DNA of 64,000 nt. Origin: Natronorubrum sediminis (lineage in GTDB: Archaea > Halobacteriota > Halobacteria > Halobacteriales > Natrialbaceae). Below the pieces are notes generated by a model. The model ran no database searches and was not told where the DNA came from. It was given only the letters and a program-made list of their open reading frames with translations. Both the position numbers and the translations under genes were made by a program. Shown piece by piece: positions 1 through 64,000 of this stretch (the stretch's first letter is position 1; every line of letters begins with the position of its first letter). Where the stretch lies: the NCBI RefSeq assembly GCF_900108095.1, contig NZ_FNWL01000002.1, forward strand, positions 354,748 to 418,747, in the 5' to 3' direction.

Positions 1-1
1 G

Positions 2-346
2 GAGAATCTCTTTCCCGACGTCGACGTCCAGGAGATGGGCGAGTTGACGCTCGAGATGATCGAGAACGCGATGGTTGCTTACGACGTGGAGGATACCGAC
101 TCCTGTCGCGAACTCGCCGACCGAGACGACGACCTCGATCACTTCGCCGAGCGAGCCAGCGAAATCGTCGTTCGCGACCTGATCGAACGCGAACTCGACT
201 CCCCTAAAGAGATCGAAGCGCTCTTACAGGACGTCTCACGGCTCCTGTTGACGATTCGGGATCTCGAGCGCGTGGGCGACCACGCCGTCAATATCGCTGC
301 CCGGACGGTGTACATGGTCGAAAACGACGACGAGCTGATTTACTGA
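2..346 (+). CDS. phoU: PhoU-domain protein, 3' part only
   Basis: This frame is open from the left edge, so the true start lies outside the window and about 114 residues are visible. The helical segments, including the motif around RDLERVGDHAVNIAART near the C-terminus, are typical of PhoU, which forms helical bundles and modulates phosphate uptake through the PstSCAB transporter and Pho signalling. Both the ERVGDHAVNIA signature and the acidic, charged helices support the family. It is followed by convergent genes, so it is probably the last gene of a pst-phoU operon lying to the left. Several PhoU paralogues exist in haloarchaea, so the exact role is open. Confidence 0.85.
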   Translation, partial: ENLFPDVDVQEMGELTLEMIENAMVAYDVEDTDSCRELADRDDDLDHFAERASEIVVRDLIERELDSPKEIEALLQDVSRLLLTIRDLERVGDHAVNIAARTVYMVENDDELIY

Positions 347-423
347 TTTGCTGATTTGCTAACCCAACTGACGTTCTAATCCGGGCTTGTGCCGAATTCG
401 CTTCCGTTGAAGACGGGGTGTGT

Positions 424-1194
424 TCAAGTGAGTCGATCGCCGAGGTAGCCAGCGGCGATCATAACGACGACCAGCACCGTCGCCAGCGCGCTGATCTCCG
501 GGCTGAGACCGGTCCCGATCTGGTTGTAGATGTAGATCGGTACGGTCTGTGAGCCAGCGCCCGTCAGGAACTGCGTCGCCGTGAACTCGCCGAACGAGAT
601 CACGAACGCCAGCAGCATACCGGCAGCGACCGCCGGTGCCAGTAGGGGCAACGTGACGTTACACACCGTCTCGATGTTGTTCGCCCCGAGCGTCCGGGAG
701 GCGTCCTCGAGTTGCGTATCGAAGGTGAGCAACCGAGAACGGACGATCAAGAAGACGAACGGGAACGTCAGGACGGTGTGCGTCAAGATGATGACGGGGT
801 AGCCACTGGACATTCCGACCGTGCCGCCGAATCGCAACAGTGCGAGGCCGATGATAACCGGCGAGATCATGATCGGGAGCAACATCACCGTTGCGAGCGT
901 CTCCTTGTAGGGTATTTCGCTTCTGACGAAGCCAAACGCCGTCGCCGTCCCGATCGCACCAGCCAGTAGCGATGCGGCGACGCCGACGATAACGCTCGAG
1001 ATGATGCTATCGTAGATTCGCGAATTGTAGAGGAGTTCGACGTACCACTCGAGGGTCACGCCGTCGTAGGGAATCGTCGGTTGCTCGCTGACGGTAAACG
1101 AGGTCAACACGACGATGACGACCGGTAACAACAGGAGGACGTAGACGAGTCCGAGCACCGGCAGTAGTCCGAGTCGCTCGAGTCGTTCGTTCAT
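424..1194 (-). CDS. ABC transporter permease, PotC-type (spermidine/putrescine family)
   Basis: A 256-residue inner-membrane permease with about six hydrophobic helices. The first helix lies near residues 10-32, and the EAA-like loop (around EDASRTLGANN) near residues 160-175 is the site where MalF/PotC-type permeases contact their ATPase. It is the last gene of a four-gene importer operon read right to left and overlaps the preceding permease gene by 4 nt (ATGA), which indicates translational coupling. Family knowledge points to import of polyamines or related organic cations, but iron(III) and thiamine importers use the same fold, so the substrate is inferred from the binding protein. Confidence 0.88.
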   Translation of the reverse strand: MNERLERLGLLPVLGLVYVLLLLPVVIVVLTSFTVSEQPTIPYDGVTLEWYVELLYNSRIYDSIISSVIVGVAASLLAGAIGTATAFGFVRSEIPYKETLATVMLLPIMISPVIIGLALLRFGGTVGMSSGYPVIILTHTVLTFPFVFLIVRSRLLTFDTQLEDASRTLGANNIETVCNVTLPLLAPAVAAGMLLAFVISFGEFTATQFLTGAGSQTVPIYIYNQIGTGLSPEISALATVLVVVMIAAGYLGDRLT

Positions 1195-2036
1195 AGGTCG
1201 CCGAGCACCTCCGAGACGTTTGCGAAGTGGTTGAACAAGCCGACGAGGATCAACAGGCCACCCGTAAACACGACGGACATGGCGGAGGCGAGTGCCACGC
1301 TGTAGCCCTGTGCGTCGGCGATTCGGTTGGCCATCATGAGGTTCTCTGAACTACCGAGGAACGACGGTGCCAGGTACGATCCGGCGGCGAGGATGAACAC
1401 GAACAGCGTCGCCGCGATGATTCCGGGATAACTCAGCGGCAAAATCACCGTTCGAAGCGTTTGGAGTTGGCTCGCCCCGAGCGTGTGAGAGGCGTTTATC
1501 AGTTCGTCGTCGATCGATCGGAGCGAGTTGTAGATTGGTAAGACCGCGAAGGGCAATAACGCACAGACGAGTCCGAGTATGACGCCGTTCCGAGAGAAGA
1601 GAAATCCGAAGTCAGTGCCGAACACCTGCTGGACCGGCCCCGAGGAGATGAAGAACAACCGAACCCCGAAGAACCGGATGATGATCGCGATCCAGAGCGG
1701 CAAGAGGACTAACGAGAGCAACAGGATCGCTCGTTTCGACTTGAACGCGATGTAGTACGCGCTCAGGTAGCCAAGGACCAGACAGATGGCCGTCGTGAGG
1801 AATGCGTACAGGAACGTCCGTACCAATGTTTCGCCGTAAACGCCGCTCAACGCCGTTTCGTAGTACGTAAAGAGTCCGCCGTCGCCGAAGTTGAGACTCT
1901 CGACGAGGAGATACAAGACGGGGACGATGAAGAAGACGGTGAGCCACACCAATCCGAGTCCGACGAGTGTCCGTGCCGACACGCGTTTGCGCAGCGCTGG
2001 TGGGAGCGAGACCGAATCGAGCCTGATCGTCCTCAT
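1191..2036 (-). CDS. ABC transporter permease, PotB-type
   Basis: A 281-residue integral membrane protein with a cytoplasmic N-terminus of about 25 residues, then roughly six transmembrane helices. The EAA-like coupling loop (around INASHTLGASQLQTL) lies near residue 185. It would pair with the downstream PotC-like permease to form the heterodimeric translocation pore. Its start overlaps the end of the ATPase gene by 4 nt and its end overlaps the second permease by 4 nt, so all three are probably translated from one transcript. The substrate class (polyamine or similar) follows from the operon, not from this protein. Confidence 0.88.
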   Translation of the reverse strand: MRTIRLDSVSLPPALRKRVSARTLVGLGLVWLTVFFIVPVLYLLVESLNFGDGGLFTYYETALSGVYGETLVRTFLYAFLTTAICLVLGYLSAYYIAFKSKRAILLLSLVLLPLWIAIIIRFFGVRLFFISSGPVQQVFGTDFGFLFSRNGVILGLVCALLPFAVLPIYNSLRSIDDELINASHTLGASQLQTLRTVILPLSYPGIIAATLFVFILAAGSYLAPSFLGSSENLMMANRIADAQGYSVALASAMSVVFTGGLLILVGLFNHFANVSEVLGDL

Positions 2037-3112
2037 AGCACGATCACGTCCGCCGGATCGAATTCGATGCCGATCTCGTCGCCGTCCTCGAGGTCGACCG
2101 AGGCGTCACCGTAGGCAGTGACGGCGGTGCCGTCCTCGAGCGTTGCTTCGATCTCGTTTCGGTGGCCGAGGTACTCGATGTGGGAGATCGTCGCCGAGAA
2201 ACTGTTTGCCACTTTTTCCGTCGGTGATTCGCGGACGGTAATCTCCTCCGGACGTACGTACAGCGAGCGCTGTCCGTCCTCGAAGTCGGCCGATGTATCG
2301 ACGTGAACCTGCAGGTCGCCGACGTTGACGGGAGTCGCGTTCGACGCCATCACCTGGCCGTCGCCGTCGCCGCGTGCCGATTGCGTCGGCGCTCCGGTGA
2401 ACTTCGTTGACTTGCCGACGAACTCCGCGACGAACTCGGTCTCTGGATCTCGGTAGAGTTCCTTGGGCGTCCCTTCTTGCTCTTTTTTCCCTTCGTTCAT
2501 CACGATTACGCGGTCGGACATCGAGAGGGCTTCAGCCTGATCGTGCGTGACGTGTAACGTCGTGACGTCGACTTCCTGTTGGATCTTCTTAATCTCGTTT
2601 CGCATCGTCTCGCGCAGGACGCGGTCGAGCCCGGTCAGCGGTTCGTCAAGCAACAGAATGTCGGGTTCGTACGCGAGTGCACGGGCGAGCGAGAGGCGAC
2701 GCTGCTGTCCGCCGGAGAGTTCGGTCGGCTTGTGATCGCCGTGGCCGTCGAGTTCGACCATCTCGAGGAATCGCTCGGCCTGTTCGTCGTGATCGCGACC
2801 CTCGAATTCCTGCATCTTCAGCCCATAGGTGATGTTCTCGTGGGCCGTCATGTGCGGGAACAACGCGGAGTGTTGGAACACGAATCCGATGTTCCGTTCG
2901 TTCGTCGGCACGTTCGTTACGTCCTCACCGCGAAGGTAGACCGTCCCGTCCGTCGCGTCGCGAAGGCCAGCGATGGCGTGGAGTGTCGTACTCTTCCCAC
3001 AGCCACTCGGTCCGAGCAAGGTCGCGAACTCGCCTTGCTCCAGTTTGAACGAGAGGTCGTCGACGGCGAGGAGTGACCCGTAGGTCTTCGTCAATTCGCT
3101 TACTTCGAGCAT
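2033..3112 (-). CDS. ABC transporter ATP-binding protein, PotA-type
   Basis: A 359-residue ATPase that would energise the importer from the cytoplasmic face. The Walker A motif GPSGCGKST is near residues 34-42, the signature LSGGQQRR near residue 137, and the Walker B DILLLDEP near residues 155-163. The H-loop (LHVTHD) follows. The C-terminal ~130 residues form a TOBE/MOP-like regulatory domain typical of PotA, MalK and UgpC. It starts 26 nt after the binding-protein gene and overlaps the PotB-type permease by 4 nt. Confidence 0.9.
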   Translation of the reverse strand: MLEVSELTKTYGSLLAVDDLSFKLEQGEFATLLGPSGCGKSTTLHAIAGLRDATDGTVYLRGEDVTNVPTNERNIGFVFQHSALFPHMTAHENITYGLKMQEFEGRDHDEQAERFLEMVELDGHGDHKPTELSGGQQRRLSLARALAYEPDILLLDEPLTGLDRVLRETMRNEIKKIQQEVDVTTLHVTHDQAEALSMSDRVIVMNEGKKEQEGTPKELYRDPETEFVAEFVGKSTKFTGAPTQSARGDGDGQVMASNATPVNVGDLQVHVDTSADFEDGQRSLYVRPEEITVRESPTEKVANSFSATISHIEYLGHRNEIEATLEDGTAVTAYGDASVDLEDGDEIGIEFDPADVIVL

Positions 3113-3138
3113 TATTGTGAAAGTGTCTCTGTCGGGGG

Positions 3139-4218
3139 TTATCCGGTGATGTTGGCGAAATCCTGTTCGATCCGCTCGATGTTTTCGACGACGAGCTCCC
3201 AGTCGAAGGTCAACACGTCGTCCGCGTCGAGGGACTCGAAGCGGCCCTCGAGTTCGTCGTGGTCGCCCTCGAGAGGGATTGGGTAGTAGTGATGTTCGAC
3301 CATCTCGAGGGCCGTCTCTTCCTCGTAGATCCAGTTGAGCAGGTCGTAGGCCTCTTCGTGCATGTCACTCTCCTCGAGAATCGAGAAGGCGACGGACCAG
3401 CTGATACAGCCCTCTTCGGGAATGACGTAGTCGACTGGGTCGCCATCCTCTGCGAGCGTTTCGACGCGACCACCCCAGGCGTCGGCAACGTAGGCCTCCT
3501 CTTCGCTGAGGTCGCCCATGAAGTCCTGGCCCGAATCCCAGTACTGGTAGACGTACTGGTCCATCTCCTCGATTTCGTCCATGACCTCGTCGTAGAGGTC
3601 GTCGTCCTCGAGCGCGTCAGCGACGTCGATACCCAGCGCCGCACACGAGTTCCCGAATCGCGTTGGACCGCTGCTAAACAGCGTCACTTCGCCTTCTAGG
3701 TCAGGGTCTTTGATGTCGTCCCAGGAGGTAATTTCGTCGACTTCGTCCGTGTTGTATCCGATTCCCTGGGCGGAGACGTGATAGAACAGTCCTTTGTCGC
3801 CGAAGAACTCCTGATCTTGCCACTCTTCTTGGATGTTTTCCGTGTAATTCGGGACTTCGTCGTAGTCGATGTCGAGCAACAGATCCTCGTCGGCGTACTG
3901 GACGGAATCCAGCGCGTATCCGTAGGGAGAGAGCGTCACGATATCGTATCCCCCGGGGTCCGTCGACATCTGCTCCATCATATCGGTGTCGTCCGGCTGT
4001 TCGTCGAACTCGATCTGGATATCGTTCTCGTCTTCCCACTCTTGGAGTACCTCTATTTCGGCGTCCTGTATCGCACCGCCACGATTGAGATAGGTCAGCG
4101 TCTCTCCACTCCCAAGACACCCAGCTAACGCCACCGCAGACGCCCCAGCACCGAGTTGGAGGTACGATCGTCGCGACATTCCGCGTGTGGGGTTCTCTCC
4201 CGTACTAACGTCACGCAT
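3139..4218 (-). CDS. Polyamine-type extracellular solute-binding protein, Tat lipoprotein (PotD-like)
   Basis: A 359-residue substrate-binding lipoprotein. The N-terminus carries a twin-arginine motif (SRRSYLQ, near residues 15-21) and then a lipobox ending in LAGC near residue 33, so it is exported folded by Tat and anchored by lipid in the outer leaflet, as usual in haloarchaea. The rest is very rich in Asp/Glu and resembles PotD/PotF periplasmic binding proteins that capture spermidine or putrescine. It leads the importer operon and has its own promoter just upstream. An internal Met (residue 14, directly before SRRSYLQ) is an alternative start. Confidence 0.87.
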   Translation of the reverse strand: MRDVSTGENPTRGMSRRSYLQLGAGASAVALAGCLGSGETLTYLNRGGAIQDAEIEVLQEWEDENDIQIEFDEQPDDTDMMEQMSTDPGGYDIVTLSPYGYALDSVQYADEDLLLDIDYDEVPNYTENIQEEWQDQEFFGDKGLFYHVSAQGIGYNTDEVDEITSWDDIKDPDLEGEVTLFSSGPTRFGNSCAALGIDVADALEDDDLYDEVMDEIEEMDQYVYQYWDSGQDFMGDLSEEEAYVADAWGGRVETLAEDGDPVDYVIPEEGCISWSVAFSILEESDMHEEAYDLLNWIYEEETALEMVEHHYYPIPLEGDHDELEGRFESLDADDVLTFDWELVVENIERIEQDFANITG

Positions 4219-4240
4219 ACTCAGGCCGAGTTACCCTGAC

Positions 4241-4250
4241 ATAATTAATC
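4241..4250 (-). promoter_or_regulatory. TATA-like box of the polyamine importer operon
   Basis: On the minus strand the sequence gattaattat sits about 28 nt before the ATG of the binding-protein gene. This is the distance expected between an archaeal TATA box and transcription start, so the message is probably leaderless. Confidence 0.5.
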
Positions 4251-4483
4251 TTTCGAGATATAATACAAACAGAGGAAGGATATACACTACGTGATTGAAC
4301 AATAGTAACGCTAGTTACCCCTGGCTGACCAGCAGTAATATCTCGATATTTTCTGATCTTCAACCTTTTACCGGCAGAAGTGACCAAATATGATACGACT
4401 CGCTACAGCGAGTATTTTTACAATAATTCAACCTCGTGGAATAAAATCCAACAACTCGACACTGACTCTCTCACCCGAACTGG

Positions 4484-4864
4484 CTACGAGTGCGAGACTC
4501 GAGGCGGGACGCCAGTCAGCAACTGCGCGACGTCGTCGATATTCCGGGTGTCTAAGAGTAACTCGGCCGCCTCCCGCACGGAAAATGTCGCATCCAATTC
4601 GACGCCGTGACACCGAGCGTAGCACTCGAGCCAGTGATTCAACGCTCGCTCGAGTGCCTCGAATTCGGCGGGTGAGAGGTGGACGAATTGTTCCCCAGTT
4701 CGGGCGTCGACGTAGAGCAAAATCGCTCGACCGGCACCCTCGCGCAGATACGGCGATGGATCGACGACGGCCGGGTCGTCCTCGCTGTCGATTTCCGTGA
4801 GTGCACGTCGGTCCCGGAGGGCCTGACGCTCGAGCGCGGCGATTCGAGGGCCGTATCGAGACAC
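4484..4864 (-). CDS. Conserved-looking small protein coupled to fixCX, function unknown
   Basis: I do not recognise a named family. The reading frame chosen starts with GTG 2 nt after the stop of the FixC-FixX gene and encodes 126 residues. The upstream extension of this frame only shadows fixC and is Arg-rich, so the GTG is preferred. The protein has a basic N-terminus, a central segment (AILLYVDARTGEQFVHLSP) that looks like a small beta domain, then two amphipathic helices containing a Cys/His pair (CYARCHG). Tight coupling to the ETF operon suggests a role in electron transfer or its regulation, which is inference only. Confidence 0.65.
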   Translation of the reverse strand: MSRYGPRIAALERQALRDRRALTEIDSEDDPAVVDPSPYLREGAGRAILLYVDARTGEQFVHLSPAEFEALERALNHWLECYARCHGVELDATFSVREAAELLLDTRNIDDVAQLLTGVPPRVSHS

Positions 4865-4866
4865 GG

Positions 4867-6570
4867 CTACCCCTCTCGGTACTCGACGCCCTTGCCGCCG
4901 CGGGGGTGTTCCCAGTCGGTATCTGCGACGACGGCGCAGGTTCCACACTCGATACACGGTTGGGTATCGAGGCTGATCAGTGTCTCTGCAGTGCCGTTCG
5001 TCTGAACCGTCTCGGCGCGATAACACCCGGCACCGAAATCTTGTGCACTGACTGGACAGGCGCTCACTGCAGCACCGCTCGCCGCTGCGGACTCGTCGAG
5101 CAGTTCGATGTGGGGATTGCCCACGTCCGTATCGTAGGTGAGGTCGCCGATTCGTTCCTCGAGCGTCGGCGGTTCGACGTCGCTGTCCCAACGGATCGTT
5201 CGCCCGTGTTCTTCGGCGATGACCGTCGGCAGCGTCACGTAGCCGGTGTTCGTGTCGGGCAACATCGACACGAGGAACGGTGAGTTGTAGGCTCGTTTCA
5301 TCAGGCGCTTCGCGATCGGGTTGCCCACGGCGAGCGAGCCGACGGGCGACTCGAGCACTCGGTCGACGGCATTCGCCACCGCATCGCGTTCGCCGACGCT
5401 TCGGCTGAGTTCGTAGCGACGAGGGCGGAGTTTGTCCATTGTTCCCGACTTCTCGAGCATCTGCGTGTAGCGACGGCCCGCGGCTTCGGGGTGGGAGTTA
5501 CCCCGCGTGACGACGAACGCGTCGGCTGCGAGCGCGCCCGCGGTGATCGCGTGGTTCATCCCCTTGATGATCGGCCCCTGGGCTTGCATCTGACCGGCGG
5601 CGTCGCCGACGAGCACGAGTCGATCGCGGTAGGGCTCCCGGTGAGCCACTTTCTTCGAGTCGGGAACGAGTTTCGCGGCGTACTCGCGTTCGTGATACGC
5701 GTCGCCCAGCCACTGGGCTAACAGCGGGTGGGTGAGCAACGCGTCGAGCAGTTCGTGGGGTTCGGCCTGTTCCTCGACGAGGCTATCGAGGTGGAAGACG
5801 GTGCCGATCGACAGCGAGTCCTCGTTCGTGTAGAGGAAGCCGCCGCCGCGAACGTCCTCGAAGAGGTCGCCCGAAAACAGGTGGGCTGCGCCTTCGTCGG
5901 CGTCGATACCGAACCGGTCGTCGATGGTGTCGGGGTCCATCTCGACGACGGCTTTGACGCCCTGGAACCACTCGTCCGGTTCGTCCCAGTTCATCAATCC
6001 CGCATCGCGGGCGAGTTCGGAGTTGACTCCATCGGCGGCGACGATCACGTCCGCCGTGATCGGCTCGAGTTCGTCGCAGGTGACGCCGACGATCTCGCCG
6101 TTCTCCCTGAGGAGACCGTTTACTCGAACGTCGGTGAGCACGCCGCCGCCCGTCTCGCTGGTCTTCTCGTGGACGCGGGCTTCGAGCCACGAATCCATCT
6201 CTCGGCGGAGCACGGCGTCACACCAGTCGGTGTCGTGCTCGTGGAGGTCCGTGAGGTCGTAGCTCTTGACGCGATTGCCCGCGATGTTATGGATCGTGTA
6301 CTCCGTAACCGGGCGCTCGCTCGCCGCCTCGCGAAAGCCGTCGAAGAGGTCGTCAGCCGTGTAGGCGGCCGACTCCTCGGCGTAGACGAGTCCGCCGGAG
6401 ACGTTCTTCGATCCCGCCTCCGTGCCCCGCTCGAGGACGAGCGTTTCGACGCCGTGGTCGGCCAATCGAGCCGCGGCCGCAGCACCGCCAGGTCCACAGC
6501 CGACCACGATTGCTTCGTAGTGTTCGTACTCGCTCTCCGCCGCTGTCGTCGAGTCTGTTTGTACACTCAT
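4867..6570 (-). CDS. fixC: FixC-FixX fusion: ETF-type flavoprotein dehydrogenase with ferredoxin-like domain
   Basis: A 567-residue FAD protein that would pass electrons from the EtfAB flavoprotein to the quinone pool or another acceptor. The N-terminal Rossmann motif VVGCGPGGAAAA (near residue 22) and the later VLVGDAAGQ motif (near residue 320) are typical FAD-binding elements of FixC/ETF-QO. The last ~90 residues match FixX: a Cys-Pro segment (SACPVSAQDF) and the cluster motif CIECGTC, giving iron-sulfur ligands. In many bacteria FixC and FixX are separate, while a fusion is common in haloarchaea. It overlaps the etfA stop by one base. Confidence 0.9.
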   Translation of the reverse strand: MSVQTDSTTAAESEYEHYEAIVVGCGPGGAAAAARLADHGVETLVLERGTEAGSKNVSGGLVYAEESAAYTADDLFDGFREAASERPVTEYTIHNIAGNRVKSYDLTDLHEHDTDWCDAVLRREMDSWLEARVHEKTSETGGGVLTDVRVNGLLRENGEIVGVTCDELEPITADVIVAADGVNSELARDAGLMNWDEPDEWFQGVKAVVEMDPDTIDDRFGIDADEGAAHLFSGDLFEDVRGGGFLYTNEDSLSIGTVFHLDSLVEEQAEPHELLDALLTHPLLAQWLGDAYHEREYAAKLVPDSKKVAHREPYRDRLVLVGDAAGQMQAQGPIIKGMNHAITAGALAADAFVVTRGNSHPEAAGRRYTQMLEKSGTMDKLRPRRYELSRSVGERDAVANAVDRVLESPVGSLAVGNPIAKRLMKRAYNSPFLVSMLPDTNTGYVTLPTVIAEEHGRTIRWDSDVEPPTLEERIGDLTYDTDVGNPHIELLDESAAASGAAVSACPVSAQDFGAGCYRAETVQTNGTAETLISLDTQPCIECGTCAVVADTDWEHPRGGKGVEYREG

Positions 6571-8147
6571 CAGTCGTCACCTCCGCTACCGTCGGCAACC
6601 GCCTCGAGTTCGATATCGCCCGATTTGACCGCTTCCGTGAGTCGTGGGAGCACCTCGAAGAGGTCGCCCTCGAGGAAGTAATCCGAAAAGTCCCGTATTC
6701 GGGCGTCCGTATCCGTGTTGATCGCGACGATCGTGTCAGATTCGTCCATGCCGACTTTGTGCTGGACGGCACCGGAGACGCCGGCTGCAACGTACAACTC
6801 GGGGGCGACGACCTGCCCGGTTTCACCGATCTGGCGCTCTTCTTTCGAGTACTGCTCGACGTGGCCCTCGAACTGGTAGGACGAGGTGACGATCCCCCGC
6901 GTAATGCCGAGTTCGGCGTCTCCGAAGGCGTCGACGAGCTCGAGGCCGAGTTCCATTCCCTCGGTTGGGTCGTCCGCAATTCCGCGCCCGAGACAGACGA
7001 CCACCTCGTGGCCCGTGAGGTCGACGCCGGCCTCGAGTTGATCGTGTTCGGTGATCTCGACGCGGAACCACTCATCCTCGAGTTCCATGTCGTGTTCGAC
7101 GACGAGCCCGTCTCGCTCGTGATCTGGTTCGATGGGATCGAAGCTCCCCGGAATAATCGATGCACCCTGAGGATGGAATTCCCGGTTCGGGTTGTCGAGA
7201 CAGAGAATCGTCGAGTACTCGAAGCCCGAGAAGTCCGGGCGCTTCATGTGCAAGACCTTCTCGAAGGTCTTCTTGACGCCGGGTTCGCCGGTCTTGACGG
7301 GGTTCGAGACCACCTCTTCTTCGATGAAGAGGTCCGAACAGTCGGAGGCGAGCCCTGAATCGAGTTCGGCCTGCACCTTCGCCGAGAGGTCTCGGCCGTT
7401 GTTCGTCGCCGGGAACAGGATGTACCGCGGCTTGTCGTACTCCCGCCAGTCCGTACTCTCGACGGTTCCCTCACCGCGGGCCATGTGGGCCGAAATTTCG
7501 GTGTATGGCTTGTGGAGGAATCGCTCGAGACGGTCGTCGTCGTGATACACTGCGACGTCCGCGCCGTAAGCGATGCATTCCTCGGCGAGATCCTCGCAGT
7601 CGTCGCCCATCAAGAACGCGACGACCCGTTCCTCGTCACCGTAGTCGTCTGCAAACTGGTCCATCAGCCCCCTTGCCTTACCGAGCATCTCCCGCGAGAC
7701 CTCGAGTAACTCGCCTCGTTGGGTCTCACAGAAGACCCACATGTCCTCGTAGTGGCCGTTCGAAAGCGCGCGAACGTGTTTCTTATCTCGCGTTTGCTCG
7801 GCCGGTTCGGACTCGTCTTCGTCTTCCGACGCTGCCAGCTCCTCGTCTTCCGTCTCCGCCACCTCGTCGACTTCCTCGCCGTCGGCCTCTTCGCCGACGT
7901 CTTCTTTCGTCTCCTCGTACTCACCTTCGGTCTCAGTTCCGGCTTCGACGCCGTCGGTTTCGTCCGAGCCGATCTCGCCAGTCGCCTCGAGTCTGGCGTG
8001 GATCGCTTCCCGGGCCGTGTCCCGGTTTTGACCCGCCTGTTCGGCTTCGAGAATCGCCTGGAGTTCCGACGATTCCTCGATCGTCTCGAGTTGCTCGGTC
8101 AGTTCGTCGACGGTGTGTTCGTCGGGGTCGATTGCAGTCATAGTCAC
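6570..8147 (-). CDS. etfA: Electron transfer flavoprotein subunit alpha (FixB-type) with long acidic N-terminal extension
   Basis: A 525-residue protein, about 200 residues longer than common EtfA. The first ~55 residues form a helical module (HTVDELTEQLETIEES) followed by a very acidic linker rich in Glu/Asp and Thr/Ser up to about residue 125. The ETF alpha fold then follows, ending with the diagnostic FAD-binding signature PELYVAAGVSGAVQHKVGM near residue 455. EtfA and EtfB form the soluble heterodimer that shuttles electrons from acyl-CoA or other dehydrogenases to FixC. It overlaps etfB by 4 nt and fixC by 1 nt, so the operon is tightly coupled. Confidence 0.92.
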   Translation of the reverse strand: MTMTAIDPDEHTVDELTEQLETIEESSELQAILEAEQAGQNRDTAREAIHARLEATGEIGSDETDGVEAGTETEGEYEETKEDVGEEADGEEVDEVAETEDEELAASEDEDESEPAEQTRDKKHVRALSNGHYEDMWVFCETQRGELLEVSREMLGKARGLMDQFADDYGDEERVVAFLMGDDCEDLAEECIAYGADVAVYHDDDRLERFLHKPYTEISAHMARGEGTVESTDWREYDKPRYILFPATNNGRDLSAKVQAELDSGLASDCSDLFIEEEVVSNPVKTGEPGVKKTFEKVLHMKRPDFSGFEYSTILCLDNPNREFHPQGASIIPGSFDPIEPDHERDGLVVEHDMELEDEWFRVEITEHDQLEAGVDLTGHEVVVCLGRGIADDPTEGMELGLELVDAFGDAELGITRGIVTSSYQFEGHVEQYSKEERQIGETGQVVAPELYVAAGVSGAVQHKVGMDESDTIVAINTDTDARIRDFSDYFLEGDLFEVLPRLTEAVKSGDIELEAVADGSGGDD

Positions 8148-9013
8148 TCACCTGCCTCCGCTGCGTAGGGTTGGAACTCCTCGAGCACTGTGCGTAACTC
8201 GTCTCCGTCGTCGGGGTCGATCATCGTCGCGTCGCGCTCGGAGGGGGCCTTCGGAATCGGATCGACCGACGAGACGATGGTCGGCGAGCCGTCGAGGCCG
8301 ATGTACTCCGAATCGAGGTGTAAGTCTTCGTGGTCCCACGTCGTCAGGTGCTCGTCGTGGTCGGCCGCGCGATCGGTGGTCTCCGCTCTGAGTTGCTTGT
8401 GGGTCAGTCGATGTGACGCGGTTCTGTAGCTGGGTTCGAACTCCGGATCGGTGACCACGAAGCACGGAAGCGGTGCTTCGACGGTTTCGATTTCGTCGAC
8501 GTCACCTTCGACGAGCCGCTTCGCGCGTAGTCGACGTTCGTCCGGGTCGATATCGAGCGCGAGAACGTGGGTCACGATCGGCCAGTCCATCGCCCACGCC
8601 GTCTGCGGTCCGGTCTGGCCGGTTTCGCCGTCGGCTGTCTTGAACCCGGCAAAGACGAGATCGATATCCTCGATCTCCTCTTGGTACGTCTCGAGACCCG
8701 CGCTGAGCGTGATCGCCGTCGCCCACGTGTCGGACGCGGCGAGTTCTCGATCGGAGAGCAGGTAGCTGTCGTCGGTGTACACCGTTTCCATCGCACCTTT
8801 CAGAACGTCGCTGTACCCCGGCGGACCCATGCTCATTCCGCTGACGTGCCCGCCGTGACGGACTTTCGTCTGGAGTGCGGCCTGGACGGCCACCTCGTCG
8901 TTCGGATTCATCACCGTCGGCGTCTTGCCGCGCTCTAAGTGCCCGTCTTCGTCGAACGACACGGCGCCCTCCGAGAAGTCCGGCACGCCTTTGGTCAGAA
9001 CGATCGATCGCAT
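8144..9013 (-). CDS. etfB: Electron transfer flavoprotein subunit beta (FixA-type)
   Basis: A 289-residue EtfB with the usual N-terminal beta strand (VLTKGVPD), the NPNDEVAVQAAL segment and the AGFKTADGETGQTGPQTA region that binds nucleotide in the AMP/FAD site. It heterodimerises with EtfA. It is the first gene of the operon. A Shine-Dalgarno-like ggagga lies about 6 nt before the ATG, and TATA-like A+T-rich sequence lies some 70 nt upstream, so this transcript probably has a leader. Confidence 0.92.
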   Translation of the reverse strand: MRSIVLTKGVPDFSEGAVSFDEDGHLERGKTPTVMNPNDEVAVQAALQTKVRHGGHVSGMSMGPPGYSDVLKGAMETVYTDDSYLLSDRELAASDTWATAITLSAGLETYQEEIEDIDLVFAGFKTADGETGQTGPQTAWAMDWPIVTHVLALDIDPDERRLRAKRLVEGDVDEIETVEAPLPCFVVTDPEFEPSYRTASHRLTHKQLRAETTDRAADHDEHLTTWDHEDLHLDSEYIGLDGSPTIVSSVDPIPKAPSERDATMIDPDDGDELRTVLEEFQPYAAEAGE

Positions 9014-9232
9014 CGTCTCCTCCGTCTACAATGTGTGTCTTTCACTCCCATACCTGGTATCACCTATCGCAATTATCAGTATTAAGAATAGGGGTGAAAA
9101 TCACCGAAAATTCGAGTATCGATGTTCGATCATCCACGCTCGAGTGACTGTCGTGGAAAACGTGGACGAAACACGGGCGGGATTTCGAAGAACGGCCAGA
9201 AATCAAAAGACGGCGACGGGTTCCGCCCGTCG

Positions 9233-10114
9233 CTATTCGACGTCGCGCTCGGCCGTTCCCATCGATATCTCGCCGTCAGCGCGGATTGTCCCGTCGACTT
9301 CGGCGTCAGGGCCGAGTTCCAAGTCTACACACGAGACGTCGCCGAGAATTCGCCCGTCGTCTTCGACGGTAACGTCACCATTCCGAGTCGTCAGATCGCC
9401 GTGAATGCGCGTGTCACCACCGACGGTGACGTCGCCTCGAGCCCGGAGGCTACCGAAAATCGTGGTCCCGGCTCCCACGTCGATCGTTTCGGCGCGGATG
9501 TTGCCGTGGAGACGACACTCCTCGCCGATCGTCGCGGGAGTGGAGACTCGCCAGGCGTCGTCGCTGACGGTCGCGTTCCGGGGGATCACGAGCGGTTCGA
9601 CTTCGGGTTGGGCGTCCCCCTCTTCGTCGACGAGTTCGGAGACGAGTCGCTGAGCGGTGTCTTCTTCGCCGACGAGGAGGAGGTGCTTGAGGTAGACGAA
9701 CAATAATACGATCGTCGGCATGGGGTTTCGGATGACGATCCAGCCGTTCGCCTCGAATCCTTCCTCGATTTCGACGTCGTCGCCGATGTCTAAGTCGCCG
9801 GCAACTTTCATCTCGCCGCTGATATGGACGCGTTCGCCGATGTAGGCGTCTTGGCCGACGAGGACGTTCTCGGCGACGTCACACCACATGTCGAGTCGGC
9901 AGTCGCCGCCGGCTTCGATCGCACCGCCAAACTCGACGCTCTCGCCGGCGAGGACGTTTCGGCCGCGCACGCCGAACTCGATCGTGGTCCGGGAGCCAAC
10001 GAGGACGTCGCCGTCGGTTACGAGGTCGACTTCCTTGACTTCCGTCCCGTCGGGAACGACCAGTTCGTCGAGGGGATCCCTGCTGAAGGCCACACTTCGG
10101 CCCAAAGGAGGCAT
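9233..10114 (-). CDS. Bactofilin-like / polymer-forming beta-helix protein
   Basis: A 293-residue protein made of short repeats of the type I-x-G-D-v-x-v-G, such as VHISGEMKVAGDLDIGDDV and RARGDVTVGGDTRIHGDLT. Such repeats fold as a right-handed beta-helix in bactofilins and hexapeptide proteins. A short hydrophobic stretch near residue 135 (PTIVLLFVYLKHLLLVG) may tether it to the membrane and splits the helix into two halves. Haloarchaeal members are usually annotated as polymer-forming cytoskeletal proteins. A role in scaffolding or cell shape is a family inference. It is a single gene, divergent from the DUF5800 gene. Confidence 0.75.
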   Translation of the reverse strand: MPPLGRSVAFSRDPLDELVVPDGTEVKEVDLVTDGDVLVGSRTTIEFGVRGRNVLAGESVEFGGAIEAGGDCRLDMWCDVAENVLVGQDAYIGERVHISGEMKVAGDLDIGDDVEIEEGFEANGWIVIRNPMPTIVLLFVYLKHLLLVGEEDTAQRLVSELVDEEGDAQPEVEPLVIPRNATVSDDAWRVSTPATIGEECRLHGNIRAETIDVGAGTTIFGSLRARGDVTVGGDTRIHGDLTTRNGDVTVEDDGRILGDVSCVDLELGPDAEVDGTIRADGEISMGTAERDVE

Positions 10115-10219
10115 CCCCTAATAAACCTCGCGCGTCGTCCGTCAGCCGTCAGACGCACGTCGGACGCAGCTGCGGGTGAGTCGTCTCCCTTTTATGACTC
10201 CTGGCCCGTACACTCGAGT

Positions 10220-10417
10220 ATGACTACACTCGCGTTCGACGAGGATGGCGTCGACGTCGTCTACGAAGGCACGGAATTCCGTCTCGAGCGAGCCCTCATC
10301 GAAGAGGCAACCGAGAAAGCCTACTACGACGTGACGGACCACGAAGTGTTGAAAATCGTCGCCGAACAGCCGAACTTGCAGGGCGAGCCGCGTCGCGTCG
10401 GCGACATTCTCGCGTAG
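10220..10417 (+). CDS. DUF5800 family protein
   Basis: A 65-residue acidic protein starting MTTLAFDEDGVDVVYEGTEF. It matches the small haloarchaeal DUF5800 family in both length and sequence pattern, ending in GDILA. The ATG was chosen because it begins the conserved region; the longer upstream frame is a shadow of the divergent gene. Function is unknown. A TATA-like tttatgac lies about 25 nt upstream, so it is probably leaderless. Confidence 0.85.
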   Translation: MTTLAFDEDGVDVVYEGTEFRLERALIEEATEKAYYDVTDHEVLKIVAEQPNLQGEPRRVGDILA

Positions 10418-10545
10418 ACTCAGCGGTGATTTTGTGTTCGCTCTCGAGCGCTCGGTAGCAGTGGGTGACTCGAGGACGAGACCGACTCACATTCGGGGAG
10501 AAAAATCGAAACGGGTAAAAACGTCTCGCGGGTACGTACGAGTGA

Positions 10546-10630
10546 GCCGAGATAGCCTAGCCCGGCCAAGGCGGTAGATTCGAAATCTACTGTCCTCACG
10601 GACTCGGGAGTTCAAATCTCCCTCTCGGCG
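10546..10630 (+). tRNA. tRNA-Ser(CGA)
   Basis: An 85-nt cloverleaf. The acceptor GCCGAGA pairs with TCTCGGC, followed by discriminator G. The anticodon arm GTAGA-TTCGAAA-TCTAC gives anticodon CGA. A long variable arm (class II tRNA) and the T arm GGGAG-TTCAAAT-CTCCC are visible. CCA is not encoded. The last 20 nt are repeated twice downstream. Confidence 0.96.
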
Positions 10631-10907
10631 TTCTTTCGCGAACAAAACCGCGAGCTCCGCGTAGCGGTGCTCGCATCCGTGAGCGAAAGACGACTAACTG
10701 GAGATTTGAATCAGGGAACTGCTTCGCTGCGACCGTGGTTCAAATCTCCCTCTCGGCGCTTTTCACGACGCAACATGGCGAGCGTAGCGAGCCACTGCGT
10801 CGTGGAAACGCGAACGGGGAGTTTGAAGTAGACGAGTCGCAGCCCGGGAAGCGAACGGAGTGAGCGACCCGGACCGTCTCGGTGTCGTTCAAATCTCCCT
10901 CTCGGCG
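10611..10907 (+). repeat. Three direct copies of the tRNA-Ser 3' end
   Basis: The 20-mer ttcaaatctccctctcggcg occurs at 10611-10630 (inside the tRNA), 10739-10758 and 10888-10907, spaced 128 and 149 nt. Just before the second copy is the inverted segment ggagatttgaa (10700-10711 region), and a similar gggagtttgaa precedes the third, so each unit could fold as a hairpin. Such 3'-end duplications are footprints of integrases that use tRNA genes as attachment sites, or of tandem tRNA decay. Confidence 0.85.
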
Positions 10908-11045
10908 CTTTTCCAGCAACAAACTGATGAGCACCGCGGAGCGTGTGCTCGAGTCCGTGAGAGGGCTCCGCTGGCTGGAATTTGACCGGCCCTCTCTGCC
11001 GCTCGAGGCGATTAGGCCGTATCACCGCGCTTTTCCCGTCCGATA

Positions 11046-11195
11046 GTGTCGTCCCCGGACGTGGTTCGACTCTCTACCCTCGTCATCCTCGCCGGAATCG
11101 TGCTCGTGATCGTGCCGATACCACCGATCGGAATCACGTTGGGGCCGATTTTGATCCTCGTTGGCCTCGCGCTCCGACTCATCGCTGGCGTCTAA
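11046..11195 (+). CDS. Small hydrophobic membrane protein, unknown function
   Basis: A 49-residue frame with a GTG start. Two hydrophobic stretches (LVILAGIVLVIVPIPPIG and ITLGPILILVGLALRL) are separated by a Pro/Gly turn, predicting a helical hairpin in the membrane. The codon use is typical of the surrounding core genes, which argues that it is expressed rather than random. It lies between the tRNA-Ser repeats and the SafE-like gene. No functional domain is recognised. Confidence 0.5.
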   Translation: MSSPDVVRLSTLVILAGIVLVIVPIPPIGITLGPILILVGLALRLIAGV

Positions 11196-11363
11196 GTATC
11201 GTCGTCGCGGTCGACATCGACCCGTCCGACGTCAATCGATCTGTTCGCCGCTCATTTTTGCCCAGACAGTACGGGTACGATCGTCGAACGTCGCCACTCG
11301 AGCGAAACGCACTACACTGTCTGGTGGCTAGGTCGACGTACGAAACCGCATCGCTACTCAGCT

Positions 11364-12173
11364 ATGGACCCGCTCACGCTCCTGGGAGTCGACGTCGTGT
11401 TGTTCTTGCTGATCGGCATACTCGCGGGTGCACACTGTATCGGGATGTGTGGCCCGCTCGTGACGGTCTACGCCGGTCGGATGAGCCCGGAGAGTGATGC
11501 GAGCGCGAACGACCCGCAAACGAACCGCTCGAGTCACCTGACAACGTACGAAGTTCGCCAGCACGCGCTGTTCAACCTCGGCCGGACGGCGAGCTACACG
11601 CTTCTGGGGGCCGCGTTCGGCGCGCTCGGTGGCCTCTTGTTCGTCACGACGGCGGAGTTGACGCCGGTCGTCGAGGCGACTCGCGGCGGCGTCGGACTCG
11701 TCATCGGCGCGTTCGTCATCGTCACGGGGCTGTACTACGTGCGCGGACGGACGACCGGCGGGATTCGACTCCCCGGCCTCGAGCGACTCACTGGCTGGCT
11801 GACAAAATACGTCGACCGACTCGCGAACGGTCCCGGAATCGTCGGTCTCGGCGCGCTTCACGGGCTGTTGCCCTGTCCGATTCTCTACCCGGCGTTTCTC
11901 TACGCGTTCGCGACCGGCTCGCCCACGAGCGGAGCGCTCGCACTCGCTGCACTCGGAATCGGAACGGTGCCGGCCGTCTTCGCGTACGGAACCATTATCG
12001 ACTCGGTCAGCGTCGTTCACCGACAACGAGTCCACCGGCTCCTCGGGGTCGCGTTCGTCGTCCTCGGGTATATCCTGCTCGCACACGGGTTGATGAGCCT
12101 GGGAATCCACGTCCCACACCCGGAGTTGCCGTTCTACGACGGCCTCGAGACCGGAAGCCACGACCACCACTGA
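11364..12173 (+). CDS. SafE/TauE-like membrane protein, probable copper-delivery factor
   Basis: A 269-residue polytopic membrane protein with about six helices. Helix one carries the motif HCIGMCGPLV (near residues 23-32), diagnostic of the SafE/DsbD-like 'urease accessory protein UreH-like' branch found beside cytochrome-oxidase copper ATPases. A second LLPCP motif occurs near residue 170, and the C-terminus ends in a His-rich SHDHH. It lies 45 nt upstream of, and on the same strand as, a CPC-type copper P-ATPase, supporting a joint role in copper supply to respiratory oxidases. The name sulfite exporter would be misleading here. Confidence 0.8.
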   Translation: MDPLTLLGVDVVLFLLIGILAGAHCIGMCGPLVTVYAGRMSPESDASANDPQTNRSSHLTTYEVRQHALFNLGRTASYTLLGAAFGALGGLLFVTTAELTPVVEATRGGVGLVIGAFVIVTGLYYVRGRTTGGIRLPGLERLTGWLTKYVDRLANGPGIVGLGALHGLLPCPILYPAFLYAFATGSPTSGALALAALGIGTVPAVFAYGTIIDSVSVVHRQRVHRLLGVAFVVLGYILLAHGLMSLGIHVPHPELPFYDGLETGSHDHH

Positions 12174-12218
12174 CGAACGCGCTCAGATTACCATCGATGA
12201 CCACTCACTGACGATCAC

Positions 12219-14684
12219 ATGACACCCGCACCCGACACCGCAGATCGAACCGGCTGTACGCTGTGTGAGCTTCCCGTCGAAGAGAGCGGCGTCACCGCGG
12301 AGGGCAACGCATTCTGTTGTACGGGTTGCCGTGACGTCTACGAAACGCTCGGCGACATCGAGACGGTCGACGCCGACGACGTTCGCGAGGCTCGCACCGA
12401 AAACGACGAGGACCGGTCCGTTCCGCCGGATCACGAGACGACGTTCCTCGAGGTCGATGGGATGTACTGTGCGACCTGTGAGGCGTTCATCGAGTCTGTC
12501 GCGACGGCGACGGATGGCGTGAGCAACGCCAGCTCGAGTTACGTCACCGATACGGCGCGAATCGATCACAATCCGGAGCAGGTGTCGGTCGAGGACCTGA
12601 AAACGGAGATTAGCCGACTTGGATACAGCGCCTACGATCGCGAGGACTCGATCAGCCGCCGTCGCGCGAACAACTGGGAGATGGGACGGATCGCAGTCGG
12701 CGTGATGATGGGGATGATGGTGATGATGCAGTACATCGTCATCATCTACCCGACGTACTTCGGCGGACTGTTCTACGACGAGCGGACGACCGAGTTCTTC
12801 ACCGAGACGCTCGCGAGCGACCTCGCGACGCCGTTCTATCTGATGATCGGTACGCTGACGACGATCATCCTGGTCATCACCGGCAAGCCGATTCTGCAGG
12901 GCGCGTACGTCGCAGTGAAGACGCGCTCGCCAAATATGGACTTGCTCGTCGCGATAGCAGCGGGCAGCGCGTGGCTCTACAGCACGCTCTCGATCGCCGT
13001 CAGCGGCCCCCACATCTACTACGACGTGACGGTCGCGATCATTGTCATCGTCTCCGTCGGGAGCTACTACGAGTCCGAAATTAAGCGCAAGGCGACCGAG
13101 CGACTCTCCGATCTGACGGCCGTCCAGGTCGACGAGGCTCGACGCCTTGGCGAGCACGGGGAGACCGAAGACGTGGCCCTCGAGGACCTCGAGGCGGGCG
13201 ACCGGGTCGTCGTCCGATCCGGCGAACGCGTTCCCATCGATGGAACGGTCGTCGACGGCGAAGCGGCAGTCGACGAAGCCGTCGTAACTGGCGAATCGTT
13301 GCCCGTCACGAAAGCCGACGGAGACGACGTCGTCGGCGGGTCGACGGTCTCGAACGGCACGCTGACGATCGAGGTCGGCGAGGACGCGACGAGCACGCTC
13401 GATCGGATCAGCGAACTCGTCTGGGACCTCCAGAGTGGCACCCACGGCATCCAGAAACTCGCCGACAAACTGGCCACCATCTTCGTTCCGCTGGTGTTGG
13501 TCCTCTCCGTGGTCGTGACGAGCGTCTACCTCCTGACGGGCGCTGGTCTGGCGGACGCGTTGCTCGTCGGCCTCACCGTCTTGATCGTCTCCTGTCCCTG
13601 TGCACTCGGCCTCGCAACCCCACTGGCCGTCGCCGCCGGGATTCGCGACGCCCTCGAGCGCTCGATCGTCGTCTTCGACGACAGCGTGTTCGAACGCCTG
13701 CGTAGCGCGGAGACGGTCGTCTTCGACAAGACCGGAACGCTCACGACCGGGGATATGACCGTCGTCGAGACGGACTGCGACGACGAGTTACTCGAGCAGG
13801 CGGCGACGCTCGAGGCCCAATCGTCTCACCCGATCGGCGCGGCGATTGCCGCCGAACGCGCGGTTCCGGACGGCGGCGCGGTCGGGTCCGACGCGACGAG
13901 TGAGCCAGCTCAGGAAGAGACTGATTCGGCGGACGCGAGCCTCGAGCGCGTCGAGTCCTTCGAGAGTCACCGAACGGGCGTTTCGGGGGTCGTCGACGGC
14001 GAGGAGGTCGTCGTCGGCCATCCGGATCTGTTCCGCGACCGGGGCTGGACGGTTCCTGACGAAATCTCCGACCGGGTCGCGGCAGGCCGTGAAACCGGAC
14101 GCGTCCCGGTCGCCGTCGGTCGCGATGGTCGGGCAGAGGGGGTCGTCGTGGTCGGTGACGACCTCCGCGAGGGCTGGGAGGAGACGCTCACAGCGATTTC
14201 CGACGCCGATGCCGACGTAGTCGTCCTCACCGGCGACGACGCGCAGGCGGCGAGTCGGTTCCGCGAGCACGCCGCCGTCGACCAGGTGTTCGCGGGCGTC
14301 CCGCCGGAGGGGAAAGCCGAAACCGTCGATCGACTCTCCGCGACGGGCGACACGGTGATGGTCGGCGACGGGACGAACGACGCACCCGCGCTCGCTGCGG
14401 CTGACCTCGGTATCGCCCTCGGCGGCGGAACGGCGATGGCTGCTGACGCGGCAGACGTCGCCCTCGTCGACGACGCGCTCTCGTCCGTCGATACGGTCTT
14501 CGAACTGGCGCAGGCGACCGACCGTCGCGTGAAGGGGAACATCGGCTGGGCCTTCTGTTACAACGGCATCGCGATTCCACTCGCCGTCACCGGCCTGCTC
14601 AACCCCCTGTTCGCGGCGATCGCGATGGGGCTGAGCAGCCTCCTCGTCGTGACGAACTCCTCGAGAGCGTTGCTCGAGGAGTAA
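12219..14684 (+). CDS. Copper-translocating P1B-type ATPase, CcoI/FixI-like with N-terminal Cys cluster
   Basis: An 821-residue heavy-metal pump. Residues 1-50 hold a cysteine-rich metal-binding module (CTLCELPVEE ... CCTGC) found in CcoI/FixI-type ATPases. An HMA domain with MYCATCE follows near residue 80. The transmembrane metal site is CPCALGLATP (near residue 462), phosphorylation is at DKTGT, the HP motif is SSHPIG, and the hinge is GDGTNDAPA. CPC specifies Cu(I). With the preceding SafE-like gene it probably loads copper for terminal oxidase assembly rather than detoxification, in contrast to the CopB-like pump at 52 kb. Confidence 0.9.
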   Translation: MTPAPDTADRTGCTLCELPVEESGVTAEGNAFCCTGCRDVYETLGDIETVDADDVREARTENDEDRSVPPDHETTFLEVDGMYCATCEAFIESVATATDGVSNASSSYVTDTARIDHNPEQVSVEDLKTEISRLGYSAYDREDSISRRRANNWEMGRIAVGVMMGMMVMMQYIVIIYPTYFGGLFYDERTTEFFTETLASDLATPFYLMIGTLTTIILVITGKPILQGAYVAVKTRSPNMDLLVAIAAGSAWLYSTLSIAVSGPHIYYDVTVAIIVIVSVGSYYESEIKRKATERLSDLTAVQVDEARRLGEHGETEDVALEDLEAGDRVVVRSGERVPIDGTVVDGEAAVDEAVVTGESLPVTKADGDDVVGGSTVSNGTLTIEVGEDATSTLDRISELVWDLQSGTHGIQKLADKLATIFVPLVLVLSVVVTSVYLLTGAGLADALLVGLTVLIVSCPCALGLATPLAVAAGIRDALERSIVVFDDSVFERLRSAETVVFDKTGTLTTGDMTVVETDCDDELLEQAATLEAQSSHPIGAAIAAERAVPDGGAVGSDATSEPAQEETDSADASLERVESFESHRTGVSGVVDGEEVVVGHPDLFRDRGWTVPDEISDRVAAGRETGRVPVAVGRDGRAEGVVVVGDDLREGWEETLTAISDADADVVVLTGDDAQAASRFREHAAVDQVFAGVPPEGKAETVDRLSATGDTVMVGDGTNDAPALAAADLGIALGGGTAMAADAADVALVDDALSSVDTVFELAQATDRRVKGNIGWAFCYNGIAIPLAVTGLLNPLFAAIAMGLSSLLVVTNSSRALLEE

Positions 14685-14744
14685 CCCACTCATCGGGGCA
14701 GACCAGTCACTGCAGTAATTTGTCGTGACCTCGTAGGGTGGGCT

Positions 14745-16073
14745 ATGTCCGATCGATCCACGCCGTCCCGGTGGTTCTCCGAACGCCCCGGATTGAGTCT
14801 GCTCACGCTCTTCAGTACCGCCCTCGCGGCGTTGATTGTCCTCCCCTATCTCCAGTACATTCTCCTCGCCGTCGTGCTCGCGTACGTTCTCATGCCGGCC
14901 CAGCGACGGCTCGAGCAGTACGTGCGCTCGATGACGGCCGCGCTCGTCCTCGTCGTCGTCGCGATTCTCGCTATTCTCTTGCCGGTGATGTACGTCCTCG
15001 CGATTGCACTTCGGGAAGCACTCGAGCTACTTGCGGCCGTCCAGGAGGGGTCACTCGGGATGGCGGACATCGAACAGCGACTCGAGGCGACGGGGTACGT
15101 CATCGACCTGGGCGATCTCTACGGAACCTACCAGGAACCGATCAGCACGGCCGCACAGGGGCTCGCGACGAGCGGGATCGAACTCGTCAGTGGCCTACCG
15201 GCATTGCTCATCGGGTTGACGGTCACGCTGTTCGTGCTCTTCGCACTGCTACGCGATGGAGACCGACTCGTCGCGTGGATACAACAGGTCGCCCCCATCG
15301 AGACTGAGATTCAGGAGGAACTGCTGACGGAACTGGATCGGCTCATGTGGGCGTCGGTGGTCGGAAACGTTCTGGTCGCCGCGATTCAGGCCGTCGCACT
15401 CGGCATCGGATTGGCCGTGTTGGGCCTCCCGGCCATCGTCTTACTGACGGTCGCGACGTTCGTTTTCGCGCTCTTGCCACTCGTCGGCGCGTTCGGTGTC
15501 TGGGTGCCGGTCGCACTCTACCTCCTCGTGGTCGGCGATTTCGTCGGTGCCGGTGCGCTCGTCATCTACGGCTCGATCGTTAGCGCCTCGGATACCTACC
15601 TTCGGCCGGCACTCATCGGCCGAACGAGCGCGTTCAACTCCGCGATCATCGTCGTCGGTATCTTTGGAGGAATCATCATCTTCGGCGCGGTCGGACTGTT
15701 CGTCGGCCCCGTGATCCTCGGCGGCGCGAAAGTCACGCTCGACGTGTTCGCTCGAGAGCAAACCGCCGATTTGAAACCGCCGATCGGGCCCGGTGGAGAC
15801 CAGCCAGCCGTGGACCCGGCCGTCGACACGTCCACACAGACGGGTGTCAGAACGCTACTCGACGACGCGACAGCGACCGATTCCGACGCCGATACTCGAG
15901 TGGAATCGACCGGTTCACAGGCATCATCGGAGAGACAACGGGACGATGGTGATGATGGTGACGAAAGCGACGGTGCGAGCGAGAGCGACGACGACACAGA
16001 CGGGACCGACACGACTGACACGACCGACGCGACCGACACGACCGAGGACGAACCTCGCGACGACGACCGATAG
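14745..16073 (+). CDS. AI-2E family transporter (PerM-like) with acidic Thr-rich tail
   Basis: A 442-residue membrane protein with about eight helices. The motif YLRPALIGRTSAFN near residue 285 is characteristic of the AI-2E/PerM family. Members include the AI-2 exporter TqsA and Na+/H+ antiporters, so the substrate is unknown here. The C-terminal ~95 residues are low complexity, dominated by Asp, Ser and Thr, with reiterated T-D-T-T-D units near the end; this cytoplasmic tail is typical of halophilic adaptation and likely length-variable. It is a single gene with a short 5' gap after the P-ATPase. Confidence 0.87.
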   Translation: MSDRSTPSRWFSERPGLSLLTLFSTALAALIVLPYLQYILLAVVLAYVLMPAQRRLEQYVRSMTAALVLVVVAILAILLPVMYVLAIALREALELLAAVQEGSLGMADIEQRLEATGYVIDLGDLYGTYQEPISTAAQGLATSGIELVSGLPALLIGLTVTLFVLFALLRDGDRLVAWIQQVAPIETEIQEELLTELDRLMWASVVGNVLVAAIQAVALGIGLAVLGLPAIVLLTVATFVFALLPLVGAFGVWVPVALYLLVVGDFVGAGALVIYGSIVSASDTYLRPALIGRTSAFNSAIIVVGIFGGIIIFGAVGLFVGPVILGGAKVTLDVFAREQTADLKPPIGPGGDQPAVDPAVDTSTQTGVRTLLDDATATDSDADTRVESTGSQASSERQRDDGDDGDESDGASESDDDTDGTDTTDTTDATDTTEDEPRDDDR

Positions 16074-16349
16074 CCGAGAACGGGCTTGAGTTGAGAGTCG
16101 GGGCGAGTCTCGAGAACTAGTGAGCGAGACCGAATGCGATCGGGTCTGATAGCACAGTGACAGCTACTACACCGGACTGTCGTTGGTTTCTACACACTTC
16201 CAGTCTCATCGAAGAGGTGCGTTCATTACCCCGTGCGCGTAAGAGCCAGATATCATGTCTCGAGTCGACCATCCACACTCATGTGGGAGAAGTGAGGGGT
16301 TTGCTGACCGACACTCACGCCAGACGGTCGACCGGGGCCACGACTAACA

Positions 16350-17687
16350 ATGGATGGATCACACGCAACGGGGAGTCCGTACGCTCCCCATACGGACACG
16401 GAACAGTCTGCAATGCTCGAGGCCGTCGGAGTCGACTCAGAAGCTGAACTCTTCGATATTCCGGAGGCCGTCCAGTTCGACGGCGAGTTCGACATCGCGT
16501 CTCGATCGGAACAGGAGACGAGACAACTCGTCCGTTCGATACTGGGACGAAACGACGACCTGACGGAACTGCTCGGCCGCGGGCACTACGGCTACTACGT
16601 CCCGTCGCTCGTCGACCACCTCGCGGATCGCTCGGAATTTCTGACCTCCTACACGCAGTATCAACCCGAGGTCTCCCAGGGCTTTCTGCAGGCGCTCTTC
16701 GAGTTCCAGTCGCTACTCGTCGAGTTGACCGGCCTCGAAATCGCCAACTGCTCGATGTACGACGCCGCGACGGCACTCGGGGAAGCCGCGACGCTCGCCG
16801 AGCGCGTCCGCTCTACCAGCGGCCATCGCGTGCTCGTTCCCGATCAGTTGCTCGAGGGCCGGCGATCGACGCTCGAGAACTACGTCGCCGGCACCGACCT
16901 CGCAGTCGAGGAGTACGCCACGGCCGACGGAACGGTCGACGTCGGCGCTCTCGACGAACAGGTCGACGACGAGGTCGTCATGGTGTACGCGGAGAACCCG
17001 ACGATCCGCGGAACGATCGAGGAACGCCTCGAGTCCATCGGCTCGCTCGCGGGCGAGGCCGACGCGCTGTTCGTCCTCGGCTCCGATCCCGTCGCCCTCT
17101 CCGTCCTGCAGCGGCCCGCCGACGTCGGTGCCGACGTCGTCATCGGCGACGCGAGCGTCCTCGGCTTGCCGACGAGTTACGGCATGGGACTCGGGCTCTT
17201 CGCGTGTCGCGAGGAGTACCTCCGGCAGGTTCCCGGCCGCCTGGTCGGCGTCAGCGAGGACGCGACCGACCGTCGGGCGTTCACGCTCACCCTCCAGACG
17301 CGCGAACAGCATATCCGCCGCGAGCGAGCGACGAGTAACATCTGCACGAATCAGGCGTGGGTCGCACTCCGCACGGCGATGCACGCGGCCTCGCTCGGCC
17401 CCAACGGCATGGTCGACCTCGCCAACCGCGGCGTCACTCGAGCGACGGATCTCGCGAACCGAATCGACGAGATTCCCGGCGTCGACGCGCCGGTTCACGA
17501 CCGCCACCACATCCGCGAGTTCGTCGCGCGGACCGACCAGCCCGCGACCGTCCTCGCGGCCGACCTCGAAGACCGAGGCTTCGCCGTCCACGTCGTCGGC
17601 GACCACGAAATACAAATCTGCGTCGCAGGCGTCGGCGACGAGCAACTCGACTCGTTCGCCGCGGCACTCGAGGAGGTGGCACGATGA
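16350..17687 (+). CDS. gcvPA: Glycine dehydrogenase (decarboxylating) subunit 1
   Basis: A 445-residue N-terminal half of the P-protein of the glycine cleavage system. The conserved segment [14 protein letters not shown] and the substrate/PLP-binding [15 protein letters not shown] are visible (near residues 74 and 131). Together with subunit 2 it decarboxylates glycine and transfers the aminomethyl group to lipoyl-GcvH. Its stop overlaps the gcvPB start (ATGA). GcvT and GcvH are not next to it here, so the system is split on the chromosome or lies elsewhere. The start codon was chosen at the first ATG preceding a typical acidic N-terminus. Confidence 0.95.
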
Positions 17688-19237
17688 GCGACCACCCAGA
17701 CGACCCTGTCGCGCAAGCACAACAGGTACGATACGATCAGGCCCGTTACGTCGAAGACGGTCAGTACGAGCCGTTGCTCTCCGAAAAGGATCTGACTCGA
17801 GTCGACATCGGCGACGCGAGTTCGGACGCGAACGCGGGCGACGGCGACGGCGACGACGGCGCGAGTGCACGTGCGGACTCGCCGCTCCCCGACGACCTGA
17901 CGCGTGACTCACTCGAGTTGCCCGAACTCTCCGAGCCGGAACTCGCTCGCCACTACACGCGCCTTTCACAGATGATCTACGGCATCGACAGCGGCCCCTA
18001 TCCGCTTGGCTCGTGTACGATGAAGTACAACCCCAAGTTCACTGAGGACGTGGCCGCGCTGCCCTCGGGTGCCGTCCACCCCGACCGGTCGGAGCGGTCG
18101 ATTCAGGGTACGCTCGAGGTCCTCTATCGGCTACAGGACTACCTCGGTCGGATCGGTGGCATGGACGCCGTCACGCTCCAGCCGCCGGCCGGTGCCGCCG
18201 GCGAGTTCGTCGGCATCCGCGTCGCCGCGGCCTACCACGAGCACAACGGCGAGGGCCACCGCGACGAGGTCATCGTTCCCGAGAGCGCACACGGAACGAA
18301 CTTCGCGACCGCAGCACTCGGGGGCTATGACGTGGTCTCCCTGCCGAGCGACGAAGACGGCCGGGTCGATCTGGATGCGCTCGAGGCAGCCCTTTCGGAG
18401 AACACGGCGGCGCTCATGTTGACGAATCCGAACACGCTCGGCCTCTTCGAGCGCGACATCGAGGAGATCGCGGCGATGGTCCACGACGTGGGCGGGTTGC
18501 TCTACTACGACGGCGCGAACCTGAACGCCCTGCTCGGTCGCGCTCGGCCGGGCGACATGGGCTTCGACGTGATGCACTACAACGTCCACAAGACGTTCGC
18601 GACGCCCCACGGCGGCGGCGGTCCCGGTGCCGGCCCGGTCGGCGTCGTCGAGGAGTTGGCCCCGTTCCTGCCCGCGCCTCGAGTGAACGAGGCTGACGAC
18701 GACGGCGAGAGCGACGAATCGACGTACGAACTGTTCGACCCCGACCACACGATCGGGCACGTTCACGGGTATCAGGGCAACTGGCTCGTGCTCGTCAAAG
18801 CCTTCGCGTACATCGCGCGCCTCGGCGACGACGGACTTGCGGACGCGAGTGCGAAGGCCGTACTGAACGCGAACTACCTCGCGAGCCAGATCGAATACGA
18901 CGTGCCGTACGAGCCGTTCCACCACGAGTTCGTCGCCAGCGCTGGCGAGCAAGATGCAGCGGACGTCGCGAAGCGAATGCTCGACTACGGCGTCCACCCG
19001 CCGACGACGAAATGGCCCGAGATCGTTCCCGAGGCGCTGATGACCGAGCCGACGGAAATTGAGAGCAAGGACACTCTGGATCGACTTGCCGGCGCGTTCA
19101 ACGCCGTCGTCGACGAAGACGACGCGACGATCGAGGCGGCTCCCGACCGAACCACGGCCCGACGGATCGACCAGACCGCCGCGGCGCGGAGTCCGCGCCT
19201 CTCGTGGCACGCACTCGACGACGCAGACGAGCGCTAA
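17684..19237 (+). CDS. gcvPB: Glycine dehydrogenase (decarboxylating) subunit 2
   Basis: A 517-residue C-terminal half of the P-protein carrying the PLP lysine in [19 protein letters not shown] near residue 303. The start is the ATG that overlaps the gcvPA stop; the long upstream frame is only a shadow of gcvPA. Residues 45-65 form an Asp/Gly-rich insertion ([10 protein letters not shown]). A conserved [13 protein letters not shown] segment follows near residue 106. Subunits 1 and 2 form the active heterotetramer in archaea and many bacteria. Confidence 0.95.
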
Positions 19238-19308
19238 CGGTCGACATCTGATTTTTGTGAGTAACGGTCGCGTCTCGAGCGAACGGTGCGTTTGCTCTTG
19301 CGTCTCCG

Positions 19309-21120
19309 CTATCGCGACGATTGTGACCGTGAAGACGACTGCAATCCGTCGCCGAGGTGCTCGAGCAACGCGGGGTGTAACGAACCGTTCGAGCCGAGCA
19401 GTGCCGCCCTGGCTTCGGTGTCGAAGTCGAACTCGAACCGTTCGCCCGACTGGTCGGTTATCGTCGCGCCTGCCTCTCGAGCGATGACGAGACCCGCAGC
19501 GATATCCCACGGATAGGTATCGTGCTCCCAGACGGCGTCCGCGCTGGCGCTCGCGAGATAACAGAGGTTGAGCGCCGCGGAGCCGAGTCGCCGGACGCCG
19601 CGCGATTCCTGGTAAAAGTGGGAAAGAAAGCTCCCGTCGGGGTCGTACCCCGAGATGAGCATGCTCTCGTCGAGGCGGTCGCGGTCGGTCGTCTCGATCG
19701 GGTCGCCGTCTCGCCAGGCTCCCTGCCCAGCGATACCGGTAAAGAGTTCGTCGGTCTCCGGGACGTAGACGACGCCCAGAACTGGCCTATCGTGGTCGAT
19801 CAGTGCGACCGAAATCGAGTAGTTTGGATTCCCGTGCGCGAAGTTTCCGGTGCCGTCGAGTGGGTCCACGACCCAGGTGTAGTTCGAGTCCCCGCTTCGG
19901 TCGCGCGTTCCCTCCTCCGAGAAGAGACCGTGCTCCGGAAACTCGTTGTCGATGACCGTCGAGATGATCCGATCCGCCTGGTGGTCGGCTTCGGTGGCGA
20001 TATCCGATTTGTCTGTCTTGTGATCGATCGACTCGACCTGTCCGTGAAGTTCGCGCAGGGGTTCGCCGGCAGCTCGGGCCGCTTCCGTCGCGACCGTGAG
20101 CGCGCGTTCGACGGTCCCGGCGGCCTCGTCGGAGAGGCTGCCATCACCGGCGTCCGAGTCGTGTCGACCGCGGATCGACGTTCGACTCGAGTCAGTAGCG
20201 TCGATCGGCGGGGACGTCGCTGCTGGAGCCTCGCGTTTTTTGTCGCGGGGGACGTCCGCGTCTCGGACATCCCAGCCGAGTTTCTTCGTGATCGCGGTGA
20301 AGAAGTGATCGTCGTAGCTGGTTCTGACGACGTGTGCGAGCGTGTCCGCCCCCGTGACGACCACCTCGTCGCCGACCTCGAGAAGCGTCTGTGCGCGTCC
20401 GCCGTCGACGAGCAGGTTCGCACCCCCCTGTGAGATGATTCGCAACTCCGTCTCGGGGGAGACGACGATCGGCCGGACGCCCAGTTTGTGGGTGTGGAGG
20501 GGGACGAGTTGGAGCGTGTGGTTGTTCACCGGATAGTGAACGGGGCCGTTCGCAGAGAGCGAGATGCCAGTCGATCCGGTCGGCGTCGAGACGGCGAGTC
20601 CGGTTCCCTCGAACTCGCCGACGTACTCATCGTCTGCGTAGACGTCCAGACGAGTCACTTTTCGATCGATCGGATCGTCGGGCGGGACCTGCTGGATCAT
20701 CACGTCGTTGATTCCCGTCGCCTCGACGTCCGGCGCATTCACGTAAACCTGCTGGCGGCTGTCGACTGCGGCTCGACCCCGAAGGACCTCCTCGAGTGCG
20801 TCCTCGAGGTCTTCGGGTTCGACTCGAGCCAGAAACGCGAGCGTCCCCGTGTTGACGCCTAACTGTGGAATCTTCCGCGGGGCGAACGTCTTGATGCCCT
20901 CGAGAAAGGTGCCATCGCCGCCGAGGGTCACACCGAGGGTCGCCCGACTCTCGTCGTAGACGTCTCCGATGTCGTCGCCGACGTCGACTGTCGTCAGTTC
21001 GATCCCGCTTCGCTCCGTCCACGCGGTGAGCGTCTCGAGGGGTTCGTCGCTGTCGGGACTCACGATCGCGATGATCTCGTCCGTCGTCGCGAGTCTCCGT
21101 CCTTGCATACCTCTCTTCAC
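19309..21120 (-). CDS. NAD kinase fused to inositol-monophosphatase-family phosphatase
   Basis: A 603-residue bifunctional protein. Residues ~10-290 are an NAD kinase with the diagnostic GGDGTFLEG motif and the NDVMIQQ and TPTGSTG segments. After a linker of about 50 residues, residues ~330-590 are a FIG/IMPase domain with metal-binding motifs ATEADHQADRII, WVVDPLDGTGNF and WDIAAGLVIAREAG. It probably makes NADP from NAD and can dephosphorylate NADP or a sugar/inositol phosphate, so it may tune the NAD/NADP ratio. MJ0917 of Methanocaldococcus joins the same two activities, as I recall in the opposite order. Convergent with gcvPB. Confidence 0.9.
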   Translation of the reverse strand: MKRGMQGRRLATTDEIIAIVSPDSDEPLETLTAWTERSGIELTTVDVGDDIGDVYDESRATLGVTLGGDGTFLEGIKTFAPRKIPQLGVNTGTLAFLARVEPEDLEDALEEVLRGRAAVDSRQQVYVNAPDVEATGINDVMIQQVPPDDPIDRKVTRLDVYADDEYVGEFEGTGLAVSTPTGSTGISLSANGPVHYPVNNHTLQLVPLHTHKLGVRPIVVSPETELRIISQGGANLLVDGGRAQTLLEVGDEVVVTGADTLAHVVRTSYDDHFFTAITKKLGWDVRDADVPRDKKREAPAATSPPIDATDSSRTSIRGRHDSDAGDGSLSDEAAGTVERALTVATEAARAAGEPLRELHGQVESIDHKTDKSDIATEADHQADRIISTVIDNEFPEHGLFSEEGTRDRSGDSNYTWVVDPLDGTGNFAHGNPNYSISVALIDHDRPVLGVVYVPETDELFTGIAGQGAWRDGDPIETTDRDRLDESMLISGYDPDGSFLSHFYQESRGVRRLGSAALNLCYLASASADAVWEHDTYPWDIAAGLVIAREAGATITDQSGERFEFDFDTEARAALLGSNGSLHPALLEHLGDGLQSSSRSQSSR

Positions 21121-21217
21121 GAACAGGGGTCAGAAGTACGTTTGTACTGTCGTCCGTCGTCGGGGCGTCCACTCGAGTGAGAAACGGGTCGGCTGGGGAG
21201 GGGTGGACGATCGGACC

Positions 21218-21394
21218 TTACGTCGCACTCGAGTCGACGGCCGTCCCGTTGTCGCCGATTTGCACGAAGCCGTAGTCGCAGTTCGGACAGTGCCACTTGA
21301 CCTTCTCACCGAGATGAACTTTCGTACTCGCCGCACGGTAGAAGGTCTGCTCTCCGTCACAGTCCGGACAGTAGTGATCGAGTTCCATGGCCAT
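21218..21394 (-). CDS. Small zinc-ribbon protein (DUF7838-like)
   Basis: A 58-residue protein with two CPxC knuckles (YCPDCDG and WHCPNCDYGFV) about 25 residues apart, the pattern of a zinc beta-ribbon. Start at MAMELDHY is preferred over the longer frame because small haloarchaeal zinc-ribbon proteins of this type begin shortly before the first CPxC. An ATG two codons further in is an alternative. Function is unknown; nucleic-acid or protein binding is typical of such folds. It is a single gene. Confidence 0.75.
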   Translation of the reverse strand: MAMELDHYCPDCDGEQTFYRAASTKVHLGEKVKWHCPNCDYGFVQIGDNGTAVDSSAT

Positions 21395-21552
21395 ACGAGC
21401 GACTTGTGCACGACATCTGTTTAACGTACCGGTTGCGCACACTCTCCTCGGAGTGACAGTAGGGAGTGGCGGCTTGCTCGAGTAGGGTCGTCTGTGGTGG
21501 ACTATTTGCCACCCCGACAGCAGTTAAGTGGCCCCCAGCCGTCGACTCGCGT

Positions 21553-22086
21553 ATGTCGATTTACACTGGCCGCGGGGACGACGGACAAACCGATCTCCGT
21601 GACATGACTCGCGTCTCGAAGACCAGCGCGCGCATCGAAGCCTACGGTACCGTCGACGAACTCAACGCGCTCATCGGAACGATTCGGCCCACCGGCTACG
21701 ACGACATCGACGACCAATTGCGAACCGTCCAGAACCACCTCCACGTCGTTCAAGCCGACTTCGCAAATCCGGATCCCGACGAGGACGACCCGGCCATCCG
21801 CACGGAACACATCGAAACCGTCGAAGACTGGATCGACGCTTACGACGACGAACTCGAGCCACTCACCTCGTTCATCCTCCCGACCGGCAGCGAACACGGA
21901 GCGAAGCTCCACCACGCCAGAACGGTCTGTCGGCGCGCCGAACGCCGCGCCGTCGCACTCGCGAGCGAAGAGGAAATCAACGAGCAAGCCGTCCAGTACC
22001 TGAACCGTCTCTCTGACGGCCTGTTCACGTTCGGGCGAGTCGTCAACGCTCGAGACGAGACGCCCGAGGAGTCGCCGGAGTATTGA
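21553..22086 (+). CDS. Cob(I)alamin adenosyltransferase, PduO type
   Basis: A 177-residue enzyme that transfers the adenosyl group of ATP to cob(I)alamin, giving coenzyme B12. Motifs of the PduO/MMAB family are clear: an N-terminal IYTGRGDDGQTDL, the GTVDELNALIG helix near residue 40, and ARTVCRRAERRAVAL near residue 128. The start MSIYTG was chosen because it is the family's usual N-terminus; the longer frame adds non-conserved residues. It sits directly upstream of tRNA-Val, just outside the accessory region. Confidence 0.93.
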   Translation: MSIYTGRGDDGQTDLRDMTRVSKTSARIEAYGTVDELNALIGTIRPTGYDDIDDQLRTVQNHLHVVQADFANPDPDEDDPAIRTEHIETVEDWIDAYDDELEPLTSFILPTGSEHGAKLHHARTVCRRAERRAVALASEEEINEQAVQYLNRLSDGLFTFGRVVNARDETPEESPEY

Positions 22087-22185
22087 GCGTGGACTCGCGG
22101 GGAGAGGTGGCGGGCTCGAGGGTGGAGCCGTTCGCTGGCCGCTGAAAGGAAGTCTTAAGTTCGACCCAGCGATATAATCGGCTGC

Positions 22186-22260
22186 GGGTTGGTGATCTAG
22201 TCCGGTTATGATACCTCCTTCACACGGAGGAAGTCGGCAGTTCAAATCTGCCCCAACCCA
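22186..22260 (+). tRNA. tRNA-Val(CAC)
   Basis: A 75-nt cloverleaf with acceptor GGGTTGG/CCAACCC plus discriminator A, anticodon arm CCTCC-TTCACAC-GGAGG (anticodon CAC) and T arm GGCAG-TTCAAAT-CTGCC. It marks the junction between compact core genome and the lower-G+C accessory region, a common integration point for archaeal elements. Confidence 0.96.
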
Positions 22261-23046
22261 TTTTCTCGCACGCGATCTTGAAGGACCAAGATTCGCGCTC
22301 TAAGCCTACTGAATCGATATTTTCCACCCTCAGTTGGCGAAGGCCGATTTTGAATCCGTTAACGAACATAGCGATCCTGTCCTGCACCCCAAGCACGTCT
22401 GCGCATTAGGTTGAAGGAGCACTTAAACCCACATACCGTGGGAACAACCCTCGTGACACTGAGCAACAGACAAAAATCTTAGCAGAATCCCAGGTAGCAG
22501 ATTCGCGCCCGGCCCGCTAACCCTCTTACGCGTGCGGAGTACGGAAGAATCGCCAGCAGTCGTAGGGTTGGGCTTGCGCTGACCGGCTTTCTGCGAGTCG
22601 TTTCGCAACGTCGGGTTGCTCGGGTCAGAGTCATCCTGCGATTCGGTGGATTACGTGTTAAAACTATGGACGTTGACACGATCGCGCGCGCCGACTTGGA
22701 TTGCCGATGCGTCACCGCGTATCTGCGGGTCCCGCGACTCGGCCGCAGTTTGGCTCAGGAGACGGGGGGTGTCCGCAATTCTTCTTCCATATCGCTACTT
22801 GGATTGCCTGTAGTGCTTGCGTTCCTGCGAGGCGCTCGACTCGTTCAAGGCCAGAATAGTTCTAGAGAACGAAGTGAGCAAAAGCGAAGGATCGATACAG
22901 TGAACGTGAGGGTTCGATCCCGGCATCAGCCTGAGATTCACTCTCAGGAATTAATGAAAGCGTAGATTAAGGAAGTATAGTGACTGTCTGAGGCGTTCAA
23001 CTATGTCTTGACAGCATTCATTAGGTCTGGTTGAGTACAACGTGGC
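22261..23046 (+). other. Gene-poor junction after tRNA-Val
   Basis: About 790 nt with no convincing gene. A frame starting at 22666 (MDVDTIARADLDC...) has haloarchaeal codon use for its first ~40 codons and then becomes irregular, so it may be the truncated 5' end of a lost gene. I see no integrase and no second copy of the tRNA-Val 3' end. The base composition falls across this stretch. Confidence 0.5.
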
Positions 23047-23412
23047 ATGTCACAGACGAGGCGAGAAGAGTTTCTCCGTGAATTAGGGTATGAAGAGCCG
23101 TTTGATGAGTCTCCGGTAGAAGTTCCTGACGGATGGAACGGTGGGGCAGTTGTCAACACCGGTGGGAACATCATGTGTCGTATCTGGCAGACATGGGAAA
23201 CCGGAAACCGATCGGAAGAGACGGAGTTTGAGGTGATTTACGACGTGTCCCAGGATGCAAGCGTAGGACTGCAGGCCTACACGTGGGATGCCGACTACGG
23301 GGGATACATTTTCGACCACACCATTAAGAGTCGGACTGCAGACGAGCAGGATGACCACACACAGGCTGAGATAGCAAGGGAACTTATGCAGTCACATAAT
23401 CAAGAAGCCTGA
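23047..23412 (+). CDS. Hypothetical protein upstream of DISARM genes
   Basis: A 121-residue acidic, Trp-rich (four Trp) soluble protein with no recognised family. Predicted content is mixed alpha/beta: an N-terminal helix (RREEFLRELGYEE), beta-prone central segments (NIMCRIWQTWETG, TEFEVIYDVS, VGLQAYTWDADYGGYIF) and a C-terminal helix ending MQSHNQEA. It is on the same strand as the DISARM operon, 161 nt upstream, and shares its lower G+C. It could be an accessory or regulatory part of the system, or unrelated cargo. Confidence 0.6.
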   Translation: MSQTRREEFLRELGYEEPFDESPVEVPDGWNGGAVVNTGGNIMCRIWQTWETGNRSEETEFEVIYDVSQDASVGLQAYTWDADYGGYIFDHTIKSRTADEQDDHTQAEIARELMQSHNQEA

Positions 23413-23573
23413 GTAGAAGTCTATCACATTCCTATTTCCTCCTATGTTCAGAGTCTGTTTGTCCTCACCTTGTTGTCTATAGGATAGAATTCTCTCGAAG
23501 GACAAACCCGCCAGAGTTGATTTCATCTACCCATATCGTTTATGCTTGCAGGGTTACTAGTCCAAGGTAGTCA

Positions 23574-26500
23574 GTGACGGACAAGGACACGATCCAGCGT
23601 TCAATCTCCGACTTCGACGGAGAACCATCCAGCAGTCGGGCTCAAACCGACCCACCAATAGAAGAGACGTCTCCAGCCGGTGATGACCCCGGCGAGTTGC
23701 TTGACTGGTTAAAGAAAGACGAGACCCCATCACCAGCATCAGCAACGGACCAACTCCCAGTGCTGATTGTCCAAGCACAATCGACCGGATATGACGCTCT
23801 GACCGCTACCCAGTGCATCAAACAAATCCTCAAAGATGCCTCACCCCCGGTTGATTGCCCACAACTGGTCTACTTACTCGATAACGACCGAGTAGACACC
23901 GGACTGGTTCTTGCACACCTATCCGCGATCTTCCCGAAAGACGACTTTACGCTGACCGAGTCAATTGATTTCGAATCTCTAGAAGAACTCTCCTATAACA
24001 ACCGCATGGAGGCTTATCGTGTCGTATCACGCCTTCCGCCATCCGCTGACGCTTACAGTCAATTGAAACAGGTGACCGAGCTCTTTGGCGGAGTTGTTGA
24101 GATCGGTAGTAAACCGTACTCGGTTGGTGGGTACTTCAAAGGATATGCGACACGGAGCCTCAATACGGCAGTTGAACATCCTGAATCTGTTTCCCACCAA
24201 TTGGTTACAGAAATTCTTCATGACCATCCTTGGAGATCACTTCGGCTGCTGGCAGCGAAGTCAAGCGATTGCATTAATACAGAAATCGTGGAGGAACTCA
24301 CCGACGAGCTGGACGAAAAGTACACCCCTTTGAATTTCTATTCCGGTCGGATAATTGAGTTTCTCTGCCGGACATACATCGGGGTTGAAGATTCTAATTC
24401 ACAGCGAAAGTTGGGAGAACTCATTCAGGCAGCACTCGACGCCGGTATCTATCCGAACCAATGGAACGAATTTGTTCCATCTTTCATCGAGGAAGTACGA
24501 ACTGGTCAGGGAAACAACCAAGATGCAGGTGAGTTATTAGCCGCGGTGTTTTCGGCAATTCAGCCTAGTGATCTTGCTGAGGTTCGAGATATATACCCTG
24601 AGAAGATAATTCGGGAGGAGCTGTCAGAAGAGCCGAAGCTGTGGGTACCGGTACTCCGAGTTGCGGCAAGTTCGTGGCCCGAGTTAATTGTAGACTCCAT
24701 CGACCGGCTGGTTTCGGTTGTACGTGATTGTCCAAGTCAGTACCGTACCCCGATTTGCGAAGCAATTGCTTCTGCTGGGGAAGCCTATCCAAGTGACACT
24801 CTTCCTGCAATCGAGCCCCTCATACGCGATCTTGAACGAGTGGACACCGCTCGGGAAATAGAGGACGTTGGCAAGATACTGCAATCACTTGAGGTGTATC
24901 CACCGCCACCGAAACTATTCGAGTTGTACGGATCCACCGATAGCCGGATAGACTCTAAAGCGAAGGAAGTAGTTTCATCCCTGCGCCGCCAATTCCGACA
25001 GTCTGACCCTGATCTCGTTCCTGGAGAGGTATCTGGGTTGGAGGAATTCTCTCAAGACTACTCTCTTGTAAAGCAGTCCGGTCCTGTTACGTGGAGTACT
25101 CCCCAGTTGGGACCTGCCGAGATCGCCTTAGTCAACAAAACCGCGAAAATCGCGTTAGCCGCGTCGCAAAGCGATTCAGCAGGTGATGAAGTCCTAGATG
25201 CGCTACAAAATATACTAGAAGACGAAGTAGATATTGAAGGCGTAGATCCATCGGTTCAGTTCCTCGCGCCATCCCATGATTCAGGATGGGTCGAGTTGAC
25301 CATACTTGGCACTGCTATTGCCCAAGTCATACGCCCGAGTATTCGAGTTGCCCTACATACACCGGCGACTGGTGGCTGGGGGACGAAAAAGGACATTCGG
25401 GAAGCTCTCTCTCAATACGGGATTGTTCATTCAGAGAATTCGTGCGCAGAGGTCACTCCAATCCTCGATCTCATCCCTACAGCACGTGTTACAGACGGGG
25501 GCATTCACGTCGAGACGTCCGGAACAACCGTTCAGGAGCATCCTCCGTATCTCACACTGGTCCGGGACATTGAATCCCTGACTGATGCATCAGCAGATGT
25601 CGTCCTCTACAACTGGTTATCGGGAATCGATGCCGTAGACGCTGCACAAATACAGACGTGGAGAGGGACAATCGTTGACGGCACGCCTCAACCGTATACA
25701 CCCGAGCGTGGAAGGGCAGACGAGGGAGCCACAGATGAAACTCGCGGGATTGCTGATTCCGCTTCCCTACGCCATCTTACCCAGATTGATGACCAAGATC
25801 TGTCGTCACTGACTGAATCCCATTCTGAACAGCCCGTTCATATTGAGGTACATGGGGTGTTCGCAGAACAATACGGTGCAGATAGGCGGCAACACGTTGG
25901 TCCACCAACCGACCTCCCACACTCTGTGTTGCTACAGACTGATGAAGACGCCAGTAAAGGCAGCCAGATGTCCCCTCGGGAATCTGCATCAGAATCGTTG
26001 ACTGAAGGGCCATCCCCGATCCACGTATATTCGGTTGAGAGCAATTCTGAAATCGGGGAGTTACTTGGCCGTCTGGATGAGTTCAGCGAGAAGATCGGGG
26101 ACAGAACCGCTGCAGGTGCAGTCAGACGACTCCGATATACGCTCAGTAGCCTCCCAGTCCCGGTTGATCTTCACGACCATTGGGTGCAGAATCAGCTCGA
26201 CCAAGGCAACCGGTGGGTTCCTCGAAGGCTACACAGTCGGCGCAACGAAATTGAAAAGCTGATTGATGAGGCTGTTATCGACGCGGAGGTACTTGATATG
26301 GCTCTTACAACCGTTGATACGCTCTTTGACAGACTCGATGAGAGGAACCCCTTGGGTGAGCAGTTATTGGATGTACTTGATGAGGCAGCGTCTCGGGAGA
26401 AATCCGTTGGAGTGCTATGTACGAAGAAAACGTACAAAGAAATGCTTGACATTTTCCTCCGGGAGCGGGCTAGTGATTGGGTTCTGGAGGATGACCTCTT

Positions 26501-27560
26501 GTTACTTGATGAAGAAACTGTGCGAGAGGTGGAACCCGGGCGTGTTGATATGCTGGTGACGTTCGACGCATTTCCGCCACAAACCTCGATTTACTACCAC
26601 CATCCTGCTATCCCGAAAACCATTGTACTCGGGCATGACGACGACACGCTGAATTCACGTGTACACGGTGTTGACCAGAAACGTCGGCCTTATCTCCCGC
26701 CACAAACCGGTGCTGACCTCCCGCAGATAGACGTGACCACTCATGGAAGCACTCTAGAGGAGACCACCGAACGAACTCTGACCGACAGTCTCTACAAGAC
26801 ATACCTTTCAGTTGCATCCCAGTCACGTGAAAACAATAATTCAGGAGGAACAGGCTTGTCAGGTGCGATTTATCGCTACCGTCTTGAGTTCGAAGAGACC
26901 TCACCAGTGACGCTCTCGGATGCACATCCCGTGATTGTTCGATCAGAGGAACACCTCGTTACAGCGGGAGAGTACTCCCTTCGCTCTCTGTCGCGGATCA
27001 GCGCTGGTGATGAAATCGTCCTCATTAACGACGACGTTCAGGCCGACCTCTGGGAGGAGTTCCTCCGTGAAGACTGGGAGGATGATGCTGCGGTTGATAC
27101 TGACGCTGCGTTCATGGACGCTGTTCAGTTGTGGTATGATGCCGTCCTTTGCGGGCTTGAGGAACATTCGCCGACTGATGAGCCGAGCGATGGTGTAAGC
27201 GGGTTCGCAAGCGAGATTGAACAGGACGTGTCCGTGAATGCCGACGCGGTGAGAGACTGGGCACGTGGAGTTTTAGAAGCTGATTCTCCGTCTGATCTCG
27301 TATTCCGGAGCGGGCTTCGTATCGGTCCACGGCATTCGGATGGTGTTCAAGTAATCGCAAGCGAGTACGGTTCTGAACGGATGGCGGAAAACTGGGATCA
27401 GGTCTTCACTCGTATCAAAACAATCCGTGCAACGCACCGTCAGCGTGGGAGTGTTTTTTGGGAATGGCTTGTTGACCAAGCATGTAGTGGCGACTTATTT
27501 GATGAACCGGGAGTCAGTCGGGAAATCGTCACTCGATGCAGTAAACGTGACAAAGGATAA
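23574..27560 (+). CDS. drmE: Large DrmE-like protein of class 2 DISARM
   Basis: A 1328-residue acidic protein with a GTG start. I cannot name a domain with certainty. The N-terminal ~600 residues are helical and repeat-like (HEAT-like pattern of paired helices). A middle beta-rich part follows, then residues ~880-1060 with a Rossmann-like alternation: VGVLCTKKTYKEMLDIFL, the LLLLDEETV acidic strand and VDMLVTFDAF. The C-terminal ~70 residues (IRATHRQRGSVFWEWLV) are conserved-looking. It is the first gene of the operon, 52 nt before drmA, the position and context expected for DrmE, the large protein of unknown function specific to class 2 DISARM. The call rests mainly on context. Confidence 0.65.
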   Translation: MTDKDTIQRSISDFDGEPSSSRAQTDPPIEETSPAGDDPGELLDWLKKDETPSPASATDQLPVLIVQAQSTGYDALTATQCIKQILKDASPPVDCPQLVYLLDNDRVDTGLVLAHLSAIFPKDDFTLTESIDFESLEELSYNNRMEAYRVVSRLPPSADAYSQLKQVTELFGGVVEIGSKPYSVGGYFKGYATRSLNTAVEHPESVSHQLVTEILHDHPWRSLRLLAAKSSDCINTEIVEELTDELDEKYTPLNFYSGRIIEFLCRTYIGVEDSNSQRKLGELIQAALDAGIYPNQWNEFVPSFIEEVRTGQGNNQDAGELLAAVFSAIQPSDLAEVRDIYPEKIIREELSEEPKLWVPVLRVAASSWPELIVDSIDRLVSVVRDCPSQYRTPICEAIASAGEAYPSDTLPAIEPLIRDLERVDTAREIEDVGKILQSLEVYPPPPKLFELYGSTDSRIDSKAKEVVSSLRRQFRQSDPDLVPGEVSGLEEFSQDYSLVKQSGPVTWSTPQLGPAEIALVNKTAKIALAASQSDSAGDEVLDALQNILEDEVDIEGVDPSVQFLAPSHDSGWVELTILGTAIAQVIRPSIRVALHTPATGGWGTKKDIREALSQYGIVHSENSCAEVTPILDLIPTARVTDGGIHVETSGTTVQEHPPYLTLVRDIESLTDASADVVLYNWLSGIDAVDAAQIQTWRGTIVDGTPQPYTPERGRADEGATDETRGIADSASLRHLTQIDDQDLSSLTESHSEQPVHIEVHGVFAEQYGADRRQHVGPPTDLPHSVLLQTDEDASKGSQMSPRESASESLTEGPSPIHVYSVESNSEIGELLGRLDEFSEKIGDRTAAGAVRRLRYTLSSLPVPVDLHDHWVQNQLDQGNRWVPRRLHSRRNEIEKLIDEAVIDAEVLDMALTTVDTLFDRLDERNPLGEQLLDVLDEAASREKSVGVLCTKKTYKEMLDIFLRERASDWVLEDDLLLLDEETVREVEPGRVDMLVTFDAFPPQTSIYYHHPAIPKTIVLGHDDDTLNSRVHGVDQKRRPYLPPQTGADLPQIDVTTHGSTLEETTERTLTDSLYKTYLSVASQSRENNNSGGTGLSGAIYRYRLEFEETSPVTLSDAHPVIVRSEEHLVTAGEYSLRSLSRISAGDEIVLINDDVQADLWEEFLREDWEDDAAVDTDAAFMDAVQLWYDAVLCGLEEHSPTDEPSDGVSGFASEIEQDVSVNADAVRDWARGVLEADSPSDLVFRSGLRIGPRHSDGVQVIASEYGSERMAENWDQVFTRIKTIRATHRQRGSVFWEWLVDQACSGDLFDEPGVSREIVTRCSKRDKG

Positions 27561-27612
27561 TGTCGAGACCTATGGTTATATTACCTGGTATCGTCCTATG
27601 TCGAGTTAACGA

Positions 27613-30600
27613 ATGGCAGACATCGACGGGGCATCCCGAGACGATATCGAAGCATTCGCCTCTGAACTCGTCGGGGATACTGTTGACCAAATCCGCGGGG
27701 CGCATATTGACGACGGTGAGCGTACCCCGCCTGGATTGACGCCGCGAACGAACTTTTTCTCTGGAGCTCTCGCTCCTGAGGAAGAAGACACGAAGATCGA
27801 TAAAGAAATCCAGTCACGGAGGTCGCCATCAACTCTCGGTCTGATTGGCCGCGTGACGACCGCTGATGGCGGTGACACAATCACCCTAAGCATCCGGTTA
27901 TCATTCTCTCTGTACTATCGGGTCATCCCGACACCGGCAGAGGTTGATCAGTTAGGCGAAGACACACCGACAGTATACCGGAAGTACGTTCTTCGGGAAC
28001 CCGGTGATGACGACGCTGACTTCGGTGTGGGTACAACCGTCTCGTTCGATGCCAATGCAGAGCACACCGGCATTCTCAGCGAGGCATCTGATAAAGCTGA
28101 GCGAGAGTTGAACAGGAAGATCCGAGCGGCTACCAAGGAGCACATCGAGTCTGCACCGGACCTGTTAGACAGCGATGGCGGATCCGTGAAGAACTTCGTG
28201 TCGAGCAATGATGACCTTGCCGACGATAACTACCTTGAGAAGCTCTCTGATGTACCTGTCGGCGGAGATCCGGAGTATGCTCCAACCCCGAAAATGGGGG
28301 TGACTGTTCGTCTTCTTGAAGGGCTTGATGAGACGACAGCAACAGCTGATAAGCCAGGTTCTGCTGTTGTCCGCGTTGACGTAACTAACAAAAGCGACGA
28401 AGAACCAGACTTCGGAGACCTCGACCTGGCAACATATGAAACCCAGCTAGAGTTACGAGGAGAAGACGGGACGGAGTTCCAATCAATGAGTTTCGAAGAC
28501 GTCCCTGAAGGATTCCGATATGATTCCTCCGTTCCTGGCCAAGGCCACAACTGCACTGCTGTCTGGACAGCGGATCAGACGGGCATCAAATCAGAAACTG
28601 TCCCTGTCCACAAGCAGGCGTACTTCGGTCACCGACAGTACTCCGGTGAAGCAGCACCACGGTTTGACACTCTCGCTACAGACCCGCTTCCGGTCCTGCG
28701 GGCAGTTCGCCAGAAATTGAAACAGTACAAAAAGGACGACTGGCAGGACCGTCTTGATGAAGCGAAAGCGACTGCCACAAACCCTTCGTCGAACCAGACT
28801 GTGGAGACAATCAAGTCTGATATAGAGCGGTTTGAACGGGAGATTGAGCGATTTGACCGCGGTGTTTCGCTTCTTGAAGAGGACCAAATGGCGCGGGAAC
28901 TCTTCAAACAGGTGAACCGCGTGTTCCTCCGTAAGGTTCGGAAAGGCGATCCATGGGATGAGAATGTGGAACTTGAATATCCGGGATGGCGGCCATTCCA
29001 GGTTGTCTTTATTGTATCCCTGTTGCCGGACATCGTCCACGAAGAGCGGGACTTCGATCCGAAGGCCCACGATCGTGACAAGGCAGACCTCCTGTACTTC
29101 CCGACTGGTGGAGGGAAAACTGAGGCCTACCTTGCACTGCTTGCCTTCACGGCACTATTCGACAGGCGGCGCGGGAAAGAGTTCGGCCTGTCCGCGATGA
29201 TGCGGTTCCCACTCCGGCTACTGTCGTTACAACAGTTCCAGCGAGTCGTCGAAATCTTGGTTCACGCAGATGAGGTCCGGAAAGAGGAGGGATATGGCGG
29301 TGAGCCTCTCAGTGCCGGATTCTTCACCGGGAACACGGAGAACAGTCTCGGTAACTTGCTGAAGTCCGAGTTCAACGGCTGGTACCCGAGTTATCCGCAG
29401 AACGAGAGAACGTTGGAGGAGAACCGCGAAAAACTGCGAGAGTTCAAGAAGCGATGGAACCAAGAAGACGGGCACGACCTTGAACAGGTAAGTCGTGAAG
29501 ACTACCGCGCAGTCGAAAAATGCCCGCTCTGCGGAAGTGACGTCGATCTCGTATTCAGTACAACGACTGATCGGGTCGAACATCACTGTTCGTCAGCATC
29601 CTGTCGTCGGGAAAAGCTACACGTCCATGTGACGGACATTGATCTCTATCGTGCTGTTCCAACGATCGTTGTTGGAACCCAAGACAAACTTGCAGCTCTC
29701 GGGTACAATTACCGTTTCCGAACGCTTGCTGGCTATATCACTCATCGGTGCCCGGAACACGGGTATACGCACCAAGGCGATGAGTGCATGATGTCGCGGT
29801 TCTGCGGCCGGGACAAGCAGGACTTCGAGACGGAGTTCGGTGATTTAGAGCAAGTTGACGTTCATGACCCCGTTCCAACACTCTGTCTGCAAGACGAACT
29901 CCACCTCGTCAACGAAGATCTCGGAACCTTCGAGAGCCACTACTACGCTGCCTTCGAAAAACACCTCGAATGGGCTGCTGAAAAGCAGGAAACCGACTAC
30001 TACGAACCCAAGAAGATAGCAGCGACAGCAACGATCGAGGAATCAAATAATCAGGTCAAGCATCTGTACGGCGGGAAAGAAACGATCCGGTTTCCCGCAC
30101 CCGGGCCGGACTATCGAGAATCCGCCTACACAACTACTGATGAAGACAAGGTCCAGCGGCACTACGTCGGTGTCGTTCCTTGGAACCGCAGCCAGATTAA
30201 CAGTATCATCCGATTGCTGGAAATGCACCAGCGCCGGATTCAAGACTGGCTTGCCGACCCCGAGAAATCTCTTCAGGAGTTCGACTTTGAAGAGTTGTCA
30301 GACCCAGAAACGTTCGAAAACCTCCTGAACCACTACTACACGCTGGTAACCTACGTCATCTCCAAATTTGAGGGAGGTCGTGTCTACAAGTCCGCTGAAA
30401 CTCAGGTGAACGACAATCTGACTGATGATGAATATAATCCCGTGCAGAAATTCGATATGCAGGGGAATACCGACCCAGATGCGATGGCCGACATGCTCAA
30501 CCGGTTTGAGCAGGTCGGTGAGGAAGGTGGTACGACGTACGAGGATATTGAGGGTCTGATTACTGCAACCAGTTCAATCAGTCATGGTGTGGACATTGAC

Positions 30601-31218
30601 GCCCTCGGTTACATGGTGTTCTTCAATGCGCCACCACGGATGTCGGAGTACATTCAGGCGTCCTCTCGCGTTGGTCGCAAACATCCAGGAATCGTGCTGG
30701 ACGTCTTCGACCCGCTGGGGGAGCGTGACCGGTCGCACTACCATTACTTCCACAAGTATCACGAATACCTCGACCGGCTCGTTGAACCAGTAGCGATTAA
30801 CCGGTGGGCGAAATTCAGTGTCGAGCGGACCTTCCCAGGCATCTTCATGTCGCTACTGTATATTCGGTACTTCGACGAGTTGAGCGAGCACCTCGGATAT
30901 TTCAAAAACAAAGCCCACCCGCGAATGGCCCGGAAGGCCGAACAGGCCGGTGTAATCGATCAAGACCAAATCATCGAGGACCTCATCGAGATCTACGGAG
31001 AAGACTGGGAGACTGGTCAGTGCCCGTTCGCAGACCGGATCGAGGAACTCGTTCAGGTTTCGTTCAATAACATCCAGAGCGGGACTGAAGAGGACATTGA
31101 GGGATGTCTCGCTGGACGAGTAATGTTGAGCCTCCGTGACGTAGACGACCCAATCGACATCAAACCGAGTTACAAACATGAAGACGCGTTCGAGGCCGTA
31201 GGGGTGGATATTCGATGA
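27613..31218 (+). CDS. drmA: DISARM helicase DrmA
   Basis: A 1201-residue superfamily 2 helicase. After a ~480-residue N-terminal region, the Walker A motif LYFPTGGGKTEAY is near residue 493. A zinc-binding insertion (KCPLCGSDVDLV ... CSSASC) lies near 635-665, the DEAD-box-like QDELH near 758 and the helicase motif VI QASSRVGRKHPG near 1016. DrmA pairs with DrmB as the DNA-loading core of DISARM, which recognises incoming phage DNA. Its stop overlaps drmB by 4 nt. Lower G+C than the core genome indicates horizontal acquisition. Confidence 0.88.
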   Translation: MADIDGASRDDIEAFASELVGDTVDQIRGAHIDDGERTPPGLTPRTNFFSGALAPEEEDTKIDKEIQSRRSPSTLGLIGRVTTADGGDTITLSIRLSFSLYYRVIPTPAEVDQLGEDTPTVYRKYVLREPGDDDADFGVGTTVSFDANAEHTGILSEASDKAERELNRKIRAATKEHIESAPDLLDSDGGSVKNFVSSNDDLADDNYLEKLSDVPVGGDPEYAPTPKMGVTVRLLEGLDETTATADKPGSAVVRVDVTNKSDEEPDFGDLDLATYETQLELRGEDGTEFQSMSFEDVPEGFRYDSSVPGQGHNCTAVWTADQTGIKSETVPVHKQAYFGHRQYSGEAAPRFDTLATDPLPVLRAVRQKLKQYKKDDWQDRLDEAKATATNPSSNQTVETIKSDIERFEREIERFDRGVSLLEEDQMARELFKQVNRVFLRKVRKGDPWDENVELEYPGWRPFQVVFIVSLLPDIVHEERDFDPKAHDRDKADLLYFPTGGGKTEAYLALLAFTALFDRRRGKEFGLSAMMRFPLRLLSLQQFQRVVEILVHADEVRKEEGYGGEPLSAGFFTGNTENSLGNLLKSEFNGWYPSYPQNERTLEENREKLREFKKRWNQEDGHDLEQVSREDYRAVEKCPLCGSDVDLVFSTTTDRVEHHCSSASCRREKLHVHVTDIDLYRAVPTIVVGTQDKLAALGYNYRFRTLAGYITHRCPEHGYTHQGDECMMSRFCGRDKQDFETEFGDLEQVDVHDPVPTLCLQDELHLVNEDLGTFESHYYAAFEKHLEWAAEKQETDYYEPKKIAATATIEESNNQVKHLYGGKETIRFPAPGPDYRESAYTTTDEDKVQRHYVGVVPWNRSQINSIIRLLEMHQRRIQDWLADPEKSLQEFDFEELSDPETFENLLNHYYTLVTYVISKFEGGRVYKSAETQVNDNLTDDEYNPVQKFDMQGNTDPDAMADMLNRFEQVGEEGGTTYEDIEGLITATSSISHGVDIDALGYMVFFNAPPRMSEYIQASSRVGRKHPGIVLDVFDPLGERDRSHYHYFHKYHEYLDRLVEPVAINRWAKFSVERTFPGIFMSLLYIRYFDELSEHLGYFKNKAHPRMARKAEQAGVIDQDQIIEDLIEIYGEDWETGQCPFADRIEELVQVSFNNIQSGTEEDIEGCLAGRVMLSLRDVDDPIDIKPSYKHEDAFEAVGVDIR

Positions 31219-33032
31219 CAGACAATATGCGTCGCGGGAAGATGCAAGTGATGTACAACTTCCCGCCAGGAGCGACCTTCTCCAATCCAAAACATAATCT
31301 CATTGAGAAGGCGGCGAAGATGACTGGCGACCAGATGGAAATCGCCAGTGAACGGGAGATGATCAACCATGTTCATGCCAAACTTGACAACTGGAGTGGC
31401 GGTGTTGAGGGTGCCTTATCGCCGCCAGCATCCGATCGGTGGGCAATCATCGATCCATCGAACGTGTACGCGACAATTTTCCCGCGCGTCTTCGAATGTA
31501 TGGACTGCGGAAAAGTCCACGATTACAGTGATGAACGTATCAAAGGGCTTGAGCAGAGTGGATTGAGTTGTCAACAGCAGGGGTGTGATGGGGCTCTCAC
31601 ACAGATCCACCACGTTGGTGTTTGCCCCTCCTGTTCAGATCTTAGCTCCATCTTTGTTCCGGGATGTGACGAGCACGGTTACTCGTACGTGAAGCTAGAT
31701 GACCGTGCAGACCGGTATCAGGATTTCAAGTGGCGGTGCGGTGCCTGCCAAGGAGCGATCATCAGCGATAATTTCCAGACGTTCTGTGAATGTGGTGAAC
31801 GGATGGACGTAACGGTTCATTCGTCGTCAAAGGCAATGAATATCCACGACGTCACTCGGGTTGACCTCGGTGATCGGAACATCTATCAGAGTAATATCCG
31901 GACCGAAGAAGAGATTGACCCGATTGTCATTGGTGCCTACCTTGGCGAGTTCGATCACCCCGAGACGAGCCTGAAGGAGATGGTGCAGAAGGACGGAATG
32001 TCGAATATCGACTTCGACGAGATCGATACCGACGACCCTGAGGTAATTAAACATACCAAGCAGGCCCTTGGACAGATCGGTGGTGATCAAGACCCTGAGC
32101 TGGTTCGTGAGATGGTTCAGGCGAAAGTCGGCGATGTTGAGCCGTCTGACAACATGCGGCGGTACATCCAGCTGAGGGAGATTATGGAACAGGAAAGCGC
32201 CCGGGAAACTGCAACTCCCCGAGAAACCCAGCTCATGGATCAGATGGGGATCATTGATATTGGAGTCACCTCCGAGTTCCCGCTGCTTAAAGCAGTATAC
32301 GGCTATCATCGCACCTATGACGACGAAGAAGAAGGCGGTTCAACACCTGCTGTGCGGACGTTTCCGCCAGTACAAGTTGAAGATGGAGACTGGCGCACGC
32401 CGATTTATACAACTCGGTCGAAGACAGAAGCCGCAATCGTCCAACTGGATCCTCGCCAAGTTGGCCACTGGCTCGCTGAGAGTGGATATCCCATCGAAGA
32501 CACGCAAAATATGGACCTTTCGGAGGCACGGGCGACACTGTACGGAGAAATGGAAGCCATAGAACCGTACTCAACCGATGTTAATGACGACAGTCAGTAT
32601 AACGAAATCACCCTCGCTGTGCATCGCTTACTGCATACTATCTCCCACCTGCTCATCCAGCGAGCTGCTGTCCATTCCGGGATTGACGAAACCTCATTCG
32701 CGGAATACCTGTTCACGGAAGGTCTCGCTACAGCAATCTACGCAAATAATACGCAGAACTATACGGCAGGCGGTCTCTTCACCTTGATTGATAGGAACCT
32801 CGACGACTGGTTGCTTAGCACACTGACGCAAGGAGAAGGTTGTATGTACGACTCCACGTGCGCCGATATTCGGGGTGGTGCTTGTCACGCCTGCCTCCAC
32901 ATGTCTGAAATTGGCTGTCAGCACTTCAATAAAAACCTCTCCCGGATCGCTCTCTACGGTGATCGGATCGCATCTGATGTGTCCGACGGGTTCTGGAAAC
33001 TAACTGGTGGACTTGGCGGAAAAAGCACCTAA
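31215..33032 (+). CDS. drmB: DISARM protein DrmB (DUF1998)
   Basis: A 605-residue protein with several cysteine pairs: ECMDCGKVH near residue 94, GVCPSCSDLSS near 136 and WRCGACQG near 175. The C-terminal DUF1998 region contains AVHRLLHTISHLLIQRAA near residue 474 and a second Cys/His cluster (CMYDSTCADIRGGACHAC) near residue 540. In characterised systems DrmB binds DrmA and supports DNA binding and ATPase activity. Translational overlap of 4 nt with drmA matches the obligate partnership. Confidence 0.88.
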   Translation: MTDNMRRGKMQVMYNFPPGATFSNPKHNLIEKAAKMTGDQMEIASEREMINHVHAKLDNWSGGVEGALSPPASDRWAIIDPSNVYATIFPRVFECMDCGKVHDYSDERIKGLEQSGLSCQQQGCDGALTQIHHVGVCPSCSDLSSIFVPGCDEHGYSYVKLDDRADRYQDFKWRCGACQGAIISDNFQTFCECGERMDVTVHSSSKAMNIHDVTRVDLGDRNIYQSNIRTEEEIDPIVIGAYLGEFDHPETSLKEMVQKDGMSNIDFDEIDTDDPEVIKHTKQALGQIGGDQDPELVREMVQAKVGDVEPSDNMRRYIQLREIMEQESARETATPRETQLMDQMGIIDIGVTSEFPLLKAVYGYHRTYDDEEEGGSTPAVRTFPPVQVEDGDWRTPIYTTRSKTEAAIVQLDPRQVGHWLAESGYPIEDTQNMDLSEARATLYGEMEAIEPYSTDVNDDSQYNEITLAVHRLLHTISHLLIQRAAVHSGIDETSFAEYLFTEGLATAIYANNTQNYTAGGLFTLIDRNLDDWLLSTLTQGEGCMYDSTCADIRGGACHACLHMSEIGCQHFNKNLSRIALYGDRIASDVSDGFWKLTGGLGGKST

Positions 33033-33041
33033 CTCGGGAAA

Positions 33042-33899
33042 ATGACGCTTGCAACACCGGCCCAATTCGTACAGTCTGTTCGAGCACATGAGATCGATCC
33101 AGTAGCCTTCTGTACGCACCTCCTCCATACTGCTGCGTCCGGTGAAGGGACTGTTGACCCTTCGCAGACGGCGGATGAATTCGGCATCCACCGAGAGGCT
33201 GCAAATCATCTTCATGATCTCGCATCTGAGTTTGGCCTTGTTGATTTCACATCTCAGGCGACTAACCGGGTCAGGGTAAATCGAAATGCAACGATCGAAT
33301 TCATCCAATTCCTTAACATATTTGATGAGTACATGACGCCATCCGAAGCCGAGTTACTCGCAAATAATGAGGTGCACGATGTTGAATTAAGCATCGCTGT
33401 ACCGAGTGGGTTCGATGGGAAATCAGCAGAGCTAATGGCGCGTCTCATTCGATTGGTCCGGAATGCCGAACGGGAGTTACTACTTGTCACTCCCTTCTTC
33501 ACCCGGTTTGGTGTGGATGTCTTCGTTGATCACCTCGCATCCGCGACTGACCGTGGTGTTGACATCACGCTCTTAACCAGAGACGTAACAGATAACCGTG
33601 AAAACGCAGACCACGTGGAACGGATTCGTGAAACAGTCCGCAGCAATGGAGACACATCTAATTTCCACGTCTATCAGTACGATTCACCCCACGGTCGTCT
33701 GCACGCCAAGACATTGATAGCAGACACCGAGATCGCATATGTGGGAAGTGCGAATCTTACGAATTATAGTCTCAAGGAGGCAATCGAGATTGGATTGATC
33801 GTCCGTGGGCCAGTTGTTGACGAGCTAACCGACTTCTTTGAGATAGTTCGCTGTTCTGCGAACACTCAAAAGTATTCGGAGGGGCCAACTCAGCCCTGA
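33042..33899 (+). CDS. drmC: DISARM protein DrmC (phospholipase D-like)
   Basis: A 285-residue protein with a winged-helix-like N-terminus (TADEFGIHREAANHLHDLASE) and a C-terminal PLD fold. One complete HKD motif is visible, HAKTLIADTEIAYVGSANLT near residue 220, where His and Lys would be catalytic for phosphodiester cleavage. DrmC proteins carry this PLD domain and may act as nuclease, although in some systems DrmC is dispensable. It starts 9 nt after drmB and ends 14 nt before the convergent glycosylase gene. Confidence 0.87.
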   Translation: MTLATPAQFVQSVRAHEIDPVAFCTHLLHTAASGEGTVDPSQTADEFGIHREAANHLHDLASEFGLVDFTSQATNRVRVNRNATIEFIQFLNIFDEYMTPSEAELLANNEVHDVELSIAVPSGFDGKSAELMARLIRLVRNAERELLLVTPFFTRFGVDVFVDHLASATDRGVDITLLTRDVTDNRENADHVERIRETVRSNGDTSNFHVYQYDSPHGRLHAKTLIADTEIAYVGSANLTNYSLKEAIEIGLIVRGPVVDELTDFFEIVRCSANTQKYSEGPTQP

Positions 33900-33913
33900 A
33901 TCTGGGTAGAGTT

Positions 33914-34690
33914 TTACAGTGGCTCAGTAAAGAGACAGCACGAGTTTAACGGGCACTCATTACACTTCGGATGAGGTTCGGTACAGATGAGTGCTCCAAG
34001 GTCAAGAAATGCGAAAGTGATCGAGCGAGCCAGCTCTGGAGTGTCCGGGATGAGTGTATCTACAAGTTCATAGACGGAGTCCTTCTTGTGCGGCTGGTTC
34101 GGCATTTGATACCCGAAAACCCGCTCAATAATCCGGGCAATATTCGAGTCAACAAGTGAGATGGGTTGATTAAACGCAAATAGCAGGCAGGCTCGTGCGG
34201 AATATGGCCCGACTCGCCATGGTTGTTGTAATGCATCAAGATCGGCTGGAACCGTTCCATCATATTGAGTTACACAGAGTTCTGCTGCCTCCTTCAGACT
34301 CCGAGTTCGCTGGTTTCCAAATCCGAGAGACTTGATTTGCGTATAAATCATTTCGTCGTTTGATTTCATAAGTGCATTTGGAGACGGGAAGCGATCGAAG
34401 AACCCCTCATAGATGTTTGCAACGGCATCTGCACGTGTGCGTTGGAGAAGAATTTCTGTCGCGTAGACACGCCAAGGGTCGGTTGTATGCCGCCATGGAT
34501 AATCTCGCCCAGAGCTGTCAAGCCAGTCGAGGAACTGGGGCATAGTGTAAATAAATGATTCAACACGGGGTGCAGGATCACCGGTAGTTCCCTCTGCAAG
34601 GTGGTCAGCAATTTCCTCTGCGTCAATCTGGCCCTCGTACTCTTCTACGGTTATTTCGGTTTTTCCGTATGGGAAGTCAAGTTCCATCAA
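33914..34690 (-). CDS. HhH-GPD DNA glycosylase of the MIG (T:G mismatch) type, DISARM-associated
   Basis: A 258-residue member of the endonuclease III/MutY superfamily. After a ~45-residue extension come the family segments YPWRHTTDPWRVYATEILLQ (65-83), a helix-hairpin-helix near 157-166 and a [4Fe-4S] motif of C236-x6-C243-x2-C246-x5-C252. The position used by Lys in EndoIII and Ser in MutY is Tyr163 (VGPYSA), and Asp181 follows. As I recall MIG.Mth, the thymine/uracil-G mismatch glycosylase, its key residues are Glu42, Tyr126 and Asp144; Glu79, Tyr163, Asp181 here have the same spacings of 84 and 18. It would restore C at deaminated 5mC next to the 5mC methyltransferase gene. Transcribed opposite to the operon. 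Confidence 0.85.
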   Translation of the reverse strand: MMELDFPYGKTEITVEEYEGQIDAEEIADHLAEGTTGDPAPRVESFIYTMPQFLDWLDSSGRDYPWRHTTDPWRVYATEILLQRTRADAVANIYEGFFDRFPSPNALMKSNDEMIYTQIKSLGFGNQRTRSLKEAAELCVTQYDGTVPADLDALQQPWRVGPYSARACLLFAFNQPISLVDSNIARIIERVFGYQMPNQPHKKDSVYELVDTLIPDTPELARSITFAFLDLGALICTEPHPKCNECPLNSCCLFTEPL

Positions 34691-34834
34691 TTATTGCCCC
34701 ATCTAGTCCCTCATCCCATAAGCACTTGTGTAATTGGGGTACCGTCTTCAGTTACGATGGCAGGAGAAACCCCGAGACAGGGGTTATTACACTAGTTATC
34801 GTTCTGGCCCTCCTCAGAAATCCTGGTCTTTTTA

Positions 34835-37108
34835 ATGTTGAGTGATAATACCCAGGTAATGGCCGATTCGTGGGAGGATATAGATACGCCGGAAATCCCT
34901 TCATGTCTGCTGGATTCATCAGATACTGAGTTCTCGTTACACCAGGAGTTCATCCTCCGCCATGTGGATTTTCTCATTGATGTGCTTACTGCTGAACAGT
35001 ACCACCACAACTGGCACCATCCAGCCGGTTGTCCAACGGCGACCCCGGAAACCCAATGTCGGAAGCGAAAATCCGATCAGCAATTTCCCTGTCGCTATGA
35101 GTCGCTCACCGAGAGTACCTCAGAAGCAATCTGTACCTGCGAAGATTCGCTCACGGGGAGTGATGATCCGTTAGATACCGTCGCAGCTGTTGCTATTGCA
35201 CCAGACGATCAGCCGCCGTCGCGGCGGTATTTTAACCGTGAATATCGACGGATAATTGCTAACTTACGGGATCAAATCGGAGTCTGGGATAAGATCGCCG
35301 AATTAGACGAGGACGAACTAGAGGCTGCACTTCTTAAGGCAACAAATCGACCAAGTATTAGTGATACTCGTATCACACGCCTGCAGAAGCTTGTTGACGT
35401 AGTAGCTGACGACGACCATACCGACGGTGTAACTCTTCGTGGACTTGGCGGATTGCGGTATTCGAGTTTCGCCGATCTGCTCGCCGAGTTCCCCGGGATA
35501 TCAAAATCGGATGCATGGTGGTTGATGCTTGTCGCGTTCGATAAACCCGTTTGGCCAAGCGATCCATTCGTTGACGGGCTCCTGTGCTCACTAGGGCTTC
35601 TATCACCAGATGAGTTGAGAGACGATACTGAACGCAGGGAAAGACTTGAAGAAGAACTTGCTCGACGTCAGATTCCGCAGTTACATCGAGCAGTCGCAGG
35701 ACATGCAGTCAAAGGGGGAATTGACTCATGTGGCGACGACTGCGAAATTCAAAAATTCCTTCTCACCCACCGTCTACGGAGGCAGAAACAAGAGAATTCG
35801 GGCCCCATCGTAGTGGATCTCTTCTCCGGTGCTGGAGGTCTATCACTTGGATTTGTACGTAACGATTGGACCGTTGAGTTAGCTATCGATAACGACAGGC
35901 ATGCTACAGACACCTACCGTCTCAATCATCCTGAGATCCCCCACGAAAAAATCGTGTGTGGAGATATTCGAACAGAGCTTGAGGAAGGACTCCTTGAACG
36001 AATTGACCGGGAACCTGATGTCATCGCCGGTGGACCACCTTGCCAGTCACTTTCACAGGCAGGGTATCGAGCGAGATTGGCGGATGATAGCGAGTATAAC
36101 ATCTTGGAGGATGATCGGACCGAGCTCTACGAAGAGTACGTGACTGCTGTTGAGCGATTACGCCCCAAGGCACTGGTGATGGAGAACGTAGAGGGTATGG
36201 CAAACGAGATTGGAGACACTGGAGTTCGTGTTGCCGATCTCGTGATTGACGCGCTCAACTCCATCGGTGCTGATGGGCACGGCTACACCTGCCATTACAG
36301 ACTTCTTGACTGTGCTGATTATGGAATCCCCCAACACCGGGAACGCATCTTCATTTTCGGGGTGCGGGATGACCTTGTGGGAGAAAATGACGATTCTATC
36401 ATTGAGGCCCTGTTCGAGCAGATTTCAGAAGTGGGGCCGACCGACGAAGTCACTCTGAAACAGGCGTTGTCCGGCTTGCCGAAACTCCGTCGAGGAGAGG
36501 GTGGACGAGTGGTTCCCGACAGCGTCCGTGGTACCCGGAGTGAGTATGTTGAAGAACACGAGCTGAGTACGGGGACCGAGTTATGTTATAATCATCAAGC
36601 GCGGGAACACCCGATGGAAAAAGACCAGACGCTGTTCGACGAAGCATTAGAACCGGGAGACACCGGTTGGGACGTGAAATATAGGAAAGATGGAAAATAC
36701 GCCGAGTTGATCGAGTATGACGTTGGGACTGAGGAGGACCCTCGATTCAAGGATAAATACCGAATGCTGGAGTGGACTGAGCCAGCACCGACAGTTGTCG
36801 CGCATCTCGCCAAAGACGCGAACAATTTCGTCCTTCCGGATTACTATGAGTACGCTCCAAATGTAACCGGAGAACCAGATAATCGACGGAATAGAGGAAT
36901 AACTCCCCGTGAAGCGGCACGTCTCCAATCCTTCCCCGATGATTACGTCTTCTTGGGACCATTCACTCACTGGTTCCGTCAAATTGGGAATGCAGTGCCA
37001 CCATTGATGGGGTGGCGAATTGCTGATGTCCTTCAGCAGCAACTCAATTCGGAACCGCCAGCTGTGTTCTCCTGTCGCTCCCCACAACAGGCCAGTACCG
37101 ACGACTAG
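34835..37108 (+). CDS. drmMII: DISARM cytosine-C5 methyltransferase DrmMII with N-terminal HhH-GPD-like domain
   Basis: A 757-residue protein. From about residue 325 it is a C5-cytosine methyltransferase: motif I VVDLFSGAGGLSLGF, motif IV GGPPCQSLSQ with the catalytic Cys near 402, motif VI ENVEG, motif VIII QHRERIFIFG and motif X IGNAVPPLMGW near the end. It would mark host DNA as self. Residues ~150-310 look like a degenerate HhH-GPD fold (LAEFPGISKSDAWW, then Asp in SDPFVDG), with Ser in place of the catalytic Lys and only a CGDDC Cys pair. ATG at 34859 is an alternative start, about 27 nt after a TATA-like tttttaatg. Confidence 0.88.
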   Translation: MLSDNTQVMADSWEDIDTPEIPSCLLDSSDTEFSLHQEFILRHVDFLIDVLTAEQYHHNWHHPAGCPTATPETQCRKRKSDQQFPCRYESLTESTSEAICTCEDSLTGSDDPLDTVAAVAIAPDDQPPSRRYFNREYRRIIANLRDQIGVWDKIAELDEDELEAALLKATNRPSISDTRITRLQKLVDVVADDDHTDGVTLRGLGGLRYSSFADLLAEFPGISKSDAWWLMLVAFDKPVWPSDPFVDGLLCSLGLLSPDELRDDTERRERLEEELARRQIPQLHRAVAGHAVKGGIDSCGDDCEIQKFLLTHRLRRQKQENSGPIVVDLFSGAGGLSLGFVRNDWTVELAIDNDRHATDTYRLNHPEIPHEKIVCGDIRTELEEGLLERIDREPDVIAGGPPCQSLSQAGYRARLADDSEYNILEDDRTELYEEYVTAVERLRPKALVMENVEGMANEIGDTGVRVADLVIDALNSIGADGHGYTCHYRLLDCADYGIPQHRERIFIFGVRDDLVGENDDSIIEALFEQISEVGPTDEVTLKQALSGLPKLRRGEGGRVVPDSVRGTRSEYVEEHELSTGTELCYNHQAREHPMEKDQTLFDEALEPGDTGWDVKYRKDGKYAELIEYDVGTEEDPRFKDKYRMLEWTEPAPTVVAHLAKDANNFVLPDYYEYAPNVTGEPDNRRNRGITPREAARLQSFPDDYVFLGPFTHWFRQIGNAVPPLMGWRIADVLQQQLNSEPPAVFSCRSPQQASTDD

Positions 37109-37112
37109 CTGC

Positions 37113-37433
37113 TGCCTTCTCCACGGCCCGTACGGTGCTAGGAAGACTGCATTGCGCAGTTCCTCGTCGAATGCTTCCGTGAGGAGGTCTGGACTGAACT
37201 ACCAGTACGTGAACTGCTGGGAGGACCACTCGCGCTTCAAAACTCTGTATCGACTATTAGACGGTATCGACAATACCGTCGATGTGCACCGGCAGTCCAC
37301 CCCAAAAGATGTCCTCCTTGAACGCCACAGAAACAGCGGCGACACACCGTACGTCGTCATTCTAGACGAAGTAGACCAGCTGGAGGATACCAAGCTGGTT
37401 CAAGAGATAGCGACTGATACCCAGCGCCAGTAG
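37113..37433 (+). pseudogene. Fragment of an Orc1/Cdc6-type replication initiator
   Basis: Starting right after the methyltransferase stop, the frame reads LLHGPYGARKTA, a Walker A in which the second Gly has become Arg, and later YVVILDEVDQLED, the Walker B and following residues typical of archaeal Cdc6/Orc1 AAA+ proteins. A frameshift lies between them: the segment AQFLVECFREEVWTE in one frame continues as YQYVNCWEDHSRFKTLYRLL in another. The N-terminus and everything after Walker B are missing. It is a dead remnant of a plasmid or integrated-element initiator gene. Confidence 0.8.
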
Positions 37434-37580
37434 TCCTGTCCAAGAATCCCCCAATCGAGGACGTCACCCTAAGTTGAGTTCCACACACCGCCCACTCTAC
37501 CGGTGACTGCCACCGTCCTTTGTCCCCAAAGTGAGCCGGCCACTCGACATCACTCAACCCCTGTACGCAGCCAGGTGACC

Positions 37581-37620
37581 GTGTACAGCCTGTACACGAT
37601 TTTCCTGTCTTATAAGAGTA
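37581..37620 (+). promoter_or_regulatory. Palindromic operator and TATA-like box before the recombinase cassette
   Basis: The perfect 17-bp palindrome gtgtacagcctgtacac (37581-37597) is followed by a TATA-like cttataag around 37608-37617. The ATG of the small frame begins at 37641, about 28 nt after the TATA-like box, so a leaderless transcript under repressor control is likely. Confidence 0.5.
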
Positions 37621-37640
37621 TGATTGTTAGGCTACCCTGT

Positions 37641-37820
37641 ATGAGAGACACTGGAGACGACCCGACCGTAACGATCGAACTCGCCATGACAGACGATACG
37701 GGCGAGCCCGGGATACTAACCTAAATCCAATCAATCAGTGTTGAAGACGAACCCACTGATCTGCTGAAACGACACCTTCGATCAGAGCATGGAATAATGG
37801 AGGACGTCCTCAATGAGTGA
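37641..37820 (+). pseudogene. Small gene with an in-frame stop, partner of the recombinase
   Basis: An ATG frame of 59 sense codons is interrupted once by TAA after residue 27 (…GEPGILT). The same frame then continues with acidic, plausible sequence (SVEDEPTDLLKRHLRSEHG) and ends at 37820, overlapping the downstream recombinase start by 8 nt. That overlap is the same as for the intact AbrB/recombinase pair at 49.7 kb, which is why I read it as one gene killed by a nonsense change. Family not recognised. Confidence 0.45.
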
Positions 37821-38545
37821 GACTGTCGCTGCATACGTCCGGTCAAGCACCGAAGGGCAGACAGTCCGACACCAGCGGGACGACATCCGTGACTGGGGCA
37901 ATCGTGAGGACATCAACTCCGACAGCATCGATTGGTACGTAGACTTTGCACAGTCAGGCGCTGATCCTGGGCGCGAGCAATTCGAGGACCTCATCAATTC
38001 GATGCACGCCGGCGCTTACGACGTCGTCGCAGTGTGGGAAATTAGCCGGTTAGCGCGACTTGGAAGCACCTACCAACAGTTTTTCGAGGTGGCAGAGGAG
38101 TCAGAGACGATCGTCCAATCGCAGACGGATGGGTCGATGAAGTCCGTCCCGGTGGGAGCGGGAAACTAATCGCCGACATCTCAGTTGCAGTCGCAGAGGA
38201 AGAACGACGACAACTGATTTTGCGAGTAGAGTCCGGTGTTCGGCGTGCCCGGTCGGAAGGGAAGTGGCTTGGCGAGGAACCGATCGAATTCACACGAAAT
38301 GAAGAGGGATACCTTCGACCGAACCTCTCCCCCAGCGAAGGCGAAGACGGATACCTGAAGTCCGGAACGCGTTCGAAGCGATCGAGACCGGGAGCAGCTA
38401 CCGCGCGGGAGCGCGAAGGGTCAACACGATGCACCAAACCCTCAGCCGCATCCATCAGGACGAGGAACGGCGATCGTGGTATCTCGATGCGACCGCAGAC
38501 GACGAGCGGGTCGAGGAAGCGCTGACCGTCGTTCCTACAAAATAG
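37813..38545 (+). pseudogene. Serine recombinase (resolvase family), frameshifted
   Basis: The first frame encodes a resolvase N-terminal domain: VAAYVRSSTEGQTVRHQRDD, with the nucleophilic Ser near residue 12, and WEISRLARLGST. It stops early at 38169. The continuation KLIADISVAVAEEERRQLIL lies in another frame, and the C-terminal part VRNAFEAIETGSSYRAGARR to the end at 38545 lies in a third. Two frameshifts therefore separate catalytic, linker and HTH regions, so the enzyme is inactive unless recoded. Confidence 0.82.
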
Positions 38546-38590
38546 TACCACACCGTAACTGCAGGCGGCAGCGGCGCCCGGCAGGCAGGT

Positions 38591-38606
38591 GTGGTGTGCA
38601 CACCAC
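38591..38606 (+). repeat. Palindrome gtggtgtgcacaccac, copy 1
   Basis: A perfect 16-bp palindrome also found at 42328-42343, with its 12-bp core at 47525-47536. Perfect symmetry and recurrence within the accessory region suggest binding of a dimeric protein. It lies between the recombinase remnant and the first GTTAAC array. Confidence 0.7.
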
Positions 38607-38644
38607 CGAGGCAGGCGAGACTGTCAACCCCGGAGCACGGGTAT

Positions 38645-38664
38645 CTCACTCGGTACGAGGGGTG
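38645..38664 (+). repeat. 20-bp repeat ctcactcggtacgaggggtg, copy 1
   Basis: Identical to 50045-50064 and nearly identical (3 mismatches) to 42309-42328. In copies 1 and 2 it lies close to the gtgtgcacac palindrome, so the two elements probably belong to one repeat family of the mobile region. Confidence 0.7.
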
Positions 38665-38688
38665 GGTCATGTCGATTGTTCCGGCGTA

Positions 38689-38762
38689 GTTAACTTGTTA
38701 ACTTAAATGTTAACTCACAGGTTAACTCACAAGTTAACCCAGAAGGCAACTCACGAATCAAC
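38689..38762 (+). repeat. Iteron-like array 1: GTTAAC hexamers at 12-bp period
   Basis: Five exact GTTAAC sites begin at 38689, 38697, 38709, 38721 and 38733, the last three steps being 12 bp with consensus gttaactcacaa. Degenerate units (ggcaac at 38745, atcaac at 38757) continue the period. It lies 70 nt beyond the 3' end of the OLD-like gene and is mirrored by array 2 beyond its 5' end. Such phased arrays bind replication initiators, partition proteins or repressors. Confidence 0.75.
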
Positions 38763-38832
38763 ACGCACAGACACGACTATACCTCGGTAAAACCCCTCAA
38801 CAACCGATTTGACCAAGCCAGCAAAACCCTCC

Positions 38833-40770
38833 CTACTCTATGTCGAAGTACTCTCTTGCCTGCCGATCAATTTCGACCAATATCTCACATCGAGCTGGGT
38901 TCACGATGTCTTCACCACTCCCTGCTTTATCAGCAAGCCTCTGAGCAAGAGTGGTCTTTTGAACAGGCGCATACCCCTGTTCTTCACACCATTCCTGCAC
39001 CGCATTATCCCGACCATGATCCGGCAAATTGTCAGGAGTAAGCACCTCACCAATATCATGAAAGCTGTCAGACTGCCAGTACCCCAGCTCCTCATTAACA
39101 GCCTCAACATATACTTCTAAATCAACTAAATCCTCCAAAACTAACGGCTCATCCCGGCCAGCATTATAAGAAAATATCTGTTCCTCATCCACTCCACGTC
39201 CAATCAATCCCTCTTCATACTCGTTCCCTGCCTCATCTCCATCGACAATAAACGCGGTACGCCCGCTCTCAGATAACAAGTCGCCCAGATCATCCGAATC
39301 AGCTGTAGACAAACCAGGCGCAACTTGATACTTTAATTCAGTTCGTCCTGTAGCACCTCTAATCAGCGACGGAAGCAAGATACACTCACACGGGCCTTCC
39401 CCAATCAGCACGTTCCGAGAAACTGTGAACGCAAACGAACTTAACCCCATTGCCATCATCAGAGGAGAGAATCCCTCTCCTTCCCTCCAAAACCCGTTTT
39501 TGATATTGCTCTTTTCTTCATCCTCATCAGGGATAATGGGGCGAATCCCCCTACCCAGATCGGAAGGAAGACATCCTGCGGAATGCGTAGTATAGATCAC
39601 TGTGTTAGCAAGATCCTGCGATTCAAGAACCTCAATAAGGCTTGCCTGAGCGTCATAGCTCAGATGTTGCTCAGCCTCATCAACAAGAAGAACCGGATCT
39701 TCACCTGCATCCTTGGTATTGAGAAACGCCAACAACGCAATAAACCAACGTAACCCATCGCTCCGATCTTCAATTGGCGAATGCCGATGCTCATCTTGCG
39801 TTTGAGTATGTAGGTGCAGAACTGTGTCGTCAATATCTATTACAGGAACTACCTCTTTTTGAACCCATGACTTAGAGAATTCAGATTCCAGCTTCCGAGT
39901 TGCATCGGTTGTGAGTGTATACACACGAGGTCTATCACCGTTTTCCGCAGCTTCAAGCAATTCGTCAAGATCAAGATCTGCTAATTCAGCCAGGTTCTCT
40001 AAAGCATCTGGGTAGTTACCGCTGTGCTTTTCCAAGTCGTACTGGTTTTTCAATTGCCGGTCCTCTTCGGTAAAAGAGATGAATTGCGGTCTTTCCTGTT
40101 TCAAGAGTTCTCTGGCACGGTGAGGAGGACATTGCTTTTCATGTTCTGCCAATTTCTTCAGTTCTTGTCCTACTTTGATAATCTCATTATCGTGTTCTGT
40201 GCTCTCGTCTGATTGCTTGATTACCTCGACAAGGTCTGATCCGAGTTTAGAAATTGTCTCTATCGTGTCGTCCCCGAGATAGTCTTCATCGCTCCTGAAC
40301 ACTTCTTGCAACTTCTTTATCCTACTTGACCTTCTTTTTCTCTTCTTCCTCCCTCCTCTATCGTCCAGCAGTTCAATGCCTTCTATGTTCTCTAAGGATT
40401 TTATTGCATTTCGTCGTGGCTCTAGGTTGTGAGGTAGAGTGGTATCTAGAGCAACGGTTAGATCGCCATCTGCATCCTTTGTGAGAGTCCACTCTGAAAT
40501 GTTCTCAGCTCCCTCAATACTGCTGAGTTTTGCTTGATCATCTTCATCAAGTTTGAACGTAACGGAGAGTTCGGGTTGGCAGTCTTTGTGCCTTGTAGCA
40601 TCGTATTCTGAAATTGGTTCGTCGCTGTTGAGTTCTTCCAATGCATCGAGGAAAGAGCTTTTTCCTGCTTCATTTGTGCCAACCACAGCAATGAGATTCT
40701 CGTTTAGCCGGATATTGGATGGGTCGGCGAAACGCCTGTAGCAGTGAACGCTGGCGTTCCTAAGTTCCAT
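38833..40770 (-). CDS. OLD-like ATPase with C-terminal TOPRIM nuclease domain
   Basis: A 645-residue ABC/SMC-type ATPase. The N-terminal RecF-like part has Walker A GTNEAGKSS at residues 31-39. A charged helical, probably coiled-coil region spans ~150-270, and the Walker B VLLVDEAEQHLS lies near residue 370. The C-terminal third shows TOPRIM motifs NVLIGEGPCEC (Glu) and AFIVDGDEAGNEY (DxD-like), typical of OLD-family nucleases that act in anti-phage defence alone or with a helicase partner. No Gabija-type GajB helicase gene is adjacent, so it looks like a stand-alone OLD. Its base composition is the most A+T-rich in the window, a sign of transfer. Confidence 0.85.
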   Translation of the reverse strand: MELRNASVHCYRRFADPSNIRLNENLIAVVGTNEAGKSSFLDALEELNSDEPISEYDATRHKDCQPELSVTFKLDEDDQAKLSSIEGAENISEWTLTKDADGDLTVALDTTLPHNLEPRRNAIKSLENIEGIELLDDRGGRKKRKRRSSRIKKLQEVFRSDEDYLGDDTIETISKLGSDLVEVIKQSDESTEHDNEIIKVGQELKKLAEHEKQCPPHRARELLKQERPQFISFTEEDRQLKNQYDLEKHSGNYPDALENLAELADLDLDELLEAAENGDRPRVYTLTTDATRKLESEFSKSWVQKEVVPVIDIDDTVLHLHTQTQDEHRHSPIEDRSDGLRWFIALLAFLNTKDAGEDPVLLVDEAEQHLSYDAQASLIEVLESQDLANTVIYTTHSAGCLPSDLGRGIRPIIPDEDEEKSNIKNGFWREGEGFSPLMMAMGLSSFAFTVSRNVLIGEGPCECILLPSLIRGATGRTELKYQVAPGLSTADSDDLGDLLSESGRTAFIVDGDEAGNEYEEGLIGRGVDEEQIFSYNAGRDEPLVLEDLVDLEVYVEAVNEELGYWQSDSFHDIGEVLTPDNLPDHGRDNAVQEWCEEQGYAPVQKTTLAQRLADKAGSGEDIVNPARCEILVEIDRQAREYFDIE

Positions 40771-40907
40771 GGATAGGACTGATTGGGTTCCTTATTAAAG
40801 CTGTTTAACTGGTATTTGTGTTGGATATCTCAGAAGGTTCGTATGATCGCGTTTAGTTATAACTCAGATTTGCACGCTAACCTTGGAGAAGTCCGTAATC
40901 GGCATCA

Positions 40908-41165
40908 TCAATCCTTGCCGTCGCCTACGCGTGACGCTCCTACTTTAACGTGCAAATCTAAGCGGTATAGTAACTCGTACAAGGTGTTTGCTTGCATTTC
41001 GACCCAGTCCTCGCCGCTATGTGTGTCGGCGGGGAGTGCGTCAAGTATCACTCCTCGACAGTCCTTGATGTCGGCGGCGTGCCCGTCGGGGCGACCGTCC
41101 AGCGCGCCGGTGACCTGTAGGCAGGCGTCTGTGCGGAGTTGCCGGGCGGTTTTGTCTCGACTCAT
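40908..41165 (-). CDS. Small hypothetical protein
   Basis: An 85-residue frame beginning MSRDKTARQLRTDACLQV. It contains a helical N-terminus, a central ALDGRPDGHAADIKDCRG stretch and a C-terminal helix (QANTLYELLYRLDLHVK). The longer upstream frame is discarded because its extra residues are irregular. No family is recognised. It lies divergently upstream of nothing obvious and 137 nt from the OLD-like gene, which is also on the minus strand. Confidence 0.5.
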   Translation of the reverse strand: MSRDKTARQLRTDACLQVTGALDGRPDGHAADIKDCRGVILDALPADTHSGEDWVEMQANTLYELLYRLDLHVKVGASRVGDGKD

Positions 41166-41425
41166 TGCTTGCCTCCTCGTGGAGTGGTGTGATCGGCGCA
41201 CGTGAGCAGATTGTCTCGTCGCTGCTCGGTATGGCGTGGATCTGAACTTCGGTGCGGGGCAGTTCTCATTACATTAGGTGCTCGCGGGGGACTCGGATAA
41301 ACCAGCATCACGGTGTCCGGTATTCTCACAAGAGTGGCGATAAACTGTGTAGAATTCAAATATCATCCCGGTTCCACGCTTCGAACCCCCGTGCTTGTTC
41401 GGTGATAGGAGATTTTCGGACAGCC

Positions 41426-41746
41426 TTAGCTGTCGTCGTCCTCGACGTCGTCCGGGTACGGTTCCTTCCACCGCGCCGGGTCGTCGTCCGGATTGTACTC
41501 GACTTCGACATCCTCGTCGGGCCACCCCTCCTCGATATCGTTCGGCCAGTCCTCAACGACCTCCACCGGCGGGGAGTGATCGATCGGAGCGACCCTCAAA
41601 TCGATCTCCAGTGCTCCGTCCCGTTCTGCACTCGGTGAGTGCGTGATCTCTGTAACGGCGACGTCATCGAGCGTCAGATAACCGCGGATCCTCACCGTCA
41701 CGTGCCCGTCCTCCACTGCCTCAATAGTCACATCGTCCCTGTTCAT
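41426..41746 (-). CDS. Small acidic hypothetical protein
   Basis: A 106-residue frame starting MNRDDVTIEAVEDGHVTVRI. The N-terminal half reads as five beta strands (VTIEAVED, VTVRIRGYLTL, VAVTEITHS, LEIDLRVAP) and the C-terminal half is a very acidic, Pro/Trp-rich tail (PDEDVEVEYNPDDDP). Strong halophilic bias and a good start context argue for a real gene. No family is recognised; a small nucleic-acid- or protein-binding role would be speculation. Confidence 0.55.
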   Translation of the reverse strand: MNRDDVTIEAVEDGHVTVRIRGYLTLDDVAVTEITHSPSAERDGALEIDLRVAPIDHSPPVEVVEDWPNDIEEGWPDEDVEVEYNPDDDPARWKEPYPDDVEDDDS

Positions 41747-41948
41747 GACTCGGTATACTCGGTGTGGCCAAAAAAGAGAGGGGGTGCACACTCCCCTATC
41801 GATTTGTTTTGCCGGTTCTTCGATTGGTCACACGTCTGTACTCACACTGAGGGGTGTGTTGCCGGCTCCGCTTACGATTGCTCACATATCGACAACAACC
41901 GGTGAGCCGCGATGGTGTGACCGCGTGCACTAGCGTAATCGTACCGCA

Positions 41949-41994
41949 GTCAACGTGTTAACTTCTGAGTTAACTTCTGAGTTAATTTGTGAAC
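41949..41994 (+). repeat. Iteron-like array 2: GTTAAC hexamers, symmetric spacing
   Basis: Sites gtcaac (41949), gttaac (41957), gttaac (41969), gttaat (41981) and gtgaac (41989) are spaced 8, 12, 12 and 8 bp. Sequence and spacing match array 1, 3.2 kb away on the other side of the OLD-like gene and its two small neighbours. Confidence 0.75.
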
Positions 41995-42066
41995 ATGGTC
42001 TCAACGATCGTAACAAGGTCGTGTAGACAGACAGGCGTATATGACCTAAGTCACTGATAGCAAAAC

Positions 42067-42177
42067 GGGGCGCGCGCCACCGCGCCCCTGAAAACACCTC
42101 TACCGCAGCGACATCGCTGTCGGGGAAACGTTCTGGCGGCCACCACGCCGCCGGACCGTCACGCGCGACGACGGTCC
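42067..42177 (+). other. Three consecutive GC-rich hairpins
   Basis: Perfect stems follow one another within 111 nt: ggggcgcg/cgcgcccc (42067-42088), ggcggc/gccgcc (42135-42152) and ggaccgtc/gacggtcc (42153-42177). They lie in a 979-nt gene-free stretch (41747-42724) between iteron array 2 and palindrome copy 2. A structured RNA, replication origin element or transcription barrier are all possible. Confidence 0.55.
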
Positions 42178-42308
42178 GTGTGGGTCATTGAGTGGCGGTC
42201 ACTTAGTAGCTTAGATACTCATCCACCCCCGGCGGCTCGGGAGTGGTGTGGACGCGGGGGGACACACCGCTATCGATATCTTTTGCTGGTACCGGAGGGT
42301 AGTGTTAG

Positions 42309-42343
42309 CTCACTCGGTATCAGGGGTGTGGTGTGCACACCAC
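42309..42343 (+). repeat. Second copies of the 20-bp repeat and the 16-bp palindrome, fused
   Basis: Positions 42309-42328 match the ctcactcggta...ggggtg repeat with 3 mismatches, and the palindrome gtggtgtgcacaccac follows directly at 42328-42343. About 60 nt upstream, the segment around 42257-42295 resembles 41787-41825 (both contain cacac...ctatcgat...ttttgc...ggt), so a larger unit is duplicated imperfectly. Confidence 0.65.
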
Positions 42344-42724
42344 GTCTGCCGGCGCAAGAAAGCGACTATCTCCACCGTTCCAGACTAAATTGGCCAGGTG
42401 TACGTCAAGAACCATTTTAGAAGACCAGTTGCTGAATATATAGTGGAGTTTATTGTGAAATTATAGATCGGCTTGTTTCTAACTATCTGCGTGTCGTTTC
42501 AAGCATATGCAATAGGACGAGGGTTTATAAGTTACAGAGTAATATCATCAGGTAGGCGACGCCCGAGAATCCCTTGCATCTGTACTCTGACGATGCATAG
42601 ACCTCTCTGGCAAACTAACCCGATACCCAAATCCTTGGTATCATAGTCCATTGCCGACGCGGAGCCAGCGCGTCGTCGGACGTCGCGTGTTCACAGTGCA
42701 GATAGCGGAAAGCACGTGATACTA

Positions 42725-43459
42725 ATGACGGCAAAAAACGAATCCGAGGTTGACGAACGCATAGAACTGAGCGACGAGGACAACTCGTGCTTCGAAACAA
42801 TAGAGGACAAAGCCAGAGAGGCTCTCAAACACAACGACCAAGGTCAGGGCTGTGACGTTGTCGTTCGTGCTCATAACCGCGAATACGACTTGGATCGGAA
42901 TGTGACCGATCACCTCATTAGAACTGACGAGGAGTGGATCGTGGTTAGAACGTGGACTGAGGTTGGCGGCGGAATGAACCTTTCAGTCAAAGATTACGGT
43001 GAAACCCTTCACCTTGATGTACCAGAACTCGATCGGGACCAGGTTACTGACCGTCTCTGCAGCGAAGCACTGGACGCGATTGAAGTCAACCAGGAGGTCG
43101 GGTGGCCGGTCAAACTGTTCACTTCTCTCGTTCGAAACGCGGAAGAGATTGCAGCAGAACTCGTCACCGAGTGGCAGAATGGGGCGGAACACCTCGTCAG
43201 GGAACGAATCTACGACGGGATCGCGGGATGGACAGGACGTACCGCGTGGACCGCACACGAAGAGGAAGCCATGTACATCGAAGCGGAGAGGGTAGCGACG
43301 CAGTTCCTCGACGAGCATGTCACGTGTGATGTGAGTGACGACGTGGAAGCGACTATTCACGAGATTTGTAGACAGGCGCTGTCCAGTGCTGTTGACGATC
43401 ACCGTGACCGTCGAGCCCCACACCTAGACTACGCAGCCGAGGTGGTGCTCACAGAATAA
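42725..43459 (+). CDS. Hypothetical acidic protein of the mobile region
   Basis: A 244-residue protein starting MTAKNESEVDERIELS; a GTG three codons earlier is possible. It is acidic and mostly helical after residue 110 (DRLCSEALDAIEVNQEVG, RNAEEIAAELVTEWQNG, EEEAMYIEAERVATQFL), with an N-terminal part holding beta-prone strands (CDVVVRAHNREYDLD). No membrane segment or catalytic motif is recognised. It stands alone, flanked by gene-free stretches of over 500 nt on both sides. Role unknown. Confidence 0.6.
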   Translation: MTAKNESEVDERIELSDEDNSCFETIEDKAREALKHNDQGQGCDVVVRAHNREYDLDRNVTDHLIRTDEEWIVVRTWTEVGGGMNLSVKDYGETLHLDVPELDRDQVTDRLCSEALDAIEVNQEVGWPVKLFTSLVRNAEEIAAELVTEWQNGAEHLVRERIYDGIAGWTGRTAWTAHEEEAMYIEAERVATQFLDEHVTCDVSDDVEATIHEICRQALSSAVDDHRDRRAPHLDYAAEVVLTE

Positions 43460-43994
43460 CATTACAGCGGTATCCTGCTGTTCGACAACACGGTTCTTTT
43501 CTTACATTGCTCCGGGGACGTCCCGGTAACTAACCGTAGGAGAATTAGAGGGATAAGACAGAGTTGACGAGCCAGGTCGTGCGGTCAGACACACCTTTAT
43601 CGATATGCGTATGATATTTGGTGGCGAGCACACTTACAAACGGGAGTGATGTTCACACTGTGCCCGTGGGTGGAGGAGATAACCACTTCCACTCTATAAA
43701 ACCGGTCAAATTCGCTGAGGAAGCCGGTCTCCCTCAAAATACCAGCAGTTAGCAGAAATACCACCGACGATTCTGTTGTAGGCGCGGTGCACCCCACCAC
43801 AGGTGCACCGCGAACACTCTCTACCTCGGGAAGACTGCCGAACATACTGTCCGGCACTGTCGACACGGGGATTGACTAATATAAAAGCACGTATTCTGAG
43901 ACAGGCAACTCAACGCTCAAGCGGAAGTAAGGCGCGTTCGTCCGTTCACGAGTAGATTCTCGCAAATACATTTCTAAAGAAGAGGGTTTCGACA
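43460..43994 (+). other. Gene-free stretch with a perfect hairpin
   Basis: No convincing gene. It contains the 11-bp inverted repeat cgcggtgcacc/ggtgcaccgcg (43783-43793 and 43802-43812) with an 8-nt loop. A TATA-like tctaaag near 43973 precedes the broken HNH gene by about 22 nt. A minus-strand frame covering the hairpin lacks haloarchaeal character. Confidence 0.5.
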
Positions 43995-44670
43995 GTGCCA
44001 CTTCGAAGTCTCCTGTACGCGTTGTTTGCTGGACCGATGATTCTCAGAGAAGTGAGTGAGCAGCAGTTGGACACGCATCCGGAGTTAGGGTGGAGTCGTG
44101 GAGAGACGGACATGGCGAGACAGCGAGTGAATTTGTTCGGAGAATGGGACTCATTGAGGAGTGAGATGACGTGTTCGTGTTGACAGACGAGGGTCGGTCG
44201 TTCGTCGAGGACGCTGTTGTAGAGTGGAGTGATTCGAGCTGGACACCAGCAATGACCGACGACGGGATGAGTGCTGAGACGTACGAGGCTACAATTAACG
44301 CTCGTGCGGTCGATCCTGAATTCCGGGCGACGGTGATTTCACGGCATGATTGAGAATGCCCGATTTCGGGTGTTGACCATCCCGGGTTGCTGGACGTGGC
44401 GCATGTCCTGTCGTGGAGTGACTTTCCGGAGTACAGAGCAGATTTGGCGAACGTGCTGCCCTAAGTAAGACCCATCACGCTGCGTTCGATCGTGGGCTGT
44501 TTACGATCGATCGAGACTACCGACTGCAAGTGAATCCAGCCTTCGAGACGCAAAGTGAGCTGTTGCAGCAGACAATTATTGAGCGAGTCGGTGAGCATGT
44601 CGGGCTTCCGGGTAAGAGCTTGAATTCGGAGTACCTTGCGCAGCATAATGTGACGCTTGGGTGGGTATGA
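43995..44670 (+). pseudogene. HNH endonuclease, broken by frameshifts and a stop
   Basis: A GTG frame starts PLRSLLYALFAGPMILREV and covers an N-terminal domain until a frameshift near 44160. The next frame gives VFVLTDEGRSFVEDAVVEW and is stopped by TGA at 44351-44353, but continues with CPISGVDHPGLLDVAHVLSW, the Cys/Asp-His region of an HNH nuclease. A one-base loss near 44461 moves the rest (SKTHHAAFDRGLFTIDRDY, ending …TLGWV at 44670) to another frame. Three lesions make it non-functional. The parent family is the small haloarchaeal HNH restriction-like endonucleases. Confidence 0.82.
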
Positions 44671-44688
44671 TAGTCGCGGTGTGACCGA

Positions 44689-46014
44689 TCATTGTTTGCT
44701 ATTTTTTCTTCTTTGACCTCCGTCTGTAACCGGTTCCGCTTCCGTAGTGAGTCGGCTGATTTCATCTTCCACTACAGTTGCTATTTGAGCGCCATCGTGA
44801 TTAACGGAGTCAGTGAGGCGATTTCGAACACGTTTTCGATCGTCCTCAGTTACTGCTTCTATAGCCTGATCGCTTGGACCTCGGATTTCGTCGTACTCTT
44901 TAGGGTATTTCGCTCGCACAATTAGATTATCGAGAATTGCTTGGCTAACCTGTGTTGGGTCAACCCCGTTATCATCACAGAACTCTTGTACGAGATTCGA
45001 CGCATCATGGAGCCACTCGTTGTCAGGTTTTGCTGTTAACGCGTTGTTCTCACCGGTGTAGCGGAGCATGAGCCTACCGTTGTGTTTACCGTATTCGAAG
45101 CCGGGATATTCACCAGCTAATTCCATCAGTTCGTAACAATAATCGTTGCTGGGATGTTCCTCGAAGATTTCATCCCGGACCTGATTGTAGTCTACACCAG
45201 CTCCATCCGCTATTTGCTGGGATCGTGCCTTTACTGCTTCCACGAGGTACTCAACCCGATCCTCCTTATTCATTAAGTGCCAATCAAGGTCAGAATCAAC
45301 CTCGTGCTCTTGAACCATCTGTTCTGCCCGCTCCGGGGTTGCGTACACGCCATCGCTCGTTTCCACAGCCACAAATCCCAACCGTTCGATCACACGGTCT
45401 GCAAAATCTTCTCTCACTTCGTCGGAATGGACGTCTAAAGCCTCATCGACGGCTAATCTGATCTCCTTAATGTTGTAGAAATCGCGGTCATCGATGTTGT
45501 TCCTCAATGTTTCGACGACTGCTTCAACCCGATCTTCAGAAACCATGTCCACGCTTTCGCGTAACTGCTCGTAATAACGCCGAACGCGAGCAACTTGACC
45601 GCCGTCTCTGTATTCGTCCAATGCTGTCGCTATGTATTCACCGATTACTCCTCGAACTTTCCCCTCTTGATCGTAGACATATTGTTCGAGTGATTCCTGA
45701 ACGTCCTCGGCGATGCGATAAGTGACCTTGGACGTTTCATCACTGGTCCTCGAAGTCGGCGTCTCGTTCAATGAAGAACTACCATTGAGCTGTCCGACCT
45801 CATCTAGATCGGCACGGAGGTCCGCTTCGAGTTCGTCCAAATCGTCACGGAAACGCTCAGGTCGATAATCTGGTGGCAAGTACTCGATGAGCGCTTTTTC
45901 TGCGTGCCTGCCTTTGTCTCCACCGTTCACGTGACCTTCGTGCTCACACCAGCCACTAAACTTCCTCACGGATTCCGCCGGGACTTGCCGGTTCAATTGT
46001 GGACGACGACTCAT
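44689..46014 (-). CDS. Plasmid-type helical protein with possible ribbon-helix-helix N-terminus
   Basis: A 441-residue hydrophilic protein starting MSRRPQLNRQVPAESVRKF; a start three codons upstream is possible. Residues ~1-45 (strand-like RPQLNRQVP followed by two helices and ALIEYL) and again ~100-145 (SKVTYRIAEDVQESLEQYV … IGEYIATALDEY) look like ribbon-helix-helix DNA-binding modules. The remainder is helical. Similar proteins starting MSRRPQ occur on haloarchaeal plasmids, as far as I recall, without assigned function. Its start overlaps the stop of the upstream frame by ATGA. Replication, partition or repression are candidate roles. Confidence 0.65.
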   Translation of the reverse strand: MSRRPQLNRQVPAESVRKFSGWCEHEGHVNGGDKGRHAEKALIEYLPPDYRPERFRDDLDELEADLRADLDEVGQLNGSSSLNETPTSRTSDETSKVTYRIAEDVQESLEQYVYDQEGKVRGVIGEYIATALDEYRDGGQVARVRRYYEQLRESVDMVSEDRVEAVVETLRNNIDDRDFYNIKEIRLAVDEALDVHSDEVREDFADRVIERLGFVAVETSDGVYATPERAEQMVQEHEVDSDLDWHLMNKEDRVEYLVEAVKARSQQIADGAGVDYNQVRDEIFEEHPSNDYCYELMELAGEYPGFEYGKHNGRLMLRYTGENNALTAKPDNEWLHDASNLVQEFCDDNGVDPTQVSQAILDNLIVRAKYPKEYDEIRGPSDQAIEAVTEDDRKRVRNRLTDSVNHDGAQIATVVEDEISRLTTEAEPVTDGGQRRKNSKQ

Positions 46015-46622
46015 TCGGCCCACCCCCTCGTCGATTCCGAGTGGATGCTGTGTGAACCAGACTGGTTCTTTTCTCCTTCTTCCCGAACGGGAACCGTAGT
46101 AAGTAATCGAACTGGTTCTTTACAGAAAGAAGAAGAAACACATTCTCTGGATGCTCTTCCCCGGTCAGCATGGGCAAGATGCGAGTTATCTGGCGAATAG
46201 AGTCCCTGAGATGCGAATCGTGCTACTGGCAGTAAGTCCCCTACGGTCTTGCTGAGGTTTTCTTCATCGAAACTGAACCAAGTCGTACTGGACGTGGTTC
46301 TTAGCTGAGTATCGCTTTCGTCAGTCAGTCTATTCGTGGGCAGATCACTCTGGAAAGACCTCCAGAAATAATGTAATATCGACGGCGAGGATCTATAAGC
46401 AAAGCTAAGGAAGTTTAATATTGGGGTGAGCGAGGCTCCACGACGGAGCGACAGGGCTGCGTAGTAGCAGGTCGGTATGTCTCCTAGAGAATTGTCTGGG
46501 GGATCCCAGTCGATGTATGTGCCTTTCGTTGTGTCGAGATAGCCGTCGTAGCTAATTGTTTTCGTGTTGTCCTGCTGGTCAGTCCAGCCTCTTTTGTCAG
46601 GGCGGAGCTCGTACTTGAACAT
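46011..46622 (-). CDS. Possible small protein coupled to the MSRRPQ gene
   Basis: A 203-residue frame starting MFKYELRPDKRGWTDQQD. Its first ~50 residues look protein-like (TISYDGYLDTTKGTYIDWD), while the later part is Ser/Arg-rich and irregular. The main support is the ATGA overlap with the following gene on the same strand. It may be a decayed or falsely long frame. Inverted repeats with GAACCAGACTGGTTC-like sequence lie inside its 3' end. Confidence 0.35.
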   Translation of the reverse strand: MFKYELRPDKRGWTDQQDNTKTISYDGYLDTTKGTYIDWDPPDNSLGDIPTCYYAALSLRRGASLTPILNFLSFAYRSSPSILHYFWRSFQSDLPTNRLTDESDTQLRTTSSTTWFSFDEENLSKTVGDLLPVARFASQGLYSPDNSHLAHADRGRASRECVSSSFCKEPVRLLTTVPVREEGEKNQSGSHSIHSESTRGWAE

Positions 46623-46653
46623 GGGCAACCTCTGCTGATGAGAGGGTTCCCAT

Positions 46654-46682
46654 CCCGTGCGCCGGTGTGAGCGGCGCACGGG
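46654..46682 (+). other. Perfect 10-bp hairpin
   Basis: The stem cccgtgcgcc/ggcgcacggg has a 9-nt loop and is followed on the plus strand by five T residues. On the minus strand it would fold in the 5' region of the frame starting at 46622. It could be a terminator for a plus-strand transcript, or an operator. Confidence 0.5.
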
Positions 46683-46689
46683 TTTTTGC

Positions 46690-47301
46690 TATGCATCCAG
46701 GGATAGTGAGCTACGGATGCGGGGATCGTATTGCAGCCGGCGAACGACCCAGGCCGGCGACCGGGGGTACTTCCTTATCATAATCAAGGACTGCGCAACT
46801 TATAAATCTCCTGGGCTAAGGTTTAAGATACCCCTTCACAACCCGTTTTGGGCCGTTCTACACCCCCATAACACAAACTTTTAAATAAGTTCGTCCTACC
46901 ACTCGTCAGCGACAAGAGACACCTAGCGGGTTTCCATAATCCATTGAACTGACTCATTGAGGGTGATTCCTTTGCCCCCGACGATTGGGGCGATCCCCAA
47001 CGCGGTCCGACCACAATGATACTGCTTGGACCATCCTGGGACGTCCGTAAACAGTAATGGGGCGGAGTATAACCAGCAGCCAGTTTTGCGTGACCTAAGT
47101 GGTCCACGTATCGAGGGAGGTCTTATTGAGAGAGATGTCTCCTCTTATTCCCCATTACCATTGATTGATTACCCTCCCCGTCTCCCACAATAACCCTGAG
47201 ACTGCATGGACCATTAGGACCTCCCGAGACAATCCCCTTTCCGTATGGCAGTTTTCGTGATCCAATCAGGTTTTGAGTGGCCTGACCACCTTGGACCACC
47301 C
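46690..47301 (+). other. Gene-poor stretch with degenerate direct repeats
   Basis: No convincing gene. The short word TGGACCA recurs (about 47028, 47206, 47293) and its relative gtggtccac occurs at 47099. Two segments on the minus strand, around 47000-47105 and 47190-47300, share the order (GGxCACGxAAAACTG …, then ATGGTCCAxGCAGT …, then ATTGTGG), so an imperfect ~170-nt tandem unit is likely. An inverted repeat gtaatgggg/ccccattac spans 47054-47158. TATA-like sequences (acttataaatc, cttttaaata) lie near 46800 and 46880. The pattern would suit an inactive or active replication origin. Confidence 0.4.
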
Positions 47302-47496
47302 TCACTGGAAGAGTGACAGATCGATGAGGTTGACAGTCTCGCCAGGGTCGTTGTAGGGAGCGGGTGAGGCGAGCTCCGACAGGGCGTGCTGGCTGCTTCG
47401 TTGTTCCTCAATGGTCTCTGTGTCGATGGTCTTGGTAATCTGCTTGTAGGCAGATAGTCGCCTATCTGTTGTGGGAGTTCGAGTGGCTTGCTGCAC
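47302..47496 (-). CDS. Possible small hydrophilic protein
   Basis: A 64-residue frame with a GTG start, reading QQATRTPTTDRRLSAYKQIT, then a helix-prone DTETIEEQRSSQHALSELAS and a C-terminal NLIDLSLFQ. Composition is ordinary and soluble. It lies 28 nt downstream, on the minus strand, of the ggtgtgcacacc palindrome, which could be its operator. No family is recognised and there is no clear promoter, so the call is tentative. Confidence 0.35.
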   Translation of the reverse strand: MQQATRTPTTDRRLSAYKQITKTIDTETIEEQRSSQHALSELASPAPYNDPGETVNLIDLSLFQ

Positions 47497-47524
47497 GGCT
47501 ACCTGTTGTCTAGCGCTCGGATTT

Positions 47525-47536
47525 GGTGTGCACACC
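47525..47536 (+). repeat. Palindrome core ggtgtgcacacc, copy 3
   Basis: Twelve-bp perfect core of the palindrome seen at 38591 and 42328, here without the outer GT/AC bases. Confidence 0.6.
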
Positions 47537-47963
47537 AGCCTATGACAAGACACAAACACAACAAGCCGAGCGGCGCATGAGTGACCACCACGCGCCTGGA
47601 CGCTTCCACACCACACCACCCCCGGGTAGATCCCCCCGATACAGTCTATAGTAGTACACATCTGCGGAAATTCTGACCGACTATAGAACCCTAAGCGAGG
47701 GGGATTACGCCCTTAGATTGCATCCCCGAGCTTCTTAGCGTTTTAGCATCCCTAAGACGTAGGAATCACCGTTTAACCCGCTTGTGCGGGTGGTTGTGTC
47801 GGGCCGGTGTTTGCGTTCTGCGGGGGTTTTCGTCGGGTCGTCGGTCTATCTGCGGGGGAATCTGTCTTGCATGTTCTTGGATGTGCTGGGGTTTTTATCG
47901 TGTCCACAGATCCCGCCATATCCCCCACAAAAGCTTATGCAGGTGAAGTCGGAACTCTGATAT
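47537..47963 (+). other. Intergenic region upstream of the resolvase-like gene
   Basis: No gene is seen. It contains repeated ctatag words (47646-47693), several cccta-rich segments and a small hairpin acccgc-ttgt-gcgggt (47776-47791). A TATA-like aaagcttatg near 47933 is about 30 nt before the ATG at 47964. Confidence 0.45.
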
Positions 47964-48776
47964 ATGGGAGTCAAGGACAGGAATATCAATCCCGACGAGT
48001 TCGCGTCGATTGATAGTTTCGGTAATCCTGATACCGACACCGACGGGACCGAAGAGACAGACACCGACAGTGACCGCGGGTCACACATCATCGCAGCTGG
48101 GGTCGATGATCCGGTGGCGGTGACCGAGGCGGCGGTCTCGGCCTTCGGCGTTGACTGGGAGGGTGGCATCGACTCGGGTGTCGCCGACTCGATCAATGAG
48201 CATGATGTCACCGCTTTTGGTGAGAACGGTCGCGCGGTCGTGTGCGGGAGCGACAGAGATGCCACTCGCGCAAAACTCCTTCATGTCGTCCAGTCCTCTG
48301 ACGCGCGCGATAAAGTCGTACTGACAGACTGGTTAGCCTATTGCGAGGACTTGGGTGACCTGTCGTCGTTCCTCCGCGCCCTGCTCAATGCCGAGTCGGC
48401 CGTCACTGCCGTCGGGTCCGATGTGCTCCTTTCGCCCGGCGGGTCGGTCAATGACCCGGATCTCATCGACCTGCTCGGAGAGATCGCAGCAGCCTCGCTT
48501 GATCCGAGGGACATCCCTGACATCGAGGTGCTGCGGGAGGACTGGGAGGGTCGTACACCGATTGGGACTGAGGTCTCGATGGCTGGTAACCTGTGCCCGT
48601 CCGATGACTGGAACCGAGTGCGCAAGCACCTGCTCGACGTCGTGGAGGGAGAGGTCAGTCAGCGCTTCGCAGCGAAACGGATCGGGTGTGCACCGAGGAC
48701 CGTTGCCCGTATCCTCAACGATCCGGAGCGTAGGGAGCTTTACCGTCTCCCGGCAGCTTCCGACACCGAAGAGTAA
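47964..48776 (+). CDS. Resolvase-like HTH protein, divergent
   Basis: A 270-residue acidic protein. The C-terminal part resembles the DNA-binding region of haloarchaeal serine recombinases: GTEVSMAGNLCPSDDWNRVR, then the helix-turn-helix VSQRFAAKRIGCAPRTVARI and a short PERRELYRL. The central part (VVLTDWLAYCEDLGDLSSFL … IDLLGEIAAASLDPRD) follows the layout of a resolvase domain. The N-terminal ~100 residues, however, are Asp/Thr-rich and I see no Y-x-R-x-S catalytic motif. It may be a non-catalytic relative acting as regulator, or a recombinase with a replaced catalytic part. Confidence 0.55.
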   Translation: MGVKDRNINPDEFASIDSFGNPDTDTDGTEETDTDSDRGSHIIAAGVDDPVAVTEAAVSAFGVDWEGGIDSGVADSINEHDVTAFGENGRAVVCGSDRDATRAKLLHVVQSSDARDKVVLTDWLAYCEDLGDLSSFLRALLNAESAVTAVGSDVLLSPGGSVNDPDLIDLLGEIAAASLDPRDIPDIEVLREDWEGRTPIGTEVSMAGNLCPSDDWNRVRKHLLDVVEGEVSQRFAAKRIGCAPRTVARILNDPERRELYRLPAASDTEE

Positions 48777-48931
48777 GTTGGCCAGTCAGGATTAGCAACC
48801 CCTTGTGAGAGAAGTGCTAAACAGAAGCGGTCGGAATCCACTATTTCCCACAGAAAGCTGTACCCGATCCCCAGTTCATTCAATATTCTCGTTAATAATA
48901 TAGATAGCGTCGCACACACTACTCGCGGTAG

Positions 48932-49681
48932 TCATGTGATCTCTGGCCCAACGATGGTCAACTCAAACCCGAGTTTTGCCCCATCCGCAACTGCCTCGTA
49001 CTGCTCACGTCGATTGATGAGTTTACCGATAGTCGGCGGACTCCACGGGACCTCTTCAGCAATCGATCGGTACGTTTCGCCTGCGTCTCGTAACTCGTAG
49101 ACGCGGAGGACATCGTCAATCTTCCTCTCATCCGCAACGAGAAACTGCTTGTTCTCATCGAACCTAAGTGCGGCTGGAGGCTCCCCGTGATAGTATCCGG
49201 CATCTGTGCGACGATTGGTTTCTTCGATGCTTTTCTCGATGTACCGTCGCATCGCTTTGTGTTCGGTCGCTGCCTGTAAGAGTTCGATAGCAACGTTCAT
49301 CGGATCGTCAAGATCTAACGCGCCGGTTGCCGTGTCGTGAAGTTCCACACCAGTGCTGCGACACGACAGGATCAGATCCATTGTGTCGTCAAAGTCGCGT
49401 GCAAACCGGCGCTTTCCGTCGGCAACGATCAAATCTGCTTCGCTGTTTTTGATTCGTTCAACAATTTGTCCGTATTCGCCTCGATCAGCGGTGCTGAATC
49501 CGCTGGACCATCGACCATCATCGAAAATCCTGTTCAGAACGACTGGCGGGTGGTCGTCACGGTTGTTCAGCTTGTTGATGTACTCTCGAATCTTTTCTTT
49601 CTGACGTGGAATGCTGCGGTCGCTGTCCTGGGACAGTCGAGTGTACCCGTCTGCGACTAGTGGTTTCTGCCCGTCAGTCAT
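48932..49681 (-). CDS. Serine recombinase (resolvase family), apparently intact
   Basis: A 249-residue site-specific recombinase. The N-terminal catalytic domain has YTRLSQDSDRSIPRQKEKI with the nucleophilic Ser near residue 17, then LIVADGKRRFARDFDDTMDL with the conserved Arg pair. A linker helix (EHKAMRRYIEKSIEET) and a C-terminal HTH (RSIAEEVPWSPPTIGKLIN) complete the enzyme. It would invert, resolve or integrate DNA of its own element. It overlaps the AbrB-type gene by 8 nt and is translated after it. The related cassette at 37.6-38.5 kb is dead. Confidence 0.87.
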   Translation of the reverse strand: MTDGQKPLVADGYTRLSQDSDRSIPRQKEKIREYINKLNNRDDHPPVVLNRIFDDGRWSSGFSTADRGEYGQIVERIKNSEADLIVADGKRRFARDFDDTMDLILSCRSTGVELHDTATGALDLDDPMNVAIELLQAATEHKAMRRYIEKSIEETNRRTDAGYYHGEPPAALRFDENKQFLVADERKIDDVLRVYELRDAGETYRSIAEEVPWSPPTIGKLINRREQYEAVADGAKLGFELTIVGPEIT

Positions 49682-49874
49682 CGTTGCGGTGAACGGTGAC
49701 TTCCATCTTGTTTCGCGCTCGTCCCATCTCCCATTCGAGTTCGTCGCCTTGTTCTAAGCTGAAGAACTCGGCAGTGTCTTTCGGGATGGTGACTCGATAC
49801 TGTTTGGTTTCGCGCGTATTGCCGTCCCGGTCAGTAACCTCGGATTCGGTGACTTGGACCTTCGTTCTGGGCAT
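49674..49874 (-). CDS. AbrB/SpoVT-type swapped-hairpin DNA-binding protein
   Basis: A 66-residue protein whose region KQYRVTIPKDTAEFFSLEQG followed by DELEWEMGR matches the AbrB/MazE looped-hinge fold. Such proteins act as transcription regulators or antitoxins. No toxin gene is adjacent; instead it shares 8 nt (ATGACTGA) with the recombinase start, so it most likely autoregulates the recombinase operon. A TATA-like box lies within the cacta/gtgttacg-rich sequence just upstream (49890-49910). Confidence 0.85.
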   Translation of the reverse strand: MPRTKVQVTESEVTDRDGNTRETKQYRVTIPKDTAEFFSLEQGDELEWEMGRARNKMEVTVHRNDD

Positions 49875-50460
49875 CTTCTGTTTAGTGTTACGTGTTGAAC
49901 TAAGTATAGTGTTACGTTAGTGTGTTAAAGCTACACCCCCAGCGCTAACAGTCAAGCTGTCGCTGCAGGATCGTCTCAGGTAAATCAGCGAGTCCTCCCC
50001 CAAGAGACACCTTGCGTTTTCTCTACGTGAGAATTCACAACACGCTCACTCGGTACGAGGGGTGTGGTTGGGATCAAAGTACGCCTCTCAATGCCTCACG
50101 ACGCGTTTAGTGGTGCACCTCGTTTGGAATCCGAAGTGTCCTAATAGACACGACGCTAGTCACTTATCCGGCAAGTCCACAGAACTGGACTCGTTCACAA
50201 TCTGAATAGCATTTGAAACGATTGGGCCACCGAGAGTGTATCAATATCACTGTCTTTGGGTAGCGTATGTATACAGACTCTCTGTTAAAGAACGGCATAG
50301 TCCCTCATATTGTGCGATATCAGAGATGAGTTCATACCACAACCTTCTGTATTCCAATACTGCAAGCAATTAGAACCATCCGTTATGTGCGGGTGCAGTA
50401 GTGGCGAATTCAGCAAAGGTACTTAGTATTTGAATGCCATGGTTGTAACCTGAACTACAT
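49875..50460 (+). other. Intergenic region closing the accessory island
   Basis: No gene is seen. It holds the third copy of the 20-bp repeat ctcactcggtacgaggggtg at 50045-50064, identical to 38645-38664. A TATA-like tacttagtat near 50420-50430 lies about 30 nt before the ATG of the universal stress gene at 50461, so that message is probably leaderless. Confidence 0.55.
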
Positions 50461-50910
50461 ATGTACGATCGACTGCTGTTGCCGACAGACATGAGCCCAG
50501 GTATTGATCAAGCAATCGACCATGCGATTGATGCCGCACAACGATACGATGCCGAGTTACACGTTCTCTATGTTGTTGATGCTGAAGCGTATAGCTCGTA
50601 CCCTGGAGACGAGTACGTCCACGAATTTGAAGGATTAGAGAGCGCACTCGAACAGGCAGGTCGAGACGCAGTTGAAGATCTCACTGAGCGCGCAGAAACG
50701 TCGAATGTCGAAACGAACTCCATTATTCGACACGGCGTTCCTCACGAAGAGATCCTACAGTACATGGATGAAGCCGACATCGGACTCACTGTCGTCGGGT
50801 CGAAAAATCGATCCGGTGAATACAGACGATTGCTTGGCAGCGTTGCTGAGCGTGTTGCCAATATGGCAGAACGTCCAGTTACTATTGTGAAAACGCCAGT
50901 CGAGGAGTAA
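50461..50910 (+). CDS. Universal stress protein, UspA family
   Basis: A 149-residue single-domain Usp. It starts MYDRLLLPTDMSPG and ends with the nucleotide-binding signature GSKNRSGEYRRLLGSVAERV followed by PVTIVKTP, the G-2x-G-9x-G(S/T) type loop of ATP-binding UspA proteins. These cytoplasmic proteins help survival under stress; haloarchaea carry dozens. Here it heads the metal-resistance region. Confidence 0.93.
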   Translation: MYDRLLLPTDMSPGIDQAIDHAIDAAQRYDAELHVLYVVDAEAYSSYPGDEYVHEFEGLESALEQAGRDAVEDLTERAETSNVETNSIIRHGVPHEEILQYMDEADIGLTVVGSKNRSGEYRRLLGSVAERVANMAERPVTIVKTPVEE

Positions 50911-51068
50911 TAACCGACCAGTATGAGCCAGGTGGTCCTGTGAAACCGGTACGAAGAACAAGTTAGACAGGCAGACATACTCTTGGCTGAGAGAGGAAGT
51001 CCGGTTTCCACCGCAGGTTGCGTATTCCAGTCATCTTTTTATACAGCTATCGGGTGGAGTCGCCCCTG

Positions 51069-51326
51069 ATGGCGTTAATCGAGAACGATCACGTAAACGA
51101 GGAAGGCTGGATGGATGATTGTATCGATAACTGCTTTGATGCGACTCAAGCGTGTAACTGGCGTGCGGACGAGTATATCGAACCGGATGAAGAGATGGCT
51201 CGTTGTATCCGTCTCTGTCGGGACGTTGCCGGCCTCACGACGATGAACGCTCGCGCCATGATTCCCTCCATAGTTCACAGCCAGGTCGGAATTGGCTCGG
51301 CAGTGGGTCCATCAAACACACGATAA
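51069..51326 (+). pseudogene. Truncated DUF326 four-helix copper-binding protein
   Basis: The 85-residue frame begins MALIENDHVNEEG and contains DCIDNCFDATQACNW and MARCIRLCRDVAGLTT, the CxxxC-type helix ladder of the DUF326 cysteine-rich four-helix-bundle (Csp-like copper storage) family. The family normally has about 110-140 residues with further Cys helices. After MNARAM the sequence turns into unrelated PSIVHSQVGIGSAVGPSNTR and stops. The second half of the bundle is thus lost, by frameshift or deletion. It precedes the DUF305 and CopB genes, fitting a copper role. Confidence 0.75.
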
Positions 51327-51349
51327 TATCGATTTGGGTGAGACAGACT

Positions 51350-52099
51350 ATGGTTAATCAAACACGACGTCAGGTCCTCTACGCAATTGGAGCGTCAAGT
51401 ACAGTTGGAGTTGCGGGATACACAACCACCGAAACACAAGACCACGAGAACGAAAATAACGATACTGGCTCTGATGAGGATTCGGATTTCAACGAAGTGG
51501 ACATCATGTTCGTACGGATGATGATTCCGCATCATGAGGGTGCGATCCAAATGGCCGAACTCATCCCCGAGAGAACCGACCGGGAGGAATTACTCGATCT
51601 CCGGACAGAGATCATCGAGGAACAAGAAGCGGAGATCGATCTCATGTGTGAATTGCTCGACGATGCCGACGTCGCCGGTTGTGACGAGGTAGGAAGCATG
51701 ATGCCCCACGAGATGGGGGAGATGATGCACAGCGACGGAATGGGGGATGGAATGAACGACGGCGATGACGAGATGCACGACGACATGGATGATGGCATGC
51801 ACGACGACGATGAGATGGGCGACGGAATGGGTCCCGACGAGATGGAGGAGATGATGCCACGAGAACACATGATGACCCACGACGACGGGCGAGAACTCCG
51901 CCGCGCCGAAAACGAGGAGTTCGATTGCCTGTTCGCCGAACACATGATTCGCCACCACGAAGGTGCCGTCGCAATGTCCGAACACGTCATGGACGAAGGT
52001 GAATCCGAGCGCATTGCTGGTCTGGCAGAGGATATTATCGATGGCCAGCAAGCAGAAATCAACCTAATGGAGGAGTGGCAAAACGAGTGGGGCTGTTGA
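51350..52099 (+). CDS. DUF305 protein with Met/His/Asp-rich insertion, Tat-exported
   Basis: A 249-residue protein. The start MVNQTRRQVLYAIGASS gives a twin-arginine signal with a hydrophobic core; the longer upstream frame is only a shadow of the truncated DUF326 gene. Two DUF305 helix sets are seen: VRMMIPHHEGAIQMAEL near residue 56 and AEHMIRHHEGAVAMSEHV near residue 200. Between them lies a repeat-rich stretch of Met, Asp, His and Gly (for example HDDMDDGMHDDDEMGDGM), a likely copper-binding loop. Family members occur beside copper P-ATPases and bind metal outside the membrane. Confidence 0.88.
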   Translation: MVNQTRRQVLYAIGASSTVGVAGYTTTETQDHENENNDTGSDEDSDFNEVDIMFVRMMIPHHEGAIQMAELIPERTDREELLDLRTEIIEEQEAEIDLMCELLDDADVAGCDEVGSMMPHEMGEMMHSDGMGDGMNDGDDEMHDDMDDGMHDDDEMGDGMGPDEMEEMMPREHMMTHDDGRELRRAENEEFDCLFAEHMIRHHEGAVAMSEHVMDEGESERIAGLAEDIIDGQQAEINLMEEWQNEWGC

Positions 52100-52290
52100 C
52101 TGACAACAGATCGTCGGCCTATTTCGTTCATTATTGTATTATCGAGTAGAACGAATCACAACAATTAGGGACCTGTTTGGTGAACAACAACACGATGGCT
52201 GTCACCGATTCGGTCGGTTGGTCCTCGTGCTTGCATCTTTGGTGAGGAACTCGACCTACTTCGGAAACGGTTGCCACTGAGAAGCGATAT

Positions 52291-54549
52291 ATGTCACAAT
52301 ACGATCCGGCGGATACACCTGATTCGAATCATGCTCACGACGAGCAACAACGAACTGAAAAACCAACTGACCGCGATTGTCCGTGCTGTCGCGTCTGCGG
52401 ATTAACCGCTGAACGGTCCGACGAGCCGACGGTCCGACATGAGCATCGGGAAGAGAGTCACGAGGGACGCGTGCACCAAGATCCCGATCACTCGCATGAC
52501 GACCACGACGGTCACGACCACGAGGCGCACGTCGATCACGCCGATCACGAGGAGATGTTCAAGCAGCGCTTTTTCGTCTGTCTCGTCCTCTCGCTTCCGG
52601 TTCTTTACTACAGCCCGATGCTTCAGGAGTGGTTCGGCTATGCAGCCGTGACGTTCCCCGGGAGTGAGTTCGTCGGGCCGGTTCTCGGCACGATTGTCTT
52701 CATCTACGGTGGGATCCCGTTCCTGCGAATGGGGGCGGTTGAAGTGCGAAACCGCGAGCCGGGGATGATGTTACTGATCTCGCTCGCCATTACCGTCGCG
52801 TTCGTCTACAGCGTCGCTGCGATCGGTTTCGGGATCGGTGAACCGTTCTTCTGGGAACTCGTCACGCTGATCGTCATCTTCCTGCTCGGCCACTGGATCG
52901 AGATGCGTAGTGTCCGGCGAGCCTCGGGCGCGCTCGACGAGCTAGCAGAGCTGATGCCGGATACGGCCGAACGCGTAACCGAAGACGGCGAGACCGAAGA
53001 AGTCCGCATTGACGACCTCGCGGAAGACGACCTCGTACTCGTTCGACCCGGGGCAAACGTCCCCGCTGACGGTGTTGTCGAAGACGGTGAATCGAACGTC
53101 AACGAGGCGATGATCACCGGCGAATCGCGTCCGGTAAAGAAAGAGCCGGGTGACGAGGTGATCGGCGGCACGACCAACCGCGACGGCAGCCTTCGGGTGC
53201 GCGTGAGTGCAACTGGCGAGGAGACGACGCTTTCCGGAATTATGCGACTGGTCGAGGAGGCCCAACAGAGCCGCTCTCGAACCCAGGTACTCGCTGACCG
53301 CGCAGCTGGATGGCTGTTCTACGCAGCAATTGCGGTGGCGGCTGTTACAGCCGTCGCGTGGACAGTGGCGGTCGGCTTCGGGTTGCCGGTCGTCGAGCGA
53401 GTCGTTACCGTACTCGTCATTGCCTGTCCGCACGCGCTTGGATTGGCCGTGCCGCTGGTCGTCGCAATCAACACGTCGATGGCGGCGCAAAACGGAATGC
53501 TCGTGCGCGATCGGATTGCCATGGAGGAAGCGCGCAACCTCGATACAATTGTCTTCGATAAGACGGGGACGCTTACAGAAGGCGAACAAGGGGTCGTCAA
53601 TATCACCACGTCCGAAGGCTGGGATGAGGACGAACTGCTAGCTGTGATGGCTGCCGCGGAAGGCGACTCCGAGCACATGATTGCGGAGGCGATTCGTGAG
53701 GAGGCCGATGAACGAGGACTCTCGATACCAAGTGTGCGCGAGTTTGAGGCGCTCCAAGGCCGCGGGGTTCGCGCGACCGTAGAAATTGAAGCGGCGGCGA
53801 CTCCCGGCGCGGGTGAGGACGGCGTACGAGATGGCGAGACGGTCTATGTCGGTGGCCCGAACTTGCTCCGCCATCTGGACATTGAGCTCAACGCCGAACT
53901 CGAAGCGTTCGCGGACGAAGCTGGTGACCGCGGTCAGGGTGTCGTCTACCTGCTTCGAAACGGCGAGGCGGTAGGCGCAGTCGCGCTCGCAGACGTGATC
54001 CGGGACGAGAGCTTTGAGGCGATCGAAGCACTCCACGAGATGGGCGTCGAGGTTGCAATGCTCACTGGTGACTCCGAGGACGTCGCAAGCGCCGTCTCCG
54101 ATGAACTCGATATTGATACGTACTTCGCCGAAGTACTCCCGGAAGACAAGGACAAGAAGATTATCGAACTCCAGAACCAGGGTAAACTGGTAGCGATGGT
54201 TGGCGACGGAGTGAACGACGCACCCGCGCTGACTCGGTCTGATGTGGGCATCGCAATCGGGAGTGGGACAGACGTCGCCGTGGAGTCCGCCGACGTCGTG
54301 CTCGTGGAGAACGATCCACGTGACGTCGCACATCTCGTCCGTTTGAGCCGGAAGAGCTACAGAAAGATGCAGGAGAACCTCGTGTGGGCGGCCGGCTACA
54401 ACGTCTTCGCGCTGCCGCTCGCAGCTGGCGTACTAGCCCCAATCGGAATATTGCTTTCACCAGCAGTTGGTGCCGTCCTGATGTCGGCGAGTACGGTCAT
54501 CGTCGCCATCAACGCACAACTCTTGCGACGAGCTGATCTGTCTGTGTGA
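52291..54549 (+). CDS. copB: CopB-type copper-translocating P-ATPase
   Basis: A 752-residue pump. The first ~90 residues hold a CCRVC cysteine cluster and a long His/Asp stretch ([17 protein letters not shown]), the N-terminus typical of CopB. The transmembrane metal motif is [10 protein letters not shown] (near residue 379), which defines P1B-3 ATPases exporting copper or silver. DKTGT, SEHMI (HP motif variant) and [10 protein letters not shown] complete the catalytic set. With the DUF305 protein and the truncated DUF326 gene it forms a copper detoxification unit, distinct from the CPC pump at 12 kb. Confidence 0.92.
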
Positions 54550-54723
54550 ATTTGATAACATAGTACTTCTCACGAACACGACACCCCTCCCTCAATGCGT
54601 CTACACTGTACGAGGAAAGGAGAAAGACGAACGCAACGAGCATGCGACCGATTCCAGAGATCTCAGCAATAGATCAAACTGGCAAAATTGAGCCACGTAC
54701 ATGCCTTTTGGCTGAGGACATCT

Positions 54724-55019
54724 TATCAGTAGATAGTAGCACGGTTTCTTTATCCAGAATTACGCCTGAAAATGAATCGGGAAGTTCGGTAACTACGTGT
54801 GCGAATCGAACACGAGCATTCGCGCGAACGAGCGGTCCGAAGGACCCGGTAGTGAGCGCGATTCGCCGGTCGAGCGAAGCGAGACCGGCTTTTTGGCATG
54901 AACGGGTTTTCGTCGAGCGGAGCGCCAAGCGCACCCGAGGCGAAAAGAGGTTCGCCTGTATTGACCGTGAGTTTCACGAGGTACTCTGAATAAAGAAACC
55001 GTGTTACCAACTACTGTTA
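54724..55019 (+). mobile_element. MITE-like element with ~37-bp imperfect terminal inverted repeats
   Basis: The ends cacggtttctttat (54740-54753) and ataaagaaaccgtg (54990-55003) are perfect inverted repeats, and the match extends outward and inward with few mismatches to about 54724-54760 and 54983-55019. The ~296 bp between show no gene but several internal GC-rich inverted words (cggtccgaaggacc). No transposase is present, so it is a non-autonomous element. A clear target duplication is not visible. Confidence 0.7.
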
Positions 55020-55059
55020 TTCCTCTTCGTAAACAGGCCCTCACACCCATGTTTCCCTG

Positions 55060-55788
55060 TCAGAAGGCAGTCCAACCACCGTCAACGGGAATGTTTGCTC
55101 CGGTGATGTAGGATGCCCCATCCGATGCAAGAAACGCCGCAAGTGGTGCGACTTCCTCGGGTTCTGCGGCTCGTCCCATCGGGGTTCTGGTTCGGATGAA
55201 CTCGTAGAAGCGCTCGTCTTCAAGGACGTCATCGGTCATCGGCGTTTTCACGAAGCCAGGACAAATCTCGTTGACGCGAACGCCTCTGTCTGCATAATCG
55301 ACGGCGACCTGTTGAGTGAAGTTGACAATAGCGCCTTTGGCAGCGGAGTAGGCTGCGGCTCCCTTCCCCCCACGGAGGCCGTATATCGATCCAATATTGA
55401 TGATGCAGCCTTCGGATTCTAGAAGGTACGGCAGTGCGGCCTTCGATCCGTGCATCACGCCGTGGAGATTGACAGCAATGACTTTGTTCCACTCTTCAAG
55501 CGCCATTTCCCCAAGAGAGGTCGTGCTTCCAATCCCGGCACAGTTTACTATGACGTCAAGTCCGCCGTACTCATCAGCGACACCATCGACGAGCGCCTCA
55601 ACCTCATCGTATTCGGTTACATCGCATTGACCGAACTCGCAACCGAGCTCCTCGGCAGCTGCCAGCCCTTGTTCTTTACCTCGACTAGCGATGACTACCT
55701 CGGCCCCTTCCTCAATGTACTTCGCTGCGATCGCCTTGCCGATACCCGTCGATCCGCCTGTAATGATTGCTACTTTTCCGTCCAACAT
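55060..55788 (-). CDS. SDR-family oxidoreductase
   Basis: A 242-residue classical short-chain dehydrogenase/reductase starting MLDGKVAIITGGSTGIGKAI, with the TGxxxGIG cofactor loop, NCAG (near residue 84), the catalytic Ser (INIGSIYG) and YSAAK Tyr-Lys pair near residue 150. The C-terminal ITGANIPVDGGW is the family's usual end. An ATG six codons earlier is possible, but MLDGKV is the normal N-terminus. The substrate is unknown; 3-hydroxyacyl or sugar alcohols are possible. It is a single gene on the minus strand next to the MITE. Confidence 0.9.
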   Translation of the reverse strand: MLDGKVAIITGGSTGIGKAIAAKYIEEGAEVVIASRGKEQGLAAAEELGCEFGQCDVTEYDEVEALVDGVADEYGGLDVIVNCAGIGSTTSLGEMALEEWNKVIAVNLHGVMHGSKAALPYLLESEGCIINIGSIYGLRGGKGAAAYSAAKGAIVNFTQQVAVDYADRGVRVNEICPGFVKTPMTDDVLEDERFYEFIRTRTPMGRAAEPEEVAPLAAFLASDGASYITGANIPVDGGWTAF

Positions 55789-55938
55789 ACATCGCAGTAC
55801 GGTCATCGGTACTATAATTCACAGGGACCGATTCACTGTACACAATTGAATCTGAAAAGCCGAGTTACGGATTCTACCCGAAATGAATGAGCTCCCTGAG
55901 ATCTATTTCGAAGATCTGATTGCGCGATTGATAGTAAA

Positions 55939-56211
55939 ATGGGTATGACGAAAACGTACAAAATCGAACTGTTACCGGATGCGGAGACGTGCTACCGGTA
56001 CCTTCAGGTCGGGTTTAGCATCATTGTCTGTACTTTCTTTGTCGGATTACTGGTGCTCGTGGTTCCGTCCTTGATACCGGTGTACGACGTGATCGTGATG
56101 CCTGCACTGTTCGTCGGACTCGGGTTGCTTCTGTACGGCGTCGGGACGCATCTGCACATCATGCACTTGAATATGCTCGAAATGAGGGACGAAGGTGGAA
56201 GACACGAATGA
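55939..56211 (+). CDS. Small membrane protein, unknown function
   Basis: A 90-residue protein with two transmembrane helices (VGFSIIVCTFFVGLLVLVVP and VIVMPALFVGLGLLLYGVG) and a short charged C-terminus (MLEMRDEGGRHE). ATG at 55945 is an alternative start. It lies 70 nt upstream of the potassium-channel gene on the same strand and could be cotranscribed. No family is recognised. Confidence 0.65.
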   Translation: MGMTKTYKIELLPDAETCYRYLQVGFSIIVCTFFVGLLVLVVPSLIPVYDVIVMPALFVGLGLLLYGVGTHLHIMHLNMLEMRDEGGRHE

Positions 56212-56281
56212 GGAACGTCTGTCGGCTACCCGCGGATGAGCGACCCGAATATTTGGGGACAACAAGCATCGGTGAACAAGA

Positions 56282-57628
56282 ATGAGCCTCGATCGCTGGC
56301 CTACTGAGATAGTACGTCGGATAACGAAGTTGAGCATCGGGCAGCGTGTTGCACTGTACGTCGTCATCGTGGCTGGGATTGTGAGCGTCTACACCGGGAT
56401 TTACTGGTACGGGATGGCCACGTACGAGGACCGCAGCCTGTCACTCGCTGGCGCTCTCCAGACAGTTGTCCAGTCGTTGACGACGACCGGATACGGTCAG
56501 GACGCACCGTGGGAGACGACGGTCATGAATCTGTTTACGATTCTAATGCAGTTCACCGGCATTCTGCTCCTTTTTCTTCTCCTCCCGCTGTTCGTCGTCC
56601 CCTGGTTCAGACAGTTTATCAAACGTCGGCGGATCGATACGGTGGAACCGCTCGAAGATCACGTCGTTATCTCCGGCCACACACCGCTCGTCCACACGTT
56701 CATTATCGAGATCGAATCACACGGCCATCAACATCCCTACGTAATCATTGAAGCGGACCGCGATCGTGCCGCAGAACTCCGCGACATCGGACACACCGTG
56801 TTACACGGCGATCCGGAAGCCGAATCGGACCTTCGGAAAGCATCTATCGAGGAGGCACAGGCAGCGGTCGTCGCTGGCGACGATCAATTGACACTGAACG
56901 CTGCACTCGCCGTCCGCGACGTGGCTCCAACAGTCCCGATAACCGCAACACTGGAGGACGCGACATTCCGGGAGTATCTTCACTCAGCGGGCGTCGAATA
57001 CGTCCTCCAACCACGACACGTCATCGGGCAAGCGCTCGCCTCACGCTATGCGATGAGGACGGGAACGCCGTCCGATCGTATTGTCATTCTCGGTCACGGA
57101 ACGGTCGGTAGTACCGTTCGGTCGGCGCTGGAAACGTGGGGTGCAACGCCGAGCGTCGTAGACATTGAAGCGGGCGAACACGTAGATATCGTCGGTGACG
57201 CAACTGAGAAGAAGACACTTCAGGATGCGGAGATAGAGAAAGCAGATGCTGTAATCATTTCCCTCCCAGAAGACCGTCAAGCAGTGTTGAGTACACTACT
57301 TGCTCGTGACTCCCATTCTACGACCAATATATTTGTACGGGTAACTGAGAGTGAAGCAGTTGAGAGAGTTAAACGAGCAGGTGCTGATTACGTACTTGAG
57401 TTACCAGACATCGCTGGTCGGTTGCTTGCCGCCGCTGTCCTTGACGAACCCATTAGCGCAACCGAAGATGATATTCTGATCACCCGTATGACTGATCCGA
57501 CTGGGGAACTCTCAGCGATCGAAAATGACCGTGTCGTTGGTGTCACTCGAAATAATGAGTTGCATCTCGCTCCTGAACCTGATTTCGAACTTCAACAAGA
57601 CGACCTCCTCATCTACGTAAGAGAGTGA
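56282..57628 (+). CDS. Potassium channel family protein with two RCK/TrkA-N domains
   Basis: A 448-residue protein. The N-terminal ~110 residues hold two transmembrane helices around the selectivity filter TTTGYGQD (near residue 70), as in MthK-like channels. Two RCK modules follow: one from EDHVVISGHTPLVHTFIIEI (near 125) with VIIEADRDRA, another from DRIVILGHGTVGSTV (near 265). A TrkA-C-like domain ends the protein. RCK domains gate the pore in response to nucleotides or cations. It would help K+ homeostasis in a high-salt cell. Confidence 0.9.
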   Translation: MSLDRWPTEIVRRITKLSIGQRVALYVVIVAGIVSVYTGIYWYGMATYEDRSLSLAGALQTVVQSLTTTGYGQDAPWETTVMNLFTILMQFTGILLLFLLLPLFVVPWFRQFIKRRRIDTVEPLEDHVVISGHTPLVHTFIIEIESHGHQHPYVIIEADRDRAAELRDIGHTVLHGDPEAESDLRKASIEEAQAAVVAGDDQLTLNAALAVRDVAPTVPITATLEDATFREYLHSAGVEYVLQPRHVIGQALASRYAMRTGTPSDRIVILGHGTVGSTVRSALETWGATPSVVDIEAGEHVDIVGDATEKKTLQDAEIEKADAVIISLPEDRQAVLSTLLARDSHSTTNIFVRVTESEAVERVKRAGADYVLELPDIAGRLLAAAVLDEPISATEDDILITRMTDPTGELSAIENDRVVGVTRNNELHLAPEPDFELQQDDLLIYVRE

Positions 57629-57763
57629 TACGCTCGGGTACCACTGATCCTACGTTCAATTATTTGAGCTCTTTCTATACTCGAATGGTTTGTTGTGGAT
57701 AGTGTCCCCCTCGCATAGGAAGTGTCCCCGGGCTATATCGGGATAAGAAACCACATATCCAGT

Positions 57764-57940
57764 ATGACTACTGGATCAGAACCACCAGAACTCACTGCTA
57801 CACTCACACGATATAGGGCGTTTGAGAGGGCCGTTGGAGAGGTAGTCATCTACGATCCGCTGAACGCAGGGATCTTATCCTCCGTTACGTGGTCATCAGA
57901 CGATACCATTCTGTCCGGTCGGGCTGCTGATAGCGCCTGA
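57764..57940 (+). CDS. Small hypothetical protein with VIYD motif
   Basis: A 58-residue frame starting MTTGSEPPELTATLTRYRAF, with a central GEVVIYDPLNAGIL that recalls small haloarchaeal proteins of the DUF7331 type, although the match is weak. Two copies of agtgtcccc occur upstream (57698-57730), possibly part of its promoter. It is followed after 27 nt by the YHS-MaoC gene on the same strand. Confidence 0.5.
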   Translation: MTTGSEPPELTATLTRYRAFERAVGEVVIYDPLNAGILSSVTWSSDDTILSGRAADSA

Positions 57941-57967
57941 ACCAACTCTCACAACCTAGGTACCATC

Positions 57968-58624
57968 ATGCCAGTTGATCCCGTCTGCAGTATGGAAGTT
58001 CCCAGCACCGATACAGAAGCCACGGTCACTCACAATGAGGAGACCTACTACTTCTGTTCGCAGGCTTGTAGAAACCTGTTCGAACAATCCCCAAGTCGCT
58101 ATCTCGACGAACAACATCCCCACCTCAGCGAAATCGACGGTGTGACGGTTCCCCGTCTCTCGTCGGGTCGAGCGAGAGGCGATTTCGAGATCGACATCGA
58201 CGACCCAGGATCGTTAGGCGTTGGCGATCGCGTCACGTTCACCAAGGCTATCACCGACGACGACGTTCGCAGCTTCGCCGAAGCGACCAGCGACACGAAC
58301 GCCCTCCACCTCAACGAGGAGTTTAGCGAGAAAACACGCTTCGGTAGCCGTATTGCCCACGGAACGCTCGTCTCGGGGTTGATCAGTTCTGCTCTCGCTT
58401 GCTTCCCGGGGGTAACGATCTACCTTTCGCAGAACCTCGAATACAATCGTCCCGTCAGTATCGGTGAGACGCTGACTGCCAGCTGCGAGATCGTCGAAAC
58501 CCTCGAAGGCGACGAGTATCGGCTCACGACTCGTATCGAAAACGAAGCAGGAAAACTCGTGATACACGGCACGGCGACTGTTATTATTGATAATCTTCCA
58601 AATACTCAGATGGGATCTCGTTAA
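57968..58624 (+). CDS. YHS domain fused to MaoC-like (R)-hydratase
   Basis: A 218-residue fusion. Residues 1-45 are a YHS metal-binding module (DPVCSMEVP … YYFCSQACRNLFEQSP). Residues ~75-210 are a hot-dog fold of the MaoC/PhaJ type, with the hydratase-2 motif around DTNALHLNEEF … FGSRIAHGTL (Asp and His catalytic). PhaJ-like enzymes hydrate enoyl-CoA to (R)-3-hydroxyacyl-CoA. Why a copper-type YHS module is attached is unclear; metal-responsive control or a moonlighting role is inference. The neighbourhood is rich in copper genes. Confidence 0.88.
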   Translation: MPVDPVCSMEVPSTDTEATVTHNEETYYFCSQACRNLFEQSPSRYLDEQHPHLSEIDGVTVPRLSSGRARGDFEIDIDDPGSLGVGDRVTFTKAITDDDVRSFAEATSDTNALHLNEEFSEKTRFGSRIAHGTLVSGLISSALACFPGVTIYLSQNLEYNRPVSIGETLTASCEIVETLEGDEYRLTTRIENEAGKLVIHGTATVIIDNLPNTQMGSR

Positions 58625-58707
58625 CTGTTCTTGACTAACCTCCTTTTCCAGAGTAGTTTCGATATGTCGAGTTCAACGATAGTATGTGAGGGCCACCGAT
58701 AGAGGAT

Positions 58708-60075
58708 TTAGAGATAGGCCTCTGGAGATTGCAAGAACTGTTCCCGTGACTGGTCGCTCTCGAAGTAGTAGATCGACTCGTCATACACGGTACAGTAATC
58801 CGCGTTCTTCACAGTGAGTTCCGTCCCCGTAACTGGATCTTCGACGTCTCGATCACCGGGTGCCGCTTTGCGACCCCGGACGACCAGACCGACGAACGCG
58901 AGCCCGATCAGAATGAAGAGTGCGTTCATAATGAGTATCGGATCCACACCAAACACCGCGATACCAGCACCGGGGTCAGCAACAGCTGCCTCCGGTATCA
59001 GATCGAGCGTTGCGAACAGGTAGTACACCGTGAATCCAGCCGTCGCCATCGAAACGTATAGGATGAGCGTCAAGCGATTGCCGATTTTCGATCCAAAGAT
59101 TTGTCGGTAGATGTGGATGAGCTGTGGAACGATCAGATCCGCATAAATATACGCGATGACGCCAGCGAAGAGGAATCCTGACCCCCACAGTACCGCAGCG
59201 AGCGGGATATTACCCATTGAGCCGACGAACGCTACGAGCGATACCAGCGGTCCGACCGCACTACTGTAGAGCACTTCCGTGAAACCCTCACCACCTGCTC
59301 CAAAGAAGGCCTCCCACGCCCAATCGGGAATCACTGTCGCGGCAAATCCAGCGATGAAGAATCCTGCTAAGAGGGGGTTTCCGAGCATTTTAACGTCTCT
59401 ACGGGTTTGATTCGCGGCTTCCACCCAGCCGTTCAGCGACGTGATTTTCTCCCTCCAAGACGTCGTGTGCGTGTCTGGATTCTGTTCGAAGAGCGATTTA
59501 CATTGGTCCGAACAGAAGTGGACGGTTTCGTTTTTAAATTCGACGGCGAGGGCATTCTCACGGTTCATCCGCATCTTGCAAACGGGGTCAGTGACGACGG
59601 GTTGCTCCTCTCTCACGAGGCGGTCCCTCACTTCGGCGGCCTTATCGTACGGAATCAGGAAATGCGTGAGTATCACCGCAGTTACGATCATGATCGGCGC
59701 ACCGACTGCCTGTGCGAGTGCGAACTCCCACCCGAGGAGCGCCCAGATGAGGAACGTGAGTGCAATCACGAAATTCGTCGAGGCAATTAAGAAGGCGACA
59801 GCGGGAATGATGTGCGCACCTTTCTTGAAGAGGGTTTTCGTCGCTGCGATATCCCCGAACGAACAAGATGTCGAAGCAAACCCGAACGCCGATGCGTAGA
59901 AAATCGATCTTGGACTCCCATCGCCCATGTAATTGACCATCCCTTCCTTGGAGACAAATGCCTGTATCGCTCCGGATAACATGAACCCGAATAGAAGGGC
60001 CCACAGCGACTGCCAGAGGAAGTAGCCAGTCGTCCAGAGTGCGTCCCCCACGGTCGAGAGGATGGATGAGATCAT
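58708..60075 (-). CDS. ArsP/DUF318-type permease with internal YHS domain
   Basis: A 455-residue membrane protein of the PF03773-like permease family. The first half holds about four helices with the family's Cys/Ser region (FASTSCSFGDIAATKTLFK near residue 72). A YHS module (DPVCKMRMNRENALAVE … HFCSDQCKSLF) lies between the halves near residues 162-200. The second half holds further helices with the VGSMGNIPLAAVLWGSG repeat. A degenerate YHS-like tail (DPVTGTELTVKNADYC) ends the protein. ArsP-type permeases export organo-arsenicals and related metals; with copper genes around it, metal efflux is likely but the substrate is unknown. Confidence 0.85.
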   Translation of the reverse strand: MISSILSTVGDALWTTGYFLWQSLWALLFGFMLSGAIQAFVSKEGMVNYMGDGSPRSIFYASAFGFASTSCSFGDIAATKTLFKKGAHIIPAVAFLIASTNFVIALTFLIWALLGWEFALAQAVGAPIMIVTAVILTHFLIPYDKAAEVRDRLVREEQPVVTDPVCKMRMNRENALAVEFKNETVHFCSDQCKSLFEQNPDTHTTSWREKITSLNGWVEAANQTRRDVKMLGNPLLAGFFIAGFAATVIPDWAWEAFFGAGGEGFTEVLYSSAVGPLVSLVAFVGSMGNIPLAAVLWGSGFLFAGVIAYIYADLIVPQLIHIYRQIFGSKIGNRLTLILYVSMATAGFTVYYLFATLDLIPEAAVADPGAGIAVFGVDPILIMNALFILIGLAFVGLVVRGRKAAPGDRDVEDPVTGTELTVKNADYCTVYDESIYYFESDQSREQFLQSPEAYL

Positions 60076-60286
60076 GCTTAGAACTCTCCTTGTCTAACAG
60101 ACATTTCCATCGAACTTATTGATACTGGTTCAACATTCAGTTGTGATTTCGTTCGTGTCGTTCGTACCAGTTCCTCAAACGTCCCTTCAGTAACAATAGG
60201 CCTCCTCGTCACCTGAATCAAGCCACAAGTTCCCACGATATGGAATTTGCGACGAATAAAATACGTACGAGGTTATACTAGTCGGT

Positions 60287-60643
60287 ATGGCAACCGAAGA
60301 CTCCCTCGTTCGAACGATCGTAATCGTCGTCGCTGCAATCGTACTCGTTCCCATGCTGATGATGGCACTCATGATGCCGATGATGGGCCTGTGGGGTGGG
60401 GGACATATGTGGAACGGCGGGATGTGGGATGGAACCGGAACCACGTGGATGTGGGTCATCATGTCGGTCATTCCACTACTCGTGATTCTTGGAATTGGAT
60501 ATCTGCTCTACAGTGTCTTTCGCCGGTCAGAATCACGTGGGACAGATCCAGCGCTCGAAGAGCTACGAGCGGCATACGCCCGCGGCGACATTTCCGATGA
60601 AGAATTTGAGCAACGCCGCGAGCGTCTAGAACGAGAGCGATAA
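60287..60643 (+). CDS. Membrane protein with C-terminal SHOCT domain
   Basis: A 118-residue protein with two transmembrane helices, a Met/Gly/Trp-rich loop between them (MWNGGMWDGTGTTWMWV) and a C-terminal SHOCT motif (DPALEELRAAYARGDISDEE). SHOCT is a short oligomerisation module. The Met-rich loop might bind metal. A TATA-like gaggttatacta lies about 30 nt upstream of ATG. Convergent with the ABC operon. Confidence 0.85.
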   Translation: MATEDSLVRTIVIVVAAIVLVPMLMMALMMPMMGLWGGGHMWNGGMWDGTGTTWMWVIMSVIPLLVILGIGYLLYSVFRRSESRGTDPALEELRAAYARGDISDEEFEQRRERLERER

Positions 60644-60718
60644 TCGAATCATGGAATCCCTCTGCGGCTGCGAGTCCAGCCATTGCACCGCCGATCACCG
60701 CAACTGTTTCTGTCTGTT

Positions 60719-61513
60719 TCATCGAATCACCTGAAGAGCGGACGTTCGTTGTCTTCCAGTAAGCCGATAGAAGAGTAGGACTGCTGCCGCCCCAACGAGA
60801 AAGAGATACACGAGTGCCCACCCCAGATGGACGAGCGTATCTGGCTGTGTAGTGAGGCCTGCGTCGAAGACGACTTCCATCGGATGGTGTCCGGGAAGGG
60901 TTTTCACCCACCACGCGTCGTCGCCCATCGGAAAGAGCGGTGATTGAAAGAGGCCGATATCGAGCATCGAGACGACGAGGATCGTCCACAGGCCGGCCAC
61001 CCTATCGAAGACGACACCGAGCAACATCCCTACGAGCCCGTACAGTAGCGTTACCACGAATATAGCGAGGACGAACAACGTCGGTTGTTCGGGCATCACG
61101 TCGTAGGCCATGACTCCCACGGTGACCGCCGTCACCAGTGCCACTAGTACGCCGAGGGTTCCGAGACGAGCGAAGATCACCTCACGCGCCCGGTAGCCCG
61201 CTAACACCAGCCGACCATCGACGTTCCGTGCATCTTGCATGAGTAACAATCCGACGATCCCCGCGATGATGGTGCTCGTGAGCGGCGTCATCGCAACACC
61301 GTGAACCTCCGGAAGGCCTCGCATGACGACTTGCGTTTCCCCGTTGATCGGGAGCTCGATCGGCATCTGTGCGTCTTGCGTGACGGCGAACGCGACGGTG
61401 ATGAATGCGATCGGGAGCACGATCAGCAACCCGACGAGTACGTAGTTGCGAGCGGTTTCCCGGAAGCTGATACGGAACATCGTTGTAGCGCGACGACTGC
61501 TCATCCCAGCCAC
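60719..61513 (-). CDS. ABC-2-type permease, second subunit
   Basis: A 264-residue integral membrane protein with about six helices. It begins with a short cytoplasmic segment (MAGMSSRRATTMFRISFRE) followed by helix LVGLLIVLPIAFITVAFAV, and has an extended loop before helix two, as in NosY-type permeases. Its start overlaps the preceding permease gene by 13 nt. With the other permease and the ATPase it forms a probable exporter. It is the last gene of the operon. Confidence 0.85.
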   Translation of the reverse strand: MAGMSSRRATTMFRISFRETARNYVLVGLLIVLPIAFITVAFAVTQDAQMPIELPINGETQVVMRGLPEVHGVAMTPLTSTIIAGIVGLLLMQDARNVDGRLVLAGYRAREVIFARLGTLGVLVALVTAVTVGVMAYDVMPEQPTLFVLAIFVVTLLYGLVGMLLGVVFDRVAGLWTILVVSMLDIGLFQSPLFPMGDDAWWVKTLPGHHPMEVVFDAGLTTQPDTLVHLGWALVYLFLVGAAAVLLFYRLTGRQRTSALQVIR

Positions 61514-62241
61514 CTCCCTTCAACGGCCATCGTTCGCTGGAACACGAAAAGCGCGAGTCCGATCAGTACGGCGAGGTATCCGAGGACGAAGAGAAGGTCA
61601 CCCGTTGCATACGTCCCGTTAAGCATCGCCTCTTGGATCAACGTCTTCGGATGGTACAGCGGGAAGTACTCAACCCACCACGGAACGTCGGCAGCAAGCG
61701 GACTGTCGCCGCTTAAGAACGCGTCCATCATCGCAAGCAACGCGATTACCAGCGACCCTTCGAACAGACGGGGGAGAAGAGCCCCAACCAACACACCGAT
61801 ACACGCATACAGAACACCGGATAGCGCAAGAAAGCTGACGGCTAATATGGGTGCTTCCGCCGAGACGTTGACCAAGAGTACACCGAAGTTGATGACTGCG
61901 ATGACAACCGTGATCCCGACAATGGTGAGGAGCCGAGAGACGAGGACGGTACTCGGGGAGTAGCCGACGACAACGAGTCGTCGATCCGCCGATCTGGCCC
62001 CGATGATCATCACCAAGCCGAGGATCCCGGCGATCATCGCAACGCCGAGCGTCGCCCCGAGAATCCGCGCGAGTTCGATCGGAACCGACTCGACTGTCGG
62101 CATCTCGGGCATGTTCGACATGGACTGTCCCCACCCTTCGATGATGATCGCCGGTAGGACGACGGCCAGGACGACCGTGACCGGATCACGAACGAACGAG
62201 CGTATCTGCGACGACACCCCGATTGTGAGCTTTTCCACCAT
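61501..62241 (-). CDS. ABC-2-type permease, first subunit
   Basis: A 246-residue membrane protein with about six helices, starting MVEKLTIGVSSQIRSFVRDP and sharing the layout of its neighbour (VTVVLAVVLPAIIIEGWG, then TLGVAMIAGILGLVMIIGARSADRR). The two permeases are divergent paralogues that would form a heterodimeric pore. Its ATG overlaps the ATPase stop by one base. Substrate unknown; NosFY-like copper-related transport is a possible analogue. Confidence 0.85.
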   Translation of the reverse strand: MVEKLTIGVSSQIRSFVRDPVTVVLAVVLPAIIIEGWGQSMSNMPEMPTVESVPIELARILGATLGVAMIAGILGLVMIIGARSADRRLVVVGYSPSTVLVSRLLTIVGITVVIAVINFGVLLVNVSAEAPILAVSFLALSGVLYACIGVLVGALLPRLFEGSLVIALLAMMDAFLSGDSPLAADVPWWVEYFPLYHPKTLIQEAMLNGTYATGDLLFVLGYLAVLIGLALFVFQRTMAVEGRWLG

Positions 62242-62921
62242 CAGTTCTCGACCTCCGAGAGCACTCCTTCTTTCAGCTCATAGACGCGATCGATGCGGTC
62301 TCGCTCTTGCAGGAGGTGAGAAATGATCACGATCGAAGTGTCTTCGGCGACGAGCTCTTCGCTCATGTCCCAGAACGTCTGGTACGTCTCCCAGTCGAAG
62401 CCAGTGTACGGCTCGTCGAGCAACAACACATCCGGGTCGTGCATGAGTGCGATCCCGAGATTGACCTTCTGGCGGTTCCCGCCGCTCAGGCGATCGATGC
62501 GATAGTCGAGATATCGGTCGAAGTCGAGCCGATCGGCAAGGTGGTTCATCGCCGCGGTTATCTCCTCCTCATCCAACCCGTAGCCGGTACCGAACAGACG
62601 AAACGTCTCGCGGACGGTGAGGCGGTCGTACAGGAGCGTTTCCTGTGGGCACCACCCGATCGTCCCATTGTGAGTGACGTCACCGCTGTCCTGGTCCAGA
62701 ACGCCGACGAGGATCTTCATCAATGTCGATTTCCCGGACCCGTTCCCGCCAACGATCCCGACGATTTCGCCCGGGTAGACGTCGATCGACGCACCAGTCA
62801 GCACTTCAACGCTCCTGGTGAACGGGAGCCGTGAACCGTACGTCTTCGTGATATCGTTCGCACTGAGTACTTTGCGTCCGAATTCGGCCTCCGATTCCTG
62901 AGTTACTTCGTTCATCATCAT
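62241..62921 (-). CDS. ABC transporter ATP-binding protein (exporter type)
   Basis: A 226-residue ATPase with Walker A GGNGSGKST near residue 58, the signature DRLSGGNRQKVNLG near 143 and Walker B DVLLLDEPYTGFDW near 165. It is short, without extra regulatory domains, as in ATPases of ABC-2 exporters such as NosF or CcmA. It is the third gene of the HMA-ICMT-ABC operon, 26 nt after the ICMT-like gene. Confidence 0.9.
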   Translation of the reverse strand: MMMNEVTQESEAEFGRKVLSANDITKTYGSRLPFTRSVEVLTGASIDVYPGEIVGIVGGNGSGKSTLMKILVGVLDQDSGDVTHNGTIGWCPQETLLYDRLTVRETFRLFGTGYGLDEEEITAAMNHLADRLDFDRYLDYRIDRLSGGNRQKVNLGIALMHDPDVLLLDEPYTGFDWETYQTFWDMSEELVAEDTSIVIISHLLQERDRIDRVYELKEGVLSEVEN

Positions 62922-62947
62922 TGTCTCCTGTTGTTCTTTTTACCTCT

Positions 62948-63628
62948 CTAGGGTGATCGAGACTCACGTACGAAGCGTCGCCACTGGCCCAATCGAGGAA
63001 CGAACAGTGGAACTTCCTGCTGATACGTTCGGTACTCCTCACCGAACTGATCGAGCATGTCTCGCTCTTCCTTGCGAGCGAGCCACGTGAAGGTCAGGAC
63101 GATAATCGGGAACAACCCAACCGAAAATATCGTTGGCCAGTGAACGATACCCTCGCCAAAGAGTGCGAGGAACAACCCAGTATACTGCGGGTGGCGGACG
63201 TAGCTGTAGAGTCCGCTGGTAACCAGATGGTCTTCCTGTCTGGCGCGATGGACCTGTCGCCATCCCTGAATAAAGAGCAAGATCCCGATGAGCGCCACGC
63301 TGTAGCCGACCAGCATCGATACGAACATTCCGGTCTCACCGATACCAACCAGTGTAGACCAGAGATTGTCGCTGGCGTACTCCCGATCGAGGCCGCCGAA
63401 CCGAATCAGGAGATAAATAGTCAGCGGGAACCCGAACATTTCGGCGTACAGTGCGATGATAAACGCCTGTACGACACCGGCTCCAGCCCACTCGCGCCAG
63501 CTTTCTGGGGCGAAATAGCGGTAAAACAACCACGAGACAACAACGATCATGATTAGCGCGAGAGCCCACGCTCCGGCGTGTTCGAACGTCACGTCCAAGC
63601 TGATGAAACCGGTGGCCAGCAACATCAC
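62948..63628 (-). CDS. ICMT/NnrU-like integral membrane methyltransferase
   Basis: A 226-residue membrane protein with about five helices and the C-terminal catalytic signature of the isoprenylcysteine carboxyl methyltransferase/phospholipid methyltransferase family: TSGLYSYVRHPQYTGLFLAL near residue 130 and RKEERDMLDQFGEEYRTYQQ near 190. Substrates of prokaryotic members are mostly unknown. It overlaps the HMA gene by 4 nt, so the two are coupled and may work on a common metal- or lipid-linked target. Confidence 0.87.
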   Translation of the reverse strand: MMLLATGFISLDVTFEHAGAWALALIMIVVVSWLFYRYFAPESWREWAGAGVVQAFIIALYAEMFGFPLTIYLLIRFGGLDREYASDNLWSTLVGIGETGMFVSMLVGYSVALIGILLFIQGWRQVHRARQEDHLVTSGLYSYVRHPQYTGLFLALFGEGIVHWPTIFSVGLFPIIVLTFTWLARKEERDMLDQFGEEYRTYQQEVPLFVPRLGQWRRFVRESRSP

Positions 63629-63951
63629 CAGTCACCGTCCACGACGATCTGACAGCATCCATCGCTGTGATTGGATGGCGTTTGAGCGATCCCTGACTCT
63701 CGATCAATTTTGCCGAACGCTCTGTCCGGTGCGCTCATATCGAAGCACTCCGACTCGCACGTAGCGCTTCTGATCCTCAAATCGATCCGTTCGAGCGAGA
63801 CAGCGGCGGGATCGTACTCAACGCTCACTGTTTCGGTTTCGAACTCGACGCGTGCGCCACGGACGCCACGAAGCGTAGCGATCGCCCGTTCGAGCGTTAG
63901 AGCGCAATTTGGGCAGTTCAGCCCGTGGATGTCGGTGTGTTTTCTCGTCAT
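63625..63951 (-). CDS. HMA-domain metallochaperone-like protein with Cys-rich tail
   Basis: A 108-residue protein. Residues 5-70 form a heavy-metal-associated domain with the metal site GLNCPNCALTLE and the usual VRGARVEFETETVSVEYDP strand. The C-terminal ~40 residues add further cysteines (ATCESECFDM and SDGCCQIV), which HMA chaperones normally lack. It would bind Cu(I) in the cytoplasm. It is the first gene of the ABC operon and ends in an ATGA overlap with the ICMT-like gene. Confidence 0.87.
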   Translation of the reverse strand: MTRKHTDIHGLNCPNCALTLERAIATLRGVRGARVEFETETVSVEYDPAAVSLERIDLRIRSATCESECFDMSAPDRAFGKIDRESGIAQTPSNHSDGCCQIVVDGDW

Positions 63952-64000
63952 TTTCCTGTAGTGGGCTTCTCGTAGCCGGGTAGTCGCGCAGCAAACATCT

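What the first reader, a model, noticed from the sequence alone, without database searches (positions are those of the whole stretch)
33914..34690. MIG-type T:G mismatch glycosylase embedded in a DISARM locus
Seen: an HhH-GPD protein with Tyr163 at the EndoIII-Lys position, Glu79 and Asp181 at spacings of 84 and 18, and a [4Fe-4S] motif, encoded in reverse between drmC and the 5mC methyltransferase. Known: from memory, MIG.Mth uses Glu42, Tyr126, Asp144 with the same spacings and repairs T:G from deaminated 5mC beside a C5 methyltransferase. Inference: this DISARM brings its own repair of methylation damage, a component not described as part of DISARM as far as I know.
Basis: partly seen in the sequence, partly recalled or inferred. 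Interest (0 to 1): 0.9.

Follow-up and report, generated by a model that had tools for sequence, protein, structure and literature searches.

The report
DISARM with MIG-type mismatch glycosylase gene
In salt-loving archaea, the DISARM antiviral system often carries, next to the enzyme that marks the cell's own DNA with 5-methylcytosine, a gene for a repair enzyme that by all sequence tests should remove the mutations this mark causes; the enzyme type has been known since 1996, but its recurrent place in DISARM appears undescribed.

Summary
The gene is real: 33914-34687 on the minus strand (ATG start, 257 aa), between drmC and a C5-methyltransferase gene. Best solved relative is MIG.Mth, 1kea (E 6e-40; MutY 6e-33). 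Better markers do: small and hydrophobic residues at MIG positions 50 and 187, a one-residue longer loop (43/43 in the MIG-type groups, 0/25 MutY-type), no C-terminal domain, and a tree placing it with MIG.Mth.

Close orthologs occur in 21 of 392 Halobacteriales genomes; 17 of 18 intact copies sit head-to-head with a C5 methyltransferase, and 13 of 21 genomes have them in or beside DISARM. Of 48 DISARM loci, 26 have some MIG-type gene within ~17 kb. Others of this clade sit in Type II R-M systems. It is an optional accessory: Halapricum hydrolyticum keeps the locus (92% DrmA identity) but only a deleted remnant of this gene.

Most likely role: repair of T:G from deaminated 5mC at DrmMII sites, like Vsr. 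Activity untested.

The parts
33914..34687 (-). MIG-type HhH-GPD [4Fe-4S] DNA glycosylase gene (257 aa, ATG at 34687; TTG at 34690 is the alternative start)
34859..37108 (+). C5-cytosine methyltransferase (DrmMII-like; start 34835 or more likely 34859, by alignment with L085), 749 aa
   Evidence: (DNA_methylase 4.3e-58, DrmMII 8.8e-65)
34859..35800 (+). N-terminal ~310 aa extension of the methyltransferase: Cys-rich start plus an EndoIII/HhH-GPD-like domain, catalytic Lys absent
   Evidence: EndoIII 3.8e-5; 16 of 16 members match NF053634, best 9e-8
34688..34858 (.). divergent intergenic region between the two genes; TATA-like stretches lie on both strands (inspection only)
33042..33899 (+). 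drmC (PLD nuclease)
31215..33032 (+). drmB (DUF1998-type)
27613..31218 (+). drmA helicase
23574..27560 (+). drmE-like, 1328 aa; weak family match, but its ortholog sits in the same place in G268 and G330

Best explanation
The gene encodes a monofunctional MIG-type T:G/U:G mismatch glycosylase that is the repair partner of the DISARM 5mC methyltransferase. DrmMII marks host DNA with 5mC; deamination of 5mC gives T:G; the enzyme flips out and removes the T, and host AP endonuclease, polymerase and ligase restore C:G, which DrmMII can methylate again. This prevents C-to-T mutation and keeps the self-marks that hold DrmAB in check. It travels with the methyltransferase as a divergent two-gene module that is exchanged between DISARM subtypes and Type II R-M systems, and it can be lost. 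Shown by sequence: family, specificity-determining residues, linkage, co-inheritance, loss. Inferred: T:G activity, site preference, fitness effect.
For: Top hit 1kea by sequence (E 5.7e-40, profile 2.2e-51) and fold (TM 0.86 on target, rmsd 1.8, 35% id). MIG A50/L187, which set T/G versus A/G preference (PMC2714593), are A86/F225 here and G,A,S / L,F in the clade; MutY has L,V / N,Q. Loop of 6 residues in 43/43 of the MIG-type groups versus 5 in 25/25 MutY-type. Tree: 18-row clade 100/100, in a group with MIG.Mth (92/89), MutY apart (99/97). Divergent C5-MTase neighbour in 17/18 intact orthologs. MIG and MTase identities co-vary, Mantel r 0.82, p 0.0002. MIG.Mth itself lies with a C5-MTase and a restriction enzyme on pFV1. 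Similar pairs in Caldicellulosiruptor, Thermus, Alisedimentitalea, Haloplanus, Halobaculum and Halomicrobium.
Against: No activity data. Position 187 is Phe here, not Leu. E. coli MutY changed at V45/Q182 gained no T:G excision (PMC2714593), so these residues are necessary hints, not proof. The locus persists without the gene in Halapricum, and 22 of 48 DISARM loci have no intact MIG-type gene nearby. Halophiles may have other G:T repair such as NucS/EndoMS (general knowledge, not tested).
Confidence: 0.8

Rival explanations
1. It is a MutY-type adenine glycosylase (A:G, A:8-oxoG) that happens to lie in the defence island.
For: Same fold and same Glu/Tyr/Asp; NCBIfam's best model is mutY, though far below cut-off (158.7 vs 286.5 bits).
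Against: No 8-oxoG-reading C-terminal domain; the genome has its own 341-aa MutY; residues at 50/187 and the loop length are not MutY-like; tree places it outside MutY; MTase linkage.
Confidence: 0.08
2. It is an effector: a base-excision restriction enzyme or helper that attacks phage DNA (for example uracil-, 5mC- or otherwise modified DNA), making AP sites for DISARM nucleases.
For: Sits among DISARM genes; PADLOC labels the family a Type II nicking endonuclease; restriction glycosylases exist (PabI, PMC10273834).
Against: Tyr instead of Lys argues against lyase strand cutting; the same clade serves Type II R-M systems that have their own nuclease; its inheritance follows the MTase more closely than DrmA; the PADLOC label comes from MIG.Mth itself.
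Confidence: 0.08
3. Chance passenger: repair gene and DISARM merely share mobile islands.
For: Low-GC island; the gene is optional; clade II genes lie 6-13 kb from drmA with other candidate defence genes between.
Against: Same divergent order with the MTase in 17/18 intact orthologs across several families; the same drmE-A-B-C-(MIG)-MTase order in Halomicrobium katesii; MutY-type paralogs fetched with their surroundings show no such linkage.
Confidence: 0.04

Closest known systems
MIG.Mth (Mig.MthI, PDB 1kea) of Methanothermobacter plasmid pFV1, with its C5 methyltransferase and NgoPII-type restriction enzyme
   Same: Catalytic Glu/Tyr/Asp with 84/18 spacing, six-residue loop, [4Fe-4S] site, no MutY C-terminal domain, C5-MTase nearby
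   Different: About 35% identity; ~45-residue N-terminal extension (LPFGRT...) found throughout this clade; Phe at position 187; partner system is DISARM, not Type II R-M
Vsr endonuclease beside Dcm-type methyltransferases
   Same: Proposed job: T:G repair at 5mC sites, gene linked to the MTase
   Different: Unrelated fold (strand-nicking endonuclease). A Vsr gene lies near a DISARM-like locus in Roseomonas sp. OT10, a possible functional counterpart
Class 2 DISARM (drmE, A, B, C, drmMII)
   Same: Core genes and 5mC methyltransferase
   Different: Extra glycosylase gene, and a methyltransferase with a fused EndoIII-like N-terminal domain
MutY
   Same: Fold and catalytic residues
   Different: Residues 50/187, loop length, no C-terminal domain, genomic context

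Membership tests
MIG-type T:G mismatch glycosylase | HhH-GPD fold with [4Fe-4S] ligands C-X6-C-X2-C-X5-C | tested here: met
MIG-type T:G mismatch glycosylase | Catalytic Glu, Tyr (no Lys), Asp at 84/18 spacing | tested here: met
   Glu/Tyr/Asp shared with MutY, the 84 spacing is not
MIG-type T:G mismatch glycosylase | MIG-like A50 and L187 (T/G preference) | tested here: met
   A86 identical, F225 hydrophobic (Leu in 14 of 18 of the clade)
MIG-type T:G mismatch glycosylase | Linked to a C5 methyltransferase | tested here: met
MIG-type T:G mismatch glycosylase | Excises T and U opposite G | not testable with these tools
   needs enzyme assay
MutY | C-terminal 8-oxoG recognition domain | tested here: not met
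   protein ends after the Fe-S motif
MutY | Val45/Gln182-type adenine pocket and five-residue loop | tested here: not met
DISARM class 2 | drmA, drmB, drmC | tested here: met
DISARM class 2 | 5mC methyltransferase DrmMII | tested here: met
   (8.8e-65)
DISARM class 2 | drmE | tested here: inconclusive
   Pfam DrmE_C 1.1e-5 just under cut-off; NCBIfam 1.6e-10 under cut-off
DISARM class 2 | Antiviral activity | not testable with these tools
   needs phage assay
HhH-GPD glycosylase (methyltransferase N-terminal domain) | Homology to EndoIII-type domain | tested here: met
HhH-GPD glycosylase (methyltransferase N-terminal domain) | Catalytic Lys (bifunctional) and Asp | tested here: not met
   Lys absent in all 16; Asp in 14 of 16 (Asn in L096, Gly in L071)

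The most novel reading that the evidence does not exclude
DISARM in haloarchaea has a dedicated methylation-upkeep module: a methyltransferase whose own N-terminal glycosylase-fold domain reads or flips T:G (or hemimethylated) sites and hands them to the divergently encoded MIG-type glycosylase, coupling repair to remethylation so that mark loss does not trigger self-attack by DrmAB.
Probability: 0.2. Interest if true: 0.85.

Novelty: new variant of a known kind. Interest (0 to 1): 0.62.

Why it matters
Self-marking by 5mC is mutagenic, and in DISARM a lost mark is also a risk of self-attack, because unmethylated DNA stimulates DrmAB (PMC9142583). A repair enzyme as a recurrent DISARM accessory, with a natural deletion in a near-identical locus, makes the cost of epigenetic self-marking directly testable in culturable haloarchaea. 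Defence annotators such as PADLOC currently label this family a nicking endonuclease, which would mislead functional reading.

Tried and rejected
Single-sequence scan of GTDB contigs found no relative, and viral contigs gave none. AlphaFold model of the whole methyltransferase was poor (pLDDT 57), so it was not used for fold search; the N-terminal domain rests on profile evidence. A search for Vsr genes beside DISARM in bacterial genomes could not be run (error); of the bacterial DISARM-like plasmid loci viewed (one of them without gene annotation) only Roseomonas had an annotated Vsr, and another C5-MTase and an HNH gene lie nearby, so it is a lead only. Presence of a C5-MTase among DISARM loci versus MIG (24 of 42 with, 2 of 6 without in the fetched stretch) is too few to test. 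For clade II genes the direct partner is the C5-MTase, with candidate system PDC-M33 between it and drmC, so their link to DISARM is looser than that of the window's clade. No open paper found that describes a glycosylase in DISARM; subscription journals were not searched.

Full report
What is there. The ORF at 33914-34690 on the minus strand exists. The second codon is ATG (34687) and orthologs start about there, so the protein is most likely 257 aa. It carries the HhH-GPD domain (Pfam 7.5e-17) and four invariant Fe-S cysteines. The locus reads drmE-like, drmA, drmB, drmC, then this gene in reverse, then a C5-methyltransferase, inside a stretch of about 52% GC next to 60-65% GC sequence.

Family. 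Searched against all PDB sequences, the best match is 1kea, MIG.Mth (E 5.7e-40), ahead of MutY (5.8e-33); with a profile of eight orthologs it is 2.2e-51 against 5.2e-40. The AlphaFold model (pLDDT 84) has 1kea as top fold match (TM 0.86 on the target, rmsd 1.8, 35% identity). What separates the two: MIG positions 50 and 187, which when changed to Val and Gln turn MIG from T/G to A/G preference (Fondufe-Mittendorf 2002, cited in PMC2714593). Here they are Ala and Phe; in the 18-member clade Gly/Ala/Ser and Leu/Phe; in 16 long MutY Leu/Val and Asn/Gln; in 9 short haloarchaeal MutY-like proteins mostly Ala and His. A loop (GFxNxR) has six residues in all 43 proteins of the MIG-type groups and five in all 25 MutY-type proteins. 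The tree gives an 18-row clade (100/100) containing the window protein, a second haloarchaeal clade of 15 rows (99/96), and MIG.Mth with bacterial MTase-linked enzymes, together (92/89) apart from MutY (99/97). The deepest placements rest on some long branches and should be read with care.

Survey. In 392 Halobacteriales genomes the profile finds 21 with close orthologs (18 intact, then a clear gap in score). In 17 of the 18 the gene is head-to-head with a C5-methyltransferase; the exception, G283, abuts drmA. Intact genes partnered by a methyltransferase with the window-type N-terminal extension all lie in or beside DISARM; most others are in Type II R-M settings, with EcoRII-C-, BsaWI- or XcyI-like nucleases in the two loci whose neighbours were scanned. 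Conversely, 48 of 392 genomes have DrmA; 26 of the 48 loci have a MIG-type gene in the fetched surroundings (up to about 17 kb): 13 of the window's clade (two of them fragments), 11 of the second clade, 2 others. Halomicrobium katesii (G268, L158) has the same order drmE-A-B-C-(reverse gene)-methyltransferase, with an assembly gap near the start of the gene.

Module behaviour. Pairwise identities of the glycosylase and methyltransferase co-vary (Mantel r 0.82, p 0.0002, nine loci), more than glycosylase and DrmA (0.68). Halorhabdus salina has a methyltransferase 60% identical to the window's but a DrmA only 35% identical, so the pair appears to move between DISARM cores. Halapricum hydrolyticum (G330, DrmA 92% identical) keeps the locus but has only the two ends of the glycosylase gene, with about 636 bp missing: a natural deletion, and since relatives have the gene, most simply a loss. 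Six DISARM loci with this methyltransferase type lack an intact gene. It is therefore an optional accessory.

The methyltransferase. A profile of 16 of them matches Deinococcus EndoIII-1 in the PDB (E 3.8e-5); all 16 match the NCBIfam monofunctional glycosylase model NF053634 (best 9e-8); profile comparison with the MIG family gives E 4e-4 with only 35% probability, aligning its Asp with the MIG catalytic Asp. The catalytic Lys is absent in all and the Asp is replaced in two, so it is more likely a DNA-reading than a cutting domain (inference). Four cysteines before it are invariant. In the searches made here this fused form was seen only in haloarchaea, and in the DISARM loci fetched from the 392-genome set every copy was near drmA; the genome set was not searched for the domain itself.

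Mechanism. Most likely the enzyme removes T from T:G left by deamination of DrmMII-made 5mC, as MIG.Mth is described to do (PMC2714593, citing Horst and Fritz 1996). In DISARM this would also protect self-marking, since unmethylated DNA stimulates DrmAB (PMC9142583). Shown: family, residues, linkage, co-inheritance, loss. Not shown: activity, motif, benefit.

Novelty. The enzyme type and its link to C5-methyltransferases are known. Its recurrent place in DISARM, and the glycosylase-fold domain on the DISARM methyltransferase, were not found in the open literature searched. Hence a new variant of a known kind.

Noticed in passing
window 34859-35800: DISARM methyltransferase has a fused EndoIII-like N-terminal domain without catalytic Lys, preceded by four invariant cysteines.
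   Followed up: yes
L085 7690-8114 (G330, Halapricum hydrolyticum), approximate: Remnant of the glycosylase gene with ~636 bp internal deletion (two-base microhomology at the junction) between drmC and the methyltransferase.
   Followed up: yes
L172 7925-8308 (Roseomonas sp. OT10 plasmid): Vsr mismatch endonuclease gene close to a DISARM-like drmA/drmB/C5-MTase set; possible bacterial counterpart.
   Followed up: partly
L066 3021-8600; L058; L060: Second MIG clade and its relatives: MIG plus C5-MTase beside DUF6339 genes (PDC-M33 candidate defence genes in L066) and near DISARM.
   Followed up: partly
L042 10824-11270, L067 9085-9531, L043 10807-11226: Small protein encoded next to MIG genes in R-M settings; the L042 copy matches the EVE domain (reader of modified bases), weakly; the L043 copy gave no Pfam match.
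   Followed up: no
window 38833-40770: AAA ATPase matching AriA/GajA/OLD-type defence ATPases, further along the same island.
   Followed up: no
window 22186-22260: tRNA-Val gene at the point where GC drops from about 63% to 53%: likely island boundary.
   Followed up: partly
window 37813-38169 and 48932-49681: Two ORFs that look like resolvase/recombinase genes in the island (judged by eye, not searched).
   Followed up: no
PADLOC model PDLC03398: Model labelled Type II nicking endonuclease matches MIG.Mth end to end (533 bits); MIG-type genes will be misnamed by it.
   Followed up: yes
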